In this document: positions 1 to 64,000 of the stretch, piece by piece
How positions within the stretch are numbered: position 1 is the stretch's first letter
Layout of the letters: each line of letters opens with the position of its first letter
Source of the DNA: Candidatus Latescibacterota bacterium
GTDB taxonomy: Bacteria; JAAXHH01
NCBI GenBank assembly: GCA_022822725.1
Contig: JAJEAN010000002.1
Coordinates: 1 to 64,000 of the forward strand
DNA length: 64,000 nucleotides
Reading direction: 5' to 3'
The notes under the pieces: model-generated
Seen by the model: only the letters and a program-made list of their open reading frames with translations
What the model was told of the DNA's origin: nothing
The model's database searches: none
Position numbers and translations under genes: made by a program

Positions 1-269
1 CCAGGACGATAAGCGAAATGAAGCAGCAAGTCGCTGCCAGAGCCGGCGAGGACGAGGACTTCCGCGCCAGGTTGCTCGCGGATCCCAGATCCGTGATCGA
101 GGCCGAATTGGGCGTGTCCATTCCCGATCAGTTCGCGATTCACGTGCACGAGGACGGCGCCACCGCAGCCCACCTGGTTCTGCCGGTGTCAGACCGGCTT
201 ACCGAGGAGGAACTGGCCGAGGTTGCCGGAGGCGTTGACGTCAACTGGGATACCGTGAACATATCGTGA
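1..269 (+). CDS. NHLP-type RiPP precursor peptide 1 (5' truncated by window edge)
   Basis: Precursor with a nitrile-hydratase-alpha-like leader: EDEDFRARLLADP, then VIEAELGVSIPDQFAIHVHE, then a Gly-Gly export/cleavage motif (VAGG) and an 11-residue core, VDVNWDTVNIS. The internal ATG at 18 is not the true start. The codons before it (from base 3) read RTIS and match RTMS/KTLS near the N-termini of precursors 2 and 3, so the gene begins a few codons upstream of the window. It is the first of three tandem paralogues; the leader is strongly conserved and the core differs. The Gly-Gly is the expected cleavage site for the C39 peptidase encoded at 6928. The core has one Trp. Confidence 0.88.
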   Translation, partial: RTISEMKQQVAARAGEDEDFRARLLADPRSVIEAELGVSIPDQFAIHVHEDGATAAHLVLPVSDRLTEEELAEVAGGVDVNWDTVNIS

Positions 270-364
270 CTGGCATGCCGTGTCGGAGCAACCAGCATTG
301 AATCCGGTGGCAACCGCCAGTCGCGCCGGACGAAGACCACCACCAAAAACCGCAGGACCTATCT

Positions 365-371
365 AAGGAGG
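365..371 (+). promoter_or_regulatory. Strong ribosome binding site of precursor 2
   Basis: AAGGAGG lies 10 bases before the ATG at 382 and fixes that start. Confidence 0.75.
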
Positions 372-381
372 AGCTTGGATC

Positions 382-642
382 ATGGCAACGAGGACCATGA
401 GCGAAATGAAAACGCATATCATCGCCAAAGCCGGCGCGGACGAGGACTTCCGGGCCCGGCTGATCGCTGATCCCAAATCCGTGATCGAGGCCGAGTTGGA
501 CGTGTCCATCCCCGAGCAATTTGCGATTCACGTGCACGAGGACAACGCGACTGGCGCGCATCTGACCCTGCCTGTGTCTGAAAGGCTTACGGAGGCGGAA
601 CTGGCCGAAGTTGCAGGCGGTGGTCAGTACCTCTGGGAGTAG
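382..642 (+). CDS. NHLP-type RiPP precursor peptide 2, very short core
   Basis: An 86-residue precursor with the same leader as its neighbours: SEMKTHIIAKAGADEDF at the N-terminus, IPEQFAIHVHEDN in the middle and LAEVAGG before the core. The core is only GQYLWE, then TAG at 640-642. In the same frame the next codons are ATG AAG ATA TCG TGA (MKIS, stop), which align codon by codon with the last four residues and stop of precursor 1 (VNIS, stop). The short core therefore looks like a nonsense-truncated version of an 11-residue core. Export and leader removal are expected through the ABC transporters at 6928 and 9128. The N-terminal extension relative to the 18-base internal start of precursor 1 shows how that leader begins. 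Confidence 0.92.
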   Translation: MATRTMSEMKTHIIAKAGADEDFRARLIADPKSVIEAELDVSIPEQFAIHVHEDNATGAHLTLPVSERLTEAELAEVAGGGQYLWE

Positions 643-751
643 ATGAAGATATCGTGATTCCGATGACCCGTCGGAGCAGCAAGTAGTGAAGCTGGTAGAG
701 CCTGTCAATCGTAACCCACGAAGGCCACCGTGAACAACGCAGGTCTCACTC

Positions 752-757
752 AGGAGG
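752..757 (+). promoter_or_regulatory. Ribosome binding site of precursor 3
   Basis: AGGAGG is followed by TACTATAATC and the ATG at 768, a 10-base spacing. Confidence 0.7.
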
Positions 758-767
758 TACTATAATC

Positions 768-1049
768 ATGGCAACCAAGACCTTAAGCGAAATGAAGACG
801 CAAATCGTCACCAAAGCCGGTGCGGACGAGGATTTCCGGGCCCGGCTGATCGCAGATCCCAAGTCCGTGATCGAGGCCGAGTTGAACGTGTCTATTCCCG
901 ATCAGTTCGCGATTCACGTGCACGAGGATGGCGCGACCGGCGCGCACCTGACCCTGCCGCCGTCTGAGCGCCTCACCGAGTCGGACCTGGCACAGGTTGC
1001 CGGAGGCGGCTGGCGAGATGAACTGGAAGACGCGTACAACAGCCAGTAG
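768..1049 (+). CDS. NHLP-type RiPP precursor peptide 3
   Basis: A 93-residue precursor with the conserved NHLP leader (KAGADEDFRARLIADPKS, VSIPDQFAIHVHEDG, LAQVAGG) and a 13-residue core, GWRDELEDAYNSQ. The leader is nearly identical to precursor 2, while the core shares nothing with the other two except a single Trp; it also has one Tyr. This leader-constant, core-variable pattern is typical of RiPP precursor families. It is the last of the tandem copies; the next gene is on the opposite strand and converges at 1138. Confidence 0.92.
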   Translation: MATKTLSEMKTQIVTKAGADEDFRARLIADPKSVIEAELNVSIPDQFAIHVHEDGATGAHLTLPPSERLTESDLAQVAGGGWRDELEDAYNSQ

Positions 1050-1137
1050 TCACCGATCCCGTAGTGGTTTCAGGTAGGCCAAACCAGCGTTTCTGCCTGC
1101 CGGGGACCTGAGAGGCATCATGGCCTGCTCAGCCGGT

Positions 1138-3096
1138 TCAGGGATGCAGGAAGGGCAGGTCATACTCCGGTGGGTTCAGCATAACCTCGAAGTTTTTCTG
1201 GCTGGCCGCATCCATCTGCATCAAAGTATAGACCAACGCCTGTCTGCCCTGTCCCAGCAGCGAAGCCAGGCGGTGGATCTCATTTTGCATGGCTTCGTCG
1301 AATTTACCCGTGGCGGGCGCCGGCACGCGCCGCGCGAGCCGGCGCCGCGTTCCTGCCGCACACTCCGCCATGGCGTCCCATTCCGGGTCGGCGGCCCCCT
1401 CAACCGCCATCCCCGTGACCCGGCGATAGGTCTGTACATAGCGTTCCAGAAATGACCGAAACGGTTCTTTGTACCGCATGTCGTTGATGAAGTGCCGGTA
1501 GGTCTGCCGCTGCCACTGCGAGCGTCTGGAAGGCCCTTCGGCAATACCGGTGAGGAAGAATGCCATAGGCAGGATGAAGCCGCCATACTCCCGGTTGATC
1601 CGCCGGTACAGATCGCCCATTCCCTCGACTGCATATTCCCCCTTTATTCGGTACTTGAACGCGTCATTGGGAAAAGCGTAGTAGAAGATCATGTCGCTGA
1701 GCGATTGGATATGCTCCGGGCGGTGGTCTATGCCCATCAGCCTCGCCAACTCGTCGTTGTAGAAACCGTAGTACACCACGTGGTCCCGCGTGCCGGGAGG
1801 TGAGTTCCCGTAGTAGAAGGCATTGTAGGCGGCGATGCGCGCTTTCAGGTTTCCGTGTATGCGTTGTTTAAAGTCGGGTTGGACAATCATTTTGTGAATA
1901 AACAACGCCTGCATCTCCGATATGTTCGGTGACCCTCCAATCATGGGGCGGGTGTAGCCGAGGAAGTAGACGTTGTTCAATTGCGGATTCAAGACGCCCA
2001 TGAAGCTGTCTCGGTACGCGTAGCGAAAGGGGTTCTTGCCGCCCAATGTAATCTCGGGGAGGCGCGGATGCTCGTCGCCGCCCGGTATGTATTCATCGAA
2101 ACGCCTTCGGAAGCCACGCCAGTTCACGGTTTTCTGCTCCAGGTCGATGGGGGTGCTTTTGGGTACGACGATTACCTGGCCCGTCCATAGCCACATGGCA
2201 ATGTCGTTCAACAGGTAGCCCCTGGCGATGGCGTCTTCCAGGTTCCCACCGAATTCTTTGCTGTACAGGTCGATGGGCCAATACTTGGTGATTACCGTGC
2301 CATTGGCGGGACCCGCAACGCCCGCACCGCCCGTACCGCCCGCAGCCTGTGGTCCGTTCCCACGCACAGTATCGGGGTACTGGTCTGCCAGCAGAAACGG
2401 CGGATCTCCTTCGCCGCCCGGTGGGCCGAAGGATACCGAGGCGAAATCGCGGTGAGAGAAATAGCGGAAGTTGTGAAACTCCAGCCGGGACAGGGCGACG
2501 ATCTTTCTTTGCTCGGGCGGCCCTATGGCAAGGACCTTGTCGATGGGCGTGAAGCCGTTGGTCCGCACGATGATTTTATTGTTGTTGGGCGCCAGCTTCG
2601 AGATCATGAGATTTGTCGAGTCGCCCATGGTGTCGAACACGAAAGTCCGGTTGGATACCCCGTAGTCGATCTCCTCGAGGTCGGCGCTGATGGGACGCTG
2701 AAAGCCGGTGGCCAGTACGACGTGCGTGGCCTTCAGGGTGTTTCCCGATGCAGTGGAGACCAGGCTGTGATCCGCGAAGTTGTCCACTCGGATCACCCTG
2801 TCCCGCACAACCTTGCGGCCATACTCCCGCTGCAGCCGCTGACGCATGGCATAAAACTCGTCGGCGGTGGGATGGTAGTCACGCTTGTATTGGGACACCA
2901 GGTCGAAGGAAAAGAAGCTGGTCTGATAGTCGGACACGAGGTCGAAATCCAGGCGTCCGGCAGCGCTCAACGCATCCCAGACGGTGTCTCCTTCCCCGGA
3001 GATACAGGTGAACTCGACACCGGTGCGCTCCAGCTCGCGGATCAAGGGAATCGCGCTCCATCCGAAACCGACGATGATGACATCGAATTTCTGCAT
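1138..3096 (-). CDS. FMO-like FAD/NAD(P)-dependent oxidoreductase, candidate RiPP-modifying enzyme
   Basis: A 652-residue flavoprotein. The N-terminus has a Rossmann dinucleotide motif (FDVIIVGFGWSA, Gly10/Gly12), and HVVLATGFQRP near residues 125-134 is the ATG-type motif of flavin monooxygenases and lysine/ornithine N-hydroxylases. A Pro-Gly-rich insertion (about residues 225-265, including GGTGGAGVAG) separates the nucleotide-binding parts. The last roughly 200 residues form an extra C-terminal region I cannot assign. It is the last gene of a minus-strand unit (5711 to 1138) facing the precursor genes. A role in oxidising the Trp/Tyr-containing cores is inference from position; a free-standing monooxygenase of a small molecule is the alternative. 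Confidence 0.75.
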   Translation of the reverse strand: MQKFDVIIVGFGWSAIPLIRELERTGVEFTCISGEGDTVWDALSAAGRLDFDLVSDYQTSFFSFDLVSQYKRDYHPTADEFYAMRQRLQREYGRKVVRDRVIRVDNFADHSLVSTASGNTLKATHVVLATGFQRPISADLEEIDYGVSNRTFVFDTMGDSTNLMISKLAPNNNKIIVRTNGFTPIDKVLAIGPPEQRKIVALSRLEFHNFRYFSHRDFASVSFGPPGGEGDPPFLLADQYPDTVRGNGPQAAGGTGGAGVAGPANGTVITKYWPIDLYSKEFGGNLEDAIARGYLLNDIAMWLWTGQVIVVPKSTPIDLEQKTVNWRGFRRRFDEYIPGGDEHPRLPEITLGGKNPFRYAYRDSFMGVLNPQLNNVYFLGYTRPMIGGSPNISEMQALFIHKMIVQPDFKQRIHGNLKARIAAYNAFYYGNSPPGTRDHVVYYGFYNDELARLMGIDHRPEHIQSLSDMIFYYAFPNDAFKYRIKGEYAVEGMGDLYRRINREYGGFILPMAFFLTGIAEGPSRRSQWQRQTYRHFINDMRYKEPFRSFLERYVQTYRRVTGMAVEGAADPEWDAMAECAAGTRRRLARRVPAPATGKFDEAMQNEIHRLASLLGQGRQALVYTLMQMDAASQKNFEVMLNPPEYDLPFLHP

Positions 3097-3170
3097 CGCA
3101 TCGCTCCAATTGGAAGACCGTGGACTCGGCGTAACGGGTTGTCAGACCCGGAATGCTGCTTCCGCCCTTT

Positions 3171-4544
3171 TCACCGGGGTTGCAACGGTATGCCGCCGGG
3201 GTTGAGGACGTAGTTGGGATCGAACGCCCGTTTCCACGCCACCATACGGGGCCACAGCTCCCCGTAGTGGGCTTGCCAACGTTCTTGATCGAAATCGACC
3301 CAGCCGGCCAGATAGCGCTTCCCACCGAATGCGACCAGGCGGTCGCTTGCCTCCGCCAGCGCCGGCAGCACGCCCTCCAGCTCCGGCTGTGGAAGCTCGA
3401 TCAGGATACCGAACCCCATCAACAACTCGCCGTCCGGGCGCATCAACAGGGGCGATCGGAAGAGATGGTTGCGAAAGGGACCGAGCATCACGCGCGAGGC
3501 GCGCGCTACCGAGCCGGGGAGATCGGTAAACGTCTCTTCCATGAACGGGGCAAAAGCGTCCCACGGCAGTATGCCCTCCATATTGGGATGGGCCTGCCCC
3601 CAGTCCTCGAACCAGTCCGAGGCGGATCGGCCTTCCATGCGGGTGACGTACTGCAATGTGGGGCGATCGTCGGTCCCCCGCAGATGGGCATAGTGCAGAC
3701 TTTCCAGGACCTCGTCCCGATTCGGGGGAACCGCGTCCCATTCTTTGGTCAGGTTCAACGTATATAGCCGCCGGGCGAACAGGTTACCGGTCGCCACATC
3801 CCACATGCTGCGGGCGAAGGGCAGACACCAGGCGTCTATGTACTGGAATCGCTCCCACCCGACAATCGACTCCGTGTCCTGCATGAAAGCAGCTACATCG
3901 TCGTAGACAAGCGAGAAAGTGCGCACGTTTGGGAGCACCTTGCGCAACCGGAGCCGGGCTTCCGTAATCACGCCGAACTGTCCCTGTCCACAACGTACGC
4001 AGTCGAAGAGCGTCGCATTGCTTTCGTGGGAGCAGCGCATAAGGCGGCCGTCGCCCGTAACGACCTCCAGCTCGGTTGCGCTGTCGGCCTGCGTGCCGAA
4101 CAGGTGCGTCGATTCGCTGAGGCCGGCCGTGGAGAGCGTCCCACCCACTGTTACGCCCAGGTGCGTCGTGAGCGCCATCGGCAGGTAGCCCTCGGCGAAT
4201 ACCCGGTGGACGAGGTCGCGCCACCGAACGCCCCCCTGGACGCGGACCTGCCCGCCGTCTACCGCATCGATCCGGTCCAGCCCCTTCATGTCGATCAGGA
4301 CGCCGTCTTCGCTCAGTGACTGGCCGCTTTGCGAATGGCGTGCCCCCTGGAAGGTGACGGGGCAAGCCTCCCGGTTGGCCGCGGCGATGGTTTCCGCTAC
4401 TTCCCGGGGCGAGGAGGGACGGGCGATGGCCCTGGGCCGTTTTCGTACAACACGGCCGAAGTCAAAGCTGGCCGCATCCAGCGCCTCGTCGCCGGTTTCC
4501 ATACCGGTCAGATCCATGCGGCGCACATCAGCGTCGCGGCGCAT
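3171..4544 (-). CDS. FAD-binding (PCMH-type) oxidase, cytokinin-dehydrogenase-like
   Basis: A 457-residue FAD-linked oxidoreductase. The N-terminal FAD_binding_4 region has RPSSPREVAETIAAANR and then FQGARHSQSGQSL. His70 in that stretch occupies the place of the covalently flavinylated His in cytokinin dehydrogenase (GHS...GQ). The C-terminus, HYGELWPRMVAWKRAFDP then LNPG, also matches the cytokinin-dehydrogenase ending. Such enzymes remove hydride to form C=C or C=N bonds. The ATG at 4544 follows AGGGAC. It sits between the unknown gene (stop 4650) and the FMO-like gene (start 3096) on the same strand, so they are probably one operon. Dehydrogenation of a RiPP residue is a reasonable hypothesis but unproven. 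Confidence 0.78.
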   Translation of the reverse strand: MRRDADVRRMDLTGMETGDEALDAASFDFGRVVRKRPRAIARPSSPREVAETIAAANREACPVTFQGARHSQSGQSLSEDGVLIDMKGLDRIDAVDGGQVRVQGGVRWRDLVHRVFAEGYLPMALTTHLGVTVGGTLSTAGLSESTHLFGTQADSATELEVVTGDGRLMRCSHESNATLFDCVRCGQGQFGVITEARLRLRKVLPNVRTFSLVYDDVAAFMQDTESIVGWERFQYIDAWCLPFARSMWDVATGNLFARRLYTLNLTKEWDAVPPNRDEVLESLHYAHLRGTDDRPTLQYVTRMEGRSASDWFEDWGQAHPNMEGILPWDAFAPFMEETFTDLPGSVARASRVMLGPFRNHLFRSPLLMRPDGELLMGFGILIELPQPELEGVLPALAEASDRLVAFGGKRYLAGWVDFDQERWQAHYGELWPRMVAWKRAFDPNYVLNPGGIPLQPR

Positions 4545-4550
4545 ATCAGC

Positions 4551-4620
4551 GTCCCTTCAGACGGCCTGTGTGAATCGACTGTCCCTTCCGAGGGCCTGCG
4601 TGAAACATCCGTCCCTGAAC
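4551..4620. repeat. 30-bp direct repeat in the intergenic gap
   Basis: Two diverged 30-base copies (4551-4580 and 4581-4610) start with GTCCCTTC and share GGCCTG and GTGAA at the same offsets. A third copy begins GTCCCTGAAC at 4611. They lie between the stop of the unknown gene (4650) and the start of the flavoprotein gene (4544). Confidence 0.6.
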
Positions 4621-4649
4621 ACGAACGAAGTTTGGTGCAAGGGCAACTG

Positions 4650-5711
4650 TCATGAGGTCCGCATTACGTCCATGGCGGCGTACCCCTTGACGTGGACGAC
4701 GCCCCGGTCTATGACCAGCTTGACATGATTGACGGTCTGACGAACCTTATACACGCCGTCCCTGCCGAAGAACATCTCCAATCCAGGCCATTCAGCCAGT
4801 CCGTCAACCCTGGCCGCCAGGCACCACCCCTTTTCGACCAGCCGGTCGAAAAGGACCTTCCATCCGGCAGGATCCGTCTGGTGCCACTCGATTGGACGGA
4901 ACAGCTCCAGACCAAGACGCGGAGACACGCCCTGGCCGGTTACGTCGATGCTCAGACCCGTCTGGGGTTTGACCAACCCGGCCAGATCCTGCAAGGCGGC
5001 GACAACCCTGGGTATATCTCCGTTCCACCTGAGCCGCTTCAACACTTCGGCGACCTGTTGGCGGTGAACCCCCTGGATGATCAACCGGATCGCATGGGTG
5101 GTCCTGCCCGGCATGACACCGGCCTGTATGACCATGCCGGATCCCGCCATGGCAGCCCACACCTCGTCCACCGGGCGCATGTCCACGACGCCCGTCCCCC
5201 AGCAGGCCGCGGACTCCAGCGCGGCAACCAGCCCGGCGGGATCGTCGTGGATGGCCTCGTGATTACGTGGGTCGTCCCGATCCGATGGATTCCGGGACAC
5301 GATGAAGATGCCCGGTGGACCGTGCCTCCCCGGGGTTGCCCGGGCCAGATCATATTCCAGGATAATCGACGCGCCCGTGCGGTTGAGCAATGAACGCGGG
5401 TCCTTTTCCTGTTTCGTGAGAAAAGTCCCCAGGCCCGGTCCCGCCAGATCAGGAGCGGACGCTTCGGTAAGTTCCTGGTAGAAGGCGGCGGTCCTGGAGC
5501 CGGGCGGCACCACCGCGGCGAAGTCGGCCATGGGGCTGGCGTCGCACAGATCGAACTCGAAGCCGAAGCGGGCATCGGCCATGCAGACAGGCAGTCGCGC
5601 TGTCAGCGCTTCCAACCGCTTCCAACCGGCGTCACCAATCAGCGCGTGCGGAAACAGACCGCGCAGTTCCTCCAGCAGGCTATACAGCGAACGATATTCC
5701 GCGTCGATCAA
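4650..5711 (-). CDS. Uncharacterised protein, first gene of the RiPP maturation unit
   Basis: A 353-residue soluble protein with no signal peptide or membrane segment and no family I can name. Visible blocks are an acidic segment FGFEFDLCDASPMADF, then SIILEYDLAR, GLSIDVTGQGVSPRLGLELF near the middle-to-end, and a C-terminal pattern W-x-V-L-x-D-R-L-V-E-K-G followed by VNHVKLVIDRG. The last pattern recalls uncharacterised proteins near other RiPP loci, but that is memory, not a search. The start is TTG at 5711, with GGAGGAGAG just upstream. It is transcribed away from the export genes and leads the two flavoenzyme genes, so a maturation or leader-recognition role is inferred. Confidence 0.6.
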   Translation of the reverse strand: MIDAEYRSLYSLLEELRGLFPHALIGDAGWKRLEALTARLPVCMADARFGFEFDLCDASPMADFAAVVPPGSRTAAFYQELTEASAPDLAGPGLGTFLTKQEKDPRSLLNRTGASIILEYDLARATPGRHGPPGIFIVSRNPSDRDDPRNHEAIHDDPAGLVAALESAACWGTGVVDMRPVDEVWAAMAGSGMVIQAGVMPGRTTHAIRLIIQGVHRQQVAEVLKRLRWNGDIPRVVAALQDLAGLVKPQTGLSIDVTGQGVSPRLGLELFRPIEWHQTDPAGWKVLFDRLVEKGWCLAARVDGLAEWPGLEMFFGRDGVYKVRQTVNHVKLVIDRGVVHVKGYAAMDVMRTS

Positions 5712-6034
5712 ACTCTCCTCCGGTCCGGTCTGTGTCCTGCCGGTTCAGTCATTTCGTGTAATGTAGATCGTTTTGAACATAAATTAAATGCCTTTATTTC
5801 ACATTTAAAGACCTTTCATCTGATGATATATGTCTTTAATATGAAACACCGGCATTATCGGATGATTTTACTATGACTATCGTACAGCGAAGTTGATCAC
5901 GGTGTAGTTCCATGTATCGGCGGAATGACAGACACCTGATTCGATACGGTTACCTCATATCTTGCTGCATCTTGTCTGGAGCACCATGACTCGTCCTTTT
6001 TCCTGTCGGGCGCGAGGCCGAATGGAGGTGTTAC
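5712..6034. promoter_or_regulatory. AT-rich divergent promoter region of the RiPP cluster
   Basis: This 323-base gap separates the maturation unit (minus) from the export genes (plus). Bases 5760-5880 are clearly richer in A/T than the coding DNA around them. They contain a perfect inverted repeat, TTAAAGAC at 5805-5812 and GTCTTTAA at 5832-5839, 19 bases apart, which could be an operator. I see no convincing consensus -35/-10 pair, and no gene inside. Confidence 0.5.
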
Positions 6035-6928
6035 GTGCTGTTTAACCGGATATTTCGCGAACGGGCACTGGCGCAGCGCGCGCGGCAAGAGCCGTTGGAC
6101 GACCGGTTGCAGATCACCGCGCCTCACGAGTGGTTGATCGTGGCCGGGCTGGGCGTGATGCTCTTTGCGCTGATCGTCTACGGCGTGCTGGGGCGGGTGG
6201 AGCGCACTGTCTCCTTTGACGCCGCGCTGTTTCCTCCCGGTGAACGCCACAACCTCGTCGCACCGGTGTCCGGTACGGTGACGGACGTTCTTGTGGGCGT
6301 GACCGACACAGTAGCCTCGGGCCAGCCCGTCGCCTACGTTCAGACGCGGGGAGGACATCATCGGGAATCCGTAGTCCTCGAAATCTTCAATGCCCTGGAG
6401 AAGAGCGGAAAGCTGGAGGACAGGGACCGGCAGGCGTTGCTGACCGCCCTGCTTGACGTCGGTCCGGACACGGAATCCGTGTCCCGTTCGGAGATCGTAA
6501 GTCCGCACGGCGGACAGGTCGTGGCGCTGGACCTTGCACCCGGACAGGTGGTGTCCTCCGGCGCCTCGGTGGGGCTGGTACGCACGACCGAAGCCGGCCG
6601 GCCGGAGGTCGTGGCCTTTGTTTCTCCCGATGACGCCGCGCGCATAAGGGCCGGCATGGAGGCACGCATCCGCGTTGGAACTTCCGGCGACGGAGAAGAG
6701 CGGTTCTTTTCGGGACGGGTGGCGGACGTATCCGAGCGAGAGGAATCGCCGCCCGGATGGCTGTCGGACCGGGGGCTGGCCATACCCCGGCGATCTTACC
6801 GGTTGCGCGTGGTCCTGGTAAATGACGAAGCTGATTTTCCAATGCACGAAGTCATGGGCGTGTCCTTACAAATCGTGCTTGGACACGCGTCCCTCGCGTC
6901 ACTGCTGGTGACAGGGGGTGGAGGCTGA
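6035..6928 (+). CDS. NHLM-type secretion adaptor (HlyD-like membrane fusion protein)
   Basis: A 297-residue periplasmic adaptor. A short cytoplasmic N-terminus is followed by one membrane helix at about residues 33-53 (WLIVAGLGVMLFALIVYGVL). Biotinyl/lipoyl-like hammerhead segments follow (LVAPVSGTVTDVLVGVTDTV and SPHGGQVVALDLAPGQVV). This matches the HlyD-like protein found with NHLP leader peptides, which links the ABC exporters to the outside. The start is GTG at 6035 with GGAGGT at 6024-6029. It overlaps the next gene by one base (TGATG), so the two are translationally coupled. Confidence 0.85.
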   Translation: MLFNRIFRERALAQRARQEPLDDRLQITAPHEWLIVAGLGVMLFALIVYGVLGRVERTVSFDAALFPPGERHNLVAPVSGTVTDVLVGVTDTVASGQPVAYVQTRGGHHRESVVLEIFNALEKSGKLEDRDRQALLTALLDVGPDTESVSRSEIVSPHGGQVVALDLAPGQVVSSGASVGLVRTTEAGRPEVVAFVSPDDAARIRAGMEARIRVGTSGDGEERFFSGRVADVSEREESPPGWLSDRGLAIPRRSYRLRVVLVNDEADFPMHEVMGVSLQIVLGHASLASLLVTGGGG

Positions 6929-9123
6929 TGCCACGACGGCCATCTCCGGCAGGGAACCGGCGGCGGGTGCGTACGCCTCTGATGCTGCAACAAGAGGAAA
7001 CCGAGTGCGGGGCGGTCTCCCTGGGCATTGTGCTGGCGTACTTCGGACGCTGGGTCCCGCTGGAGGCACTGCGCGAGGTGTGTGCGGTCAACCGGGACGG
7101 ATGCGACGCCGCCGACATTACCCGGGCGGCCCGCCAGTATGGGCTGGATACCCAGGGATGGCGAAAGGAGCCGGAGCAGCTGCGGGACATGGACCTGCCC
7201 ATGATCGTTTTCTGGGAATTCAACCACTTCATTGTGCTGGAAGGTTTCCGGGGACGGAACTACCTGGTAAACGACCCGGCCAACGGCCACCGTTTGATCG
7301 AGGAAGAGGAATTCGATCGGGGTTTCACGGGCGTCGTACTCAGCTTCCACCGCGGACCGGACTTTCAGACAGGCGGCGCCCGACAGGGCATCCTGCCCCG
7401 GCTCTGGCCGTGGCTCAGGGAGGTCACCGGACCCCTGGGTTTCGCGTTGTGTTGCGGATTACTGCTGTCGGTTCCCGCGCTTGCCCTTCCGCTGCTTCTC
7501 AGCGTCTTCGTGGACCGCGTGCTGAGTGGGCAGGAGCCCTCCTGGGCGACGCCGATCATCGTCGGGCTGGCTGTGGCCGGGGCCCTGGTCTATTTGCTCA
7601 CGTGGCTGCGCCAGCGCTGTCTCAGATTGCTCGCGATACGGCTGTCGCTGGACCACGCCTCCCGCTTCATCAGGCACTTGCTCCGTCTGCGCCTGGGTTA
7701 CTTCACGCAACGCTATTCCGGCGATCTGGCCTCCCGATTGCAGTTGATCGACGAAATCTCGGTGGTGGCAACCACGCAGTTCGTCGGCGTCATCATCGAA
7801 CTGATTTCCAGTGCCGTGTTCCTGGCGGTGATGTTCGCCTATGACCCGTTGCTGGCGATCGCAGTCGCCGGCCTGGGCGCGGCCAGCGCGGTGACGATGC
7901 GACTGATCACCCGTTCCCGTGTAGGCGAGAACCGCCGCCTGCAGCGGGAGCGGGGCAAGCTGCAGGGTATAAGCATGTACGGGTTGCGGGGCATGGACAC
8001 GATACAGGCGGTATCCGGCGAGAATGATTTCTTCGCACACTGGTCGGGCTACCAGGCACGGGAACTGGTGGCGCGTCAGCGGTTCGCCGAGCTTGGACAC
8101 GTAATCGCCTCGCTTCCCGGCCTGTTCCTGATCGCCAGCAACGCGGCGGTCCTGGGCCTCGGCGGCTGGCGCGTCATGGAAGGAGACATGACGTTGGGCG
8201 TGATGGTGGGATTCTACGTGCTTGCCGCCAACTTTCTGCTGCCCATCGGCAGGCTGGTACAATTCACGGACCTGTTCCAGATTCTGGAAGCCAACCTGCA
8301 ACGGCTCGAGGACGTCCTGGACGCCCCCAGAGACCGGTTTTTTCAGCAGCGTGACGACCAGCGCGCCCAGAAAAGCGGTGCTTTTGCCAGACAGCTTAGG
8401 CTGAGCGGCCAGCTCGAACTGCGAAACGTCAGATTCGGATACAAGGCCAACCGGGAGCCGTTACTGGATGACTTCAGTCTGATCATAGAACCCGGTCAGC
8501 GCGTCGCCATAGTCGGTCCCACGGGTTCGGGCAAATCGACGCTGGCCCAGTTGGCGGCGGGAATCCACCAGCCCTGGTCCGGAGAGATTCTGCTGGACGG
8601 GCACGCCCGGGCCGAGGTCCCACGGGATCTGATGACCAACTCCGTATCCATGGTGGACCAGCGCATCTTCCTGTTCGCCGCGTCCGTGCGGGATAACCTC
8701 ACGATGTGGAATCCGGAAATTCCCGACCAGTGGGTGGCGGAGGCCGCGACGGACGCGACCATCCACGAGGACATTCTGGCCAGGGCCTATGGCTACGACG
8801 CGCCGGTCGAGGAAGGCGGACGCAATTTCAGCGGTGGTCAGAGGCAGCGCCTCGAGATCGCCCGGGCACTGGTCGGCAACCCCTCGCTGCTGATCCTGGA
8901 CGAAGCCACCAGTGCGCTGGACCCGGTTACCGAGATGCGTATCGACGACGCCCTGCGCCGGCGCGGCTGTAGCTGCCTCATCGTCGCCCACAGGCTGAGT
9001 ACCATACGGGACTGCGACCTGATCGTAGTCCTGGACCGAGGGAAAGAAGTGCAGCGGGGCACACATCCGGATCTGATGGCCGACACCACGGGACTATACT
9101 ATCGGCTCATGGAAGCGGAGTAG
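6928..9123 (+). CDS. NHLM-type peptidase-containing ABC transporter (PCAT)
   Basis: A 731-residue exporter and leader peptidase. The N-terminal C39 peptidase domain has Gln21 and Cys27 in QQEETECGAVSL, His100 in NHFIVLEG and Asp116 in VNDPANG, so the catalytic set is complete. A six-helix membrane domain follows (about residues 165-430). The ATPase domain has Walker A GPTGSGKST near residue 530, signature FSGGQRQRLEIARALV near 634 and Walker B LLILDEATSALDP near 655. It should cut precursors after Gly-Gly and export the cores. It is flanked by the adaptor (one-base overlap) and the second ABC gene four bases downstream. Confidence 0.93.
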   Translation: MPRRPSPAGNRRRVRTPLMLQQEETECGAVSLGIVLAYFGRWVPLEALREVCAVNRDGCDAADITRAARQYGLDTQGWRKEPEQLRDMDLPMIVFWEFNHFIVLEGFRGRNYLVNDPANGHRLIEEEEFDRGFTGVVLSFHRGPDFQTGGARQGILPRLWPWLREVTGPLGFALCCGLLLSVPALALPLLLSVFVDRVLSGQEPSWATPIIVGLAVAGALVYLLTWLRQRCLRLLAIRLSLDHASRFIRHLLRLRLGYFTQRYSGDLASRLQLIDEISVVATTQFVGVIIELISSAVFLAVMFAYDPLLAIAVAGLGAASAVTMRLITRSRVGENRRLQRERGKLQGISMYGLRGMDTIQAVSGENDFFAHWSGYQARELVARQRFAELGHVIASLPGLFLIASNAAVLGLGGWRVMEGDMTLGVMVGFYVLAANFLLPIGRLVQFTDLFQILEANLQRLEDVLDAPRDRFFQQRDDQRAQKSGAFARQLRLSGQLELRNVRFGYKANREPLLDDFSLIIEPGQRVAIVGPTGSGKSTLAQLAAGIHQPWSGEILLDGHARAEVPRDLMTNSVSMVDQRIFLFAASVRDNLTMWNPEIPDQWVAEAATDATIHEDILARAYGYDAPVEEGGRNFSGGQRQRLEIARALVGNPSLLILDEATSALDPVTEMRIDDALRRRGCSCLIVAHRLSTIRDCDLIVVLDRGKEVQRGTHPDLMADTTGLYYRLMEAE

Positions 9124-9127
9124 GGTT

Positions 9128-12055
9128 ATGGTGGACGGAACACAGATGGACGGAACACAGTTGAACTCACTCTCCGAACTGGCGCGGATCCACGGGGATC
9201 GATTCGTCGGCGGGGGCAATCGCCCGATACGTCTGTCGGACCCGGACACCCTCTGGTTCGTCGCGGGGGGGACGGTGAACGTCTTCGCGACCCGGCTCAG
9301 AGATGACGGCACGCCGAGGGAATTCAGGCACATGCTCCGAGCCGGAGCGGGCCGGCTGCTCTTCTCCGTACCGGAGGAGGAGGGCCTGAGCGTTCTGGTG
9401 GCCAAGGGGTTGCCGGATACCGAGTTGCGTCGAATTCCACTCGACGCCTTGACCGGAGCCGGACTCGACACCGAGATTGTAGCGCAGATTGAAACCTGGG
9501 TGCGTGAACTCTCCGAGTCACTCGTCCGGGACGTCACCTACAGGCCGCGTGTAGAGCGCAGCCTTTCCCCGGGGAATACCGAGGAAATCGGCGACGGCGC
9601 CGCAATCTGCGCCAGGCACGGCGTGGTATGGATATCCAGCAAGGACGGCGACATCGAGTACCTGGGCACCGAGGAGCCGGACGGCGCCGGTTCGGTTCCC
9701 GTCACGCCCTTCAGCTGGATTGTACGCGCCCGGGCCGGCGAGGTGAGTGGAGTCGACACCGCGGACCTGCAGCGGGAAGGACGTCTGCTTACGACGCTCG
9801 CGGAATTCAACAGACTGGCGATGAGGGCCGACCAGACGAACCGGACGTTGCTGTTGGCCGACGTGTCCAACCTGCAGACCGCGAGTGCGCGGTACCGGCA
9901 AAGAATCGAGGAGGAAGCGCGCCGGGACCTGGTCAACGTGCTCGGCGGAACCGCCCGTCCCGCGGAGGAAGATACGGTCCTGTTGCGAGTCCTGGAGCGG
10001 ATAGGACGCCACGAAGGCATTCGCTTCCGGGCGCCGTTGCGATCGCGTCGCCGCGCGTCTCAAGACGGAGAAATCGCGCTTGAAGATGTGCTCAACGCAT
10101 CAAGCGTTCGCTGCCGCCGCGTTGCCTTGCGAGAACACCAGAGGTGGTGGCTGAGCGACAGTGGGGCGATGCTGGCCTCGCGCAGGCAGGACGGTTCTCC
10201 GGTCGCCCTGATTCCTGGAGCCGCGGGGCGTTACCGGATGGTGGACCCCCGGTCCCCGCGCTCGGTATCGGTCAACGCCCGTCGCGCCGCGACGCTGGAT
10301 CCGGCCGCCTACCAGTTCTACCGCCCGTTGCCCGGGGAACAGACGAGTAACATTGCCCTGCTGTTGGGCATGGTGTTCAACCGCGTTTGGGGCGACCTGA
10401 CGCGTCTGGCAGGAGCGGGGATTCTGTCGGGCCTGGTCACCCTGGCGCCAGGGGTATTGCTGGGTGTCTTCGCCAGCCTGATCCTGCCTTCCGGTGATTT
10501 GCGCATGCTGATTATGGTAGCCCTGGCCGTCGTATTGCTCGGCTTGACGCTTGCGCTGCTGCAGATGGTAAAAGGCACGGCCCTGATGCGACTGGAAGGC
10601 CGGGCCGCGGCGCGGATCGGCGCGGCCCTGTGGGACCGGATGCTGACCCTGCCCGCCACCTTCTACCGGCGGTTCACGGTTGGCGACCTGGGAAGCCGGG
10701 CCATGGGTTTTCAGCAGTTGCGGGACCAGGTGGCCGGCGTCGTTGCCGAGGCGCTGTTGTCGCTGGTATTCCTTTTTCCCGCATTCGCACTGCTGTTTCA
10801 CTACGATGCCCTGCTCGGGTGGCTGGGGCTCGGGCTCGGGGTGTTCTCCCTGGGCGTGACGCTTTGCCTGGGACTGCGACAGATGCCGCACTATCGCCGG
10901 GTACTGGCTGCCTCGCGCCGAATCACGAGTGTGCTGCTTCAACTGATCGGCGGCGTGGCCAAGCTGAGGGTGAGCGGTGCGGAAGCCTCGGCTTTCGCCA
11001 CGTGGGCCGCCGACTACCGGAAACGGAAACGCGCCGAGATGCGGCTGGGCGCGCTGAACGAACACCTGATCGCTTTCACCTCGGCCGCCCCGTTCCTCGC
11101 CGTGACCGCTTTGTTCGTCGCGGCCGCACACCTTGGCCAGCAGAGACTGGAGATGGGCAGCTTTCTGGTCGTCTATACCGTGTTTATGGTATTCTACAGT
11201 GCGGTGGCCCAGTTCGGACTGTCGTTTTCCGCCATTTCCGCCATACTGCCCACCGTCGAGCAGGCGGCGCCCATACTCAGGGAGCGACCCGGGAGGGCGA
11301 TCGCTGACGCCGATGCGCCCATGATCGAGTTGCGCGGCGAAGTGCGCATCGACCACGTGACCTTTCGATACACCGAGGACGGCCCCCTGATCCTGCAGGA
11401 TGTATCCCTTCACGCCCGTCCCGGCGAGTTCATCGCCCTGGTGGGGGAATCGGGCTCCGGCAAGAGTACCCTGCTCCGCCTGGCGCTGGGGCTGGAAAGT
11501 CCGCTGGCCGGCGCAGTACATTACGATGGCCACGACCTGGAGCGGCTCAACAGGCTGGCATTGCGCAATGGCGTGGGGATGGTGGTTCAGGACGCTTCAC
11601 TGCGCCCGCAGACGGTGCGGGACAACATCATCGGAACGGGCGACGACCTGACGGAGGAAGACGCGTGGCGGGCGGCGCGGCTGGCCAAAGTGGACCGTGA
11701 CATCTCGGCCATGCCGATGGGCATGTACACCGTGACTTCGGAAGGATCATCGGGGTTCTCCGGCGGGCAGGTACAGCGCATCATGCTGGCCGCCGCCCTG
11801 GTGCGAAATCCCTCCGTGCTGCTGCTGGACGAGGCGACCAACTGGCTCGACAACGAAACCCAGGCAAGCGTGATGGAGGAGATAGAAAGACTCTCGGTGA
11901 CGCGCATAGTCAGCGCCCATCGACTTTCCACAATCCGGCGGGCGGACCGGGTCTACGTACTGCAGCGAGGCCGGGTGATCCAGCAGGGCGGTTTTGACGA
12001 GCTCATGGCGGTGGAGGGTGTATTCCGGGACATGGCACTTCGGCAGATGACCTGA
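9128..12055 (+). CDS. NHLM-type second ABC transporter, ATP-binding/permease
   Basis: A 975-residue protein. About 410 N-terminal residues lack the C39 catalytic Cys and include a cyclic-nucleotide-binding-like beta-rich part. A membrane domain (about 415-700) and an ATPase domain follow, with Walker A GESGSGKST near 773, signature FSGGQVQRIMLAAALV near 876 and Walker B VLLLDEATNWLD near 896. This is the usual partner of the PCAT in NHLM systems, and the two ABC half-transporters may form a heterodimer. It ends the export operon; the next gene is about 100 bases away and unrelated. Confidence 0.9.
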   Translation: MVDGTQMDGTQLNSLSELARIHGDRFVGGGNRPIRLSDPDTLWFVAGGTVNVFATRLRDDGTPREFRHMLRAGAGRLLFSVPEEEGLSVLVAKGLPDTELRRIPLDALTGAGLDTEIVAQIETWVRELSESLVRDVTYRPRVERSLSPGNTEEIGDGAAICARHGVVWISSKDGDIEYLGTEEPDGAGSVPVTPFSWIVRARAGEVSGVDTADLQREGRLLTTLAEFNRLAMRADQTNRTLLLADVSNLQTASARYRQRIEEEARRDLVNVLGGTARPAEEDTVLLRVLERIGRHEGIRFRAPLRSRRRASQDGEIALEDVLNASSVRCRRVALREHQRWWLSDSGAMLASRRQDGSPVALIPGAAGRYRMVDPRSPRSVSVNARRAATLDPAAYQFYRPLPGEQTSNIALLLGMVFNRVWGDLTRLAGAGILSGLVTLAPGVLLGVFASLILPSGDLRMLIMVALAVVLLGLTLALLQMVKGTALMRLEGRAAARIGAALWDRMLTLPATFYRRFTVGDLGSRAMGFQQLRDQVAGVVAEALLSLVFLFPAFALLFHYDALLGWLGLGLGVFSLGVTLCLGLRQMPHYRRVLAASRRITSVLLQLIGGVAKLRVSGAEASAFATWAADYRKRKRAEMRLGALNEHLIAFTSAAPFLAVTALFVAAAHLGQQRLEMGSFLVVYTVFMVFYSAVAQFGLSFSAISAILPTVEQAAPILRERPGRAIADADAPMIELRGEVRIDHVTFRYTEDGPLILQDVSLHARPGEFIALVGESGSGKSTLLRLALGLESPLAGAVHYDGHDLERLNRLALRNGVGMVVQDASLRPQTVRDNIIGTGDDLTEEDAWRAARLAKVDRDISAMPMGMYTVTSEGSSGFSGGQVQRIMLAAALVRNPSVLLLDEATNWLDNETQASVMEEIERLSVTRIVSAHRLSTIRRADRVYVLQRGRVIQQGGFDELMAVEGVFRDMALRQMT

Positions 12056-12154
12056 CCCGAGACGTCGCGACGCCTTGACCGGCACGCTTCGCGATGTATC
12101 TTCGCAAGACCGGGCACTGGCCACTTCCACTTGCCAACACAACCGATTCACCTC

Positions 12155-12904
12155 ATGAATCCATCCGGATTCCAGACCTTCGGGACCCCGCACCTCGTCG
12201 TGATGGGCCTGACCCTGGTCCTTCCCTTCGTGCTATCGGGAATCGCACGGAAAACCGGGGATCGCCGAACCGCAAAAGCGATCGCGTATCTGCTCGCCGC
12301 CATGCTCCTGGTCAACGATATTACGGCCGGGGGATACCGCCTCCTGCAGTCCGGTCCGGATTACTTCATCCGAAACTACCTGCCGCTGCACGTCTGCGGC
12401 GTCGCGAACCTGGTCACGGCCGCTACCCTCATCTTCCGCAGTCGGCGAACTTACGAGATCGCCTACTTCTGGGGGCTTGTCGGTTCCGCCAACGCCGTGA
12501 TCACCCCGGGCGCCATTGAGACCGGCTTCCCTTCATGGCGTTTCTTCCAGTATTTCATCATTCATTCAGGAATCGTGGTGGGTGTCCTGTACGCTACATG
12601 GGGCCTGGGCATGCGGCCCACACCGGGCGGACTCTTCCGCGCATTCGTCGCCCTGAATGTGTTCGCCGTCGTCGTGGGTATCATCAACCTGTTCCTGGAG
12701 TCCAATTACATGTACCTCTCGAGGCCGCCCTGGGGTACGGTTTCGCCCTTCTTCTTCGCGCCGTGGCCCTGGTACATTTTCATCCTCGACGTGCTCGCGC
12801 TTGCCATGTTCTTCGCAGTGTACCTGCCGGTGCACCTGTCACGAGGTCGAGCACCGCGGCAGGTTCGGCCGTCCTCCCGGTCCGTACAAGAGAAACCAGG
12901 CTAG
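12155..12904 (+). CDS. TIGR02206-type (YwaF-like) integral membrane protein
   Basis: About 249 residues with six or seven hydrophobic helices. Conserved pieces are FGTPHLVVMGLTLVLP, YLPLHVCGVANLVTA, FWGLVGSANAVITP and FFQYFIIHSGIVVGVLY, which match the TIGR02206/YwaF membrane family of unknown function. I prefer the ATG at 12155; an in-frame TTG at 12131 would add eight residues without a visible Shine-Dalgarno site. Its stop overlaps the stop of the converging gene at 12901 (shared CTAG). Confidence 0.75.
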   Translation: MNPSGFQTFGTPHLVVMGLTLVLPFVLSGIARKTGDRRTAKAIAYLLAAMLLVNDITAGGYRLLQSGPDYFIRNYLPLHVCGVANLVTAATLIFRSRRTYEIAYFWGLVGSANAVITPGAIETGFPSWRFFQYFIIHSGIVVGVLYATWGLGMRPTPGGLFRAFVALNVFAVVVGIINLFLESNYMYLSRPPWGTVSPFFFAPWPWYIFILDVLALAMFFAVYLPVHLSRGRAPRQVRPSSRSVQEKPG

Positions 12905-14457
12905 ACGATCCGTATCGAATCGCCACCCTCGGATGCCCAGTCCGTCAACTGCCGGACCGGAATAGTCCTCAATCCAACCTGGGCATTCCCGGTATAAAAC
13001 ACGTACCCCACGTCGTCCTTTACGACCATGCGGGGCCAGCCGGTCCAGGTGTTGTCGAAACGCTCGACGCCGATGCCCAGTGCCGGCAGCGCCGGGTTCC
13101 GGGGGTAGTACGACCAGTTTTTCAGGTCCGTCGACCGGGCCAGGCCCACCGAATCGCACCACTGCTCCCGTTCGGTACGCTGCTCCCGCTCGCTGCACTG
13201 CTCACGCCCCGTTCGCCGCTCCCGCGCTGTCGCGCCCGGCGGCGTCGCGCCCGGCGGCGTCCATGCGTTGCATCCTTCATACCAGAGATACCAGGTGTCG
13301 CCGATCCGGTTAAGCGACCGCGGCCGGACGTGCACGGCGTCCCAGTCCTGCTCCGTCTGGGGGCCGAAAACGGGATTGTTCTCGTCCGTACGCCAGTCCA
13401 CGAGGTCGTCGCTGTAGAGCAGGTAGCCCCGGTCGCCGCCGGGCCAGCCTCCCGATGGCCGCGGCGTGTATCCCGCGTAGCACATGAGGTACCGGTAATC
13501 CGGATGGTCCACGCGCAGCAGGTCGAATTCGTGGGCGGCGTCATTGAAATGCCTGTAAACCGGATTCCGCGAATAAGTAGTGAAGGGACCCATCGGGTCG
13601 TCGGCCGTGGCGGTCATGAATCCGAGCCAGGACGGATACTGCTGGACGGCGTACATGATGACGATACGGCCTTCGGGCGTAACGACCGCGCCGTTCACGT
13701 AGATATTGTCGCCCGGCGCGTCCGCGTGGGAAAGGACCGGCGCCGGATGCACGCGCCAGTTCACCAGGTCCGCGCTCACCGCGACTGCGATGCTGCGACG
13801 GGAGGACCCTTCCTGATCGCCTTCCATGCCCGCCATGCAGTACATATAGTATCGGCCGCCTGTTTCAACGATGGCGCCCGGGATGATCTGCCTTTCATAG
13901 TGGCTGTCGGCAGGTCCTCGCGCAATGACCGGCTCCGTTCTCTGATCCAGCCAGGGCAGCGTCGCGACCGTGCAGGATTCGAATCCGCATCCTCCGGTTC
14001 CCGTCAGGGCGAGCGTGTTCTCCCTCGGATCGTACACGCCTTCCCATTCGCCCGACGGACCCCGGATCCAGCCCGTGTTTCCGTTCACGCGGAACCGGAA
14101 GAAGTTGCCCTTCTTCAGCACGCGGACTTCCCAGGGAGGCGGACAGCCGCCGGGGTAGTCCTTCAGCACCGTTCTGCAGCCTGCCGCCTCCCTGGCCACG
14201 CGGAAGCCATTGCCGTCGACATGCAGGACAACACCCGCCTGATCTCCACCAGAAAACCGGATGCCCGCCGCCGGGACCGGACCCGCACCCGCAATCCTCG
14301 CGTGGAGTTCGTAATTGCCCGTTACATGCCGAGTAATCATCGTTCGAAATTCCGCGTTCGTGCGGTACCAAAATAGCGCACCGGGAGGAGGAAATACCGA
14401 TTTCTCCAATGGAAGATAGGGCCTATATTCCGGATAATCCACAACGAAACAGGACAC
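12901..14457 (-). CDS. GH43/GH32-like five-bladed propeller protein
   Basis: A 518-residue protein. The N-terminal 150 residues look like a lectin-type beta sandwich (NYELHARIAG, VRVLKKGNFFRFRVNG). The C-terminal part has repeated blades typical of GH32/43/68 folds: GAIVETGGRYYMYCMAG, GYLLYSDDLVDW and RIGDTWYLWYEGCNAW. A polar low-complexity insertion (about residues 397-439, repeats of ERRTGREQ/SEREQRTEREQ, encoded by 13140-13265) interrupts the last blades. There is no obvious signal peptide. Substrate unknown; a glycan or oligosaccharide is inferred from the fold, and catalytic carboxylates cannot be assigned by eye. Confidence 0.6.
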   Translation of the reverse strand: MSCFVVDYPEYRPYLPLEKSVFPPPGALFWYRTNAEFRTMITRHVTGNYELHARIAGAGPVPAAGIRFSGGDQAGVVLHVDGNGFRVAREAAGCRTVLKDYPGGCPPPWEVRVLKKGNFFRFRVNGNTGWIRGPSGEWEGVYDPRENTLALTGTGGCGFESCTVATLPWLDQRTEPVIARGPADSHYERQIIPGAIVETGGRYYMYCMAGMEGDQEGSSRRSIAVAVSADLVNWRVHPAPVLSHADAPGDNIYVNGAVVTPEGRIVIMYAVQQYPSWLGFMTATADDPMGPFTTYSRNPVYRHFNDAAHEFDLLRVDHPDYRYLMCYAGYTPRPSGGWPGGDRGYLLYSDDLVDWRTDENNPVFGPQTEQDWDAVHVRPRSLNRIGDTWYLWYEGCNAWTPPGATPPGATARERRTGREQCSEREQRTEREQWCDSVGLARSTDLKNWSYYPRNPALPALGIGVERFDNTWTGWPRMVVKDDVGYVFYTGNAQVGLRTIPVRQLTDWASEGGDSIRIV

Positions 14458-14535
14458 TGACTGACCTGTTTCAAGCGGGGCGACAGGGGCTTACCGGACG
14501 TAACGTGACGGTAGTTCGATCAGGAGATGGCGGTC

Positions 14536-15195
14536 ATGGCTGCTTCAGACGCGCATCCGGGTACGGTCGTGGTGCTCAACGGCGCGCCCAGATCCGGTAA
14601 ATCGAGTATCGCGTCTGCCATCCAGCAGACGTCTACAGCGCCGTGGTTGAACCTCGGCGCCGATCGGTTCATCGAGATCACGCCGCCGCGGTTCCGGCCC
14701 GGTATCGGGCTGCGTCCCGCCGGCATAGCGGATCGGCCAGGCGGTGAAAGGCCCGATCTGGAACCGTATATACCCTTGATGTACGAAGCGCTTTACGATT
14801 CCATCGCGGCCCACCTCCGAAAGGGCCTGAACGTGGTAGCCGACGCAGCCCATCACGACGATTACGCGACACGGAGCGGGATCCTCTACGATTGCGCGAG
14901 GCGCATGGATGGTCTGAAAGCGTATTTCGTGGGCGTGCGCTGCCCCGTCGACGTCGTGTGGCGCCGCCGCAGGGAGACCTGGTTAAAGGACGAAGACATC
15001 CCGGCCGACGCACCCGTACCCGACCTGGTGAGGATCTGGGACCGGGAGGTGCATAGACCGGGTATCTACGACCTGGAAGTCGATACCTCGGCGGCCAGCG
15101 CGGAGGAATGCGCCGGGCGGATCCTGCGATACATCGAATGCGGTCGAGCACCCCGGGCGTTCCCGCGACTGGCAGGTATGTCAGGAAAAACTTGA
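14536..15195 (+). CDS. Chloramphenicol-phosphotransferase-like P-loop kinase
   Basis: About 219 residues. A P-loop GAPRSGKSSIAS follows the VVVLN strand; WLNLGADRFIE, FVGVRCPVDVVWRRRRETW and a C-terminal YDLEVDTS match the CPT family layout. CPT transfers phosphate to the C3 hydroxyl of chloramphenicol, but homologues in environmental bacteria often have unknown substrates, so resistance should not be assumed. AGGAG at 14522-14526 sits 9 bases before the ATG at 14536 but touches the ATG at 14527, so 14536 is the better start. It is a single gene, divergent from the GH43-like gene. Confidence 0.72.
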   Translation: MAASDAHPGTVVVLNGAPRSGKSSIASAIQQTSTAPWLNLGADRFIEITPPRFRPGIGLRPAGIADRPGGERPDLEPYIPLMYEALYDSIAAHLRKGLNVVADAAHHDDYATRSGILYDCARRMDGLKAYFVGVRCPVDVVWRRRRETWLKDEDIPADAPVPDLVRIWDREVHRPGIYDLEVDTSAASAEECAGRILRYIECGRAPRAFPRLAGMSGKT

Positions 15196-15308
15196 TGCGC
15201 CGGTGTATTGTTGAATCAATCTTACTCAAGGCAGTTTATCCTGCTCAAGGCAGAATACCGATAGCGCAGTGCGATTTCGGTACTTAAACCCGGGAGGCTC
15301 GAGTCCAC

Positions 15309-16388
15309 ATGGGCTGGCGCGTCGCAGACCACATTACGATCTACCGAGAATCGGGCTGGTACGGCGCCCATCCGAACATAGTCCGGACGCCCGGAGGGGA
15401 CCTGCTGGCCCTGTTCCACCGGTCGCCTGCCACGGGATTCAGTCATCACAGCCATCCCCTCTTCGACGTGCGGGCCTGCCGCTCGGGCGACGGGGGGCAG
15501 TCCTGGGGACCGGCTGAACTGATTACGACCTACCCGTACGGCGGCGTAATCGATTTCGGGACCCACACGCTCTCCAGCGGCGAGATCTTCCTGCACGCCA
15601 GCACGGTGGACCTGGTCCTTGCCCAGGAACCGGAAGTCTCCAAGCATACCTGGATTTCCCGACCGGGCATGGGATTCCACGTTCGATCGACGGACGATGG
15701 GAGGACCTGGTCACACCCCGAGCTGTTTCCGCCGCTGCCGGATGCCGTGAACGGGCATCCCGCCTCCCACACGGGGATATGCCGGAGCGGACTGCTGGAG
15801 ATGCCCGACGGGCGCATGCTGCTTCCCGGCAAGGCGACGGACCATCCGGAAGGCAGCCCGCCGTTTTTCGGCATGCTGCAATCATCGACGGACGGCGGCC
15901 GGACCTGGGTCTACGAAGGCCGCATCGCCGAGGACGACGTCGCCCATTTCAGCGAACCGGCGATCTGCCGGACACCGGCCGGCCGGATCATCGTGCTCTT
16001 CCGCTGCCATCCGAACCAGCCGCCCGGGCAGGAGGTGCACCTCGTGGAAATACACTCCGACGACGGTGGAGCGACCTGGTCCCCCTGGCGTTCGACGACC
16101 ATGCGGGGGTGCCCCGGGCACCTGCTCGGACTGCGGGACGGCCGCATCCTGGCCACGGTGGGTACCCGGTGGGAAGGACAGATGGGCTGCATGGCGCGCG
16201 TCCTCGATCCGGAGGCCCGCGACCTGGATACCGCGCCGGATATCGTCGTGCGCTCCGATTCCCTGGAACCGGACTGCGGATATCCCTGGTCGCTCGAATT
16301 AAGGGATGGACGGGTACTGGTGGTTTACTATTATGTCTACGAAGATGGAACACGAGGCATAGAAGGATCGGTGCTCGAGGAATCCTGA
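15309..16388 (+). CDS. BNR/Asp-box sialidase-like protein
   Basis: A 359-residue six-bladed-propeller protein. At least four Asp-box-type motifs are visible: SGDGGQSW (residues 59-66), STDDGRTW, STDGGRTW and SDDGGATW. An early FRIP-like position is replaced by AHPNIVRTPGGDLLALFHR. There is no signal peptide. This family includes exo-alpha-sialidases and many relatives of unknown specificity. It ends 35 bases before the PhyH gene at 16424, so they are probably cotranscribed. Confidence 0.72.
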   Translation: MGWRVADHITIYRESGWYGAHPNIVRTPGGDLLALFHRSPATGFSHHSHPLFDVRACRSGDGGQSWGPAELITTYPYGGVIDFGTHTLSSGEIFLHASTVDLVLAQEPEVSKHTWISRPGMGFHVRSTDDGRTWSHPELFPPLPDAVNGHPASHTGICRSGLLEMPDGRMLLPGKATDHPEGSPPFFGMLQSSTDGGRTWVYEGRIAEDDVAHFSEPAICRTPAGRIIVLFRCHPNQPPGQEVHLVEIHSDDGGATWSPWRSTTMRGCPGHLLGLRDGRILATVGTRWEGQMGCMARVLDPEARDLDTAPDIVVRSDSLEPDCGYPWSLELRDGRVLVVYYYVYEDGTRGIEGSVLEES

Positions 16389-16423
16389 AAGATCTCGACT
16401 GGAAGGCATTTGGAGGCGCTTTA

Positions 16424-17212
16424 ATGTTCAAACTTGAACCACACCAGAAGGAATTCATGGACACCTTCGGGTTTCTGCACTTTCCCGGACTGCTCGACGA
16501 CAGGATCGGCGAGATCGCAGAGGCTTTCGACGGGCTGCTGAAGCAGCACGGCGGCGACGATCACGAAGGCCTGGAGCGACTGGCCGTCGTGCCCTTCATC
16601 AACCACGACCCGTACCTGTGCACACTGCTGGACGATCCCCGCATCCACGGCATCGCCGCCGGCCTGCTGGGTGAACAGTACCAGTACTGGAACAGCGACG
16701 GAAACTTTTACGTGGGCGACACGAGATGGCATTCCGACACCCGGTGGCCCGAGCCTATCCGGTTTTACAAGATGGCCATATATCTGGATCCCATGACGAA
16801 GGACACGGGGGCGCTCCGGGTCATTCCGGGCAGCCACCGGTTCGGCGAAGGCTATGCGGAAACGGTCCACGCACACCTGTCTGGCAAGAGGGGAGGCTGG
16901 GGAGGGCTCCACGGCAGCGAGGTACCCGCGGTCGCGGTCGAGACCAGTCCCGGCGACCTCGCCGTATTCAACCACTCCACCAAGCACAGTGCGTGGGGCG
17001 GTGGCGAACGGCGGCGCATGTTCACGCTGGTGTTTACCGGACATCATACGGAAGGCCCGGCGCTCGAGGCCTTCAAGGAGGTCATCCGCCTTCACGGCTA
17101 CACGACGCATACAGTGTTTGGAAGGGAGGATGGCCCGCTGCTTTCAACGGCCACGCCCGAACGGCTGCGGCACCTGCAGAACCTGATCACGCACATTCCG
17201 AAAGCGGCCTGA
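16424..17212 (+). CDS. Phytanoyl-CoA dioxygenase (PhyH) family enzyme 1
   Basis: A 262-residue Fe(II)/2-oxoglutarate-dependent dioxygenase. The iron facial triad is complete: His103 and Asp105 in TRWHSDTRW and the distal His188 in STKHSAWGGGERRR. RVIPGSHRFGEG marks the double-stranded beta-helix core. GGAGG at 16412-16416 precedes the ATG at 16424; a longer open frame upstream is only the shadow of the sialidase gene. It closely resembles the enzyme at 32938-33789 (SDGNFYV, DTRWHSDT, TKHSAWGGG). Substrate unknown. Confidence 0.9.
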   Translation: MFKLEPHQKEFMDTFGFLHFPGLLDDRIGEIAEAFDGLLKQHGGDDHEGLERLAVVPFINHDPYLCTLLDDPRIHGIAAGLLGEQYQYWNSDGNFYVGDTRWHSDTRWPEPIRFYKMAIYLDPMTKDTGALRVIPGSHRFGEGYAETVHAHLSGKRGGWGGLHGSEVPAVAVETSPGDLAVFNHSTKHSAWGGGERRRMFTLVFTGHHTEGPALEAFKEVIRLHGYTTHTVFGREDGPLLSTATPERLRHLQNLITHIPKAA

Positions 17213-17276
17213 ATGCCCAAAGCGGTCATACGAGATGACGCCGATCGTGGAATAACACACTGGGGAACAACGCATT

Positions 17277-18290
17277 ATGGCACTCACACAGGATCAGTTT
17301 CAACATTTCGTGGACGAAGGCTATGTCATCGTCGAAGACGCGCTCACCGGCAGCGACCTGGATCCCGTCATCGCCGGGATCGAAGCCTTTGTGGATGAAC
17401 GGGCCCGCAGCCTCCATGCAGACGGACAGATTACCGACCTGCACGAGGGCGAACCATTCGAACGGCGGCTTGCCCTGATCACCCGGGAAAATACCGCAAT
17501 CTACGACGACATCGATATCATGAACATGCGGGCCGAACCGGTATTCCGATTTCTCGGCAATGACCGCATGCTGGACCTGGTGGAATCCCTCGTCGGACCC
17601 GAACTCACCTGCAGTCCCATCCAGCATCTTCGGGCCAAGTTGCCGGCAGGTCTGGTGCGCGGTGGGAACGGAGATGCGGGCGACCAGGCCCACGGAGGAA
17701 GTGGCGATGTGGACGAACCGACCGCGCGCGATGTAAACCTGGCCGCACAAAATGAAGACCTGGCCGCGCGGATCAGGGAAAACGTGGCGCCCTGGCACCA
17801 GGACGCGCAGGTGCATCTCGAGGACGCCGACCCGGTGTTCATACTCACCGTCTGGCTGCCCCTGTGCGACACTGACGAAGAGAACGGATGCCTGCAGATC
17901 ATACCCCGCGTGCACCACAAGGGAATGGTGTACTGGAGCGAGGGATTCGGTATCGACGACGACGGGCTGCCCGAAGGCGAAGTCCTGTCCCTGCCGATGA
18001 AGAAGGGCGACGTGCTGCTCATGCACAAGCTGATCCCGCACCGGTCCATACCCAACCGATCGGGATCGATCCGGTGGAGCCTCGACCTGCGGTATCAGCA
18101 GACCGGCCTGCCCACGGGCCGCTCGTTCTACCCCAACTTCATCGTCCGCAGCCGGCGCCATCCCGAATTCGTGCTCACCGACTACAACACCTGGCGCCGC
18201 GGCTGGGAGGAGGCCTTGAAGGTCACCGCGCAGCGCCCGCCCCGCAAGGACCGTCCCACCGGGCCGACTCCGATTCGGATGTACGGGTAA
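17277..18290 (+). CDS. Phytanoyl-CoA dioxygenase (PhyH) family enzyme 2
   Basis: A 337-residue Fe(II)/2-oxoglutarate oxygenase, longer than its neighbours. The triad is His174 and Asp176 (APWHQDAQVH) and His255 (KLIPHRSIPNRSG). A Gly/Asp-rich insertion at about residues 128-148 (NGDAGDQAHGGSGDVDE) precedes the metal site and probably forms a loop. It lies 64 bases after PhyH 1 on the same strand, so the sialidase-like gene and the two PhyH genes may form one transcript. Substrate unknown. Confidence 0.9.
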   Translation: MALTQDQFQHFVDEGYVIVEDALTGSDLDPVIAGIEAFVDERARSLHADGQITDLHEGEPFERRLALITRENTAIYDDIDIMNMRAEPVFRFLGNDRMLDLVESLVGPELTCSPIQHLRAKLPAGLVRGGNGDAGDQAHGGSGDVDEPTARDVNLAAQNEDLAARIRENVAPWHQDAQVHLEDADPVFILTVWLPLCDTDEENGCLQIIPRVHHKGMVYWSEGFGIDDDGLPEGEVLSLPMKKGDVLLMHKLIPHRSIPNRSGSIRWSLDLRYQQTGLPTGRSFYPNFIVRSRRHPEFVLTDYNTWRRGWEEALKVTAQRPPRKDRPTGPTPIRMYG

Positions 18291-18321
18291 GTCCGGCCTG
18301 GCCGGCTCCTGTCCAGTTCCT

Positions 18322-18822
18322 TCAAGCCTTCAGCTCGAACCGATAAATCCGGTAGTACCCGATCAGGTTGCTGACCAGGAACGTGGTCTCCATGAGGACG
18401 GCGACCGGACTGCCGGCCAGGTAGTTGTGGATCATCCAGGTCACTGCGCAGGCCATGTAGAAAAGTCGGACCTTGCGGTCGGATTGCTGGAAGTTCCCAT
18501 AGGTCGCCAGCAACGAGCCGAAAAGCGCCAGGATGTCCAGGGGATGTTCGTAGGAGACGAAGAATCCCGCCAGGATCAGCGCCATGAACACGTACATCAG
18601 GCGCCGGTCGGTCGTGAAGGCCGCCGTGAATACGCGCACGCCCATGACGACATAGAGCGTTCCCGCGCCGTTTCTTCCGAGCACGAAGAAGTGGAAGGCG
18701 TTCGTAAGGGCCGAGGCGCACAGCCAGAGCAACACGTTGCGCCGCTTCTTGCATTGGAAGGAGACTACGCCACAGGTGAATGCGACGGCGGCGAGCGCCT
18801 GTGACAGGAGGAAGGAGTCCAT
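18322..18822 (-). CDS. YgjV-like small integral membrane protein
   Basis: About 166 residues, almost wholly hydrophobic helices (SQALAAVAFTCGVVSFQC, VFMALILAGFFVSYEHP, ETTFLVSNLIGYYRIYRF), in the pattern of the YgjV inner-membrane family of unknown function. I place the start at the ATG at 18822, giving MDSFLLSQALAAV; the longer frame from 18885 adds 21 polar residues. It converges with the PhyH 2 gene. Confidence 0.6.
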   Translation of the reverse strand: MDSFLLSQALAAVAFTCGVVSFQCKKRRNVLLWLCASALTNAFHFFVLGRNGAGTLYVVMGVRVFTAAFTTDRRLMYVFMALILAGFFVSYEHPLDILALFGSLLATYGNFQQSDRKVRLFYMACAVTWMIHNYLAGSPVAVLMETTFLVSNLIGYYRIYRFELKA

Positions 18823-19021
18823 GGAGTGATTCACCGGGGCGGTTGGTGTCCACCTGCAAAATACCGGCCGTCCGAACCGGGTCAAGCCGAATCACCGTCC
18901 TACGCTTGACGCGGCGACGGAAAGGGGATAAGGTACGTTGCGACCCTTCCATCTTTAGCTATGGTGACCATTACAACCGTATTGACCCTTGTGACCATGG
19001 TGACTCACGGACGGTTCCTCC

Positions 19022-20821
19022 ATGACCACAACTACCCGTGTAACGGCGATTCTGGTGATATTCGGCGCGGCCGCCACCGGGATCCTGCGCGTCCTGGCCG
19101 GCGACCAATCGTCCGGTCTGCCCGGTCCGCCCGGGCCACCCGGGCCACCCGAGCCGTCCGGTCCGCCTGCCCGGTACGTCAACTCCGCGGGCGTCGAACT
19201 GCCCCCCGACGCGGCGCCGCCCTCGGAGCAGTACGTCCGCACGTTTCAGCTGGACAACACCTACATGGAGTGGTTCCGCACGATCTACAAGGGCACCTAC
19301 GGCCACCGGATCATCGCGGAACCACTGATCCGTTTCGACAAGAACTTCGAACTGATCCCCGCGGCAGCGAACAGCTGGGAGCCCACCGCCGACGGGCTGG
19401 GATGGTATTTCTACCTGCGCGACGACCTTGAGTTCTCCGACGGCAAGCCCCTGACCGCCCACGATTACGTATTCACTCTCCGGCGGGGCGCCGATCCGGA
19501 CAACGCCTACGACGTGGAGTGGTACTACCGGCCGATCAGGAACTGGAGCGAGGTCGTCGGTGGAAGGCTGCCCCTCGATTCGCTGGGCGTCCACGCGGTC
19601 GACGACTACACGCTGCTCATAGAGACCGACGAACCCTGCGCCTACATGCCGGACCTGATGGTGGACAGCTGGGTCTCTCCGCGCCAGGCGGTGGAGAAAT
19701 ACGGCGACGCCTGGTCCACCAGCCCGGAAACGTCCATCGCCAGCGGCCCCTTCTACCTCGCGGAGTGGACCAAGGCGGACCGGGTCGTGCTCAAGGCCAA
19801 TCCCCGGTACCACGGCGCCGCGCGTCCCTACCTGGAGACGCTGATCGCCAGGCTCCACAACGCGTCGACGCCGCCCCCCCTGCTTGCCTCCTACGAGGCC
19901 GACGAGGTGGACTTCGGCCTCGTGACCAACCACGCCGAACTCGCCCGGATCAAAACCGACCCACAACTGAGCCGGGAGCTGCATTCCTACACCGACTTCG
20001 CGACTTACTACCTCACGATGGACACCTACAACCCGCCCTTCGACAACCTCAAAGTCCGCCAGGCCTTCAGCCACGCCATCGACCGGGACGCCGTGTGCGC
20101 AACCGCGCTCCAGGGTTTCGCGATCCCCGCCTACTCCATGCTGCCGCCCGGTTTTCCGGCGGAAGCCACCGAGGCACTGAAACCCGTCCAGCGGTACGAC
20201 CCTGCACTGGGCCGTAAACTGCTTGCCGAGGCGGGTTATCCAGACGGCAAGGGCTTCCCGCGGGTGGAGATGTGGGTCCGGCGCGACGTGCGGCCGGTGC
20301 ACGAAGCGGGAGAGGCGATCCACGCCATGATCAAGCAGAACCTCGGGATCGATCTTGAGGTGCGCAACATGGAGGTCAAGATCTTCATGGACGCGATCAA
20401 CAGCCACCAGCTTCCCCTGGGTCTCGTCCGTTTCGGGGCCGACTTCATCGATCCCAGCAGCCTGATGAACCTCTGGCTTTCCTCGGGTCGACACGCCTGG
20501 AAACACGACCGTTTCGACCGGCTGGTCGTCCAGGCGGGAGGCGTCGTCGGCGACTACGAGACCAGGATGGACGTTTACCGCCAGGCCGAACGCATCCTGG
20601 TGGAGGAGGTGGGCGGTCTCTTCGTGTGGTACCCGACGATGAACCAGATCTGGAAATCGGACATCAAGGGGGACGCGCTGGAACCGAACCGGCGCGGATT
20701 CCGGGCCTGGCGGGGCGAGCAGATCGGGAACACGGCCTTCACGATCTATATTGCCGAAGACGGCGAAAGGGACGCCGAGACCAGGGGATTCTGGGAGCGA
20801 CTGCTGGGGGGCGGGGGTTAA
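19022..20821 (+). CDS. Family 5 extracellular solute-binding protein (peptide/nickel type)
   Basis: A 599-residue periplasmic substrate-binding protein. A signal-like N-terminus (VTAILVIFGAAATGI) is followed by a collagen-like Gly-Pro-Pro linker (about residues 33-51). The SBP_bac_5 body has the usual blocks: LEFSDGKPLTAHDYVFTLRR, SGPFYLAEWTKADRVVLKAN, NLKVRQAFSHAIDRDAV and KLLAEAGYPDGKGFP. Such proteins deliver peptides or other ligands to ABC permeases, but no permease or ATPase gene adjoins, so it is an orphan here. No lipobox Cys is evident. Confidence 0.85.
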   Translation: MTTTTRVTAILVIFGAAATGILRVLAGDQSSGLPGPPGPPGPPEPSGPPARYVNSAGVELPPDAAPPSEQYVRTFQLDNTYMEWFRTIYKGTYGHRIIAEPLIRFDKNFELIPAAANSWEPTADGLGWYFYLRDDLEFSDGKPLTAHDYVFTLRRGADPDNAYDVEWYYRPIRNWSEVVGGRLPLDSLGVHAVDDYTLLIETDEPCAYMPDLMVDSWVSPRQAVEKYGDAWSTSPETSIASGPFYLAEWTKADRVVLKANPRYHGAARPYLETLIARLHNASTPPPLLASYEADEVDFGLVTNHAELARIKTDPQLSRELHSYTDFATYYLTMDTYNPPFDNLKVRQAFSHAIDRDAVCATALQGFAIPAYSMLPPGFPAEATEALKPVQRYDPALGRKLLAEAGYPDGKGFPRVEMWVRRDVRPVHEAGEAIHAMIKQNLGIDLEVRNMEVKIFMDAINSHQLPLGLVRFGADFIDPSSLMNLWLSSGRHAWKHDRFDRLVVQAGGVVGDYETRMDVYRQAERILVEEVGGLFVWYPTMNQIWKSDIKGDALEPNRRGFRAWRGEQIGNTAFTIYIAEDGERDAETRGFWERLLGGGG

Positions 20822-21130
20822 CGGCGATCGGGGGTATCAGACGATGTCCAGCATCTTGTTGGCGTAGTCTTTTCCCGCTGTAGGCGATCATCTTCTGACC
20901 ATTCCACTATTTTCACATATCTAGCACTCGTCTTCATTTCTGTGATTCCTTAATTGCTACCCGAATGGCCTGTTCCTGGTAGTTTCTGGCATCGTCGCCG
21001 AGGTGCAAGGAAGGTATTGGCGAAGAATCTGTCAAGCAGGATGCGGTGTATCATTTTCATACGAACGAAACTCAGATACGCGGTGTTATAGTACTGAAGC
21101 CGGCGAAGAATTGAGGAGTGCAGCATCCAT
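20822..21130. other. 309-base gap with a possible C-terminal gene remnant
   Basis: No intact gene. On the minus strand, about 20840-20880 reads AGKDYANKMLDIV then a stop, like the end of a protein, with a stop in the same frame just upstream, so it may be a degraded 3' gene end. The rest probably holds the promoter of the ECF sigma operon starting at 21131. I could not identify a convincing ECF-type promoter. Confidence 0.35.
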
Positions 21131-21679
21131 ATGAGTGGTGTAAATGAACAATGCATCGCGCTGGAAATCCATCGCGGCAACAGAAAGGCGGTGGCGGACC
21201 TGGTGGCGGCGTACAAGGACAGACTCTTCACCTACGCCTTCCATATGCTCGGTGGTTCGGACGACGCCCTCGACGTTACGCAGGAAGCCTTCGTCAAGGC
21301 CTACGTCACGCTCACCGGAAAGTACGACGCGGAGCGGTGCAGGACGCTCGAAATCGGCCCCTGGCTTTACCGCATCGTGCGGAACCTGGCGCTGAACCGA
21401 CTGAGGTCGCGCAAAAGCATGACCGGTGTAGTAGACAGGATGAAAGAGGAAGTTCAGTCCTTTGTCCCCGGGAACGACATGGCAAGGACGATCCGGACGG
21501 CCCTCGATAAACTGGGCAGGGAGAGCCGGGAACTGATCATCCTGCGATACATCGAGCAATACTCCTACGCGGAAATCGCGACGGTCACCGGCTCATCGGA
21601 ATCTGCGCTGCGGGGCAAGGTGTACCGGGCGCTCCGTAAACTTCGCAAGATAATGGAGGACGACCCCAGTGGATCGTAA
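21131..21679 (+). CDS. ECF-type RNA polymerase sigma factor
   Basis: A 182-residue sigma-70 family factor. Region 2 is at about residues 20-90 (AYKDRLFTYAFHMLGGSDDALDVTQEAFVKAY and PWLYRIVRNLALNRLRSRK). Region 4 is at about 115-175 (LDKLGRESRELIILRYIEQYSYAEIATVTG and a helix-turn-helix ending ALRGKVYRALRKLRK). Region 3 is absent, as in ECF factors. It overlaps the next gene by 11 bases, the classic sigma/anti-sigma arrangement, which suggests that protein is its partner. Confidence 0.9.
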   Translation: MSGVNEQCIALEIHRGNRKAVADLVAAYKDRLFTYAFHMLGGSDDALDVTQEAFVKAYVTLTGKYDAERCRTLEIGPWLYRIVRNLALNRLRSRKSMTGVVDRMKEEVQSFVPGNDMARTIRTALDKLGRESRELIILRYIEQYSYAEIATVTGSSESALRGKVYRALRKLRKIMEDDPSGS

Positions 21680-22577
21680 CGAATCGAAACAGTACCTGAA
21701 CCAGATCAGAACAGGCGAGGCGGACGAGGAAGCGAGCCGGTCCGAGGACGTGAGCCGGTCCGATGCGGAACAACTGGAAGCGTGTGCCGATAGCCGCGAA
21801 GAAGCCGCTTTCATGAAGCGTATGGCCGCGGCATCTCCCAAACTGAAAATGACCGCACCGGACGGGATCGAGGAGGAAGTGATGATCAGGATATCAGACC
21901 GGTATGATGTCATCGATACGGATTTCGGGCCGGCGCACGTGGGCTTCACGCCCAGGGGCATATCGGCGGTGAAACTCGACGTGGAGGAGGACGGTTCCTT
22001 CGAATCCTACTACAAAGAAAGGCTGGGACGGATTGTAGTCCGGGGTTCCCTGCCGGAGAAATTCGCCCGGGCAGTCAGGCGGACCATAAAAGGGGAGAAA
22101 ACCGGCAAACCGCCGGTCACCCTCGAGGGTTTGACCGAGTTCGAAAAGACGGTCCTCGAACATCTGGCCAGGATCCCGGCGGGCGAGGTCCGGCCCTATG
22201 CCTGGCTGGCCCGGGAAGTGGGAAGGCCGAAGGCGATCCGTGCCGTCGGAACGGTCATGGCCCGCAATCCCGTACCCTTCCTGATGCCCTGTCACCGGCT
22301 TGTCCCCTCGACCGGGGGCGTGGGGAACTATTACTACGGACCGGAAATGAAATGGATCCTGCTGGAGCGGGAGGGGATCGCCAGAAAAGACCTCGCGGGC
22401 TGGAAGCAGCGCGGCGTGCGCTTCATCGGCAGCCGCACGACGGGCATCTACTGTTATCCGACTTGCCGCAATGCACGGCGTATCCAGCAGCAGCATCGCA
22501 TGGAATTCAGCAGTCCCGACGAGGCGGCGGAAAACGGGTGCCGGCCGTGCAAATACTGCAGGCCACTGTCGCTGTAG
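21669..22577 (+). CDS. Putative sigma-factor partner fused to alkylated-DNA-protein Cys methyltransferase and Ada zinc domain
   Basis: A 302-residue protein of unusual architecture. Residues 1-75 are acidic, as in a sigma-binding segment, but lack the HxxxCxxC of ZAS anti-sigma factors. Residues 78-235 are an OGT/MGMT-type domain with the acceptor Cys208 in MPCHRLVPS. Residues 250-302 are an Ada-type zinc domain (RTTGIYCYPTC, then CRPCKYCRPL) with Cys262, Cys266, Cys294 and Cys297 at Ada-like spacing. E. coli Ada has the zinc domain first and an AraC-type HTH; here the order is reversed and no HTH is seen. The start is GTG at 21669 inside the sigma gene. I infer that it repairs alkyl damage and signals it to the sigma factor. 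Confidence 0.82.
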   Translation: MDRNESKQYLNQIRTGEADEEASRSEDVSRSDAEQLEACADSREEAAFMKRMAAASPKLKMTAPDGIEEEVMIRISDRYDVIDTDFGPAHVGFTPRGISAVKLDVEEDGSFESYYKERLGRIVVRGSLPEKFARAVRRTIKGEKTGKPPVTLEGLTEFEKTVLEHLARIPAGEVRPYAWLAREVGRPKAIRAVGTVMARNPVPFLMPCHRLVPSTGGVGNYYYGPEMKWILLEREGIARKDLAGWKQRGVRFIGSRTTGIYCYPTCRNARRIQQQHRMEFSSPDEAAENGCRPCKYCRPLSL

Positions 22578-22651
22578 CGGTCTAGAGGCTGCGTCACGGT
22601 CTGTCAACGCGTTCGTGTGTCAGGCGTGAATTGGGAGTCAGTACTGGCACA

Positions 22652-22852
22652 CTACGGTACGCGGTTCGCTAGCAACGCTCGGACAGTGGGGACCAAGTCA
22701 TTTGGGATCTCCATCACTGTTTGCGTTGTATCCTCATACGCGGCTTCATCTTCGGCAACCTGTTCAACCTCGGTTAGCGTATCATAGTGACGAAGTACAC
22801 GCTGGACACGCTCTTCGTTCCATCCTGGTGGGAAACTGGTTTTGTTCTTCAT
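22652..22852 (-). CDS. Small uncharacterised acidic protein (antitoxin-like)
   Basis: 66 residues: a basic N-terminus (FPPGWNEERVQRVLRHYD), a central VAEDEAAYED acidic patch and a C-terminal IPNDLVPTVRALLAN helix. I recognise this pattern as a recurring small bacterial protein often seen near toxin genes, but cannot name its function. AAGGAG lies a few bases upstream of the ATG at 22852. No partner toxin adjoins. Confidence 0.6.
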   Translation of the reverse strand: MKNKTSFPPGWNEERVQRVLRHYDTLTEVEQVAEDEAAYEDTTQTVMEIPNDLVPTVRALLANRVP

Positions 22853-22896
22853 CTTTTACTCCTTCTCATGCGCCGTCGAAAAGCAGTGAGCGGAGA

Positions 22897-23730
22897 CTAC
22901 CGGTTTCGCGGAGGAATATTGTCGCCAACGGGTCGGGGTATGGGTCTCCAGTAGCCCGATGGATCGCTGCCCCGGCAGATCACGGCGCGGTGGTATTCCG
23001 GATAACGTCCCCGCACGTCAGGCGGAAGGTACCGTATCGTCAGGCCGCATCGGCGGCGGTCGGATACGTTCGGCTCGGATCCGTGCAACAGCAGGTCGGT
23101 GTGCATGGAGATCTGGCCCGCCTTCATGACGAAGGGCACGGGGTCGCCGCCCCACCTGAGCGGGTCGTGGACGGTCTGCCCCAGCACGTTCTTCTCGGCT
23201 TTCGTGCTGTTCTCGAAGGGGATCTGTCCATGGAGGTGGGAACCGGGGATGACCGTCATGGGCCCGTTTTCTTCGTCCACGTCGTCGATGGCCAGCCAGA
23301 TAGTCACCACCTTGCTCGGGGTCAGGGGCCAGTAGGACGCGTCCTGGTGCCAGCTCACCCGCTGCACGTCGCCCGGCATCTTGCAGAAGTAGTGGGTCAT
23401 CTCGCAGATCAGCGTTTCCCCGAGCAGGTCTTCCGCGTAGGCCAGTATCCGCTGGTTCATGGCCAGGTTGTAGATGCCCTCGCAATGCCGCTGCCAGCCG
23501 TTGATCGAGTAGCTGTTGTAGCCTTCCTGCTCAGCGCGGGCCATCAGGTCTTCGAAATACAGGCGGTTCTCCTCGGCCTCCTGCGGCGTAAAAACGTCCA
23601 GGGGGCAGAGATATCCGTTTGCGTTGAAAAAGTCGACCTGTTCGCGCGAAAGCGTCCTGGGACGATCGGCTTTTGCCGGGAAGAAACGCAGTTCCCGCTT
23701 CATTTCAGGCAGGGCATCGGTGATGGGCAT
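22897..23730 (-). CDS. Phytanoyl-CoA dioxygenase (PhyH) family enzyme 3
   Basis: A 277-residue Fe(II)/2-oxoglutarate oxygenase. Metal ligands are His128 and Asp130 (VSWHQDASYW) and His216 (LLLHGSEPNVSDRRR). The core has IWLAIDDVDEENGPMTVIPGSH, a layout close to EctD-like and phytanoyl hydroxylases. It stands alone upstream of the small gene at 22652 on the same strand (44-base gap). Substrate unknown. Confidence 0.9.
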   Translation of the reverse strand: MPITDALPEMKRELRFFPAKADRPRTLSREQVDFFNANGYLCPLDVFTPQEAEENRLYFEDLMARAEQEGYNSYSINGWQRHCEGIYNLAMNQRILAYAEDLLGETLICEMTHYFCKMPGDVQRVSWHQDASYWPLTPSKVVTIWLAIDDVDEENGPMTVIPGSHLHGQIPFENSTKAEKNVLGQTVHDPLRWGGDPVPFVMKAGQISMHTDLLLHGSEPNVSDRRRCGLTIRYLPPDVRGRYPEYHRAVICRGSDPSGYWRPIPRPVGDNIPPRNR

Positions 23731-23775
23731 AGGTGACCTTTTTTTATTTGCACGTTTTTGGGCGGGACCTGGTCC

Positions 23776-23868
23776 GGTGCCGACTTACCGTCAGCCGGTG
23801 CCGGCTTGCCGTCAGCCGGCGACCAGCCGTCAGGCGGTGACCTGCCGTCGGGCGGTGACTCGAAGCCA
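23776..23868. repeat. Degenerate 18-21 bp tandem repeats
   Basis: Two 21-base copies (23776-23796 and 23797-23817) start GGTGCCG and end CCGTCAGCC. They are followed by shorter variants around CCGTCAGG and CCGTCGGG up to 23868. The stretch is non-coding, between the divergent PhyH 3 and J-domain genes. Confidence 0.6.
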
Positions 23869-23937
23869 CGTAGCGACCTTGAATATACCGGCATAAATCA
23901 CTTGAGACAACCCTTAGAATGGCTTAAATAACCATGT

Positions 23938-24801
23938 ATGGATGATACCACGAGCAGGGCGCTTATCTCGCTCGACCTCGCTCCGGGCGCGTCGCTTGAC
24001 GACGTGAAGAAATCGTACCGGGAACTGGCGCTCATATGGCATCCGGACAAGGTGCCTGACCGGGTGAAAGACCGGGCCACCGCCAAGTTCACGGAGATCA
24101 ACGAGGCCTACCAGTGGCTCGTCCGGCATCCGGAAAACCTGCGGATGCCTTCGTCTTCCAGGTCATCAGCCCACCAGCGATCGTCGCCTGGCTATCGCAC
24201 TTCCTCGCAGACGCGCCAATCCCAGTCGGAGCGTCCCCGATCGGAGTATGCCCGGCCTGGCGCGTCCGGTCGAACGGGGCCCGGTGCAACACGGTCCGGC
24301 GCGTCGCGGTCCGGCGCATCGCGGTCCGGCGCTTCCTGGACCGACCCTTCCGGCCGCGCGGGAGCCGGGTCGTCCACCGATCCAGCAGTGCAACGTGTCC
24401 GACAGGCCGCCCGTGGCATCTGGACTGATACCCGTGCGGGCCTGTACATCTACCCCGATATCGACGCCGACCGGGCAGCGAACTACATCGTTGCGCTGCA
24501 AAGCAATCCAGCCTTCAGTGGCGTGGCCTCGACGGTGAATGACCTGCTGGTATTATACGATATCGATGGGTCCGGCGAGGAAGGCATGGCCATCACCCGG
24601 TCCAACCACCTGGTCAACAACAACCTCGGGACACGGTACGACATCGGCGACCTGGTGGAAGTCCGACTGAAGGAAGGGTTCTTCTTCTGGAGCGAAATTG
24701 TGGTTCGCAGACGAGGAAGTAGGACGTTCGAACTCGCGGGATATGCCGAAAACGGACCGGGACGGGCGATGGTGAGTATTCTGCGGAACCTGATCGGATA
24801 A
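23938..24801 (+). CDS. J-domain protein with a novel-looking C-terminal domain
   Basis: A 287-residue protein. An N-terminal J domain (residues 5-65) has the HPD motif at residues 35-37 (LALIWHPDKVPDR), so it can stimulate a DnaK/Hsp70 ATPase. A Ser/Arg/Gly linker (about 78-145, with SRSGAS repeats) follows. The C-terminal beta-rich domain is about 155-287 (GLYIYPDID, YDIGDLVEVRLKEGFFFWSEIVV, PGRAMVSILRNLIG). It has no zinc-finger or DnaJ C-terminal domains, so it is not DnaJ itself. It converges with the helicase gene (2-base gap). Confidence 0.8.
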   Translation: MDDTTSRALISLDLAPGASLDDVKKSYRELALIWHPDKVPDRVKDRATAKFTEINEAYQWLVRHPENLRMPSSSRSSAHQRSSPGYRTSSQTRQSQSERPRSEYARPGASGRTGPGATRSGASRSGASRSGASWTDPSGRAGAGSSTDPAVQRVRQAARGIWTDTRAGLYIYPDIDADRAANYIVALQSNPAFSGVASTVNDLLVLYDIDGSGEEGMAITRSNHLVNNNLGTRYDIGDLVEVRLKEGFFFWSEIVVRRRGSRTFELAGYAENGPGRAMVSILRNLIG

Positions 24802-24803
24802 CG

Positions 24804-26963
24804 CTATTTCGCCAGGACCTTCCTGAACCGGGCGATCGTCTCCTCGTCCAGGTCTTCGATCTGCACTTCGCCGGATTCGAGCTCATGCAGAAGATCATCC
24901 AGATGCCTGTCGCGGTTCCTGAGGCGTTTGGAATCTGCCGTGGTCATATCCCGGTGGATGAGCCGCAAGCGCTCCCGCTGCGCTGAAGTCGGATAGGTAA
25001 ACCGCAACTCGAAACGCCGCGCTTTCAGTTTTTCATACTCTGATTTCAACATGGTCATGGACTGGCCGTAGCCGAGTATGCGAACCCACGCTTTGCTTCG
25101 CGTAATCGCCGTAAACAGGCAGTTACGCACGCTCGCCAGATTACGGACCGCGGCATGGCAGTCCTGGGCGTTGATGATATAGACCATCCCGGCTTCGTTG
25201 CCCTTGGCGCGGTGAATCCCGGTCAAGGTCACCGATGCTTTGCCCGGTCGAAAGAAGGTATTCGGATTCGTATCGACTCCGGCGAGATGGGCGCGGATGC
25301 CCAGTCCTTTCAAACGGCTGCGTATCGGTTCGATACTCTCTCTTGTCGTACGAGGATTGGGGTTGATGACCATGATGTCGTCGTGTCGAAGTTCGTCCTT
25401 GAGGAGGTTTTCGGCAATGGCCTCCGCCAGCCAGTCCGCCTGTTCATCATGGTTTCTGAAGGAGATAAAACGAATCAAGTCGTCGATGTCGGTATGGTCT
25501 TCCAGAAATCGCGGACTCGCGTCTTCTGTTCTGTCAAGCGTTACGTCCGAGCCGTCGCGCAATGCGCCGTCCAGCACGCTGTAACCGATTTCTTCCCACA
25601 AATGAGCCCGGTCGAACATCTGCACCAGACCGGTACCCGACTCATGGGACGGTTTCCGGTATATGCCGAATCCAAGGGCAAACGCCGTGGCCAGTACCGG
25701 CTTCGAGTTGCGGTAACATTTCGACAGCATGATATCGCGTTGAGGCGTGAGTTGACTGGTTTCGTCAAACCGAACTTTGGGCGATCCATCCGCGCTATTC
25801 CCGAAAATCTCTTCCGGAGAAGGCAGGGAACTGCCGCGAAGACTCTGCAGTTCGTCATAGGCATACACCAGTCTTTGGGGAGGTTTGAGCAGTGTGTAAC
25901 AAAGCCTCAGAAACCTGGGCGGTAAATCCTGCGCCTCGTCGACAAGCATCGCGTCGTAGACCGGCACGAGATTACTTGTATAAGAAAGGGCATATTCGCA
26001 CGCTCCCTCGAACTCCCTGCCCGGTCCGAATCTGGCGCGCGCCTTTCCAAAGTCGAAAAACGCCATGCCGTGCAGACGACAGTACTCGGCATAAACGCCC
26101 CCGCGATCCTTTCCATGCCAGGCACCCCAGGCGTTTACGATGCGCAACTTGTTCCAATCTGGCTCTTCCCCGGTCTGCTCTAAGAAGAAGTTGTTGATCA
26201 GGCGTCGAAAATGATCCTTGAGGGAACGGGAATTGAACGTGACTGCGATGCGCCAGTCGGGATGATCCGCATGGAGATAAGCCGCTTTCAGCGCCAGTAT
26301 GATGGTTTTGCCCGAACCCGCCAGGCCGCGAATACGTTGGACGCCTTCGACCGTTTCTATCACGGCTCGATTCTGCATGTTGTCCAGCGTCGCGATTGAT
26401 TTCTCGAGTTTTAACAGCTTAGCGCCACGCGTATCCTCCTCCGCAACACGTCGGCTGAATCCCCTTTTGCGCATCGAGGAGATGTGCTCGATCGCCGACA
26501 GCACCTTCGCACACATATCCCGGCCATGCGGACACGACCAGGTGAACCGGTTCAATTCCTGAATGAGTGAGGAGGTGTTCGCGAGAGGATAAGACTCGGA
26601 ACGATTCGAATCCGGATTACTCAGTGCGGGGGCGAAAGAAATGGTATGTAGGGGAACCATCAGGTCCCGGCGCCGCATCAGTTCCTGGTGTGTCTTAAGC
26701 CGGGCTTCAAGCTTGTTGGCCGAATCGTCCTGCCGCGCCTCGTAATCACCCGTTTCGTGTCCCTCGATGAGATCGAAAACGACAACGCCCATATCAGCCG
26801 AAACCAGCAGGGCGTCAATCATCTGGAGTCCTTCGGACGTGCCGAAAATCGGATAACCGACGAACAGGTGCCCCGACCAGGCGGACTGCTTTGAAACAAT
26901 TTCCACCAGGGCATCGCTTGACACGGGCTTCTGGCTGGTACCACGAACGGTCTCGATACTCAT
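24804..26963 (-). CDS. UvrD/Rep-like superfamily 1 helicase-type ATPase
   Basis: About 719 residues. The N-terminal 200 residues suggest a nuclease-like or NERD-type domain (MGVVVFDLIEGHETGDY). The motor has Walker A RGLAGSGKTIILALKAAYL, Walker B YDAMLVDEAQDLP, LVYAYDELQSL and a UvrD_C_2-type end, ASVTLTGIHRAKGNEAGMVYIIN with LFTAITRSKAWVRILG. I prefer the ATG at 26963 (SD GGAAGGA) over a frame extended to 27020. Such stand-alone NERD/UvrD proteins are common in accessory regions; a DNA-repair or anti-phage role is inferred. A J-domain gene end lies on one side and a remnant copy of it on the other. Confidence 0.75.
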   Translation of the reverse strand: MSIETVRGTSQKPVSSDALVEIVSKQSAWSGHLFVGYPIFGTSEGLQMIDALLVSADMGVVVFDLIEGHETGDYEARQDDSANKLEARLKTHQELMRRRDLMVPLHTISFAPALSNPDSNRSESYPLANTSSLIQELNRFTWSCPHGRDMCAKVLSAIEHISSMRKRGFSRRVAEEDTRGAKLLKLEKSIATLDNMQNRAVIETVEGVQRIRGLAGSGKTIILALKAAYLHADHPDWRIAVTFNSRSLKDHFRRLINNFFLEQTGEEPDWNKLRIVNAWGAWHGKDRGGVYAEYCRLHGMAFFDFGKARARFGPGREFEGACEYALSYTSNLVPVYDAMLVDEAQDLPPRFLRLCYTLLKPPQRLVYAYDELQSLRGSSLPSPEEIFGNSADGSPKVRFDETSQLTPQRDIMLSKCYRNSKPVLATAFALGFGIYRKPSHESGTGLVQMFDRAHLWEEIGYSVLDGALRDGSDVTLDRTEDASPRFLEDHTDIDDLIRFISFRNHDEQADWLAEAIAENLLKDELRHDDIMVINPNPRTTRESIEPIRSRLKGLGIRAHLAGVDTNPNTFFRPGKASVTLTGIHRAKGNEAGMVYIINAQDCHAAVRNLASVRNCLFTAITRSKAWVRILGYGQSMTMLKSEYEKLKARRFELRFTYPTSAQRERLRLIHRDMTTADSKRLRNRDRHLDDLLHELESGEVQIEDLDEETIARFRKVLAK

Positions 26964-27165
26964 GACGATTCCTTCCGGCGGGTCGCTTCCACGATCGCAC
27001 AACGCACGCGCAACGCACACGTTTTCAGCAATACGAAAGCGACGGGTTCTTATGCAGTCCGGTTGCAGCCAGGCCGGCTGTCTATACAGACTGCGTTCTT
27101 ACGATTGTGTAATTGATTAGTAGTAAAAAACGGTGGATTCTTGTTCTAAAGTACGAGATGGTGGG

Positions 27166-27231
27166 ATGGTACCGGGGAGGGGGCTTGTGGGGATACTGCG
27201 GAACCTGATCAAGGAGGATCTAGCAAGATGA
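27166..27231 (+). pseudogene. Remnant resembling the 3' end of the J-domain gene
   Basis: The plus-strand frame reads MVPGRGLVGILRNLIKEDL and a stop at 27229-27231. PGRGLVGILRNLI matches PGRAMVSILRNLI at the end of the J-domain protein (10 of 13 identical), and 14 bases (TGCGGAACCTGATC) are identical. No upstream J domain is present. The gap 26964-27288 otherwise holds nothing I recognise. Confidence 0.45.
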
Positions 27232-27288
27232 TGGTGGAAACCGTACTTTCTTCTAACTTTCCTAATCAGAAAAGACCCATTCCAGCCG

Positions 27289-27621
27289 TTACTCGGCATA
27301 CATCTCGCCGATGATGCGGCGCAACTGTGCCGCGTTGTCGGCTGAAAGACTGTCGATGCGCTGCCCCAGTCGCTGCTTGCTTATGGTGCGGATCTGATCT
27401 ACGGCAATCTCGGCGTCCTGCCCCGCGCACCGCACCTGCAGGCGGCCACGCCATCGCGGATGCATTTTGGAGGTGAGTGGACAGACTACCACGGTTTCGA
27501 GGTGCCGGTTCATCTCATCGCGACTGACGACCACCACTGGCCTGACCTTGCGAATCTCAGCACCCTTGGTGGGGTTCAGATCGGCAATGTACACGGAATA
27601 CCGCCGGGGAAACGAGCCCAT
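27289..27621 (-). CDS. mazF: MazF/PemK family toxin
   Basis: A 110-residue sequence-specific endoribonuclease toxin. The N-terminal GSFPRRYSVYIADLNPTKGAEIRKVRPVVVVSRD carries the catalytic Arg of the family. CPLTSKMHPRW and AVDQIRTISKQRLGQRI follow, as in MazF. It starts within the antitoxin stop codon (TGATG overlap), so the two are co-translated. Confidence 0.93.
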   Translation of the reverse strand: MGSFPRRYSVYIADLNPTKGAEIRKVRPVVVVSRDEMNRHLETVVVCPLTSKMHPRWRGRLQVRCAGQDAEIAVDQIRTISKQRLGQRIDSLSADNAAQLRRIIGEMYAE

Positions 27622-27875
27622 CAGTCCACGCCATCGGCTATGGCGACGTCGAAGTCGCTCCAGTCCTCCGATTCTTCGGCCATGGCGCGGGAGGTCTCTT
27701 CCCAGGACAGGTTATGGGTCTCCGTGCCCCGCAAAACGACGCCCTCCTCCAACTCTTCCAGCGTCAGACGGTCACTCCATCCGTACTTGTCCAGCAGTGT
27801 CTTGGGAAGCCGGATGCCTCTGGAGTTCCCAATCGGAATCAGTTTGACTTCCCTGATGTAAGACGGTTTATTCAT
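27621..27875 (-). CDS. mazE: MazE-like antitoxin (AbrB/SpoVT fold)
   Basis: 84 residues with an N-terminal AbrB swapped-hairpin DNA-binding domain (VKLIPIGNSRGIRLPKTLLDKYGW) and an acidic toxin-binding C-terminus (ESEDWSDFDVAIADGVD). The start is the ATG at 27875, with GGAGGTG about 8 bases upstream; a longer frame to 28013 would run through the promoter. It should neutralise MazF and repress the operon. Confidence 0.9.
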   Translation of the reverse strand: MNKPSYIREVKLIPIGNSRGIRLPKTLLDKYGWSDRLTLEELEEGVVLRGTETHNLSWEETSRAMAEESEDWSDFDVAIADGVD

Positions 27876-27906
27876 GCGCTTCACCTCCGCTGAGTGGGCC
27901 TGATAC

Positions 27907-27941
27907 GTAATTATAGTAATTACAACTTCTGGCCGTGTCAA
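27907..27941 (-). promoter_or_regulatory. mazEF promoter with overlapping palindromic operator
   Basis: On the minus strand TTGACA (27941-27936) and TATAAT (27915-27910) are both perfect consensus hexamers, with a rather long 20-base spacer. The -10 lies inside a perfect palindrome GTAATTA-TAG-TAATTAC (27907-27923), the expected site for MazE/AbrB-type autorepression, 32 bases before the antitoxin ATG. Confidence 0.7.
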
Positions 27942-28146
27942 GGTTTTCAGTGCTCTATCGCACTCCAGATTCCAATCGTACCTGGTTCGATAGTGGCCTA
28001 ACGAGTCTCGCATTCGGCGGACTGATTCTACGACATGGAGCCGATGGGAAAGGAGCAGTCTCCCGTACTCTGTGGCGCCAAATGTATCGGGAAGTGCTGC
28101 ACCGAGACTTAGTGGTTACTACTCTCGGAAGGAAACCCTGGCCAAC

Positions 28147-28857
28147 TCAGACCGGCCACTGCTCCTTCCGATACCCCATGTCCCAGAACATCCACTCGTA
28201 CCGGCTGGTCGTGATATAGTGGTTCAGCATGGCCTCGCGGTCCTCGTCGGGAAGCCCCATGGAGATGCGGTTTGTGATCTCCAGGACGGCTACGACGCAC
28301 TCAGCGAACTGCTCGCCGGCGTAGGTGTCGATCCACTGTTGGTACATGGGATCAGGCGATCCCTGCTCGGCCAGCGCCTTGCCCACCTCCCAGTAGATCC
28401 AGTAGCACGGCAATACGACGGCCACGACTTCGTGGTAGGGACGGCCGTAGGCCACCGACAGCAGGTAGCTCGTGTATGCCTGGCACACGGGCGCCTTGGG
28501 GGTCGCCCAGACCTGTTCCGCCGACAGGCCGAAGACGTCGAAGAAGTGCTCCTGCATGGCCCGTTCTTCCACGAGACAACCCTTGGCATGCTCGTTGAAG
28601 AGGATGATGCTGTCTTCGTCCGGCGCCTTGGCCGCGGCGAGGCTCAGGGCCCGGGCGTAGTCCTTGAGATACAGCGCGTCCTGAACGGTATAGAATTCAA
28701 AGGCCGACCGGTCCAGGTCGCCGGAGGTAAGCCCCTTGATGAAGGGATGGGCGAGGATCGCGTCGTAGATCGATGCCGTCTCCGACCACATGAGATCGGT
28801 GATGGTTCCTGTCGGAGATGGCGCGGTCATCTTTCCGTTCCCATCGGCCATGGACAT
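28147..28857 (-). CDS. tenA: TenA/thiaminase II family aminopyrimidine aminohydrolase
   Basis: A 236-residue all-helical TenA protein. The catalytic Cys is Cys151 in VLPCYWIYWEVGKAL. FYTVQDALYLKDYARAL, AYTSYLLSVAYGRPY and an ending YEWMFWDMGYRKEQWP match the family. TenA hydrolyses amino-pyrimidines from degraded thiamine for salvage, though distant members have other roles. It overlaps the PhyH stop upstream by one base (TGATG) and is last of a four-gene operon, which may mean a different substrate here. Confidence 0.88.
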   Translation of the reverse strand: MSMADGNGKMTAPSPTGTITDLMWSETASIYDAILAHPFIKGLTSGDLDRSAFEFYTVQDALYLKDYARALSLAAAKAPDEDSIILFNEHAKGCLVEERAMQEHFFDVFGLSAEQVWATPKAPVCQAYTSYLLSVAYGRPYHEVVAVVLPCYWIYWEVGKALAEQGSPDPMYQQWIDTYAGEQFAECVVAVLEITNRISMGLPDEDREAMLNHYITTSRYEWMFWDMGYRKEQWPV

Positions 28858-29678
28858 CAGGACACTCCGGCCCGGTCCGTGGTCCCGATATGAGACGTCC
28901 CGTCCGTCTTCTGTACTTCCGCCCGGTCCACGGCGCGCACATGTTCCGCATAGTCGTCGCTGCGAAAATAGGCGCTGTCCAGATTGCCCGTCTCCGTGGT
29001 TACCCTGGCGGTGACCCAGTGCGTGGCGTAGCCGCGCCGCCAGCGATCCGACGTGTTGCGGCGCGAGGAGTGGAGCGTTTCCGAGTGGTGGAAGACCACG
29101 CCGCCCTTGCGCACCGGCGCGGAGGCTTCCTTATCCCGGTCGATCAGATCGTCAGGCGGCGCCAGGTTGTATGGCTGTCCGGGGACCTCCACGTGGTCGA
29201 TGATCCCCTTCTTGTGCGAACCGGAGATGTACCTGAGGCAGCCGTTCTCCTCATCCACGTCGTCGAGGGCGATCCAGGCCGTGATGACGTGGCCGCCCGG
29301 CGTGCACCGGAAGTAGAAGTTGTCCTGGTGGTAGGGTTTCTCGGAGCCGAACCGCGGCGGTTTCATGAAGAGCTGATCGCTCTTGAGCAGGGGGTCTTCG
29401 CCGGTGAGTTGACGGAGGATACCCCGGAGCCGGCCATCCAGCGCGAAATCGCGGAACAACGGATTCCGCAGGTACGGATTGTCAATCTTGCGCGCAGCGG
29501 TCTCGCCTGAATCGGAACGGTCCAGCAGATAGCCCTCCATGGATTCGTCCTCGGCGATGGTATCCGCCGTTTCCAGGGCCAGGCGGGCGACCTCGTCCGT
29601 TTCTTCCGGCGCGAACACCCCTTCGACCACGAGCCATCCGTTCCGGTGGAACGTGCGGACCTGTTCTTCACTGATCAT
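28857..29678 (-). CDS. Phytanoyl-CoA dioxygenase (PhyH) family enzyme 4
   Basis: A 273-residue Fe(II)/2-oxoglutarate oxygenase with a complete triad: His117 and Asp119 (KPYHQDNFYF) and His203 (SETLHSSRRNTSDRWRRG). ITAWIALDDVDEENGCLRYISGSH is the core block. It starts 4 bases after the aldolase stop and is coupled to tenA, so it acts in the same pathway as the aminotransferase and aldolase upstream. Substrate unknown. Confidence 0.9.
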   Translation of the reverse strand: MISEEQVRTFHRNGWLVVEGVFAPEETDEVARLALETADTIAEDESMEGYLLDRSDSGETAARKIDNPYLRNPLFRDFALDGRLRGILRQLTGEDPLLKSDQLFMKPPRFGSEKPYHQDNFYFRCTPGGHVITAWIALDDVDEENGCLRYISGSHKKGIIDHVEVPGQPYNLAPPDDLIDRDKEASAPVRKGGVVFHHSETLHSSRRNTSDRWRRGYATHWVTARVTTETGNLDSAYFRSDDYAEHVRAVDRAEVQKTDGTSHIGTTDRAGVS

Positions 29679-29682
29679 TACT

Positions 29683-30447
29683 TCATCCGCTCCGCAGCGC
29701 TTCCAGGTTGTTCTTTAGGACACGCAAACCGTAGCCCATCGGGCTGCCGACGTTGATGTACCGATAGCCCCACTCGATTTTCTGACGGATGTCCTGGAGG
29801 TCGTCCAGCGTGGTGCCCGCCATGATGCCTGTGCCCTCGAGGCGCCGGGGGAATTCCCGCATGGCCGACTGCACCTCGGCCGACTCGATCTCCGTGATCA
29901 CCCCCATGGTGGCGGACAGGTCCGTGGGCCCCATGAAGAGGACGTCGATCCCTTCCACCTGCTTGATTTCATCCAGGTTGTCGAGGGCATCGACGCTTTC
30001 GATCTGCAGGACGGTGACGGTTTCCGCGTTGGCCGTTTTGACCACGTGGTTGAATTCCAGCCCGGCCATCATGGCCCAGTACGGGGATACGCCGCGCTGT
30101 CCTTCCGGTGCATAGCGGGCGGACTGCATCGCCCGTTCCGCCTCCCCGGCCGTATTGACCTGGGGGATCATGACGGCGACGGCACCGATGTCATAGGCCT
30201 TCTTGATCAGCGCGGGATCGTTCCAGGCGACGCGGATCATGGGCGCCACGTCGTTCCGGCGGGCGATCACCGGGACCATGTCCAGGTCTTCCACGGCACT
30301 CGCGGAATGCTCGGTATCGATCCAGAGGAAATCGATGTCGGAACGGCATACCACCGAGGCCGTGAACGAATCGTGGGCGGGCAGGACCGTGCCCAGCAAC
30401 AACTCGCCATCGCGGATGCGCCGCTTGAGCGGATTGGGATACTTCAT
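29683..30447 (-). CDS. HpcH/HpaI-type class II aldolase
   Basis: A 254-residue metal-dependent aldolase of the HpaI/RhmA/GarL group. LWIDTEHSA, MIRVAWNDPALIKKAYDIGAV, MIPQVNTAGEAERA, YAPEGQRGVSPYW, LQIESVDALDNLDEI and FMGPTDLSATMG are the family blocks, with the Glu and Asp that bind the metal. These enzymes split 2-keto-3-deoxy acids to pyruvate plus an aldehyde. It directly follows the aminotransferase stop (30448) with no gap. Confidence 0.9.
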   Translation of the reverse strand: MKYPNPLKRRIRDGELLLGTVLPAHDSFTASVVCRSDIDFLWIDTEHSASAVEDLDMVPVIARRNDVAPMIRVAWNDPALIKKAYDIGAVAVMIPQVNTAGEAERAMQSARYAPEGQRGVSPYWAMMAGLEFNHVVKTANAETVTVLQIESVDALDNLDEIKQVEGIDVLFMGPTDLSATMGVITEIESAEVQSAMREFPRRLEGTGIMAGTTLDDLQDIRQKIEWGYRYINVGSPMGYGLRVLKNNLEALRSG

Positions 30448-31608
30448 CTACAACGCGCTGCGTTCCCGCTTGAAGGCGGAGATGAAGGCCTCGTTCTCGC
30501 GGGGCAGCCCGACGGATATGCGCATGAAACCTTCCATGTCGAAGGCCTGGCGAACCCGGACCTTTTTCTCCCACAAGCGGTCCAGGAGCGTCTCCAGGTT
30601 AGGGCCGACCTCGACGGTGACGAAGATGGTCTGCGTGCGCAGTGGACTGTATCCCATGGACTCCAGTTCCTCGTAGAGAAACGCCTTCCCCTCGCGGACG
30701 ATTTCCACGGTACGCCGGACGTGCTGCTGGTCGTTCAGCGCGGCCATCGCGGCCACGGTCGACAGGGTATTCTTGTTGAGCAGGCCGATGCTGAACCGCT
30801 GCATGCGCTCCAGGAGCGAGGGATGTGCCACGCCGTAACCGACGCGCATGCCGCCGAGTCCGTAGGCCTTCGAAAAGGTCCGCGACACCAGGAGGTTCTC
30901 GACATCCTTTGTCAGTGAAATCGTGGACGGATAAGCGGGATCGTCGACGAACTGTATATACGCCTCGTCCACGCAGACGATGACATCATTCGGTACCGCC
31001 CTGATCGTGCGTTCCAGTTCGGCGGGATCGAGAAGCTGGCCGGTGGGGTTATTGGGATTGCAGATGCTGACGATCCGGGTGTTCTCGTCCACCGCCGCCA
31101 GAATGGCCGACAGGTCCATCTGCCAGTCCCCGGTCAGCGGCACACGCTTGACGGCCTGTCCGAGTTCTTCCGCCGTACTCGGAATGGACCGGTAGGACGG
31201 GAAGGCGGTGACCACGTTTCCCGGATTGTTCCAGAAGGCCGCAAGTGTCGCGGTCAGCAGAATTTCCGATGAACCCACGCCCGTGAACACCGACTCCGGA
31301 TCGACGCCGTGATGGGTGGCCAGAGCCTCTTCCAGTTCAAAATGCATGGTATACCGGTTCATGCCGAACATCTTGCCGGCCACCGCCTCGATGGCCCGAT
31401 GCGACGCACCGAGGGGATTCTCGTTTATACTGAGCTGAACGAGCAGGGGATCGTCGAGTCCCACGCCGTTCACGGGAAGGTCCGTGGAGCCGCTGACCAT
31501 CTGGGCGGCCGCTTCCCAGGCCGGCGTGCCCATCAGCGTCACGCCCGCGCCGCCCAGCACGGTGTTGCGCAGGAAACTGCGCCGGTTCATGTCTTGTGCT
31601 TCAGCCAT
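30448..31608 (-). CDS. Histidinol-phosphate-aminotransferase-like PLP enzyme with a Tat signal
   Basis: 386 residues from the ATG at 31608, with GGAGG just upstream; a longer frame to 31728 has no support. The N-terminus has a twin-arginine signal (NRRSFLRNTVLGGAGVTLMG), suggesting folded export. The fold-type I body has NPNNPTGQ (about 184-191), Asp214 and Tyr217 in VDEAYIQF, and the PLP Lys247 in RTFSKAYGLGGMRVGYG. Histidine biosynthesis is unlikely given export and context. It leads the operon with the aldolase, PhyH and TenA genes. Confidence 0.85.
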   Translation of the reverse strand: MAEAQDMNRRSFLRNTVLGGAGVTLMGTPAWEAAAQMVSGSTDLPVNGVGLDDPLLVQLSINENPLGASHRAIEAVAGKMFGMNRYTMHFELEEALATHHGVDPESVFTGVGSSEILLTATLAAFWNNPGNVVTAFPSYRSIPSTAEELGQAVKRVPLTGDWQMDLSAILAAVDENTRIVSICNPNNPTGQLLDPAELERTIRAVPNDVIVCVDEAYIQFVDDPAYPSTISLTKDVENLLVSRTFSKAYGLGGMRVGYGVAHPSLLERMQRFSIGLLNKNTLSTVAAMAALNDQQHVRRTVEIVREGKAFLYEELESMGYSPLRTQTIFVTVEVGPNLETLLDRLWEKKVRVRQAFDMEGFMRISVGLPRENEAFISAFKRERSAL

Positions 31609-31895
31609 GACTGCCTCCGTATTCGATGGCGATACATTTTGGATGTGATCTCGAAGAAATAAGCGTCCGCCACCGTGCAATGTCAAAGTTTCTTTTGGCC
31701 TTGAAAAGGATGCTCTATAAGGGTACACTGAACCCGGCGTGCACGATATTGCGCCGAATTGCCGATCTCACGAGGCGGATGTGGAGGTGGAGGCGGCACC
31801 GCGCTCACATCTGCGGCGAAATCGCCGCACTCATACCTGCGCCGATTTCGCCGCGACGCCACACGGCTTACCCCGCAACCTGCTGAGGATCCTTC

Positions 31896-32900
31896 ATGAG
31901 CGTACCGGACTATACGGATTTCGATCGGAGCTTCTGGGACGAGGAGCTGGCTGGTTTCGTGCCGGAAACCGTCTACGACATGCACGTGCACATGTGGTCG
32001 GAACGGCACCGGGGCAAGCTTCCGCCGGGCCCCACCGGGCTACGGCTGGAGATCGACTACCAGGACCACCTCGCCTGGGCGGAGCAGCTGTATCCGGGCC
32101 GCAGGATGCACTACCTGGTCCTCGGCACGCCGATCCCGGGGGGTATCGACACGGAGGGCCATAACGACTGGATGGCCGAGGAGATGAAGCAGGATCCCGA
32201 ATCGGGCATCAACATGATGGTCACGCCCGACATGAGCCCCGACTACGTGGCCGCGCAGGTGAAGAGACACGGCTTCCTGGGCCTGAAGCCCTACCGGACC
32301 TTCGCCCCGGACCCCACCCACTGCCGCATCCGGGATTTCCTGCCCGAATCCTTCATCGAGGTGGCCCACGATCTCGGGCTCGCCATCACCATGCACATGT
32401 CCAAGCCTGAAGGCCCGGCCGACGCGGACAATCAAAAGGACCTGGCCTACTACACGAAGCAATATCCCCGCGCCCAGTGGATCCTCGCCCACTGCGCCCG
32501 GGCCTTCAACTGCTTCATGATGGAGCGGGCCATCCACTTCCTCACGGACCTGCCCAACATCTGGTACGACACGTCGGCCGTGAACGACCTCTACTCCCAG
32601 TACCTGCTGATGAAGCACGAGGACCGCGCCCGGGTCATGTTCGGTTCGGACAACGTGGTGGCGGGATGCGCCCGCGGCAAGTACGTCACCTACGGACGGG
32701 CGTGGACCTACTACGAGGGCACGACGGAGACGACGCCCCACTGCGATTCGCGGGCGACGCTGGTTATTTACGAACAGCTGCGGCAGGAGAAGCAGGTGGC
32801 GGACATGCTGGGACTGACGGCACAGGAGATCGAAGACCACTTCTCCGGCAACGCCCGGCGGTTCCTGCGGGAAGTCCGCGGCCGGCAGGACTGGCGTTAA
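31896..32900 (+). CDS. Amidohydrolase-2 family metal-dependent hydrolase
   Basis: A 334-residue TIM-barrel hydrolase. It has the N-terminal metal motif YDMHVHMW, then LGLKPYR, LAITMHMSK, WILAHCAR, IWYDTSAV and the C-terminal MFGSDNVV, the order seen in PF04909 enzymes (ACMSD-like decarboxylases and lactonases). GAGGATCC precedes the ATG. It faces away from the aminotransferase operon across a 287-base gap in which I see nothing else. Confidence 0.82.
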   Translation: MSVPDYTDFDRSFWDEELAGFVPETVYDMHVHMWSERHRGKLPPGPTGLRLEIDYQDHLAWAEQLYPGRRMHYLVLGTPIPGGIDTEGHNDWMAEEMKQDPESGINMMVTPDMSPDYVAAQVKRHGFLGLKPYRTFAPDPTHCRIRDFLPESFIEVAHDLGLAITMHMSKPEGPADADNQKDLAYYTKQYPRAQWILAHCARAFNCFMMERAIHFLTDLPNIWYDTSAVNDLYSQYLLMKHEDRARVMFGSDNVVAGCARGKYVTYGRAWTYYEGTTETTPHCDSRATLVIYEQLRQEKQVADMLGLTAQEIEDHFSGNARRFLREVRGRQDWR

Positions 32901-32937
32901 GCGCACGCAGCGCGACCTCACGCAGCGCGACCGCGTC

Positions 32938-33789
32938 CTAACCCCGTGACGGCTCCGCCATCTTCAACCTGGCTTTTCGAACCTCCTCCGCCAGGTGGTC
33001 CTGGTGGGCCAGTGGCTGTTCCAGGTGCTTCATGCGCGCCGGACCGGCCGTCTCGAGCATGGCCTCGCCGTAGACGCTGTCGAGCCAGAACCGGGCGCTC
33101 GCGGCGATCTCGTTCTTCAGAAGCTGCATGTCCTTCTCGGCGAACCGGGCCGTGCAGTTGATCGTGAACATCCTCCGCCGGTCGCCCCCGCCCCAGGCGC
33201 TGTGCTTGGTGTTCTGGTTGAACACGACGATGTCGCCGGGCTGCGTCTCGAGGGCAACGGCGGGCACCTCCCAGCCTTCGATGCCCCAGTTTTCCGGCGA
33301 TTCCCGGATCTGGGATTCCAGCGAGTCGGCATACGCGTCACCCCAGCGGTGACTGCCGGGGATCACCCGCAGCGCTCCCGTTTCCCGCGTCAGCGGATCC
33401 AGGTAGAAGGCCATCTTGTAGTAGATACGGGGCGGCGCGCCGCGCATCTTGCCCGACCAGTCCGTGTCCGAATGCCACCGGGTATCGTCCACGTAGAAAT
33501 TGCCGTCGCTGCCCAGGTACACGAATTCATCGCCCAGCAGGCTGCTGAAGATGCCGTTGACGCGGGGATCGTCGATGAGTGAGGAAAGCACGGGATGCTG
33601 ATCGATGAAGGGCACGATGCAGGACCTGGCCGTGCCGTCGTGAGGCTTGCCGTCGTGCCCTCCGCCGCGCTCGGTCCAGACATCCTCGAAGGCGCCTGTG
33701 ATCTCTTCGATCCGGTCATTCAACAAACCGGGGAAACCGAGGTAGCCGAAGGTGTCCATGAACGCCAGCTGCTCTTTCGTCAGTCGCAT
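32938..33789 (-). CDS. Phytanoyl-CoA dioxygenase (PhyH) family enzyme 5
   Basis: 283 residues from the ATG at 33789; the frame is open to 33981 but only this start gives MRLTKEQLAFMDTFGYLGFPG, matching PhyH 1. Iron ligands are His106 and Asp108 (DTRWHSDTDW) and His196 (NTKHSAWGGGDRRR). It is the closest paralogue of the enzyme at 16424-17212. It converges with the amidohydrolase gene. Substrate unknown. Confidence 0.9.
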   Translation of the reverse strand: MRLTKEQLAFMDTFGYLGFPGLLNDRIEEITGAFEDVWTERGGGHDGKPHDGTARSCIVPFIDQHPVLSSLIDDPRVNGIFSSLLGDEFVYLGSDGNFYVDDTRWHSDTDWSGKMRGAPPRIYYKMAFYLDPLTRETGALRVIPGSHRWGDAYADSLESQIRESPENWGIEGWEVPAVALETQPGDIVVFNQNTKHSAWGGGDRRRMFTINCTARFAEKDMQLLKNEIAASARFWLDSVYGEAMLETAGPARMKHLEQPLAHQDHLAEEVRKARLKMAEPSRG

Positions 33790-34032
33790 GGCCTGTTCTC
33801 CGCGACGGACCGTTGCATGATCCGGACCGCCGTTTGAGGAAGGTTTTAAGGCTTGTAAGGCACAATTGGAACGAATACAATTCAGAATATAATGCACTGA
33901 TGGCGTAGCACAATGCGCCGATGCCGTGCCGATGCCGCAAGGTGAGAAAAAACACCCCGGTGCGACACGAAAAGCCTGCATGAAGCAGTCATTCCGTTAA
34001 TTCGATGTTTATTCAAAAGGAAGGAGCGTTCC

Positions 34033-34965
34033 ATGCGCCGGTTTACCCGCACCCCTTATCTCTCCGGACCGGATGACCCGGCATTCAAGGAGATCCGCGG
34101 CGTGCTCGAACCCGGCGAGACGGTCCAGGTGGAGACCTTCGGCGGCCACGACCAGGACTATCTCGCCAAGAAGGACCTTCGGGCCGGTGCGGTCATGGAC
34201 GTGGATCCCTACCGGTATTCACGGCCGTGCGGCCCCTTTCACATCGAGGGGATCGAGGCCGGGGACTGGGTGTCCGTGGAGATCCTCGACATGGAGGTCG
34301 GTCCCTACGGCTTCTATCGCAACGGCGGCCCCCACTGGGGCAGCGTGCGGCTGATCGCGCCGGTGCGGGACGGCCTGGTCCATTTCCCGCCCGATTTCGT
34401 GGTACCGGTCCGGCCCATGATCGGCGTCGTCATGCTCGAATCGGTCGCCCCCCACCAGATCGATACGGGCGGCAACATGGACTTCAACGCGATTCAACCG
34501 GGCAGCACGGTCCACATCAAGGCGCAGAAACCGGGTGGACTGCTGTCTTTGGGCGACGTGCACGCGCGGATGGGGGACGGCGAGCTGACGGGTACGGGCG
34601 TGGAGATCGATTCGACGATCACGATGCGCGTGGACCGGTCGCCCGGGTTTCCGTGCAGCGCGCCGGTCGTGGAGAAGACCCGCATCGTGGAGTCGCAGGA
34701 GGAGTTTCTGACCAGCGGGCAGGGCTACAACTGGGAAGAAGCCGTCAAGATCGCCTGGAGCGAGATGAACGCACTGATCGCGGACCGGTACGACACCACC
34801 GTCGAATGCGCAAACCTCATCGTCGGCACCATCGCCGACGCCCGACCGGGCTATGCCGCCGGCCTGCTGAACCGCCGGGGCAACACGGATGGCCAGGCCT
34901 ACGTGACCTGTCAGATGGCGGTGACGAAGGAACTGCGCCGGACGGGGACGCCCTACGTGCCCTAG
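34033..34965 (+). CDS. Acetamidase/formamidase (FmdA/AmdA) family protein 1
   Basis: A 310-residue amidase-family protein: GPFHIEGIEAGDWVSVEILD, NMDFNAIQPGSTVHI, GGLLSLGDVHARMGDGEL with TGTGVEIDSTITMRVD, and the C-terminal LIVGTIADARPGYAAG. Known members release ammonia from formamide or acetamide. AAGGAAGGAG precedes the ATG. Its TAG stop overlaps the stop of the converging permease gene (CTAG, 34962-34965). A second, larger homologue lies at 41912. Confidence 0.85.
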   Translation: MRRFTRTPYLSGPDDPAFKEIRGVLEPGETVQVETFGGHDQDYLAKKDLRAGAVMDVDPYRYSRPCGPFHIEGIEAGDWVSVEILDMEVGPYGFYRNGGPHWGSVRLIAPVRDGLVHFPPDFVVPVRPMIGVVMLESVAPHQIDTGGNMDFNAIQPGSTVHIKAQKPGGLLSLGDVHARMGDGELTGTGVEIDSTITMRVDRSPGFPCSAPVVEKTRIVESQEEFLTSGQGYNWEEAVKIAWSEMNALIADRYDTTVECANLIVGTIADARPGYAAGLLNRRGNTDGQAYVTCQMAVTKELRRTGTPYVP

Positions 34966-37037
34966 TCGTGGTACATCCGCCGGAATGCGTTCAAGTCCAC
35001 GGGATCGCCGATTACAGTCAACAGATCGCCGGACTTGATCACGGTGTCGCCCGTGGGGATGACCACCTCGTCGAACTGGCGAATCCACACGATCCGGCAT
35101 CCCCCCGGGATTTCCATTTCCGAAATGGGCATGCCGATCAGGCCGCTCGCGGGCGATTGGGGAAGGACCGGGACGGTCAGGTACCGGTCGCTGCGCAGGA
35201 AGATGTCGCGAAGGGCGTGTTCGTCGACCGCGGCGATCCACACCTGGCCGAAGTTCACGTCATCGGCCCGTTCCGCGATCCGGGCCAACATGCGCAGATG
35301 CAGCGCGGTGTGCTCCGCGGGACTGACCAGGAAGAAAAACGCGAAAACATCTTGTGAATACTGCGTGCCGGTTGCGGGATTTTGATAGTCTACCCGTACG
35401 CTCTCGAATGTGCGGACGAGTACCAGTTCCGGCAGGGCGATCTCCGGCATGCGGAAATGGCGCAGCATTACGCCTTCGGCGACCGGCGTTCCGCCCGCAC
35501 CGGTCTTCCGCATGAATCTGTCGTTTATTTCACCCGTTGAAAGCCCGACCCGGGGCGACAGCTTTTCCGCCGCGACGGCGACAACCTGATCGAATGCGAC
35601 TTCCTCTTCCAGGTCGACCGGCTGGCACCGGGTAATCATGTCTTCAAACGGGTCTTCGTCCCGGAGCCCCTTTTCCTTCAGGATCCCGCGCAGTTCCCGG
35701 TCCAGTCCCTGGTAACGCGACCGGCCGAGCCGCTCGAAGATGTGGTAGATCGCGCCGTTGCGGTCCGCCCTGAACCGGGCATAGTAGAAGTACCACAGGG
35801 TCCCGGCGGATATGAATCCGACAATGAACAGGATGGCGGGCCAACCCATCTGCCAGATCACCAGGAAGGGCAGCACCATGCCCGCGATGTGCATCCACGG
35901 GTACCAGGGCGAGCGGTATCCCGGATCGTACTCGGCGATGCGGCTTTCCCGCATCACGACGACGGCGAGGCACACGACGGCGAATACGACGAGTTGAAAG
36001 GCGCTCGCCAGCTTGGCGATGCCCACGGGGTCGAGGGCCAGCAGGATGACGAGGATGCTTCCCACCGTCACGATCAGCGAGCGGACCGGTACGCCCTGGG
36101 CGTTTACATGGCTCATTCCGACGGGAAGCAGGCGGTCCCGGCTCATCGCCAGCGGATACCGGGAAGCACTGAGTATGCCCGCGTTCGCCACGGAGACGAA
36201 GGCAAGCAGCGCCGCCACGGAGAGCAGCAGGTATCCCCACCAGCCGTACAGGATGCCGGCCGCCGTCGCCGCTGGCGTCAGGTCGCCCGCAAGGCGTTCG
36301 ATGGGTATGACGCCCACCATGACCGTCGTGCCGAGGGCGTATACCAGGACGGCGGTGGCCAGGGCCAGGAATACGCCCCGGGGAAGGGTCTTTTCCGGCT
36401 TTTCGATTTCTTCCGCGAGACTCGCGACCTTGGTCACACCTACGTAGCTTATGTAGACCAGCCCCGCCGTCCCCATGAGTGTGGTGATTTCAATGTCGAA
36501 GAGGCCCTCGAACGCGACGGTATCGAGCGCCGGGACACCGCCGCCGATAAAACCGGCCAGAAGCAGGAGCAGGGCCATTACCAGGTAGATCTGCAGGCGT
36601 CCGCTCTTCGCGGCGCCGAAGTAGTTCACCGCACCGAGACCCGCCGCCAGTACAAGGGCCACGGGCAACTGGGGCAGGCCCGGGAAGAAAAGGGCGATGT
36701 AGGCACCCATGCCCACCAGCGCGAAGGTGACCTTGAGGATAAGCGCAAGCCAGGTCCCGATCCCCGTGATCAGTCCAGCGTAAGGTCCGAGGGACCGGTC
36801 GACGAAGTAGTACACGCCGCCCGCGCGGGGCATGGCGGTGGCCAGTTCCACGATGCATAGCATGGCTGGAATGAGGGGGAGGGTCGCCGCCAGGTAGGCC
36901 AGGACGAGAGAAGGGCCGGCCTCCATTGCCGCCAGACCCGGCAGAAGAAAGAAGCCCGCGCTCAACGTGGTGCCCGTCGCGACGGCGTAGACTTCGAAGA
37001 ACCGAAGTTCCTTCCTCAATCGCTGTTGTTTCGCCAT
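34962..37037 (-). CDS. APC-type permease fused to PTS-IIA-like and RCK-C-like domains
   Basis: A 691-residue protein. Twelve or so membrane helices (residues 10-425) carry the amino acid permease signature TGTTLSAGFFLLPGLAA. A cytoplasmic tail follows with a PTS EIIA type-2-like domain (about 470-615; GTPVAEGVMLRHFRMP keeps the His) and a TrkA-C/RCK-like domain at the end (about 620-690; GDTVIKSGDLLTVIGDP). The fusion suggests gating by small ligands or phosphorylation. It starts 28 bases after the NIPSNAP gene, so it is the end of an operon. Confidence 0.85.
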   Translation of the reverse strand: MAKQQRLRKELRFFEVYAVATGTTLSAGFFLLPGLAAMEAGPSLVLAYLAATLPLIPAMLCIVELATAMPRAGGVYYFVDRSLGPYAGLITGIGTWLALILKVTFALVGMGAYIALFFPGLPQLPVALVLAAGLGAVNYFGAAKSGRLQIYLVMALLLLLAGFIGGGVPALDTVAFEGLFDIEITTLMGTAGLVYISYVGVTKVASLAEEIEKPEKTLPRGVFLALATAVLVYALGTTVMVGVIPIERLAGDLTPAATAAGILYGWWGYLLLSVAALLAFVSVANAGILSASRYPLAMSRDRLLPVGMSHVNAQGVPVRSLIVTVGSILVILLALDPVGIAKLASAFQLVVFAVVCLAVVVMRESRIAEYDPGYRSPWYPWMHIAGMVLPFLVIWQMGWPAILFIVGFISAGTLWYFYYARFRADRNGAIYHIFERLGRSRYQGLDRELRGILKEKGLRDEDPFEDMITRCQPVDLEEEVAFDQVVAVAAEKLSPRVGLSTGEINDRFMRKTGAGGTPVAEGVMLRHFRMPEIALPELVLVRTFESVRVDYQNPATGTQYSQDVFAFFFLVSPAEHTALHLRMLARIAERADDVNFGQVWIAAVDEHALRDIFLRSDRYLTVPVLPQSPASGLIGMPISEMEIPGGCRIVWIRQFDEVVIPTGDTVIKSGDLLTVIGDPVDLNAFRRMYHD

Positions 37038-37065
37038 GGCGTTGCCGATTCACCACAGGGGCCTT

Positions 37066-37392
37066 CTACTGCAGGGGAGAGAAGGGAACCGGCGTCAGGA
37101 TCCGGTTGGCCACCTCGGCTACCAGTGCGCCGTTCTTCTCGCTGTCGGCCTTGGCCTTGATCCAGGCGGGGTCGGCCATGAACGCCGCCCAGGCCCGGTC
37201 GCGGTGGTTTGCGTCTTCAAAGGCCAGCAGGTAGGTGAGCTCGTGATTGCTCGGTCCCACCGCGGTCTGCCAGAATCCGACCAGCTTCATGCCGTGTTTC
37301 TCGAAGAGGGGCACGGCGTGGTCCGTGAACCGGCCCAGGATATCCGGCACGCGGCCGGGCATTATCTTGTAGATACGTTCTTCGTAGATCAT
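37066..37392 (-). CDS. NIPSNAP family protein
   Basis: 108 residues of a ferredoxin-like dimeric alpha/beta barrel: MIYEERIYKIMPGRVPDIL, LVGFWQTAVGPSNHELTYLLAFED and WAAFMADPAWIKAKADSE. The ATG at 37392 follows GGAGA and clears the upstream stop at 37407; an earlier frame start at 37428 would overlap it. Function unknown in bacteria; often encoded with catabolic enzymes. Confidence 0.85.
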   Translation of the reverse strand: MIYEERIYKIMPGRVPDILGRFTDHAVPLFEKHGMKLVGFWQTAVGPSNHELTYLLAFEDANHRDRAWAAFMADPAWIKAKADSEKNGALVAEVANRILTPVPFSPLQ

Positions 37393-37406
37393 CGCGGAAT
37401 CTCCGA

Positions 37407-38552
37407 TCAGTCCAGGCCGGCCAGGCACGCCCCGCGCGCCACGTCGAATCCCTGGCGGCGCAGGTACTGCTCCAGCCCGACGAGAAAGGGCGTTACGGCC
37501 TCGAGGTTTGCGTTGTGCGCCATGTGACCCACGCGTATGGTCCGGTTCACGTAGTCACCCAGGCCCAGGCCGACATGCATGCCGTACTCGGCCTTCATGA
37601 AATCGGAAAAGGCGGTGGGCTTGAACCGGTCTTCCGACAGGATGACCGTCATGTTGACGCAGGCTGCCCGTTCCTCGGCCATGACCTTCAGGCCCATCGC
37701 GCGCACGCCTTCCCGCACCACGCGGGAGACCTTGCGGTGCCGGGTCCAACAGGCCTCGAGCCCCTCTTCCAGGATATCGTCCGTGCTTCTGGTCAACGCG
37801 ACGAAGTTATTGACCGGCATGGTGCCGGGATGGGGGTGGACGTCGGCCTGGGTCTCGGCAAAGTGGCGCAGGTTCTGCAGGTCGCCCATGAACCCGCGGG
37901 GTTCCCGCCGGTCTTTCATGGCGTCCCATGCCCTGTCGCCCACGGCCACGAGGGCCAGGCCGGGAGGCGCGCCCAGGGCCTTCTGTGAGGCACACACCGT
38001 GACGTCGATGTCCCAGGCGTCCATCAGGTACTGCTCGCCGCCCAGGGACGCGATGGTGTCCACCAGGACGAGCATGCCGTGTTCCCGGGCGGCGGCCGCC
38101 AGTTCGTGCACCGGGTTGGCCACGCCCGTCGACGTTTCCCCGTGCACCATGAAGACCGCCTTCAGACCGGGGTTGTCAGCGGCCGCCTCGTGGATATCCG
38201 CCGCCTCGAAGGGTACACCCCACGGCTTATTCAACACCACCGAATCCAGCCCGAAAGCCCTGGCGAGATCGTCCAGCCGCTTGCCGAAGAGGCCGTTGTC
38301 CAGCGTCAGGATCCGGTCGCCGGGATTGAACAGGCTGTTCATGACCACGTCGTTGCCCGTGTGGCCCGATCCCACCAGCACGAAGACCTCACCTTCCGTC
38401 CCGATCACGCGCTGGAGGTTGGACAGGGTCTTGCGCCAGATTTCGACCCAGCGATCACCGTAATGGGCGGTGAGCGGATCGCTCATGTGGGCGAGCACTT
38501 CGGGGCTGACTTCAATGGGACCGGGGATCATCAGACGGTAGTGTTTGCGCAT
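37407..38552 (-). CDS. Class V PLP aminotransferase (alanine-glyoxylate/serine-type)
   Basis: A 381-residue fold-type I aminotransferase: LMIPGPIEVSPEVLAHM at the N-terminus, VLVGSGHTGND, FMVHGETSTGVANPV, LVLVDTIASLGG and the PLP Lys191 in CASQKALGAPPGLALV. Alanine-glyoxylate or serine-pyruvate transamination is typical for this group. It heads the operon followed by the NIPSNAP and permease genes. Confidence 0.9.
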   Translation of the reverse strand: MRKHYRLMIPGPIEVSPEVLAHMSDPLTAHYGDRWVEIWRKTLSNLQRVIGTEGEVFVLVGSGHTGNDVVMNSLFNPGDRILTLDNGLFGKRLDDLARAFGLDSVVLNKPWGVPFEAADIHEAAADNPGLKAVFMVHGETSTGVANPVHELAAAAREHGMLVLVDTIASLGGEQYLMDAWDIDVTVCASQKALGAPPGLALVAVGDRAWDAMKDRREPRGFMGDLQNLRHFAETQADVHPHPGTMPVNNFVALTRSTDDILEEGLEACWTRHRKVSRVVREGVRAMGLKVMAEERAACVNMTVILSEDRFKPTAFSDFMKAEYGMHVGLGLGDYVNRTIRVGHMAHNANLEAVTPFLVGLEQYLRRQGFDVARGACLAGLD

Positions 38553-39008
38553 GGAGGTTACCTGTTGAAATGAAAGATGAAATCAGTTCAGTCGTCGTTT
38601 CCTGCGTCGTTTCCTGCGTCGTTTCGCGGCGGGCGAAACTTCGTTCGAATATACGGTAACGCAAATGGTGGATCAACAGAGAAAAACTGAAGGCGTTCGG
38701 GGTGTCCACCGTATCTTAAAATTAATGTATTCTGTGGCCTTTTGCAGGACGCTGGATACACATTGGCCTTGACTCGGACGGGATGCCCGCCTTTATTACC
38801 TCTGTCTGTACCGTAGAGGATGCCTGGACCATGGCGGACACGGCGCAGGTGGAACTCGGCGCAGGCGGCCATGGCGCAAGCGCCCTGAATGACACAGCGC
38901 GAGCACCCCGAATGACACAGCACGTAAGCAGGTGTCCCCGATTTGCAGGCGTCCCGTAAACAACGTGAACATAACGGTATCGTCACCACAGGAACGAGGT
39001 TTCGGTAA
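38553..39008. other. 456-base intergenic region with repeats and a weak promoter
   Basis: No gene seen. It holds three 12-base tandem copies of GTCGTTTCCTGC-type sequence (38594-38629), a diverged 18-base direct repeat around GAATGACACAGC (38883-38900 and 38906-38923), and on the plus strand TTGACT (38769-38774) with TTTATT (38792-38797), a possible 17-base-spaced promoter for ggt. Confidence 0.4.
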
Positions 39009-40781
39009 ATGATACATCGATTCAAGACCCTGGTCGTTCTGTGCGGCTTCATCCTGCTGTCCACCACGGTTCAAACGTCCCACGCGGCGTCCCGCAAGCC
39101 GGTCGTCGGCAAGCAGGGCATGGCGGTGGCCGTCGAACCCCTGGCCACGCAGATCGCCGCGGACATCCTCAAGCAGGGGGGTAACGCGGTGGACGCGGCC
39201 GTGGGACTGGGGCTGGCCCTGGCGGTGACCCATCCTTCCGCCGGCAACATCGGAGGCGGGGGCTTCATGGTCATTCGCCTTGCGGACGGCACGGCCGTTG
39301 CCGTCGACTACCGGGAAAAGGCGCCCGGGAAAGCCCATGCCCGGATGTACCTGGATCCGGACGGCAACCGGGCCGTGAACCAGAACGTCGTCCTCACACG
39401 TGGCGACGGCACCTCCTATCACCCCTTCACCAACCGGATCCACCACCTGGCCATCGGCGTGCCGGGCACCGTTGCGGGATTCGCCCTGGCCCTGGAGAAA
39501 TACGGGACCATGTCCATGGCGGAGGTCATCCAGCCCGCCATCGATCTCGCCGAGAACGGGTTTATCCTGACGGAACGCATCGCCCGCGGACTGAACGGCC
39601 GCAAGGTCATTTTCGACCAGATCCCCGCGAGCAAGGCGGCCATGCTCCGCAGCGACGGCGAGGACTGGCAGGAAGGCGACCGCTGGATCCAGAAGGACCT
39701 GGCGGAAACCCTGAAGCTTATCGCTCAGTACGGTCACGACGGCTTCTACAAGGGCAGGACCGCCGAGTTGATCGAGAAGGACATGATGGCCGGCGGCGGC
39801 ATGATCGACCGGAACGACTTGGCCAATTACCAGGCGATCGTCAGAGAACCCATTCGCAATACCTACCGCGGGGAATACGAGATCATTTCCATGCCCCCGC
39901 CGAGTTCGGGCGGCATCACCATGTCGCTGATGCTCAATATCATCGAAGGGTACGACTTGAGCCGGTTGGGCCATAACTCGTCCAACACCCTTCACGTCAT
40001 GACCGAAGCCATGCGCCGGGCCTATGCCGAACGCGCCCGGCACCTGGGAGACGCGGACTTCGTCGAGATTCCGGGACATCTCACGACGAAGGAGTACGCC
40101 GCGGAGCTTCGGGCCACGATCGATCCCTACTTCGCCACGCCCAGCGAGGAACTGGGACCGGAACTTACCATGGCAACGGAGCCCATGGAGACCACCCATT
40201 ATTCCGTCGTCGACCAGTGGGGCAACGCCGTTTCGAACACCTACACGCTTGAAGGCGGGTACGGCTCCCACATCGTCATCGCGGGAACGGGCATGATCAC
40301 GAACAACGAGATGGGCGATTTCAATTACCAACCGGGGGTCACCAGAAACACCGGGCAGATCGGCACGCCGCCGAACATCATCGAACCGAATAAGCGCATG
40401 CTTAGTTCGATGTCGCCGACCATCGTTACGCGCAACGGCGAACTGTACCTGGTAGTGGGTAGCCCCGGGGGACGCACGATCATCAATACGACCATGCAGC
40501 TGATCCTTAATGTCGTCGATCACGGCATGAATATCCAGGAAGCAGTCGACGCGCCGCGCATCCACCACCAGTGGTTCCCGGACTTCCTACGCGTGGAAGG
40601 CGGCGTGGGGACCGACGTCGTCGACGCCCTGAAGACGAAGGGGCACAGTCTCAGCAGCCGCGGATTCGGAGGCGGTTCATACCGCCAGGGAGATGGCCAC
40701 AGTATCATGGTGGACCCCGATACCGGCGATCGGCTGGGCGCCCCTGACCCCAGGATCGAAGGCGCTGCATTCGGACATTAG
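39009..40781 (+). CDS. ggt: Gamma-glutamyltransferase
   Basis: A 590-residue Ntn-hydrolase precursor. A signal peptide (residues 1-26, FKTLVVLCGFILLSTTVQTSHA) targets it to the periplasm. GGNAVDAAVGLGLALAV, THPSAGNIGGGGFMV and the autoprocessing site TTHYSVVDQWGNAVSNTYTL are characteristic, with the nucleophile Thr at about 395. MLSSMSPTIV and VVGSPGGRTIINT complete the small subunit. It transfers or hydrolyses gamma-glutamyl groups, for instance from glutathione. It is followed by a PLP enzyme gene that could act on released cysteine-type products. Confidence 0.93.
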   Translation: MIHRFKTLVVLCGFILLSTTVQTSHAASRKPVVGKQGMAVAVEPLATQIAADILKQGGNAVDAAVGLGLALAVTHPSAGNIGGGGFMVIRLADGTAVAVDYREKAPGKAHARMYLDPDGNRAVNQNVVLTRGDGTSYHPFTNRIHHLAIGVPGTVAGFALALEKYGTMSMAEVIQPAIDLAENGFILTERIARGLNGRKVIFDQIPASKAAMLRSDGEDWQEGDRWIQKDLAETLKLIAQYGHDGFYKGRTAELIEKDMMAGGGMIDRNDLANYQAIVREPIRNTYRGEYEIISMPPPSSGGITMSLMLNIIEGYDLSRLGHNSSNTLHVMTEAMRRAYAERARHLGDADFVEIPGHLTTKEYAAELRATIDPYFATPSEELGPELTMATEPMETTHYSVVDQWGNAVSNTYTLEGGYGSHIVIAGTGMITNNEMGDFNYQPGVTRNTGQIGTPPNIIEPNKRMLSSMSPTIVTRNGELYLVVGSPGGRTIINTTMQLILNVVDHGMNIQEAVDAPRIHHQWFPDFLRVEGGVGTDVVDALKTKGHSLSSRGFGGGSYRQGDGHSIMVDPDTGDRLGAPDPRIEGAAFGH

Positions 40782-40842
40782 GCGAACTTGGCCGGATGAT
40801 TCCCGCAGGGAACCCGGCTTCTCGCCTGCTGGAGCAGCCATA

Positions 40843-41862
40843 TTGAAGTTGTACGACCGTGACGCCGCGCAGGAATTGCGTCACCTCCTGGGCAGGTTCA
40901 CCCGAGCACCGGTGGCCCACCTGCCCACTCCGCTACAGGACTGTCCTCGCCTCGCGGAGGCCCTCGGGGGCCCCCGTATATACATCAAACGCGATGACAT
41001 GACCGGACTGGCCATGGGCGGAAACAAAGCCCGCCAGTTCACCTACTCGCTGGGTCCCGCCCTCGAGAACGGGTGCGACTACCTGGTCCACGGCTCCGAT
41101 TCACAGTCCAACCAGTCCGCGCAGACCGCCGCAGCCGCCGCCCGGCTGGGCATGAAGTCCATCGTGGTCATCCCGCGGGACCACCGATCCTATCCCGTTT
41201 CCGGCAACCTGCTGCTCAACCACCTCATGGCGGACCAGATCAAGTACGTCTTTCCCCTGACCGTGAAGGACGAGTTGAAAAAGCAGATCGATGAACTGGA
41301 AACGAAGGGGTCGAAGGCTTACGACACGAGCACCGACGGTGCGATCCTGCGCGCCGTGGCCTACGTCGACGCCGTCCTCGAACTGTGCGAACAGTTGGCG
41401 CAGCGGAGCATTACGCCAAGGGCCATCTATACAAGTTCCATGACCCATACCATTGTCGGGCTGGTGGTCGGACTGCGCGCCGTCTCCGCCGGCTTCAAGG
41501 CCGTCGGGCTCAACTACTGGGTGGGAGACGACCGGGAGATGCAGGAACGTCTCGCGCCCGTGGCCAACGAATGTGCCTCGGTCATCGGACTGAAACACAC
41601 TTTCACACCGGACGATTTCGATGTCACCTGCGCGTTCGCCAAACCGGATTTCGGCGAACCGTCGCGCACCAGCCTCGAAACCATGCGCCTGGTGGCGCAG
41701 ACCGAGGGCATCGTACTCGATCCGGTATACACGGCCAAGGCCATGGACGGCCTGGCCATACACATCCGGGAGGGGCGTTTCCGGACGGACGAATCCGTCG
41801 TATTCCTGCACACGGGAGGGACGCCCGCCGTATTCGCATATGGAGACGAGCTCTTCGGTTGA
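40843..41862 (+). CDS. D-cysteine desulfhydrase / ACC deaminase family PLP enzyme
   Basis: 339 residues from a TTG at 40843, with GGAG eight bases upstream; the frame is open earlier but that part overlaps ggt. Fold-type II enzyme with the PLP Lys62 in GLAMGGNKARQF, DSQSNQSAQTAAAAARLGMK, the phosphate loop around SSMTHTIVGLVVG and VVFLHTGGTPAVF near the end. Family members convert D-cysteine or aminocyclopropane-carboxylate to pyruvate or ketobutyrate plus ammonia. Position after ggt suggests amino-acid or sulfur catabolism. Confidence 0.85.
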   Translation: MKLYDRDAAQELRHLLGRFTRAPVAHLPTPLQDCPRLAEALGGPRIYIKRDDMTGLAMGGNKARQFTYSLGPALENGCDYLVHGSDSQSNQSAQTAAAAARLGMKSIVVIPRDHRSYPVSGNLLLNHLMADQIKYVFPLTVKDELKKQIDELETKGSKAYDTSTDGAILRAVAYVDAVLELCEQLAQRSITPRAIYTSSMTHTIVGLVVGLRAVSAGFKAVGLNYWVGDDREMQERLAPVANECASVIGLKHTFTPDDFDVTCAFAKPDFGEPSRTSLETMRLVAQTEGIVLDPVYTAKAMDGLAIHIREGRFRTDESVVFLHTGGTPAVFAYGDELFG

Positions 41863-41911
41863 GCCGCTCCGGTTGGATCCACCAACCCATTCAAGAGAGG
41901 TTATATCTATT

Positions 41912-43552
41912 TTGTTTCGCAGATCATCCAGGACGTCGCGGACGTCCAAGACAGGCAGCAAGGAGCAGGACGCACTGACCAGACGGGTTACCAGAGACCG
42001 GGTCCACCAGGTATTCAGTCCGAACGTCTCACCGGCCATCACGGTGAACCGCGGTGAAACCGTCGTAGTGGAAACACAGGACTGCTACCGGGGTCTCCTT
42101 ACGAAGGAACCCAAAACCCACGATGACGTCGACCAGGGCGGGGGTATTCCCGTAACCGGTCCGATCTACGTGGAAGAAGCAAGCATCGGCGACGTATTGT
42201 CGATCCAGGTGAAACAGATCGCAACGGCCGGTACCGGCGTGTTCGCCGTGCAGCCGGAGTCGAGCTTTCCCGGACAGGATATCCACAAGCCCAGGGTGCG
42301 CGTCCTCGACGTCAACGAAAACCAGGTTCACCTGGACGACCGGCTCAAACTGCCGCTCCACCCGGTGATCGGGAGCATGGGCGTGGCCGCGAAGCACGGG
42401 GAAATCGATACCATCTATCCGGGCCGGCACGGGGGAAACATGGACACCCTGGAAATCACGACCGGGTCCCGGATCTATCTCCCCGTTCAGGTCAACGGCG
42501 CCCTGTTGTCGCTGGGTGATGTAAAGGCCTGCGTGGGCGACGGACAGATCGCCGGTTCCGGCGTGGAAGTCGAAGCGGAGGTCACCCTGCGGGTGGACAC
42601 GCTGCCGGGCGGGCGGTTCTCATGGCCCCGGGTCGAATCGAAGGGCGAATGGATCACCATCACGTCCGCGTCCACGGTGGACCAGGCGGCACGCCTGGCG
42701 ATCACGGAAATGGTGAAGTGGATCTCGCAGGACAAGGGGCTCGACTCCGATACGGCCTACGCGCTGGTCAGCCTGGGCGGCAGCCTGCGCGTCAGCCAGT
42801 GGGGGAATCCGCTGACTACCGCGCGCATGGTCTTTCCCAAGCGCCTGATCAACAAGCTCAAATCGGTGCCTGCCGCATCAGGCAGGCTCGATTACCGGGA
42901 GCTTCCACCCGCGGCCAATGGCGACGCCGAAGCCGTGGCGGCTGAAACGGAGCCATCCGCAACCCGTTCATCCCGCAGATCCGGCTCAGGGCGTTCGCAA
43001 CGTGGATCGGGCCGGTCCCGGCAATCCGGCGGACGTCGCGGAACGCGCCAGAAGTCGACCGGCGCGGAGACTCCAGCGAGCAATGAAAACGATCGGAAAG
43101 AGGTGAACGGAGACGACAAGCAAGCTGCGGCCAAGGACGACAAGCAAGCCGCGGCCAAGGTAGACCGGAAGGGCGCTGCCAAGGACGACAAGCAAGCTGC
43201 GGCCAAGGACGACAAGCAAGCTGCGGCCGGAGAAGACAGGAAGGACGGTCAGCGCGCCGCGCGAGGCAACGGTCACAGGAGGACCAGGGGCAGATCCGCC
43301 AGGAAAGGGAAAGACGAACCGGTCTCTCAAAAAGAATCGTCGCCGGCGCAATCCGACGACGGCGCCGTCACGGTAGAGACCGCTTCGGCAACCCGCGGCG
43401 GAAAGGACACGGTGGCGGAACCGGCAGAAACCACCGCCAAAACCGCGGATTCCAGCAAGGAAGCGCGACAGTCCGCCGACGAGACCGCACAGGATTCCGC
43501 TCCCCGCAAGTCCACATTCGGAAGAAGGCAGCGGCGTACGGTCCGCCGGTAG
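41912..43552 (+). CDS. Acetamidase/formamidase family protein 2 with a long repetitive tail
   Basis: About 546 residues from a TTG at 41912 (AGAGAGG upstream). Residues 20-320 are an FmdA/AmdA domain: NRGETVVVETQDCYRGL, GPIYVEEASIGDVLSI, GALLSLGDVKACVGDGQIAG and TAYALVSLGGSLRVSQWGNP. Residues 325-546 are low complexity: Ser/Arg/Gly-rich stretches, a DDKQAAAK repeat array and an Arg-rich end (GRRQRRTVRR). That tail is absent from the paralogue at 34033 and may bind nucleic acid or a surface; its role is unknown. Confidence 0.8.
   Translation: MFRRSSRTSRTSKTGSKEQDALTRRVTRDRVHQVFSPNVSPAITVNRGETVVVETQDCYRGLLTKEPKTHDDVDQGGGIPVTGPIYVEEASIGDVLSIQVKQIATAGTGVFAVQPESSFPGQDIHKPRVRVLDVNENQVHLDDRLKLPLHPVIGSMGVAAKHGEIDTIYPGRHGGNMDTLEITTGSRIYLPVQVNGALLSLGDVKACVGDGQIAGSGVEVEAEVTLRVDTLPGGRFSWPRVESKGEWITITSASTVDQAARLAITEMVKWISQDKGLDSDTAYALVSLGGSLRVSQWGNPLTTARMVFPKRLINKLKSVPAASGRLDYRELPPAANGDAEAVAAETEPSATRSSRRSGSGRSQRGSGRSRQSGGRRGTRQKSTGAETPASNENDRKEVNGDDKQAAAKDDKQAAAKVDRKGAAKDDKQAAAKDDKQAAAGEDRKDGQRAARGNGHRRTRGRSARKGKDEPVSQKESSPAQSDDGAVTVETASATRGGKDTVAEPAETTAKTADSSKEARQSADETAQDSAPRKSTFGRRQRRTVRR
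43112..43231 (+). repeat. Five 24-bp in-frame tandem repeats
   Basis: Five 24-base units start at 43112, most reading GACGACAAGCAAGC and ending GCGGCCAAG. They encode DDKQAAAK; the third copy has diverged to VDRKGAAK. The array lies in the tail of the acetamidase-family protein 2 gene. Confidence 0.85.
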
Positions 43553-43567
43553 TAAGGAAACATCGGC

Positions 43568-43590
43568 CGGCGCACCTTGTCGGTGCGCCG
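43568..43590. terminator. GC-rich hairpin between convergent genes
   Basis: A perfect 9-bp stem CGGCGCACC / GGTGCGCCG with a TTGTC loop lies between the acetamidase stop (43552) and the converging stop at 43600. No clear U-tract follows, so it is a probable rather than proven bidirectional terminator. Confidence 0.5.
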
Positions 43591-43599
43591 CGCTTAAAA

Positions 43600-43989
43600 T
43601 CAGCGACGCTTCGATTCGACGTCGATCTGGATTTCTGTCTCGAAAGCAGTGCTGAAATCGAAGACCTCGTCGAAGTCTTCGATAGAATCTTCCTCTGTCT
43701 TGCGCAGCAGTTCCTCGTTCACGAGATTGAATACGATATCACCGAAGTGACGGGTTTTCGAGATGTTCCACTCTTCGAAGACCAGTCTCGCCGCGATGCC
43801 GAACCGATCGAGGGCAAGGTCCCGGATTCCGAGGGAGAGTTCCTTCCCCGTGATGTGCCTGCGCACGGTCAGTTTTTCAACGGTGAAGGAAACCGCCTCC
43901 ATGACGAAGAGATAAGCCCGCCGGGGATACCGGCCGTCCTTTTCCAGGATACGGTCGAGTACTTCCTGGGGATCCTTTTCTTCCGACAC
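43600..43989 (-). CDS. Minf_1886-type uncharacterised protein
   Basis: 129 residues: a conserved DGRYPRRAYLFVMEAVSFTVEKL helix region, RHITGKELSLGIRDLALDRFG, and RHFGDIVFNLVNEELL then DFDEVFDFSTAFE. This matches the Minf_1886 family of small proteins known mainly from planctomycete/verrucomicrobial and related genomes. Function unknown. It lies downstream of the membrane-protein gene at 44105 on the same strand. Confidence 0.72.
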   Translation of the reverse strand: MSEEKDPQEVLDRILEKDGRYPRRAYLFVMEAVSFTVEKLTVRRHITGKELSLGIRDLALDRFGIAARLVFEEWNISKTRHFGDIVFNLVNEELLRKTEEDSIEDFDEVFDFSTAFETEIQIDVESKRR

Positions 43990-44040
43990 GTCACACCTCC
44001 GTCACTCCGTCAACGGCTGCCCGCCGCCTGTACCGTCCGG

Positions 44041-44144
44041 TTACCAGTTCTTTACCGGATGGCCGGCCCGCGGAAACCAGTTCTGGACCAGGTGGTCGAT
44101 CCGATTACCAGTTCTGTACGGGATGGCCGGCCCGCGGAAACCAG
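44041..44144 (-). repeat. 40-bp direct repeat of the membrane-protein gene's 3' end
   Basis: Bases 44041-44080 and 44105-44144 are identical at 38 of 40 positions. The second copy is the last codons and stop of the DUF6785-like gene (WFPRAGHPVQNW, stop); the first, 64 bases beyond, would encode WFPRAGHPVKNW and a stop in the same sense. Confidence 0.85.
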
Positions 44145-46096
44145 GTGACGTCCGCCACGTAGGACAGAAACACGCCCAGCACGAAGGCCACGAGCATGCC
44201 CATCACCGCGGGTATGGCCTTACGGTAGAGCTGGATGCCGCCGATCTTCAGCAGCAGGGCCTTCACGCACCAGACCACGAACAGGGAAAAGGCCGAACTG
44301 GCCATGCCCGGCGTCAGGACCACGGTGAACCCGATGGGATGCAGCGACCACCACGTGAACCGGTGATGGGCCTGGATCAGCAGGGCGGTGACTAAACCGC
44401 CGAACATCATGAACCAGAACTCGGTGCCGGTGATCGCCTCCCGATTGTTGATCCACTTGACCAGGTTGTTGTAGGGCAACTGCACGGCGTTGGAGAAAGC
44501 GGGCTCGAAGAACTGGGAAGCCCCGCCGTGGTTGTATCCCAGGTACAGCGTGAAGACCAGCGCCACCACGATGCTCATCGCGAGCACGGCCGTGATGGTC
44601 TTGAAAGCGCCCTTTCCCGTACCGCCCATTTCATCGTCTACCTTCGCGATGTGCCCCATGGAGCACATGCCGAGGGTGCGCCAGTTCCGGGCATAGGAAT
44701 TTGCGATGGCCAGGTTGGTCAGGTCCCGCGTGCTGATACTCCCGGAACCGATGACGGCCACGGTGAAGTCGTGCGTCTCGAAGGGCAGATCCAGGAATAC
44801 GATGCCCGTTTCCGCCACGATGCGGGTCACGCCCACGAACATGATCAGAAGAGAGCCCATCATGAAGGCGATGATTCCGAGGGACATGCCCGACGCATAC
44901 AGCCAGCAGACGATGTAGATTACCCCACCCAGCACGCCAAGCACCGCCATGCGGTAAGAGAAAAACTCCCTGGAGTCGTCCACGTGGGGCGCCTTGCCCA
45001 GTGCCTTCATCACGACGTCCTTCAGGTGCCGCCGGGCAGCCCACAGCGCATACAGGGTAAACACGAGGAAACCACCGGAATGCTGCGACTTGACGACGGC
45101 GAAGGCTCCGGGCACGCCGAGGCGCGTCATGATGCCCTGCTGAATCGTCATGATGACGAAAAACACCCAGATGCTGAAAAGGACATTCAGATTGGTGAAG
45201 TACCCTACGCCCGCGACCAGGAAATTGAACTTCACGGGAATGTTGGGAAACGACTGGGCCAGTACCACGTTGAAATTGTGCAGCGGACCGATGGGGATCG
45301 GACTGACCCAGTTGAAGAATCCGACGATGTTCCAGAGGAATATGAACAGCGTAATGCCGAAGGCGTACCAGAACAGCTTCGATTGCATCACGGCGGGCAT
45401 CGCACGACCTTTTTGCTCCTCGATCATGATCAGCGGGATCTGGGCGAGCGGGAAGGTCAGCCGCTCGTGTTCCACCCACTGCTTGCGGAGCATGACCATG
45501 GCCGATGCGCCGACCACGAAGATGGCCAGGAAGAAGGTGACCCACCAGATCATCGGAATCGTCCAGGCATTGCGGATGATGCCGAGGACGGGAGGTCGGC
45601 TGTCCGGGAGGCCCTCGAAAAACCACGTGAGCGCCTGTTGCTGGTCCTGGACGATGAGCCAGGAGGGCAGGTACTGGAAAAAGAGCTCCGCCCACTGGTT
45701 CTCCGTGGTGGCGTTGTAGTACGGCCCCGTGATGCCTCCGATCCAGTAGGAACTGAAACCCCACGCCGGGATGGTGGACGCGGTAAACACCAGGAAGAAG
45801 ACGACGATCAGCTCGTTCCGGTTGAGCACCCTGGACGGCCAGAGGCGTTTCAGCAGGGGATTGAGACCCAGCACCACCAGCAGGAAGGGGAACAGCGCGG
45901 AAACGGGCAGGTGGGTCAGACTGATGAAGGACGACTGGGAAATATAGCCCGCGTGGATCGTCCAGATGTTCAGCAAAATGGACAGGAAGACGCCGATCAG
46001 CAACGCCCGGCGGGTGAGTCCGGTCGTCAGTGTGGCGGGCAGGCCCCCGCTTCCGGATTCGCCGGTTTGCGGGGTGGTCTTGCTGGTCTGGGACAT
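44105..46096 (-). CDS. DUF6785/DUF6784-like polytopic membrane protein 1
   Basis: 663 residues with roughly 14 hydrophobic helices from residue 30 on. Shared blocks with the paralogue at 50060 are RNELIVVFFLVF, MVMLRKQWVEHERLTFPLAQIPL, SREFFSYRMAVLG, RIVAETGIVFLDLP and SYARNWRTLGMCSMGH. By memory these belong to DUF6785/DUF6784, which resemble oligopeptide-type transporters. Transport is inferred. It lies 51 bases after a sulfatase gene on the same strand, and the same pairing occurs again near 50 kb. Confidence 0.7.
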   Translation of the reverse strand: MSQTSKTTPQTGESGSGGLPATLTTGLTRRALLIGVFLSILLNIWTIHAGYISQSSFISLTHLPVSALFPFLLVVLGLNPLLKRLWPSRVLNRNELIVVFFLVFTASTIPAWGFSSYWIGGITGPYYNATTENQWAELFFQYLPSWLIVQDQQQALTWFFEGLPDSRPPVLGIIRNAWTIPMIWWVTFFLAIFVVGASAMVMLRKQWVEHERLTFPLAQIPLIMIEEQKGRAMPAVMQSKLFWYAFGITLFIFLWNIVGFFNWVSPIPIGPLHNFNVVLAQSFPNIPVKFNFLVAGVGYFTNLNVLFSIWVFFVIMTIQQGIMTRLGVPGAFAVVKSQHSGGFLVFTLYALWAARRHLKDVVMKALGKAPHVDDSREFFSYRMAVLGVLGGVIYIVCWLYASGMSLGIIAFMMGSLLIMFVGVTRIVAETGIVFLDLPFETHDFTVAVIGSGSISTRDLTNLAIANSYARNWRTLGMCSMGHIAKVDDEMGGTGKGAFKTITAVLAMSIVVALVFTLYLGYNHGGASQFFEPAFSNAVQLPYNNLVKWINNREAITGTEFWFMMFGGLVTALLIQAHHRFTWWSLHPIGFTVVLTPGMASSAFSLFVVWCVKALLLKIGGIQLYRKAIPAVMGMLVAFVLGVFLSYVADVTWFPRAGHPVQNW

Positions 46097-46147
46097 GGAA
46101 GTTACGGTTTCCTTATTGTACAGTCAATGTCGCCGGGTACGCGCGGG

Positions 46148-47518
46148 TTAATCCCAGGTATTCAAACCTTCCCGGCCATATGCCGGTAGGAGTACGAAGT
46201 GGTCGTCCGTTTCCTTCATCCTGTTGAGGAGGAGGTCGTGGTACCGCTTGATCTCTCCCCGGTAGGCCGGATCGTCCAGGAGATTCCGCTGTTCCCACGG
46301 ATCGTTTTCCAGGTCGAAAAACTGCCAGGGCTTGCCGCCGTGGTTGTCTCCGCGGACCGTGTACTTGTACCGGGCGGAACGAAACCCGCGCCAGACCCAG
46401 TCGTAAAAGGCCATGCCCTGGCGCAACTCGGCCACGAACTCGAGCATGACGCCGTCCCTTTCCAGGCGGCCGACGTTGCCGTGGATCAACGGCGCAAGAT
46501 TTTCGCCTGGAAGGACGTCCCTCGGCTTCAGTCCGGCCAGCCCCAGTATGGTGGGGAACAGGTCCTCGGTAGAGACCGGGTCTTCGATCACGGCGCCGGC
46601 ACGGTCCGGGTGCCTGGGGTCCGCGATAATGAGCGGGATGCCCGTCGATTCTTCGTAAGGCCACTGCTTGCCCCGCAGTCCATGGGCGCCGCCGAGTTCC
46701 CCGTGGTCGGAAAGGAAGAGGACAACGGTCTCGCTATGCAGCCCGGTACGCAGCAGGAAGGCGCCCAGGCGGCCCATGTTCCAGTCCAGGTTCTCGACCA
46801 TGGCGTAGTACCGCTTCCGGTTGAGCATGACCTGTTCCGCGACCTCGGCGTCGGCCGCCTCCACGTTGGGCGGCAGCACGATGTCCGTCGACTCCCAGGT
46901 GCGCTGTGATGCCTCAGGCGCTTCGAAGGGATCGTGGGGCGGTTCGACGGAGAGCACCATGCAGAATGGGCGGGACGGGTCACGGTTCTCCAGGTAGTCC
47001 ATGGCGAGATCGAAAAGCCCGTCGGTCTGATACCCTTCCAAAGGCCTTGGCACAGGATCGTCGTCCTCGAAGTAGTATGTATCGAAGGGGCCGTTCCTCA
47101 GCTCGAAACCGAACCATTTCTGCCAGCGGCCCCGGTAGGCTTTCTTCACGGGCGTCCGTCCGCACTGAACGGCGGACCCCATGCGTCCGTGCCCCCCGTC
47201 GAGATGCCATTTCCCCGTGTAGATCGTCTCGTACCCCGCCTCGTTGAACTCGTCGGCCAGGGTACGTTCCGCCGGAGACATCCGGTACTCGATCCCGGGA
47301 ACCTTCCGGTCATGGGCGTACAGGCCCGTCATGAAAGTGAAGCGGAAAGGAACGCAGATGGGGCAGGTAGAGCTGGCGTGTTCGAAGCGCACGCCCCGGC
47401 CGGCCAGGGCGTCGACGTGGGGAGTGACGATGTTCGGGTCCCCGTAGGTGGACAGGGCCTGCCGCCGCAGTTGATCACTCAGCACGATCAGCACGTTGGG
47501 CGGTGATGGAGCCTTCAT
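46148..47518 (-). CDS. Sulfatase 1 (formylglycine-type, CxPxR)
   Basis: A 456-residue alkaline-phosphatase-superfamily sulfatase. Metal ligands are in NVLIVLSDQLRRQAL. The formylglycine site is Cys55 in CVPFRFTFMTGLY, an unusual but legal CxPxR (most have CSPSR). GYETIYTGKWHLDG, PPHDPFEAP and FLSDHGELGGAHGLRGKQWPYEESTGIPL are family blocks. No signal peptide is apparent. A maturase (anaerobic SME or FGE) is needed but not in the window. It is first of an operon with the membrane protein at 44105. Confidence 0.88.
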   Translation of the reverse strand: MKAPSPPNVLIVLSDQLRRQALSTYGDPNIVTPHVDALAGRGVRFEHASSTCPICVPFRFTFMTGLYAHDRKVPGIEYRMSPAERTLADEFNEAGYETIYTGKWHLDGGHGRMGSAVQCGRTPVKKAYRGRWQKWFGFELRNGPFDTYYFEDDDPVPRPLEGYQTDGLFDLAMDYLENRDPSRPFCMVLSVEPPHDPFEAPEASQRTWESTDIVLPPNVEAADAEVAEQVMLNRKRYYAMVENLDWNMGRLGAFLLRTGLHSETVVLFLSDHGELGGAHGLRGKQWPYEESTGIPLIIADPRHPDRAGAVIEDPVSTEDLFPTILGLAGLKPRDVLPGENLAPLIHGNVGRLERDGVMLEFVAELRQGMAFYDWVWRGFRSARYKYTVRGDNHGGKPWQFFDLENDPWEQRNLLDDPAYRGEIKRYHDLLLNRMKETDDHFVLLPAYGREGLNTWD

Positions 47519-47700
47519 TCAGATTGCCTCGTCCGGTCTTTGGAAGACGAAAGAACGAAAGAAAACCCGGGCGGCCGTGCCGGATTCACCGGGTAAATCT
47601 GGTTGTATAACGACGGAGGGGCTGCTATATTGCCGGTCAAGAGAATAACGAATATCCGGACGTAAATCAACCCGATTCCCCAGGAGGCGCAACCATCCCG

Positions 47701-48546
47701 ATGAGCAATCTGGACGACCTGGACATCTACCTGTTCGACCTGCAGGGTTACCTCCACCTGAAGCAGGCCCTCACGAGGGCCGAGGTGGCAGAACTGAATG
47801 CCTGCCTGGACGCGATCCCGCCTCTGTCTCCCGGCGAATGGCACGGTTACGTCCACGCCCACACCTACGGCACCCAGGACGGCCTGAACCTGCAGCAGAT
47901 CTACGAGGCGGGCGCCCCGTTTGAAGCGCTGATCGACCATCCGTCCTGGATCGACAGGCTCAAGTACTTCGTGGGCGGGGAGGGTACCTTCGACTACGCC
48001 CACGGCCCCCTGTTCATCGACGAGAACTTCGCCAATTTCCGGGAGCCTGGCGAGGCGATCGGCCTGCACTCCGGCGGGTACCCGCCCATCATGCGAAACG
48101 GATTCCGCTACCACGGCGGCCGGTTCATGTGCGGGCAGATCAACGTGCTGATGGCCCTGACCGACATCGGGCCCGGGGACGGCGCCACCATGGTCATCCC
48201 CGGCAGCCACAAATCCAACTTCACCCATCCCGATTTTGCCCGGCACGCCATGAAGCCGAAGGGAGCTTCCGTGGAAGGCATCGCCGCTTCGGTGGAACTG
48301 TGCATGGAAGCCGGCGACGCGCTGCTCTTCGTAGACGGGATTTCTCACGGTTCGGCCATGCGGCGGAACGAGGGCACCCGGCGCATCGTGGTCTACCGGT
48401 ACGGACCGTCCTGGGGCAACTTCCGCCACGGCTACCAGCCCTCTCCCGAACTGCTGGAACGCCTTAGCCCGGACCGGCGGCAGATCGTCTCACCGCAGAA
48501 GACCGCGCCTGACGGAGCGCCGTACGGCGGTCCCGGTCTGCATTAG
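47701..48546 (+). CDS. PhyH-family protein 6 with His-x-Gly in place of His-x-Asp
   Basis: 281 residues. The PhyH fold is clear: INVLMALTDIGPGDGATMVIPGSHKSN and, near the end, the distal His216 in DGISHGSAMRRNEGTRRIVVYRYGP. At the usual HxD site the sequence is GLHSGGYPP, so His123 is followed by Gly125 and the carboxylate ligand is missing. Loss of that carboxylate is what makes iron halogenases such as SyrB2. Related PhyH-like proteins with the LHxG pattern exist, by memory, so a family-typical non-hydroxylase or inactive role is also possible. It is preceded by CAGGAGGCG. Confidence 0.82.
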   Translation: MSNLDDLDIYLFDLQGYLHLKQALTRAEVAELNACLDAIPPLSPGEWHGYVHAHTYGTQDGLNLQQIYEAGAPFEALIDHPSWIDRLKYFVGGEGTFDYAHGPLFIDENFANFREPGEAIGLHSGGYPPIMRNGFRYHGGRFMCGQINVLMALTDIGPGDGATMVIPGSHKSNFTHPDFARHAMKPKGASVEGIAASVELCMEAGDALLFVDGISHGSAMRRNEGTRRIVVYRYGPSWGNFRHGYQPSPELLERLSPDRRQIVSPQKTAPDGAPYGGPGLH

Positions 48547-48570
48547 ACGTCAGGATCACGCGCCGGGCGG

Positions 48571-48593
48571 ACCGGCCAGAGCGGTCGGCCGGT
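48571..48593. terminator. Hairpin between convergent genes
   Basis: ACCGGCC and GGCCGGT form a perfect 7-bp stem around a 9-base loop between the stops at 48546 and 48679. A related copy (CGGCCGGAGCGGTCGGC) follows about 40 bases on. No U-tract. Confidence 0.35.
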
Positions 48594-48678
48594 TCATGCA
48601 CCAGGCGACACGGCCGGAGCGGTCGGCTGCGACCCAGCAGACCTGGTCGGCGGCAGCACGGCCGGGTGGTCGACCGGT

Positions 48679-50040
48679 TCAGGGCGGGAAGTGAAACCGC
48701 CTGCGCAGGCGGCTTCGCAGCGCCGCGACCTCGCCGGGCCGATCGACCGCAATGTTTTCCCTTTCATCCGGATCGTTCCCCAGGTCGTAAAGCTCGACCT
48801 CGCCGGTGTGGTGCGCCACCAGCTTGCGTTCCGCGGTCCGGACCAGCCTGAACTCCCGCAGCGCACTGGCCGCCTCCTCCCGGTGCGTCGTCCGTTCACC
48901 GGCCAGCACGGGGCTTAAGTCTTTCGCATCGAGACCCTCCTGCGCAGGCAGGCCCGCCAGCCCGCACAGCGTGGGATTGACATCGATCAGTTCCACGAGG
49001 GCGTCGGACGTACGCCCACCCGGTATGCCGGGTCCGGCGGCAATCAGGGGAACCCGCAGGGCCGCCTCGTAGGGCACCGACTTGGTGTACAGCCCGTGAT
49101 CACCCAGCATTTCGCCGTGGTCGCTGGCGAAGACGACAACGGTGTCCTCCCCCATGCCCCGCCGATCAACCGCTTCGATGATCCGGCCCACCTGGTCGTC
49201 GATCTGTTCGATGGCCGCGCAGTACTGGCGACGGGTAACGGCCACTTCGTCATCGGAGAGGTCGCGCCGCCGGGAATTGACCCAGCCCGGCTTTCCGTCA
49301 TGCCCGCTGGGCACGGCCGGCGGCACAGCCGCGTCCCGGTAACGGTCGGCGTATTCGGCAGGCGGATCGAATGGGTCGTGGGGACCCACGAAGCTGACGA
49401 AGAGGTGCCACGGGTAGTCGTCGGGCACGGCGTCGATCCATTCGGTGGCGCGGCGGCCGATGTAAGCGTCTTCGAAGGCCTCCGCAGGCAGCACCGAGTC
49501 GTGGTACGCGCCTTCGATCCATCCTCGCGCCTTACGGACCGCGTAATCCGCCCGGAAGGCTTCGAACAACCCCTGCTTCTCCAGCCAGAAGCCGTACGGA
49601 CCGCGCGGTTCGTCGGCCATGCCCGCATGCATTTTGCCCTCGCACTCCTCGGGGTGCGTGAATCCCCAGCCGAAGACCCACGGCCGGTCGCCATGGCGGC
49701 CGTTGTAGGGGTCCGGTTTGGCCAGGTCGAGCTTTCCCACGCAACCGACCCGGTAACCCGCGTCCCGCAGACGGGCATAATAGGGCGTGACGTGCCGGGG
49801 CAGATAGCAGTTGTTGTCCAGGCACCCCAGCCGCGCGGGCTGGTACCCGCTGGCCAGGCCGATGCGCGCGGGGGCGCAGACCGGGGCGTTGGTGATGCAT
49901 TGCGTGAACCGGACCCCGCGACTTGCCAGGCGGTCCAGGTTCGGCGTGTTCAGGAACGACGCGCCCGCGGCCGACAGGTAGTCGTGGCGGTGCTGGTCGT
50001 CCATGATGAAGAGAAGATTGGGGCGTTTGGATTCGGTCAT
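48679..50040 (-). CDS. Sulfatase 2 (formylglycine-type, CxPxR)
   Basis: 453 residues from the ATG at 50040 (AAGGA upstream); a longer frame to 50202 overlaps the membrane-protein gene. Metal ligands are in NLLFIMDDQHRHD. The formylglycine site is Cys55 in VCAPARIGLASGYQP. GYRVGCVGKLDLAKPDP, FVGPHDPFDPP and FASDHGEMLGDHGLYTKSVPYEAALRVPL are family blocks. There is no signal peptide. It starts 19 bases after the membrane protein gene at 50060, mirroring the pair at 44-47.5 kb in reverse order. Confidence 0.9.
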   Translation of the reverse strand: MTESKRPNLLFIMDDQHRHDYLSAAGASFLNTPNLDRLASRGVRFTQCITNAPVCAPARIGLASGYQPARLGCLDNNCYLPRHVTPYYARLRDAGYRVGCVGKLDLAKPDPYNGRHGDRPWVFGWGFTHPEECEGKMHAGMADEPRGPYGFWLEKQGLFEAFRADYAVRKARGWIEGAYHDSVLPAEAFEDAYIGRRATEWIDAVPDDYPWHLFVSFVGPHDPFDPPAEYADRYRDAAVPPAVPSGHDGKPGWVNSRRRDLSDDEVAVTRRQYCAAIEQIDDQVGRIIEAVDRRGMGEDTVVVFASDHGEMLGDHGLYTKSVPYEAALRVPLIAAGPGIPGGRTSDALVELIDVNPTLCGLAGLPAQEGLDAKDLSPVLAGERTTHREEAASALREFRLVRTAERKLVAHHTGEVELYDLGNDPDERENIAVDRPGEVAALRSRLRRRFHFPP

Positions 50041-50059
50041 GTCTGCGTCCTTTTCGGCT

Positions 50060-52015
50060 TCAGTTAATGAACGACTCGAACTGCCGCGGCGCCGCCGGGA
50101 ACCAGAGGCTGTCCACGAGGAACGAGAGGGCCATGCCCAGGACATACCCCACCAGTATGCCGAGAAAGAGAGGCTGCGCCCTGCGGTAGAGCGCCCCTCC
50201 ACCCAGGCGCAGCAGGATCACCTGGATGAGCCACGCCAGGAAGAAGGGCAGGAACATGAACCGCACGGTGTCTGCGGCCACGGCGACCAGTCCGATGGGA
50301 TGAAGCGGCCACCAGAGGAACAGGAATCGCCCGAGGATCATCAGCATGTACAGGACGATGCCGTTCCCGAAGAAGATCAGTTCCAGGTTCGACACATTGC
50401 TTACGCTGCTGTTCCACGTCATGATCGTGTTGTAGAAGAAGGGTACGAGATCACCGGGCTTGGACAGGAGATTGTCGGCGCCGGCGGCGTATCCCGCGCT
50501 GATGTAATAGTAGAGGGAAGTAATCACGCTGACGGCGAAGGCCAGGCAGATCCAGAGGAATAGATGCCGGGTGGCCGGCGCCATCCAGCGCTGCAGGTAG
50601 GCGGCGTGGGACAGCCCGATCATGGTGAAGGTCCGCCAGTTCCGGGCGAAGGCGTTCGTCATGCCCAGGGCGGTGATCGTGGAGGGGTCCAGGTTGTCGG
50701 CGCCGATGATGCCCGCGGTGAAGTTATTGGCATTCACCGGCAGGTCCATGGCCACCAGTCCCGCCTCCGCGACGATCCGGGCCATGCCGAGGTAGATGGT
50801 GAAGAGGACGGCCAGGAGGACCAGGCTGACCGGCAGGGACATGCCGATGCTGTACAACCAGGCCAGCAGATAGAGCAGGCCGAAGATCAAGCCGAAGACC
50901 GCCACCCGGTACGAGAAGAACTCCCCGCTGTCGTCTACCGACGGATCCCGGCCGAATGCCCGCCGGGCCACCGCGGCCAGGTGTCGGCGCGCCATCCACA
51001 GGCCCCACGCCACCAAAGCGATCAGGGCGCCGATGGACTGGGTGCCCACGAGGCCGGTCGGCGACATGGTTGTGGCCGCCGTGATCCCGAGCATGTTCAG
51101 CACACCCCGTTGCAGCGTGGTAAACAACAGGAAGAAGCACAGGCTGAACAGGATCTCGGCATTGATGAAGAAGGCGAAGCAGAGCACGAACACATTCAGC
51201 CTGATGGGAAGTTCCGGGATCGACGGATGGACCTTCAGGTACAGCACATCCGGACCCATGATGGGGATCGGTGTAACGATGTCCCAGTAGGAGGCGATGT
51301 TCCAGACCACGACGGCCAGCGAAAGACCGGCGCCGATCCGGAAGGCGGTCGTGCGGACCATGGGCGGATCGTCCCGGTCCTTCCCCACGCCCATCAGGTT
51401 GAGCGCCACCTCCCCCAGGGGGAAGCGCAGCCGCTCGTGGCTGACCCACTGCTTCCTCAGGATCACGACGATGCATGCACCGGTCCACATGAGGGCCGCG
51501 AAACAGGACATCCACCACAGCAGGGGCGAGATCCAGGCCATCCACGGGATCTGGTAACCCGGCGCGGCGCCCTCGTAGAAAACCCTGACCGCGTCAGTCT
51601 TTCCGCTGATTACCAGCCACGTGGGCAGCGTGTCGAAAAACGTTTCCGCCCAGCGGTTTTCAGGGCTTGCATGGTAGAAGGGTCCGGTGATGAGCGAGAC
51701 CAGGTACCTTGTCATGCCCCAGTCGGGCACCATGGAACCGATGAGGCCCATGGTGAAGACCACGATCATTTCGGATGTCGTCAGTGCGTACCGGGGCGCC
51801 AGTCGCTTGAGCAGGACGTGGGGGCCCAGGATGAGGATCAGGAAAGGGATCAGCAGCGCCGCGGGGAGATGGGCGTAGGTGGCGTAGTTGTATCCGGCGT
51901 GATCGGCGGAGAACTGGCCCCACACGGCCACGACGGCGGAAAGCGCGAGCCCGATGATCCCGGCCCGCAGCGTAATGGCCGAAGCGCCCCGGGACCGGGG
52001 TGGTTCAGGAGGCAT
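50060..52015 (-). CDS. DUF6785/DUF6784-like polytopic membrane protein 2
   Basis: About 651 residues with the same blocks as the paralogue at 44105: TSEMIVVFTMGL, VILRKQWVSHERLRFPLGEVAL, SGEFFSYRVAVFG, RIVAEAGLVAMDLP and AFARNWRTFTMIGLSHAA. Start choice is open: the ATG at 52015 gives MPPEPPRSRGASAI, while an in-frame GTG at 52150 would add a Pro/Gln/Glu/Ser repeat segment (PESQ units, 12-base repeats). It lies between a PhyH gene and sulfatase 2 in one minus-strand operon. A transport role is inferred. Confidence 0.7.
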   Translation of the reverse strand: MPPEPPRSRGASAITLRAGIIGLALSAVVAVWGQFSADHAGYNYATYAHLPAALLIPFLILILGPHVLLKRLAPRYALTTSEMIVVFTMGLIGSMVPDWGMTRYLVSLITGPFYHASPENRWAETFFDTLPTWLVISGKTDAVRVFYEGAAPGYQIPWMAWISPLLWWMSCFAALMWTGACIVVILRKQWVSHERLRFPLGEVALNLMGVGKDRDDPPMVRTTAFRIGAGLSLAVVVWNIASYWDIVTPIPIMGPDVLYLKVHPSIPELPIRLNVFVLCFAFFINAEILFSLCFFLLFTTLQRGVLNMLGITAATTMSPTGLVGTQSIGALIALVAWGLWMARRHLAAVARRAFGRDPSVDDSGEFFSYRVAVFGLIFGLLYLLAWLYSIGMSLPVSLVLLAVLFTIYLGMARIVAEAGLVAMDLPVNANNFTAGIIGADNLDPSTITALGMTNAFARNWRTFTMIGLSHAAYLQRWMAPATRHLFLWICLAFAVSVITSLYYYISAGYAAGADNLLSKPGDLVPFFYNTIMTWNSSVSNVSNLELIFFGNGIVLYMLMILGRFLFLWWPLHPIGLVAVAADTVRFMFLPFFLAWLIQVILLRLGGGALYRRAQPLFLGILVGYVLGMALSFLVDSLWFPAAPRQFESFIN

Positions 52016-52156
52016 TGATTTCGTCCGATCCTGTTGCGGCGCGGGCTGCGACTCTGGCCGTGACTCTGGCTGCGACTCTGGCTGTGACTCTGGCTGCGGC
52101 GCCGGTTGAGGTGAAACTTGTGGCACGGGTTGCGGCGCGGATTGCGGCACCCGAAG

Positions 52157-52984
52157 TCACGGGATCCATGGATCCAGGCGGAACAACTTGCGGCCCAGCA
52201 GGGTCAGGGCGGCCACAGCGTCCGGGCTCAGGGGCCGTTCCGGCCCGGGCGCCTGACGGGCCTCTTCTTCCGATAGGGCTTGCAGGCGGGTGAACTGGGC
52301 AATTCGTGGCGAGGCATTGTGATTTGCGCTGGCGGAATGCGGCATCAGGTGATGCATGAGCACGAAGTCTCCGGCGTCACCCGTGACCTCCATGGACGAC
52401 TGGAAATCGACAATATGGCCCCAGCCGTTATTGCGCGTGAGTCCGTCCGGCTCGTTGAGCATGATCTCCCGCACCCTGTTCGGCGCGCCGGGTACCACAT
52501 GAATGCCACCGCCGTTGTCTTCCACCCGGTTCAGGTAATAGCATCCGCCGATACCGATGCCCGTGCGCAGGAATCCCTCGTTCAATTCCCCGGGGCCCTT
52601 CGGTACGGCGTCGAGGTGCAGGTTCTGCAGCCGCCCTTCCATGGCGCGGTTCCTCAGCGTGATCCCCGCCGAGCCGTCCCAGACCTGGATATATTCGGTC
52701 TCCAGGATGTCCACGGCGGCGCCGTACAGCCCCTCGTTCTGCAGCAGCGGCAGCATCGCAGGCTCGAAAAAACTGCCGTTTCCGTCGGGATGATGGGGCT
52801 TGAACCGGCCATGGTTCGCGTGGTAGTGGTCCGGGATGACCAGGTCGCGCGGGATCAGGTCCAGCAGGAAATCACGGGCCGCCCTGACAACGTCGTCATC
52901 CAGCGTGCCCTTCAGGACGAGGTAGCCTTCGGACCGGAACTGCGCCAGTTGATCTTTGGTGAGGAAGCGGGGGGATGGGGGCAT
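52157..52984 (-). CDS. Phytanoyl-CoA dioxygenase (PhyH) family enzyme 7
   Basis: 275 residues. Iron ligands are His123 and Asp125 (QNLHLDAVPKG) and His216 (HHLMPHSASANHN). GGCYYLNRVEDNGGGIHVVPGA is the core block. The second half of the facial triad is complete. No Shine-Dalgarno site is visible before the ATG at 52984; a perfect palindrome lies 17 bases upstream (53001-53019). It precedes the membrane-protein and sulfatase 2 genes and may share their transcript. Confidence 0.88.
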   Translation of the reverse strand: MPPSPRFLTKDQLAQFRSEGYLVLKGTLDDDVVRAARDFLLDLIPRDLVIPDHYHANHGRFKPHHPDGNGSFFEPAMLPLLQNEGLYGAAVDILETEYIQVWDGSAGITLRNRAMEGRLQNLHLDAVPKGPGELNEGFLRTGIGIGGCYYLNRVEDNGGGIHVVPGAPNRVREIMLNEPDGLTRNNGWGHIVDFQSSMEVTGDAGDFVLMHHLMPHSASANHNASPRIAQFTRLQALSEEEARQAPGPERPLSPDAVAALTLLGRKLFRLDPWIP

Positions 52985-53000
52985 GGAACTAGAGTGACAA

Positions 53001-53019
53001 AAGCAATTTGGAATTGCTT
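53001..53019 (-). terminator. Perfect 8-3-8 palindrome at the end of the low-GC island
   Basis: AAGCAATT-TGG-AATTGCTT. Read on the minus strand it follows the PIN gene stop (53053) and is followed by TTGT, so it could end the island transcript; equally it sits 17 bases before the PhyH 7 start and could be an operator. Confidence 0.45.
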
Positions 53020-53052
53020 GAGGAATCCAGAATCCAATTGGGGAAAGATTAA

Positions 53053-53586
53053 CTAAGTGAGAAGTCTTTGATTCGCAGTTAGGATAGGTACTTCATGACC
53101 TCTAAAGTCAGCATCATGTGTAATGAGTTTTAACTCAGATCCGTTACAAATCTCTGCTATGATTTGGTCATTGAAGTCATGTTGACCTGATGAGTAACAC
53201 TCTAGCAATGCATCCACGTCCAGTTTTTGAAATCCACTTTCCAACCGATGACAAATGCTCACTATACGCCTAGTACTATCGGCAATCTCGTTAGCTGTCA
53301 GTGCAAACTGAGGGCAATTTCGGTAATCCCTAAAACTCTCCATGTCACTACCTTCAATGCGCCATTTGATTCTGGCGTAAGCATTTATAAACTCTGATAC
53401 AACGAGCACATCAATACATATCTGAGACCGTACTTCGAGGATACGACTCAGAACTCGCGAGTAAATACGAGATAAACAGGAGTTCGGTGCGTTTGGACCA
53501 TAAACGTACAGCCAAACATTTGCATCGAGCAACAGTCGATCGTCCGAAGTAAAGTGGTAGTTTCTGACCTCCTGGATATCAGTCAT
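53053..53586 (-). CDS. PIN-domain nuclease, third gene of the low-GC island
   Basis: A 177-residue PIN-like protein: LLLDANVWLYVYG (Asp21), VVSEFINAYARIKW (Glu65), GQHDFNDQIIAEIC (Asp137, Asp140) and LITHDADF (Asp158, Asp160). These supply the four acidic positions of PIN nucleases, often toxins that cut tRNA or other RNA. It overlaps the DUF4325 gene by 8 bases, so the two are translationally coupled. GC content of all three island genes is far below the flanks (about 43% by eye), a sign of recent transfer. Confidence 0.8.
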   Translation of the reverse strand: MTDIQEVRNYHFTSDDRLLLDANVWLYVYGPNAPNSCLSRIYSRVLSRILEVRSQICIDVLVVSEFINAYARIKWRIEGSDMESFRDYRNCPQFALTANEIADSTRRIVSICHRLESGFQKLDVDALLECYSSGQHDFNDQIIAEICNGSELKLITHDADFRGHEVPILTANQRLLT

Positions 53587-53938
53587 TATCGTCTTCTAGG
53601 ATATTTCCAACCTCACGGTCGAATCTCTGTGGATCTTTGAAATACAGTTTAGCTGTATCCACCACACGCTTCAGCAATTCGAGATCATCAGAGTCCATAT
53701 CCTCTACTTGTAACAAATCGCGTATCGTTTCCTCCTGAAACTTACCATACAGTTGACCAATCGCCGCGTTCAAGAATGCTGATGTCAGAGTTGAGACGTT
53801 ACGAAAGGATAATACTACACCTGTGTCTTCTTTCAAAGCTGTAACAAGGCGATTGTAGACTTTTTGTCCATCGTTAGACGCGACGCTCAGGTGGCTTCCT
53901 ACAACTTCGTATACAGATATGGAAACAGAACGACGCAT
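53579..53938 (-). CDS. STAS-like DUF4325 protein
   Basis: 119 residues. VVLSFRNVSTLTSAFLNAAIGQLYGKF is the diagnostic block of STAS-like DUF4325, following KVYNRLVTALKED. The C-terminal half is acidic helix. In Bacillus, STAS proteins are antagonists of serine-kinase anti-sigma factors (SpoIIAA/SpoIIAB), which are HATPase-fold proteins like the one encoded just upstream. AGGAG precedes the ATG at 53938, eight bases after the HATPase stop. Confidence 0.78.
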   Translation of the reverse strand: MRRSVSISVYEVVGSHLSVASNDGQKVYNRLVTALKEDTGVVLSFRNVSTLTSAFLNAAIGQLYGKFQEETIRDLLQVEDMDSDDLELLKRVVDTAKLYFKDPQRFDREVGNILEDDND

Positions 53939-53946
53939 TGAGACTC

Positions 53947-54819
53947 CTAGAATATATCGTCTTGATTCAACTCAGATGACAACACATATGAGTGCGGGTC
54001 TGCGGTGTTGATTTCCACAGCCACAATAGTACCTGGGTATGGATTTTGCATCTGTGACTTTAAGGTCTGACGGTTTCTCCTTTGCCAGTACCCGGAGTCT
54101 GATACAATCTGAATGCAGCCACCATTCAAGTCAATAAAATCACGAAGCAGTTTCAGTCCTAGGCCTCCAGGAATATCACCACGTTTTGTAGTATTTTGAC
54201 CCTCAGTAGCCCAGTTTATTGCGTAGGCTGGTGTAATGTCAGTTTTTAGGAATTCTTTTACATTTCGATACATACCTACACCCAAATCAGCCACCGTAAA
54301 ATCCAGTCTATTTCTTCTCGGAAAAAACTGTCCACAACTGAATATCCCCATTTCGGTACTGGAATGCTGTACGGCGTTGCTGAATATCTCGAAAACACTT
54401 TCTCTGAATTTTCGGAGCAGACGGGTCGACATACGTGGCATTTCAGTTCTTCGTATGAATTCATTCTCTATGTAGTCTGAAAAATACCGATCGTCCTCGA
54501 CGTCACATCGTTGATAGGAGATAGTAGTACCCCCATGATCAGGTACTTTCTCGCGACCATAATGACTTAAAAAACTGTTTCTTGACAGAATGTCTTCAAT
54601 TTGACTGGGGACATTTGTCAATCTCACACTGTTTAGGTTTTCACTTATGTTATATAGAAGCGCACCAAAGACCGCACACATATCCGCATCAAACCAATTC
54701 GTTGCTCGCATATCGAACTCAATATCCTCAAATATGCAGTCCTCGGTGCTTGCGAAAAGATCCGCAAACACTGAGAAACTTGTTCTATCGTGACGAATCA
54801 CAGGAATGTCGAACTTCAT
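53947..54819 (-). CDS. HATPase (GHKL-fold) protein, first gene of the low-GC island
   Basis: A 290-residue protein. The N-terminal 130 residues look like a STAS-type or sensor region (FEDIEFDMRATNWFDADMCAVFG). The C-terminal GHKL ATPase has the N box FRESVFEIFSNAVQHS (Glu144, Asn148), G1 ADLGVGMYRNV (Asp178) and G2 GGLGLKLLRDFID (Gly218-Gly221). No His-phosphoacceptor or HAMP domain is seen, so it is not a classical histidine kinase; a serine-kinase/anti-sigma or MORC/Hsp90-like switch is more plausible. AAGGTGG precedes the ATG. It leads the DUF4325 and PIN genes. Confidence 0.82.
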   Translation of the reverse strand: MKFDIPVIRHDRTSFSVFADLFASTEDCIFEDIEFDMRATNWFDADMCAVFGALLYNISENLNSVRLTNVPSQIEDILSRNSFLSHYGREKVPDHGGTTISYQRCDVEDDRYFSDYIENEFIRRTEMPRMSTRLLRKFRESVFEIFSNAVQHSSTEMGIFSCGQFFPRRNRLDFTVADLGVGMYRNVKEFLKTDITPAYAINWATEGQNTTKRGDIPGGLGLKLLRDFIDLNGGCIQIVSDSGYWQRRNRQTLKSQMQNPYPGTIVAVEINTADPHSYVLSSELNQDDIF

Positions 54820-54944
54820 TCCGTAACCACCTTGGTCGCCATAAACACGCAGCTAAAGAAACCAACGACATTGCAACCCGATTCTATACTATCCAGTCTG
54901 GTTTGGGGGGTATTCTCTATGATAAAAACACTGGATGCACCCCC

Positions 54945-55694
54945 TCACACCGCCCAGTACTTCCAAAGATTGTCCGGAATCTCGTATCTGAACGACTGTT
55001 CCAGGTGTCTCTCATGGTTCCAGCGGGCGAACAGGGCGAAGCGCGGCGAGTGGCTGGTATTTTCCGATCCATTGTGGGTCAGGTACGCATGCCAGAGCAC
55101 GACGTCCCCGGCCTCCGCGGTGAATTCTTGGCCGCCGGTGGCCGGGTTATTACAGAATACGTCCCATGAAAATCCCTCGATCTCGAGAAAACTTCCGTCC
55201 ACGTGGGACGGATGCTCGAGAAAGTACCGGTGCGCGGCATGGTGGCTTCCCGGCCAGTAGATCAAGGCGCCGCCGCCGGGTTCCACGTCATACAGGTAGG
55301 TCGTCGCGCCGATCATGAAGGGTAGCCACCGGCCTCCGTAGGCGTCGATATGGCCGGTTTTCGGCATTTCCCATGTATTTGAGGGCTCGGGCCAGCGTAT
55401 GATCGGGATGCCGTCGCCCGCGACGAACGTGCCACCGCTGAGCTGGTCTATGATCGCCATCATCCGCGGATGGTGCACGAGGGCTGATTCGGGCGGATCG
55501 TACTCGTACCCGTCGAGACCGCTCGTCTCCCTGGGCCAGGTCGCGGGATCCTCCAGGCAACCATCGAGCGCCCGCCAGATCTGCCGCCGCCATGCCTCGA
55601 GCGTCTCCTCGTCAAACACGTCCTTCAGAACAAGGTAGCCGTTCAACTTGAAGTGGGCGATCTGCTGGGCGTTGAGGGGCCGGTATGAGGTCAT
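54945..55694 (-). CDS. Phytanoyl-CoA dioxygenase (PhyH) family enzyme 8
   Basis: 249 residues with iron ligands His115 and Asp117 (TGHIDAYGGRW) and His207 (WHAYLTHNGSENTS). TTYLYDVEPGGGALIYWPGSHH is the core block. It is high GC again, and the low-GC island lies immediately downstream on the same strand, with PhyH 7 beyond it: the island seems to have landed between two PhyH genes. Substrate unknown. Confidence 0.88.
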   Translation of the reverse strand: MTSYRPLNAQQIAHFKLNGYLVLKDVFDEETLEAWRRQIWRALDGCLEDPATWPRETSGLDGYEYDPPESALVHHPRMMAIIDQLSGGTFVAGDGIPIIRWPEPSNTWEMPKTGHIDAYGGRWLPFMIGATTYLYDVEPGGGALIYWPGSHHAAHRYFLEHPSHVDGSFLEIEGFSWDVFCNNPATGGQEFTAEAGDVVLWHAYLTHNGSENTSHSPRFALFARWNHERHLEQSFRYEIPDNLWKYWAV

Positions 55695-56134
55695 CTGGAT
55701 ACCTGTAAGACTGGGAACCGGTTGTGGAAACCAGCAAGTAGCGCGGGAAGATCCTGCCCTGGTCGATCGCTACGTGCTGACAGACGGAAGGGCCCGAAAG
55801 ACCGTATTGCGATGGCCGGCAAAAGGAAACTTAAGGGGCGAACAGGACACTGTCAAGACCCGCGGATTTCGATGCAGAACGGCCTCTGAAAAGACGATTC
55901 GTTCCTGCTTGACACGATAGACGTAACCCGTATACCATTGCAGAGAGCCGAGTGCGAATCCGACCGTAGAGCCAATCCGGCTCCTTTCTTTATAGATTAC
56001 CCATACTTCTTACCTGATTCATCTGTATTTTCCGCGACGACTACGCGGCAATAGGACAGCACACCAGCGAAAATGTGATCATCACTCTTTCGACAAGAGG
56101 TACATTACACCAGCGGCAAGAGGAAACTCGCGTA
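55695..56134. other. 440-base leader/intergenic region
   Basis: It contains the promoter at 55909 but no gene I can support. Short frames here have no recognisable content. If transcription starts near 55943, the mRNA leader before the gene at 56135 is about 190 bases. Confidence 0.4.
55909..55936 (+). promoter_or_regulatory. Sigma-70-type promoter upstream of the 56-59 kb gene run
   Basis: TTGACA (55909-55914), a 16-base spacer and TATACC (55931-55936). The -35 is perfect and the -10 acceptable. It would drive the hypothetical gene at 56135 and perhaps the PhyH genes after it. Confidence 0.5.
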
Positions 56135-56491
56135 ATGCAATCGGAAATCAGGCAGTGGATCGCCGAAAGCCGGAAGAAACTGGACGGGAAGGGGCTGGAT
56201 AACGGGGACCTGGACCAGTTGGAAGCGGTCCTGGAAAATCCGTCTGGCCCGAAGATCATGTACCTGACGGCCCGGTCGACCAATATGCGGTCCGGGATCG
56301 TCGGCTGGGTGGTGTTCGTGCCGGGCGAGAAGCCGGAACTCAGGCTGCCTGGAGATAAGCCACCTTACGATTCCGTGCTGGAGGCGGTTGCCGACGGGTG
56401 GCGCGTGGTGCAGTACCCGATCCCCAAGCTCTACGAATACAAGGACCTCGAGAACGACTACGTGGGTTTCGATTTCATACTCGAGAAGTGA
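56135..56491 (+). CDS. Uncharacterised small protein
   Basis: 118 residues from the ATG at 56135, with AGAGGA about 10 bases upstream; a frame start at 56075 adds 20 residues without support. The N-terminus is helical and charged (IRQWIAESRKKLDGKGLDNGDLDQLEAVL), the rest beta-rich (KIMYLTARSTNMRSGIVGWVVF, GWRVVQYPIPKLYEYKDLENDYVGFDFIL). No family recognised. It precedes PhyH 9 by 71 bases. Confidence 0.6.
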   Translation: MQSEIRQWIAESRKKLDGKGLDNGDLDQLEAVLENPSGPKIMYLTARSTNMRSGIVGWVVFVPGEKPELRLPGDKPPYDSVLEAVADGWRVVQYPIPKLYEYKDLENDYVGFDFILEK

Positions 56492-56562
56492 ACTTGCTCG
56501 AGAAGTGAAACTTACATGAGATGTGAAACTCACACGAGAATTGATATTGAGGAGACGCTGCC

Positions 56563-57363
56563 ATGGCTGAGATCAGACCGACGATGACCGACGACGACGT
56601 GATGGATTTCGTGGCGAAGGGATACGCGGTGCTCGACACCATGGTGGATCCTGATTTCAATGAGCGGTGCCGCAACCAGGAGCCGGGACGCGCGAAGGAC
56701 CTGGTCGGTTCGCCCGATTTCATCCGCGAGGTCTTGCTCCATCCCCGGCTGGCGGGGGTGATCCGTTCGCTGCTCGGTCCGAATTTCCTGATGCCGACGG
56801 GAGGCCACCATCACCTCATAAGCGAGCCGGTCGCGGGACAGGACTGGCATTCGGACGGCATTTCCGGTCTCGGCTACGAGATCAACGAACTCCAGTGCTA
56901 CTACTATCCGCAGGACGTGAACATCGAAGACGGACCGACCATGATCCTGCCCGGTTCCCACTGCCGGGCGGTCAACCGCGACGCTCTGGCCCACTACGGC
57001 GATCTCACGGGCCAGCTTTCGCTCGTCGTGAAGGCGGGGACCGTGGCCATTACACGGTACGGCATCTGGCACCGGGCCGGCCCAAAGCTCAATCACAAGC
57101 CCCGCAGCATGATCAAATTCTCCTACTTCCGCAACGAGGCGCCGCGGCGCGACTGGGTGATCGATTCGGAGGAAATCCCCGCGTACCGGGATCGCCCGGC
57201 CGCGCCCTACACGAGCGGCGTCGAATCCTACCGGGACCTGAGAAGGCGCATCCATACCTGGAACTGGTTGTGCGGACTGAGCGAGGAAGAGTCCATGGCC
57301 CATGACCGTTGGCGGCCCGCCTACGAGACCGGCACGCAACCCGTCGAGGAAGTCGCCCTTTAG
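56563..57363 (+). CDS. Phytanoyl-CoA dioxygenase (PhyH) family enzyme 9
   Basis: 266 residues. Iron ligands are His96 and Asp98 (QDWHSDGISGLG) and His170 (YGIWHRAGPKLNHKPRSM). ELQCYYYPQDVNIEDGPTMILPGSH is the core block. It is part of a plus-strand run with PhyH 10, the mandelate-racemase-family gene and the cupin gene. GAGGAG precedes the ATG. Substrate unknown. Confidence 0.9.
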   Translation: MAEIRPTMTDDDVMDFVAKGYAVLDTMVDPDFNERCRNQEPGRAKDLVGSPDFIREVLLHPRLAGVIRSLLGPNFLMPTGGHHHLISEPVAGQDWHSDGISGLGYEINELQCYYYPQDVNIEDGPTMILPGSHCRAVNRDALAHYGDLTGQLSLVVKAGTVAITRYGIWHRAGPKLNHKPRSMIKFSYFRNEAPRRDWVIDSEEIPAYRDRPAAPYTSGVESYRDLRRRIHTWNWLCGLSEEESMAHDRWRPAYETGTQPVEEVAL

Positions 57364-57474
57364 CTTGAGTGCAGAGCCCCTGCTCGAACGCCGAACGCTG
57401 GGCTACCGGTCAATCGCCCTTCGGCCGTCCTGGCGCTGAGCCGCCCGTCCTCCCATGGAAACCGGAATCAACCC

Positions 57475-58278
57475 ATGACAGAAGAGTCCTTTCAAGCCCA
57501 CGTGCTGGACCTGAAGGTCGAAGGATACACGATCCTGACGGACCAGTTGACCCCGGAGGAGTGCGCCGAGGCGCGTAAGGAGCTGGCGGCCCGTTACCCC
57601 GATCGAGACCAGGGCGGTCTGGAATGGCTGTTCAACAAGGCGCGGGTCTTCGAACGGTTCTACCAGCTGCCCGACCTGTTGCGGCTGATCCGTCACTTCC
57701 TCGGACCCGACGCGTTGCTGAGCGCTGTGTACGGTTCGGTGGTCATGCCCGGCGAAGGTGGCCGCGGCCTGCATTCCGACAGCGGCATCACCGGGCACAA
57801 CCGCGAGGCGTCCATGGCGGCGGCCGACGAGGGCCGGCGGATCACGAGCCATCCCATCGCCTTCAACGTGATCTTCTGCCTGAGTCCCTTTACCGGGACC
57901 AACGGTGCTACCGAACTCGTTCCCGGCAGTCACCGGTACGAATATCTGAACGTACCCGATTCGGCCTACGACAATGCCCGGACCGCCGTCGCCCCGGAAG
58001 GATCGCTCGTGCTCTTCGACGTCAACACCTGGCACGGCACGACGAAGAACCGGACCGGCGAGCCGCGCTACGCGGTGCTTAGTCCGTGGCGCCGCCGGTG
58101 GACCAAGTGCGAATACGAGATGGCCCGTGTGGTGAAGCCCGATGTGCTGGAACGCGCCGGGGAAGACGGACCGGTCATCTTCGGTTTCCAGGCCCAGTCG
58201 CCCTACACGGAACTATGGCAATGGGACCGTGAAGAAGGCGGCCCGAAACCTGAGTTCAGTCACCTGAGACGGGACTGA
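57475..58278 (+). CDS. Phytanoyl-CoA dioxygenase (PhyH) family enzyme 10
   Basis: 267 residues. Iron ligands are His100 and Asp102 (RGLHSDSGITG) and His187 (NTWHGTTKNRTGEPRYAV). NVIFCLSPFTGTNGATELVPGSHRYEYLN is the core block. It lies between PhyH 9 and the enolase-superfamily gene on the same strand (37-base gap to the latter), suggesting a shared catabolic pathway. Substrate unknown. Confidence 0.9.
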   Translation: MTEESFQAHVLDLKVEGYTILTDQLTPEECAEARKELAARYPDRDQGGLEWLFNKARVFERFYQLPDLLRLIRHFLGPDALLSAVYGSVVMPGEGGRGLHSDSGITGHNREASMAAADEGRRITSHPIAFNVIFCLSPFTGTNGATELVPGSHRYEYLNVPDSAYDNARTAVAPEGSLVLFDVNTWHGTTKNRTGEPRYAVLSPWRRRWTKCEYEMARVVKPDVLERAGEDGPVIFGFQAQSPYTELWQWDREEGGPKPEFSHLRRD

Positions 58279-58315
58279 GGACGGCTGCCACCCAATACCG
58301 GTCCGGAGGTCACCA

Positions 58316-59437
58316 TTGAAAATCACCGACGTGAAAGTGCACCTGGTGGAGTCCTGGCGAAAATCGACGGACATCGGTTCGCCGTGGATCTTCGTCCAGG
58401 TCTATACCGACGAGGGCGTTGTGGGCCTGGGGGACGCCACCAACTGGCCGGGCGGCACGATCATCGCCCAGTCCGTGGAGGAGCTGGGCAAGCTCATCAT
58501 CGGTGAGGATCCCTTCCACATCGAGTACCTGTACCACCGCATGTACTACGCCCTGGAGCAGATCGGGCAGACCGGCGCGGTCATCGCAGCCGTCAGCGGC
58601 ATCGAGATCGCCCTCTGGGACATCCTGGGCAAAGTCACCGGACAGCCCATCTACAACCTCATCGGCGGACCGTGCCGCGACCGCATCCGGTTCTACAGCC
58701 ACGCGTCCAATCCGGAAGAATGTGCGGCGCTGGCTGAAAAGGGCGTCACTGCCATCAAGGCCTACTTCTCCGCCGACCCGCCGGTCAGGGGGGAGCGCAT
58801 CGACTCGCCCCGCTCCGTCACGTTGCGGGAAGAGAAGCTCGCCCTGGAACACATGCGCAGGTGCCGCGAGGCCGTGGGCGACGAAGTGGACCTCTGCACC
58901 GACGTGGGATGCCGGTACACCACCAGCGCCGCGATCCGCATCGGCAACCGGCTGGAGGAGATCGGACTGCTGTTCTACGAGGAGCCGGTCCACCCGGAGA
59001 ACATCGACGCCCTGGCCCGGGTGACGGCGTCCGTCAACGTGCCGGTTTGCGTCGGCGAACGCAGATACACCCGCTTCGGCTTCCGGGACCTGATCGCCGC
59101 CCAGGCAGTGGACATGATCATGCCCGACGTGGTGCGCACGGGCGGTATCATGGAGACCAAGAAGATCGCCGCCATGGCCGAGAGCTATTACATGCAGGTC
59201 TCGCCCCACAATCCGAACAGCGCCCTGTCGACAACGGCTAGCCTCCACGTCATGGCCAACATCCCCAACGCCCTGGTGCTCGAATTCGTGGACGAAAAAT
59301 GGGACGCGCCCTGGCGCGACGACCTGCTTACCGATCCGCCGGTCGTGGAAAGCGGCTATTTCCGGCTCCCCGAGAAACCCGGGCTAGGGACGGAACTGAA
59401 CATGGACGTCGTGGAGAAGTATCGATTCGAAGGGTGA
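58316..59437 (+). CDS. Mandelate racemase / muconate lactonizing enzyme (enolase superfamily)
   Basis: 373 residues from a TTG at 58316 with GGAGGT just upstream. N-terminal capping domain (IALWDILGKVTGQPIYNLIGG), then a barrel with Mg ligands Asp196 (CTDVGCRYT), Glu222/223 (FYEEPVHPE) and Glu248 (GERR), and the general-base region PDVVRTGGIME and SPHNP (His298). The pattern is closest to acid-sugar dehydratases (galactonate/mandelate group). It probably dehydrates a sugar acid in the pathway of the neighbouring PhyH and cupin genes. Confidence 0.87.
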   Translation: MKITDVKVHLVESWRKSTDIGSPWIFVQVYTDEGVVGLGDATNWPGGTIIAQSVEELGKLIIGEDPFHIEYLYHRMYYALEQIGQTGAVIAAVSGIEIALWDILGKVTGQPIYNLIGGPCRDRIRFYSHASNPEECAALAEKGVTAIKAYFSADPPVRGERIDSPRSVTLREEKLALEHMRRCREAVGDEVDLCTDVGCRYTTSAAIRIGNRLEEIGLLFYEEPVHPENIDALARVTASVNVPVCVGERRYTRFGFRDLIAAQAVDMIMPDVVRTGGIMETKKIAAMAESYYMQVSPHNPNSALSTTASLHVMANIPNALVLEFVDEKWDAPWRDDLLTDPPVVESGYFRLPEKPGLGTELNMDVVEKYRFEG

Positions 59438-59524
59438 GGGAGCAGGCTATAGGCAACGCCAGGACCGAGCGCGTGGACGCGACCGGATCCCAGAACCGTT
59501 ACAAAGGTTAAGGGAGCAGGCACT

Positions 59525-60709
59525 ATGCAACTGCATGACGACAAGCAGACCAACCGTGAAAACAACATCCAGGGTGCCGAGGTCCGGCTGCCGTCCGCGG
59601 ACCTGACCGCGGACCTGGCCTTCTTCATGAAGACCCTGGGGTTCCGTATGGACAAGATATATCCCGCCGACTACCCGACGGTCTCCGTGCTTTCCGGCCA
59701 CGGACTCACCATCCGGCTGGAGCAGGATGCCTCCGAGCCTCCCGGTACGCTCAGGATCCTCTGCCGCGATCCGGCAGCCCTGGCCGGCGGCCAGACCGAA
59801 CTCACCGCGCCGAACGGCACCCGCGTCGAGATCGTACAGGCCGATCCGCCGCTCGAAATCCCGCCGACGGAGCACGCCTTCCTGGTGCGGAGGCTGAAGG
59901 ACAACACGCCCTGGGTGATCGGCCGCGCCGGCATGCACTACCGCGACCTGGTGCCCGGCCGCCTCGGCGGAAGCATCATCGCCTCCCACATCCGCATTCC
60001 CGACGCCGGGCCCGTACCCGACGTCGTGCACTACCACACGGTGGGTTTCCAACTGATCTTCTGTTACCGGGGCGAGGTGAAGCTCGTCTACGAGGACCAG
60101 GGGCCGCCCTTCATGCTGAAGGCGGGAGACTGCGTGATACAACCCCCGGAGATCCGTCACCGCGTGCTCGAATCATCCGAAAACCTTCAGGTGATCGAGA
60201 TCGGCGTCCCGGCGGACCACGTGACCACCATCGATCACAAGGTCGAGTTGCCGACCGGAGTGCTGAACCCCGATCGCGTCTTCGGCGGCCAGACGTTCTG
60301 CCGCCACCAGCTCAAGGACGCGGTCTGGGCACCGTGGAGAATCGCGGGGTTCGAGGCGAGGGAAACGGGCATCGGCGAGGCGACCGGCGGCGTGGCCTCG
60401 GTGCAGGTCGCCCGGATTACTACGAGCGGGAACAGCGGCGGTAAGGACAGTGCGAATGGCAGTCCGAATGGAGGAGGAGGCGCTGCCTGCGGCGATCAGG
60501 TCACGAGCCACACGGGCGACATCCTCTTCACCTTCGTCATGGAGGGGGAGTGTACGCTCAACGGGGAGGACCAGGGCGCCCACAGGCTGGAGGCGGGAGA
60601 CGCCTACGTCATCCCGCCCCATACGAAGACGTCTCTTACCGATCGCTCGTACGATCTCGAGCTGCTCGAGGTGGCGCTGCCGGCGCGGTTCGAGACGATC
60701 GTGCACTGA
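59525..60709 (+). CDS. VOC-like plus double-cupin fusion protein
   Basis: 394 residues. Residues 15-115 look like a glyoxalase/VOC module (EVRLPSADLTADLAFFMKTLGF, LTIRLEQDASEPPGTLRI). Cupin 1 (about 150-235) has HYHTVGFQLIFCYRGEVKLVYEDQ and KAGDCVIQPPEIRHRVLE. Cupin 2 (about 325-390) has FTFVMEGECTLNGEDQG and LEAGDAYVIPPHTKTS. A Gly/Asn/Ser linker (about 297-323) joins the cupins. A role as metal-dependent isomerase or dioxygenase in the pathway of the upstream genes is inferred. Confidence 0.75.
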   Translation: MQLHDDKQTNRENNIQGAEVRLPSADLTADLAFFMKTLGFRMDKIYPADYPTVSVLSGHGLTIRLEQDASEPPGTLRILCRDPAALAGGQTELTAPNGTRVEIVQADPPLEIPPTEHAFLVRRLKDNTPWVIGRAGMHYRDLVPGRLGGSIIASHIRIPDAGPVPDVVHYHTVGFQLIFCYRGEVKLVYEDQGPPFMLKAGDCVIQPPEIRHRVLESSENLQVIEIGVPADHVTTIDHKVELPTGVLNPDRVFGGQTFCRHQLKDAVWAPWRIAGFEARETGIGEATGGVASVQVARITTSGNSGGKDSANGSPNGGGGAACGDQVTSHTGDILFTFVMEGECTLNGEDQGAHRLEAGDAYVIPPHTKTSLTDRSYDLELLEVALPARFETIVH

Positions 60710-60712
60710 TTT

Positions 60713-61573
60713 TCACACGCCTAACACCCCGCGCAACCGGTCGGAAGCCCGGTTCAGTACCGTGGGCGGCACGGGTACTTGGTTGTATTCGGAAAACCGC
60801 CTGTGGGCCCATCGGGCGGCATACTGGGATTGGAAGACGTAGCGCATCCGGTCCGACGTGACCGGCGCACCCCGGTGCCAGCACTGGTTGTTCTGCAGGT
60901 AGACGTCTCCTGCCTTGCATAACGCCGAGACCGGCCCCCTGCCTTCGAACTCCGGGTTCTCCTGGCTGTTGGGATCCCTTCCTGAATACTGGCTGCCTGG
61001 GACAAATTGGGTCGGACCGTCCTCCACCGAATCGATGTCGGTCAGGGCCATCTGGATGGTGAACCACTGCACCGGCATGCGGATGCGGGGGTCGTGCCTT
61101 GGCACGTCGTCCGGCAGCGGAAACTCCACCCGGTCGTCCACGTGCCACAGGTCGATCGCCTGTCCCGGCGCGTTGCGGATCACGTTCTGGCCGCAGAACT
61201 TGCAGTCCTCGCCCACGACGGCCTCGGCCAGGCTGAGGATCGGTTCCCGGATCAGCATGTCCACGAACACCGCGTCCAGTTCCAGCGTGTTCCGCAGCAC
61301 GAATCCGTCCCCCTTCCCGCTCAGGTAATCGGTGCCGGCCAGCACGGGATCGTTGAAACACCGGTCCGTGACCTCGCGCAGGGCATCGATTTCATCCCGG
61401 GTCAGCACGCCGGGGATGAGGGCGAATCCGTCCCGGTGGAAATCCGTGAGGACGGCCTCCATTTGGGCGTCGTCGAGGCGCTCGCCTGGAATTATGCGAT
61501 TGGAAATCAGGGTTATCTCCTGTCGGCTGGCGCGGATGACAGGCGCATCGGATTGCTTGACATCCCGCGTCAT
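60713..61573 (-). CDS. Phytanoyl-CoA dioxygenase (PhyH) family enzyme 11
   Basis: 286 residues. Iron ligands are His144 and Asp146 (IDLWHVDDRVEF) and His233 (NQCWHRGAPVTSDRMRYVFQ). QMALTDIDSVEDGPTQFVPGSQ is the core block, with Gln where most have His in GSH. It converges with the cupin gene (3-base gap). Substrate unknown. Confidence 0.9.
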   Translation of the reverse strand: MTRDVKQSDAPVIRASRQEITLISNRIIPGERLDDAQMEAVLTDFHRDGFALIPGVLTRDEIDALREVTDRCFNDPVLAGTDYLSGKGDGFVLRNTLELDAVFVDMLIREPILSLAEAVVGEDCKFCGQNVIRNAPGQAIDLWHVDDRVEFPLPDDVPRHDPRIRMPVQWFTIQMALTDIDSVEDGPTQFVPGSQYSGRDPNSQENPEFEGRGPVSALCKAGDVYLQNNQCWHRGAPVTSDRMRYVFQSQYAARWAHRRFSEYNQVPVPPTVLNRASDRLRGVLGV

Positions 61574-61766
61574 CGGAATACTATGGCAAGATCAAAGATT
61601 ATGGTTTCGACATTGTATATACAACACGTTTTACCGCGTTCCGCGATGGTACCTTACGCAAGCGCAGCACTTAAGGCAAGCGTGAAGCCCGCCCGTTGAA
61701 GCGTGAGCACGTCGATCCGTCCAATCACGCCGATCCCGGCTATCCGCGAAAGCCTCGCCTATCTAC

Positions 61767-63524
61767 ATGAGCGGCACCAACTACTACGACCTTAACGCCA
61801 AGGCCCTCGTCGCCCGGTATGACGGCGTCGATCCCGCCGACGTCCACGCCGGCTGGGCGCCGATGCATCTGCGTGAAGAACCGGGATACGCCTGCGACAT
61901 CGGCGCCGGTTCCGGACGGGATGCCAACTGGCTTGCGTCCAGGGGATGGGAAGTCGTGGCGGTGGAACCGAGCGCGTTGCGGGACCTCGCCGCGGAACGC
62001 TCCGATCCACACGTGGTCTGGATGAACGACTCGCTGCCGGACCTGCGGGATCTGCGTGCACTCGGCCGGCGGTTCGACCTGATTCTGCTGAGCGGCGTGT
62101 GGATGCACGTGGCGCCGAGGGTCCGGGAACGGGCGTTCCGCTTGCTTACCGAACTGCTCAATCCTTCCGGACTGTTGGTCATCATGCTGAGACAGGGCGG
62201 CGACGCCGCTGAAAACGCCGCCCGGGGATTCCATGACACCTCGGCAGAGGAACTGATCGGTTTCGCCAACCGCCGGGCCGTCGCGCTGCGCAGCCGCTCC
62301 ACGCAGCCGGATCTGACGCGCCCGGGAATTCACTGGGAGACGCTGGTCTTCGCCATGCCGGACGACGGCACCGGCAACCTGCCGCTGCTGCGCCATGTAA
62401 TCGTGAACGACAACAAGTCTTCAACCTACAAGCTTGGGCTGCTTCGGACCCTGGTGCGACTCGCCGAAACGGCACCTGGGCTGGTCATAGATCGTACGGA
62501 CGACTACGTGGAAATCCCCTTCGGTGCCGTAGGTCTGTACTGGCTGAAGCAATACCTGCCCCTGGTCCTGCATTATCATCTGCCGCAACGCCCTTCGGGA
62601 CCGGGTGGATATGGCTGGGCAAAGGAAGCGTTCTACCGTCTCGGGGACGTCTCGCCTTCCGACCTTCGGCTCGGCGCCCGGTTCGATTCGGACCGGGCCG
62701 TCCTCCTTGCCCGCGCCATAAACGACGCCTGTGAGAATATCGAGCGGATGCCGGTGCGCTACATCACGTATCCCGCTTCCGGAGACCGGCAGTTGTTCGA
62801 ATCCGGATTTGCCAGAACGCGGGCGGCCGCCCGGCCCATCGTCCTGTCGCGCGAATACCTGGCGCGGTTCGGCCGCTTCAGGATTCCCGCATTGCTGTGG
62901 CAGGCGCTCGGTCAGTTCGCCTGCTGGCTGGATCCGGTCATCGTACGGGAATGGCGGCAGCTGACTCTGAATTGGGATGGTCCGGCAAACCTGCGCAGCG
63001 CTTCGCAGTGGGCGGCCAACACCGGCCAACCTGCCGCCCTGGTCCGGGAAAGCGGGGGAGAAACGGTACCGGACGACCCGTTCGACTGGACCGAAAGCCG
63101 CTACGACACCGGCATTGCTCTCGACCGGGCGAAGCAGTTGCGCGATGAAGGATTCGCGCTCACCTGCGTCTGGTCCGCGGCGCGTATTCGAAACGCTCCG
63201 CACATCGACCACTGTTTTCCGTGGGCGCGCTGGCGCAACAACGATCTCTGGAACCTGATGCCGGCCCGTGGCACTATCAACCTTCGCAAGAGTGACCGGC
63301 TGCCCTCCTCCGGCGCCATGGCCGACGCACGGGACCGCATGCTGGAATGGTGGCAACACGCATGGGTCCAATCGCCGCGGGAAGAAAGGTTTTTCATGGA
63401 AGCGCGGTACTCTCTGCCGGGGCTCGACGTCGACACACCCAGGCTGGAGGACATCTTCACCGCCGCCCAGCACCAGCGCGCGCGACTGAAACAGGACCAG
63501 CAATTGATCGAGTGGCCGACCTGA
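61767..63524 (+). CDS. Class I SAM methyltransferase fused to an HNH endonuclease domain
   Basis: A 585-residue two-domain protein. The N-terminus is a Rossmann methyltransferase with motif I CDIGAGSGRDANWL (residues 43-56), VVAVEPS and LILLSGVWMHV. The middle (about 210-470) is of unknown type, and the C-terminus (about 475-515) has an HNH core: PHIDHCFPWARWRNNDLWNLMP followed by NLRKSD. No target-recognition domain or DNA methyltransferase catalytic motif (NPPY, PC) is seen, so the methylated substrate may not be DNA. A defence or mobile-element role is inferred. It converges with the next gene. Confidence 0.78.
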   Translation: MSGTNYYDLNAKALVARYDGVDPADVHAGWAPMHLREEPGYACDIGAGSGRDANWLASRGWEVVAVEPSALRDLAAERSDPHVVWMNDSLPDLRDLRALGRRFDLILLSGVWMHVAPRVRERAFRLLTELLNPSGLLVIMLRQGGDAAENAARGFHDTSAEELIGFANRRAVALRSRSTQPDLTRPGIHWETLVFAMPDDGTGNLPLLRHVIVNDNKSSTYKLGLLRTLVRLAETAPGLVIDRTDDYVEIPFGAVGLYWLKQYLPLVLHYHLPQRPSGPGGYGWAKEAFYRLGDVSPSDLRLGARFDSDRAVLLARAINDACENIERMPVRYITYPASGDRQLFESGFARTRAAARPIVLSREYLARFGRFRIPALLWQALGQFACWLDPVIVREWRQLTLNWDGPANLRSASQWAANTGQPAALVRESGGETVPDDPFDWTESRYDTGIALDRAKQLRDEGFALTCVWSAARIRNAPHIDHCFPWARWRNNDLWNLMPARGTINLRKSDRLPSSGAMADARDRMLEWWQHAWVQSPREERFFMEARYSLPGLDVDTPRLEDIFTAAQHQRARLKQDQQLIEWPT

Positions 63525-63531
63525 CCCCACC

Positions 63532-64000
63532 CTACCCTTCGTCCATCACGGCCTGGATCATGGCCTGTATATAGCCGAACTCGTAGGCGAAGGCCTGCCG
63601 GTAGCTGTCCGGGTCCTTGTGTCCCGGCGCATGATCGGGCACGCACATGTGATCGTAGCCGACTTCTTTGAGCGCCTGCATGTTCCGGTGCATGTTCATG
63701 ACGCCCTCGTCGGGCCAGACCTCCTGGAACTTGTTCCGCCCGCCCACGATGTTGCGGAAGTGGCAGAGGAAGATCTTGTTGCGCGAACCCAGGTAGCGGA
63801 TGATGTCCGGCACCTCGTTGAGCGGGTCGAGCGAACTCTCCGCCATGCAGCCCAGGCAGAGATTGACGCCGTGATAGGGACTGGGGCAGATCTCGATGAA
63901 CTTTTTAAATCCATCGAAGCCACCGAGCACGCGGTCCACGCAGCGATAGCCGGGCGGCAGCCACGGGTCACAGGGATGGCAGGCCATGCGGACCTTGCAC
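63532..64000 (-). CDS. Mannonate-dehydratase-like TIM-barrel enzyme (partial, cut by window edge)
   Basis: The frame runs off the right edge; at least 156 C-terminal residues are visible. KVRMACHPCDPWLPPGYRCVDR, GVNLCLGCMAES, KIFLCHFRNIVGG and a C-terminal YIQAMIQAVMD resemble UxuA/ManD and related xylose-isomerase-like barrels, though the usual HPDDPP reads HPCDPW. Mannonate dehydratase makes 2-keto-3-deoxygluconate. The start is outside the window. Confidence 0.72.
   Translation of the reverse strand, partial: CKVRMACHPCDPWLPPGYRCVDRVLGGFDGFKKFIEICPSPYHGVNLCLGCMAESSLDPLNEVPDIIRYLGSRNKIFLCHFRNIVGGRNKFQEVWPDEGVMNMHRNMQALKEVGYDHMCVPDHAPGHKDPDSYRQAFAYEFGYIQAMIQAVMDEG

What the first reader, a model, noticed from the sequence alone, without database searches (positions are those of the whole stretch)
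1..12055. RiPP cluster with NHLP leaders, NHLM export and only flavoenzymes plus an unknown protein as maturation candidates
Seen: three precursors with a near-identical leader and different 6-13 residue cores after Gly-Gly; a complete NHLM export set; and, convergent to the precursors, an FMO-like enzyme, a cytokinin-dehydrogenase-like oxidase and an unassigned 353-residue protein. Known: NHLP precursors usually go with LanM, YcaO, radical-SAM or similar enzymes. None is present in the visible part. Inference: a RiPP class made by flavin-dependent oxidation of Trp/Tyr-containing short cores. The cluster may continue to the left of the window.
Basis: partly seen in the sequence, partly recalled or inferred. 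Interest (0 to 1): 0.85.

Follow-up and report, generated by a model that had tools for sequence, protein, structure and literature searches.

The report
Proteusin peptide cluster with AetF-type halogenase
A bacterium carries a complete 12-kb gene island for a small secreted peptide whose single tryptophan is probably halogenated by a self-sufficient flavin enzyme related to AetF, a pairing of enzyme and peptide system that I found described in none of the papers I could search.

Summary
In detail: three NHLP (proteusin) precursors, an NHLM export set and three convergent genes (1-12055). [quoted passage not shown] It keeps the catalytic Lys258 and Glu200 but has lost all four residues that hold free tryptophan, which fits a peptide substrate. 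Every core has exactly one Trp. The cluster is complete: its left edge overlaps another contig of the same genome by 133 identical bases, and the genes flanking the island are direct neighbours in 9 of 9 relatives, so no LanM, YcaO or radical-SAM gene is hidden on the left. Related clusters occur in two Acidobacteriota MAGs. The 353-residue 'unknown' has no Pfam, NCBIfam or PDB match, yet its relatives sit in RiPP-type loci of several kinds (LanM, YcaO, radical-SAM). The same genome has a separate srp cluster (YcaO, PF04820 halogenase, core LCCCW). Best reading: a halogenated-Trp proteusin parallel to the srp system, but built on a different halogenase class plus an oxidase of cytokinin-dehydrogenase fold. 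No chemistry is shown; halide, position and the roles of the oxidase and companion are inferred.

The parts
1..269 (+). NHLP precursor 1 (start codon 7 bases left of the window, in contig C9); core VDVNWDTVNIS
   Evidence: TIGR03793 75.5 bits; 133 identical bases shared with the end of C9
382..642 (+). NHLP precursor 2; core GQYLWE
   Evidence: TIGR03793 71.2 bits
768..1049 (+). NHLP precursor 3; core GWRDELEDAYNSQ
   Evidence: TIGR03793 65.9 bits
1138..3096 (-). AetF-type single-component flavin-dependent halogenase, 652 aa
   Evidence: E 5e-188 to AetF, 47% identity over 611 residues, K271 and E206 match Lys258 and Glu200
3171..4544 (-). FAD-linked oxidase of cytokinin-dehydrogenase fold, 457 aa
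   Evidence: FAD_binding_4 and Cytokin-bind; nearest solved relatives cytokinin dehydrogenases
4650..5711 (-). Uncharacterised RiPP-companion protein, 353 aa (TTG start)
   Evidence: No family or PDB match; relatives in many RiPP-type loci; 14 invariant residues
6035..6928 (+). HlyD-like NHLM secretion protein, 297 aa
   Evidence: TIGR03794 E 4e-23, below cut-off
6928..9123 (+). NHLM ABC1: C39 peptidase / permease / ATPase
   Evidence: TIGR03796 over cut-off, Peptidase_C39 E 7e-33
9128..12055 (+). NHLM ABC2: permease / ATPase
   Evidence: TIGR03797 over cut-off
12056..12130 (.). Right edge of the island; similarity to relatives resumes near 12068
   Evidence: blastn against the empty sites; neighbour gene 12131-12904

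Best explanation
A complete, probably laterally acquired proteusin (NHLP RiPP) cluster. The AetF-type enzyme, which carries FAD and should reduce it itself with NADPH, makes hypohalous acid and halogenates the indole of the single core Trp (bromination is the likelier of the two halides by analogy with AetF and SrpI) while the leader is attached. The oxidase of cytokinin-dehydrogenase fold then dehydrogenates or otherwise oxidises the core, most plausibly the same Trp. The 353-residue companion takes part in modification or leader handling in a way shared with other RiPP systems. The C39 domain of ABC1 cuts after Gly-Gly and ABC1/ABC2/HlyD export the short peptide. Shown: gene content, homology, kept and lost active-site residues, boundaries, related clusters. 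Inferred: the peptide as substrate, halide and ring position, order of steps, what the oxidase and the companion do.
For: AetF homology 47% over 611 residues; Lys258 and Glu200 kept, the four anchors of free Trp lost. One Trp in each of the 7 intact cores of the oxidase/companion type; P = 4e-7 for at least one Trp in all, paralogy aside. An AetF-like gene beside four NHLP precursors that all end in Trp in another genome, L027. Oxidase + companion + Trp cores recur in L048 and L050. LXXXXL at -12 to -7 in every leader, the motif that SrpI needs (PMC10858898). Island bounded on both sides. Complete NHLM export set.
Against: AetF relatives can serve other substrates (two cyanobacterial ones lie next to PKS genes), and they too have lost the Trp anchors, so the loss does not prove a peptide substrate. 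L050 has the oxidase and companion without an AetF-like gene in the 14 kb read, so the modules are separable. In the window the Trp is not C-terminal, unlike in srp and L027. No chemistry, expression or product data.
Confidence: 0.62

Rival explanations
1. The AetF-type enzyme halogenates a small molecule or free Trp for another pathway and is in the island by chance or as a second function; the peptide is modified by the oxidase and companion only.
For: AetF-like genes in Moorena, Okeania and Saprospiraceae lie in PKS/NRPS-like surroundings; the oxidase/companion pair also occurs without a visible AetF-like gene (L050).
Against: The island holds nothing else but RiPP genes; AetF-like plus NHLP recurs in L027; Gln500, Asp516, Ser523 and Lys587, which hold free Trp in AetF, are all replaced.
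Confidence: 0.17
2. One reading: both flavoenzymes do plain oxidation (hydroxylation, crosslinking) of Trp/Tyr and no halogen is involved.
For: The fold is that of flavin monooxygenases; the second enzyme is an oxidase.
Against: Closest solved protein is a halogenase with 47% identity, and the lysine essential for halogenation, which is not general among FMOs (PMC10306068), is kept. Tyr is in only 3 of 7 cores.
Confidence: 0.1
3. The precursors of the island are also or mainly modified in trans by the YcaO and PF04820 halogenase of the srp locus of the same genome.
For: All window leaders have the LXXXXL motif; the srp locus with YcaO and halogenase is present; SrpI tolerates leaders of other proteusins (PMC10858898).
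Against: The window cores have no Cys and two of the three have no C-terminal or near-terminal Trp; the island has its own exporter and halogenase.
Confidence: 0.06
4. Barettin-type route: precursor 3 (GGG-Trp-Arg...) yields a cyclo(6-bromo-dehydroTrp-Arg) diketopiperazine by halogenation, Trp dehydrogenation and N-terminal cyclisation.
For: Barettin is such a compound and is thought to come from a sponge symbiont (PMC13027785); Phe372, thought to block C6 in AetF, is Met here; an oxidase is present.
Against: A Gly precedes Trp after the Gly-Gly site; no other core of this type has Trp-Arg; the source of this genome is unknown; no literature in the library links barettin to a RiPP.
Confidence: 0.02

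Closest known systems
srp proteusin clusters with the peptidyl brominase SrpI (PMC10858898)
   Same: NHLP leader with LXXXXL at -12 to -7, Gly-Gly boundary, short Trp-bearing core, flavin-dependent halogenase, paralogue of the companion protein in the srp-like locus of this genome
   Different: AetF-type single-component halogenase instead of a PF04820 enzyme; no YcaO; no Cys in the cores; Trp internal; extra oxidase of cytokinin-dehydrogenase fold
AetF, single-component Trp halogenase of aetokthonotoxin biosynthesis (PMC10306068)
   Same: 47% identity over 611 residues, catalytic Lys and Glu, same overall length
   Different: Residues that bind the amino and carboxyl groups of free Trp replaced; Phe372 is Met; lies in a RiPP cluster
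MibH (NAI-107) and MppI (brominated lanthipeptide) peptide halogenases (PMC12615548)
   Same: Trp halogenation of a ribosomal peptide
   Different: They belong to lanthipeptide pathways; described as flavin-dependent halogenases found through the MibH/SrpI line, not as AetF-type
Cytokinin dehydrogenases and other FAD_binding_4 oxidases
   Same: FAD_binding_4 and Cytokin-bind domains; His of the covalent FAD motif
   Different: The active-site Asp of plant enzymes (WTDYL) is Thr here and Asn or Asp in the two relatives; RiPP context

Membership tests
Proteusin / NHLP RiPP | NHLP leader over curated cut-off and Gly-Gly boundary | tested here: met
Proteusin / NHLP RiPP | NHLM export genes | tested here: met
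   ABC1 and ABC2 over cut-off, HlyD below
Proteusin / NHLP RiPP | Modified, exported product | not testable with these tools
   needs mass spectrometry
srp (SrpI-type) cluster | PF04820 halogenase in the cluster | tested here: not met
   The halogenase here is AetF-type; the genome's PF04820 protein is in the other locus
srp (SrpI-type) cluster | YcaO cyclodehydratase and Cys-rich core with C-terminal Trp | tested here: not met
   No YcaO in the island; cores without Cys
srp (SrpI-type) cluster | LXXXXL leader motif at -12 to -7 | tested here: met
   LTEEEL, LTEAEL, LTESDL (motif)
AetF-type single-component halogenase | Full-length homology to AetF | tested here: met
AetF-type single-component halogenase | Catalytic Lys258 and Glu200 | tested here: met
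   K271, E206
AetF-type single-component halogenase | Free-Trp anchors Gln500, Asp516, Ser523, Lys587 | tested here: not met
   F513, Q529, F536, F599: related enzyme, different substrate expected
AetF-type single-component halogenase | Halogenating activity | not testable with these tools
   needs enzyme assay
Cytokinin dehydrogenase | Domains and His of covalent FAD | tested here: met
Cytokinin dehydrogenase | Active-site Asp of the WTDYL motif | tested here: not met
   Thr in the window protein; role of the residue from own knowledge
Lanthipeptide, TOMM or radical-SAM RiPP | LanM, YcaO or radical-SAM gene in the cluster | tested here: not met
   Gene content and bounded island
ABBA prenyltransferase (for the 353-aa protein) | Profile similarity to PatF-type enzymes | tested here: inconclusive
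   hhalign probability 0.2%; ABBA subfamilies can be too divergent for this test (own knowledge)

The most novel reading that the evidence does not exclude
A distinct family of proteusins in which an AetF-type single-component halogenase and an oxidase of cytokinin-dehydrogenase fold jointly turn the one core Trp into a halogenated, oxidised (for example dehydro-) residue, with the 353-residue companion as a new enzyme family of general use in RiPP maturation.
Probability: 0.3. Interest if true: 0.8.

Novelty: new variant of a known kind. Interest (0 to 1): 0.62.

Why it matters
A peptide halogenase that carries its own flavin reductase function would need no partner enzyme, which makes it a practical tool. 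The RiPP halogenases named in the papers I could read (MibH, SrpI, MppI) are not described as AetF-type. The island gives enzyme, three natural substrates and exporter in one piece, and lets one ask how an AetF-type active site came to serve peptides. The companion protein marks a family that recurs in RiPP-type loci of several kinds and has no known function.

Tried and rejected
(1) First genome-collection scan with the window halogenase alone found nothing; repeated with an alignment to AetF it gave five loci. (2) ABBA-prenyltransferase idea for the 353-aa protein, from five apparent beta-beta-alpha-alpha repeats seen by eye: hhalign against nine PatF-family rows gave 0.2%, PDB profile search nothing useful; dropped. 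(3) AlphaFold2 of that protein from its single sequence: mean pLDDT 35, so no fold search. (4) Viral-contig search with the companion alignment: no stretch conserved enough. (5) Defence-system library: no match. (6) Promoter and terminator scans inside the cluster: no more hits than in shuffles. (7) Barettin hypothesis: kept only as a low-probability rival. (8) Two papers (PMC8780398, PMC12426817) are not held, so the published srp gene list could not be compared gene by gene.

Full report
OBSERVATION. Three precursors pass the TIGR03793 cut-off, ABC1 and ABC2 pass theirs, and the HlyD-like protein matches TIGR03794 below its cut-off. The window begins at base 1 of contig C3 of its genome. Contig C9, read backwards, ends with 133 bases identical to window 1-133; it supplies the missing start of precursor 1, a GGGAGG ribosome-binding site and a TTGACA-16-TATATT promoter-like pair (sequence, read by eye).

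BOUNDARIES. Left of the precursors, in C9, come a divergent alpha-N-acetylglucosaminidase (NAGLU) gene and RND efflux genes. In the nine genus relatives in which both were found, NAGLU and the gene at window 12131-12904 are immediate divergent neighbours on one contig, a few dozen to under two hundred bases apart. Similarity to the relatives resumes near window 12068. So the cluster is an island of about 12.4 kb at a site that is empty in the other species; the C3/C9 join is supported and no maturation gene is hidden on the left. The AetF-like gene is in this species only among 16 genomes of its phylum, which fits lateral gain (inference).

THE 'FMO'. It is AetF-type: E 5e-188 and 47% identity over 611 residues. 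With the numbering of the AetF structure paper (PMC10306068), Lys258 and Glu200 map to K271 and E206. Gln500, Asp516, Ser523 and Lys587, which hold the amino and carboxyl groups of free Trp, map to F513, Q529, F536 and F599; Phe372, thought to block C6, maps to M385. The other relatives examined have also lost the four anchors, including two cyanobacterial proteins next to PKS genes that resemble JamD (JamD likeness from own knowledge), so the loss fits a substrate other than free Trp without naming it. In a small tree the window enzyme groups with the two Acidobacteriota ones (100/99; 7 rows, long branches, midpoint root).

RELATED CLUSTERS. L027 (Acidobacteria MAG CO36386bin_12) has an AetF-like gene (54%), four NHLP precursors with cores LCDGCTPCW, ACFAHPCW, NCITSPPCW and ICEDAFRGW, a nitroreductase/ThcOx-like protein, and HlyD, ABC1 and ABC2. 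L048 (G016:C57, Vicinamibacterales MAG) has precursors with cores ACTWLAPGEC, GKHGGTTMPW and NYETW and a fourth, frame-broken gene (FGGMVPWD), then the oxidase (42%), the companion (35%), HlyD and an ABC1 cut by the contig end. The end of contig C28 of the same genome (L024) begins inside ABC2 and goes on to an RND gene and the AetF-like gene; that C57 and C28 adjoin is an inference. L050 (G017:C30) has a precursor with core NWCSPV, companion (40%), oxidase (30%) and ABC2; no AetF-like gene lies in the 14 kb read. The halogenase and the oxidase/companion pair are thus separable modules on Trp-bearing proteusins. That these MAGs come from sponges is my recollection of their labels, not tested.

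CORES. Each of the seven intact cores of the oxidase/companion type holds exactly one Trp. At the 1.56% Trp rate of the window's proteins, at least one Trp in all seven has P = 4e-7, and in the window's three alone 2.6e-3. Cores within a cluster are paralogues, so these figures overstate the surprise. The window leaders carry LXXXXL at -12 to -7, the motif SrpI needs (PMC10858898).

THE OXIDASE. It has FAD_binding_4 and Cytokin-bind domains; its nearest solved relatives are cytokinin dehydrogenases. The His of the covalent FAD link is kept in all three cluster oxidases, while the active-site Asp of the plant enzymes is not (roles of these residues from own knowledge). Dehydrogenation of the core Trp is my inference.

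THE 353-RESIDUE PROTEIN. No significant match in Pfam, NCBIfam, PADLOC or PDB (the best PDB hit, E 0.004 over 75 residues, is a mitoribosomal protein and vanishes with a profile). Relatives at 17-38% identity lie beside NHLP genes with a LanM and a radical-SAM gene (Nostoc plasmid), LanM genes (L069, L070, L071), srp-type YcaO loci (L010, L049, L072) and other NHLP-like genes (L051, L052, L068, L073, L074); in L066 and L067 it is fused to another domain that by eye resembles an alpha-toroid. Fourteen residues are invariant in 19 sequences. It looks like a general companion, not the source of the special chemistry.

THE SAME GENOME'S SRP-LIKE LOCUS. L010 codes for a precursor ending in LCCCW, the SrpE core (PMC10858898), a YcaO protein, a desaturase-like protein, an ABC protein, an NHLP-leader-fused protein, a companion paralogue and a PF04820 halogenase. 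The companion paralogue and the halogenase are found across most of the genus.

VERDICT. A complete, bounded proteusin cluster, most likely for a halogenated-Trp peptide; it works like srp but is not a member of it. No paper in the searchable library describes an AetF-type halogenase with RiPP precursors; that is an absence in one library only. The scan for AetF-like genes used two short motifs, so their rarity is not measured.

Noticed in passing
L010:887-16134 (G000:C9 about 1256387-1271634): A second proteusin locus in the same genome, srp-like: PF04820 halogenase, ABC protein, NHLP-leader-fused protein, desaturase-like protein, YcaO, companion paralogue, and a precursor ending in LCCCW.
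   Followed up: partly
L066:6734-9043 and L067:6792-9134: Fusions of the 353-aa family to a second domain that by eye resembles the alpha-toroid of squalene-hopene cyclases; in L010 a separate NHLP-leader-fused protein has a weak SQHop_cyclase_C match. A functional link between the two is possible.
   Followed up: partly
L029 (Nostoc sp. UHCC 0926 plasmid pn1, 432761-451534): RiPP-type region with no gene annotation in the collection: LanM, Nif11 and NHLP precursors, a radical-SAM protein and a companion homologue.
   Followed up: partly
L049:7698-11270 and 5600-6679 (G016:C19): srp-type locus whose precursor ends in LCCCG instead of LCCCW, so without the Trp that SrpI would brominate.
   Followed up: no
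L028:9995-11926 (Saprospiraceae): AetF-like enzyme without any NHLP gene in its genome, next to large multi-domain genes; substrate unknown.
   Followed up: no
L011:9211-9900 (G000:C4): The weak NHLP hits on contig C4 lie in one 230-aa frame with a CTLCSC motif, probably a true nitrile hydratase alpha subunit rather than a precursor.
   Followed up: partly
L050:4176-5390 (G017:C30): A frame that by eye resembles a CaiB/BaiF-type CoA-transferase lies between the oxidase and the companion in this related cluster.
   Followed up: no

Follow-up and report, generated by a model that had tools for sequence, protein, structure and literature searches.

Two overlapping forward-strand genes, for an ECF sigma factor and for a protein that combines a putative anti-sigma domain with OGT and Ada-Zn domains, lie within the window, the 64,000-nucleotide stretch of a Candidatus Latescibacterota genome that was analysed. 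The sigma gene (21131–21679, forward strand) encodes 182 amino acids with regions 2 and 4 (Pfam Sigma70_r2, 2.5e-12; Sigma70_r4_2, 6e-13) and without region 3, the composition expected of an ECF sigma, and its product matches the NCBIfam sigma70-ECF superfamily (TIGR02937, 1e-23). The partner gene (21669–22577, forward strand) begins with GTG and encodes 302 amino acids, for which AlphaFold2 gave a model with a mean pLDDT of 87.6. The overlap of 11 nucleotides between the genes, already reported in a first-pass annotation of this DNA, is exact. A wrong start or a frameshift was ruled out, because both the GTG start and the overlap recur across the genus.

The OGT portion of the partner comprises an N-terminal subdomain (residues 77–155; 21897–22133, forward strand), assigned by alignment to the C-terminal half of Escherichia coli Ada (PDB 1sfe, aligned to residues 76–236), and a catalytic and DNA-binding domain (residues 157–237; 22137–22379, forward strand; Pfam PF01035 DNA_binding_1, 3.3e-25). 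Foldseek matched the OGT domain to 1sfe at 4.7e-12. The acceptor residue proposed earlier, Cys208 in a PCHR motif (codon 22290–22292, forward strand), lies within the matched domain and is kept in 54 of 54 aligned relatives. Also as first read, the protein ends in an Ada zinc domain with all four cysteines (residues 249–299; 22413–22565, forward strand; Pfam PF02805 Ada_Zn_binding, 1.4e-9); Cys262, Cys266, Cys294 and Cys297 are kept in every row that reaches this domain (49–50 of 54 rows). Residues 29–74 of E. coli Ada (PDB 1adn) align to partner residues 253–299, which places Cys262 opposite Ada Cys38. No other protein with an Ada-Zn domain is encoded in the window's genome.

E. coli Ada likewise carries a four-cysteine Ada-Zn domain and an OGT PCHR motif in one protein and is autoregulated; the window partner differs in its domain order, in its lack of an AraC-type helix–turn–helix (HTH) and in an output that would pass through a separate ECF sigma. 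The Pfam matches place OGT before Ada-Zn and so bear out the reversed order that had been noted. The accompanying statement that no HTH is present needs qualification: a Pfam scan of the partner at E values of up to 1 found no AraC-type HTH, although the name that Pfam gives to the OGT core denotes a DNA-binding domain.

The description of the partner's N-terminus as merely acidic proved too narrow. We interpret this region, on the basis of sequence likeness, predicted helices and gene position, as a class I anti-sigma domain (ASDI/ZAS); that it binds and inhibits the sigma factor is inferred. A profile built from the N-termini of the family found ChrR (2q1z and 2z2s; E = 0.0015 and 0.0016) and RsiW (5wuq; E = 0.0049) as the top three of 177,635 PDB sequences. 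The copy in another genus of the same family (locus L014 in genome G013) shows the canonical zinc motif of anti-sigmas at its start and matches Pfam zf-HC2 at 26.6 bits against a cut-off of 22.2; this is the only copy above the cut-off, and the window's own N-terminus has no Pfam match. The AlphaFold2 model of the window partner contains helices at residues 3–15, 20–24, 26–38 and 40–55, then a linker and a helix at 67–75, and thus has the class I layout of bundle, linker and fourth helix, at moderate confidence (N-terminal pLDDT of about 56–76). The bundle spans residues 3–55 (21675–21833, forward strand), and the linker with the fourth helix spans residues 56–76 (21834–21896, forward strand). 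A model of the N-terminus alone (pLDDT 56.5) gave 0 fold matches in the PDB, so the fold is unconfirmed by structure comparison. The position of the gene beside that of its ECF sigma, a further feature of class I anti-sigmas, is found in 13 of 13 cases in the family and at 69 of 77 loci in a wider scan (below). The anti-sigma domain match is independent support for the earlier suggestion of sigma binding by the N-terminus, in the absence of any binding data.

The zinc site itself has mostly decayed in the window protein. Its ligand positions are occupied by Arg3, Gln35, Cys39 and Ser42, so that the motif reads Q-x3-C-x2-S rather than Hx3Cx2C, and only Cys39 of the four ligands remains. Two copies in the genus retain Hx3Cx2C and the remaining ones, the window's included, are ligand-depleted; across the scan the motif is intact at 6 of 77 loci, L014 among them. 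Its absence from the window protein is not decisive, because Hx3Cx2C is missing from about 44% of class I anti-sigmas according to the accessible portion of a published survey (PMC7406223). The same portion describes helices 1–3 of class I anti-sigmas as binding sigma region 4 and helix 4 as binding region 2 (PMC7406223).

Outside the window's clade and three Chloroflexota loci (L097, L098 and L100), the N-terminus is short, has no bundle and shows a conserved L..L..L..AP.GL..RV pattern. Most relatives in the Actinomycetota and Chloroflexota thus lack the bundle and keep only a piece resembling helix 4. These short N-termini aligned to the part of the window family's protein that comprises the linker and helix 4, at an hhalign E value of 1.4e-4 and with a probability of only 53%; Pro64, in the linker, is conserved at 90% or more over 54 rows. 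The three Chloroflexota loci have Hx3Cx2C motifs and no Ada-Zn domain. At one of them (L097, positions 3869–4138), two successive C...HxxxCxxC stretches occur, as if a zinc anti-sigma domain had been duplicated. Within the genus (12 partner genes and 7 sigma genes), dN/dS is highest in the bundle (0.51) and lowest in the OGT core (0.04), with values of 0.19 for the linker and helix 4, 0.20 for the Ada-Zn domain and 0.29 for the sigma factor. We infer that the helix predicted to bind sigma region 2 is the common core of the domain, and that the bundle is optional.

The pairing of the two genes is conserved. The partner is present in 12 of 12 genomes of the genus and in G013, and the sigma gene adjoins it in 13 of 13 cases. 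None of 16 ordinary OGT genes in the same phylum has a sigma neighbour, and the window's genome of 3.8 Mb encodes 19 proteins with sigma-70 region 2; on these figures, chance neighbourhood was rejected. When the GTDB genome collection was scanned with no query other than the partner protein, 77 loci were returned, of which 69 have an ECF sigma gene. The scan used only two peptide patterns, and the family is therefore under-sampled. Sixty-seven loci from several phyla encode both OGT and Ada-Zn domains (L037, whose Ada-Zn domain is cut off by the end of its contig, was added to this count manually); an ECF gene lies directly upstream in 65 of them and the other two begin at contig edges, with no room for a sigma gene at L049 and L050. 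Four sigma-linked loci have no Ada-Zn domain, and six further loci represent different OGT architectures without a sigma gene. A lack of conserved sigma linkage had been named at the outset as the result that would refute the idea of a damage-responsive sigma switch; the linkage instead extends across phyla.

Stop and start codons of the sigma and partner genes overlap by 4 nucleotides at 41 of the 69 sigma-linked loci. Over the 69 pairs, tree distances of sigma and partner are correlated (r = 0.87, against a permuted maximum of 0.26); shared descent alone gives such a correlation too. Both trees contain a clade of eight that consists of the window's family and the G013-type copy.

An ECF-type promoter precedes the sigma gene (21062–21090, forward strand), with a -35-like element, CGAACGAA, at 21062–21069 and a -10-like element, GGTGTT, at 21082–21087 that is followed by ATA. 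Sequences upstream of the sigma gene have diverged within the genus except for CGAACGAA-N12-GGTGTTNTA. The window promoter matches the consensus CRAACRAA-N12-GGTGTTNTA with 0 mismatches; of the genus genomes searched, 11 of 11 have such a site at their sigma gene. The sigma gene is preceded by the same -35 and -10 elements at the same spacing (GCAAC-N15-GGTGTT) in other phyla as well, among them Actinomycetota and Chloroflexota. A promoter score of at least 9 out of 11 was reached at 52 of 68 loci across phyla, compared with 4.0% of shuffles; one of the 69 sigma genes lies too near a contig start to be scored. The loci scored were also those from which the motif had been derived, and the shuffles were single-letter. 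The conserved promoter before the sigma gene implies autoregulation.

Evidence for targets beyond the operon is sparse. Sites with 0 mismatches in the window's genome are limited to the sigma-operon promoter, and the promoter-site search found no alkylation-repair target there beyond the operon itself. A wider regulon in this genome was considered and rejected, with only one second site, at 2 mismatches and without a plausible gene start. Exact matches to T plus GCAAC-N15-GGTGTT numbered 12 in 12 other genomes (8 of the 12 have one), compared with 0 for the reversed control; five of the 12 sites lie directly before the sigma gene of the pair. A sixth, in G023, precedes an Oxygenase-NA gene that is cut by a contig end. 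As the end of such a gene also lies just before the sigma gene in the same genome, this site probably belongs to the same operon as the sigma gene.

Two further candidate targets came from the site searches. A sigma-type site lies a short way upstream of a gene for a MOSC_N+MOSC protein in 5 of the 11 genus genomes (L120, L121, L122, G002:C49 and G010:C35); the window's genome has the MOSC gene without such a site, and the protein was rejected as a general target on this count. E. coli YcbX, a MOSC protein, detoxifies N-hydroxylated base analogues. Separately, a short-chain dehydrogenase gene in three Nonomuraea genomes (L171, L173 and L174) has a GCAAC-N15-GGTGTT site upstream. Its status as a sigma target is undecided, because two of the three genomes have a further ECF gene downstream, to which the promoter may belong.

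Of the neighbour open reading frames listed around the sigma–OGT loci, 128 of 151 were scanned. Pfam Oxygenase-NA, a 'damaged DNA' oxygenase family, was found in the fetched flanks of 5 of the 69 loci (L041, L044, L056, L096 and L099). Besides Oxygenase-NA (3 members) and MFS (5), no repair-related neighbour stood out among the best 25 of 106 families. Only 9 of 36 sigma–OGT genomes encode a member of the Oxygenase-NA family; in five Nonomuraea genomes the gene lies elsewhere than at the sigma–OGT locus, and no clear sigma promoter was established before these Nonomuraea genes. Near the window operon are two genes of the phytanoyl-CoA dioxygenase (PhyH) family (17277–18290 and 22897–23730), a gene for a DnaJ-domain protein of 287 amino acids with a repeat-rich Ser/Arg/Gly middle (23938–24801) and, adjoining the latter on the opposite strand, a UvrD-like helicase gene (24804–27020).

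Linkage of an ECF sigma with OGT is already known in outline. The available text of a 2022 review (PMC8999054) describes for group ECF122 a conserved 6-O-methylguanine DNA methyltransferase neighbour, lists the group among those without an anti-sigma and calls its mechanism as yet uncharacterised. The window locus resembles ECF122 in that OGT is conserved beside an ECF sigma gene, and this is probably the same linkage; membership of the window sigma in ECF122 is not established. In contrast to the group as that text describes it (PMC8999054), the OGT protein of the window carries putative anti-sigma and Ada-Zn domains, and the N-terminal domain, if it is an anti-sigma, would contradict the absence of one in this clade. 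For an ECF–OGT pair, literature searches limited to open-licence papers showed no anti-sigma domain, Ada-Zn domain order or cross-phylum promoter, nor, within the same limits, any anti-sigma described as carrying an OGT or Ada domain. Methylation of an OGT-type cysteine triggers the adaptive response of Caulobacter Cada2 without an Ada-Zn step; Cada2 differs in having its own sequence-specific DNA-binding domain, and no sigma partner is mentioned in the portion of the source available (PMC10957082).

The domains, the conserved linkage and overlap, and the conserved promoter before the sigma gene are computed directly. A stress sigma is co-produced, in several phyla, with a partner that seems to join a sigma-binding domain to the methyl-damage sensors of Ada. 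The best explanation, to which we assign a moderate probability, is an alkylation switch formed by sigma and anti-sigma, in which sigma binding, the trigger cysteine and the release of sigma (as opposed to another output) are inferred. Undamaged cells would hold the ECF sigma in the N-terminal anti-sigma domain of the 302-residue protein made from the same transcript. That protein would also be a repair enzyme, with Cys208 accepting a methyl group from O6-methylguanine and Cys262, the counterpart of Ada Cys38, from methyl phosphotriesters. The grip on sigma would loosen once either or both cysteines were irreversibly methylated, or through the DNA-bound state that accompanies methylation. The freed sigma could then transcribe its own operon from the GGTGTT promoter and raise the level of the sensor and repair protein, a positive feedback as in Ada; in some lineages it might also drive further genes, such as that for the Oxygenase-NA repair enzyme. 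The trigger in E. coli Ada is Cys38 and that in Cada2 is the PCHR cysteine, as far as the accessible parts of the sources go (PMC4437013, PMC10957082), so either Cys208 or Cys262 is plausible; only PCHR would be left for signalling in the four sigma-linked relatives that lack Ada-Zn.

ChrR, whose own sensor is a cupin-type domain for singlet oxygen, differs from the window partner, in which OGT and Ada-Zn would be the sensor. The two would be alike as soluble class I anti-sigmas with an N-terminal zinc-type domain and a C-terminal sensor, paired with an ECF sigma (ChrR–sigmaE of Rhodobacter, 2q1z).

Against the switch stand the rapid evolution of the bundle, its lack of a Pfam match and of all zinc ligands but Cys39 in the window, its absence from most relatives and the poor N-terminal-only model without a fold match, together with the want of a wider regulon in the window's genome and of a clear sigma promoter before the Nonomuraea Oxygenase-NA genes. 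Several of these observations would fit a partner that is only a repair enzyme, the main co-expressed target of a sigma controlled in some other way, with an N-terminal domain that is a relic or a spacer: the bundle would be under relaxed evolution, most relatives do without it, translational coupling alone could explain the linkage, and ECF122 is listed without an anti-sigma in the available review text (PMC8999054). We consider this unlikely, though not negligible. The sigma gene is always directly upstream and mostly overlapping, even where the flanking genes differ; the linker and helix-4 piece is kept and constrained (Pro64; dN/dS 0.19); and the N-terminus resembles ChrR and RsiW.

That piece could alone serve as a tether, which admits a different output: the N-terminus would tether sigma, and the methylated Ada-Zn domain would gain affinity for DNA and recruit the holoenzyme that contains sigma to the promoter of the operon; this would be the logic of Ada with sigma as a separate chain. 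Methylation of Cys38 makes E. coli Ada a DNA-binding activator, according to the available portions of the sources (PMC4437013, PMC10957082), and the Ada-Zn cysteines are fully conserved wherever the domain is present. Yet an upstream alignment inspected by eye revealed no conserved element besides -35 and -10, four sigma-linked relatives lack Ada-Zn, and the class I anti-sigma domains already known are inhibitors; we regard activation of this kind as improbable. A last rival makes the N-terminal zinc site the sensor, as it is in redox anti-sigmas already described, and gives OGT and Ada-Zn no part in signalling. It has in its favour the few loci with intact Hx3Cx2C, the family-level copy included, and is very hard to sustain given the loss of zinc ligands in the window and most of the genus beside invariant OGT and Ada-Zn cysteines.

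For the sigma/anti-sigma alkylation switch, the first-pass annotation is thus supported in its circuit logic and not in its biochemistry, in which sigma binding, methylation and release are inferred. Support stops at that logic because no computation shows any of these three steps, and because the bundle is missing outside the Latescibacterota clade and three Chloroflexota. With about as much to be said for it as against it, a broader reading is that the adaptive response of Ada was invented a second time, on the basis of sigma, in several phyla: an OGT/Ada-Zn anti-sigma that accepts an alkyl group would let go of its cognate ECF sigma, which would then drive its own operon, with the linker and helix 4 as the core grip on region 2 and the zinc bundle as an extra that lineages keep or drop.

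Current understanding of how bacteria adapt to DNA methylation rests on an Ada-type transcription factor. For an ECF group called uncharacterised and anti-sigma-free in the accessible review text (PMC8999054), the proposal supplies a mechanism specific enough to be tested, and it defines a promoter for reporters; relatives returned by the collection scan include Thermobifida fusca and Nonomuraea. If it is true, a sigma factor would be the output of the same methyl-to-cysteine chemistry in genomes that, like the window's, have no other Ada-Zn protein, and bacteria would have a second way to switch on DNA repair after chemical methylation of their DNA.
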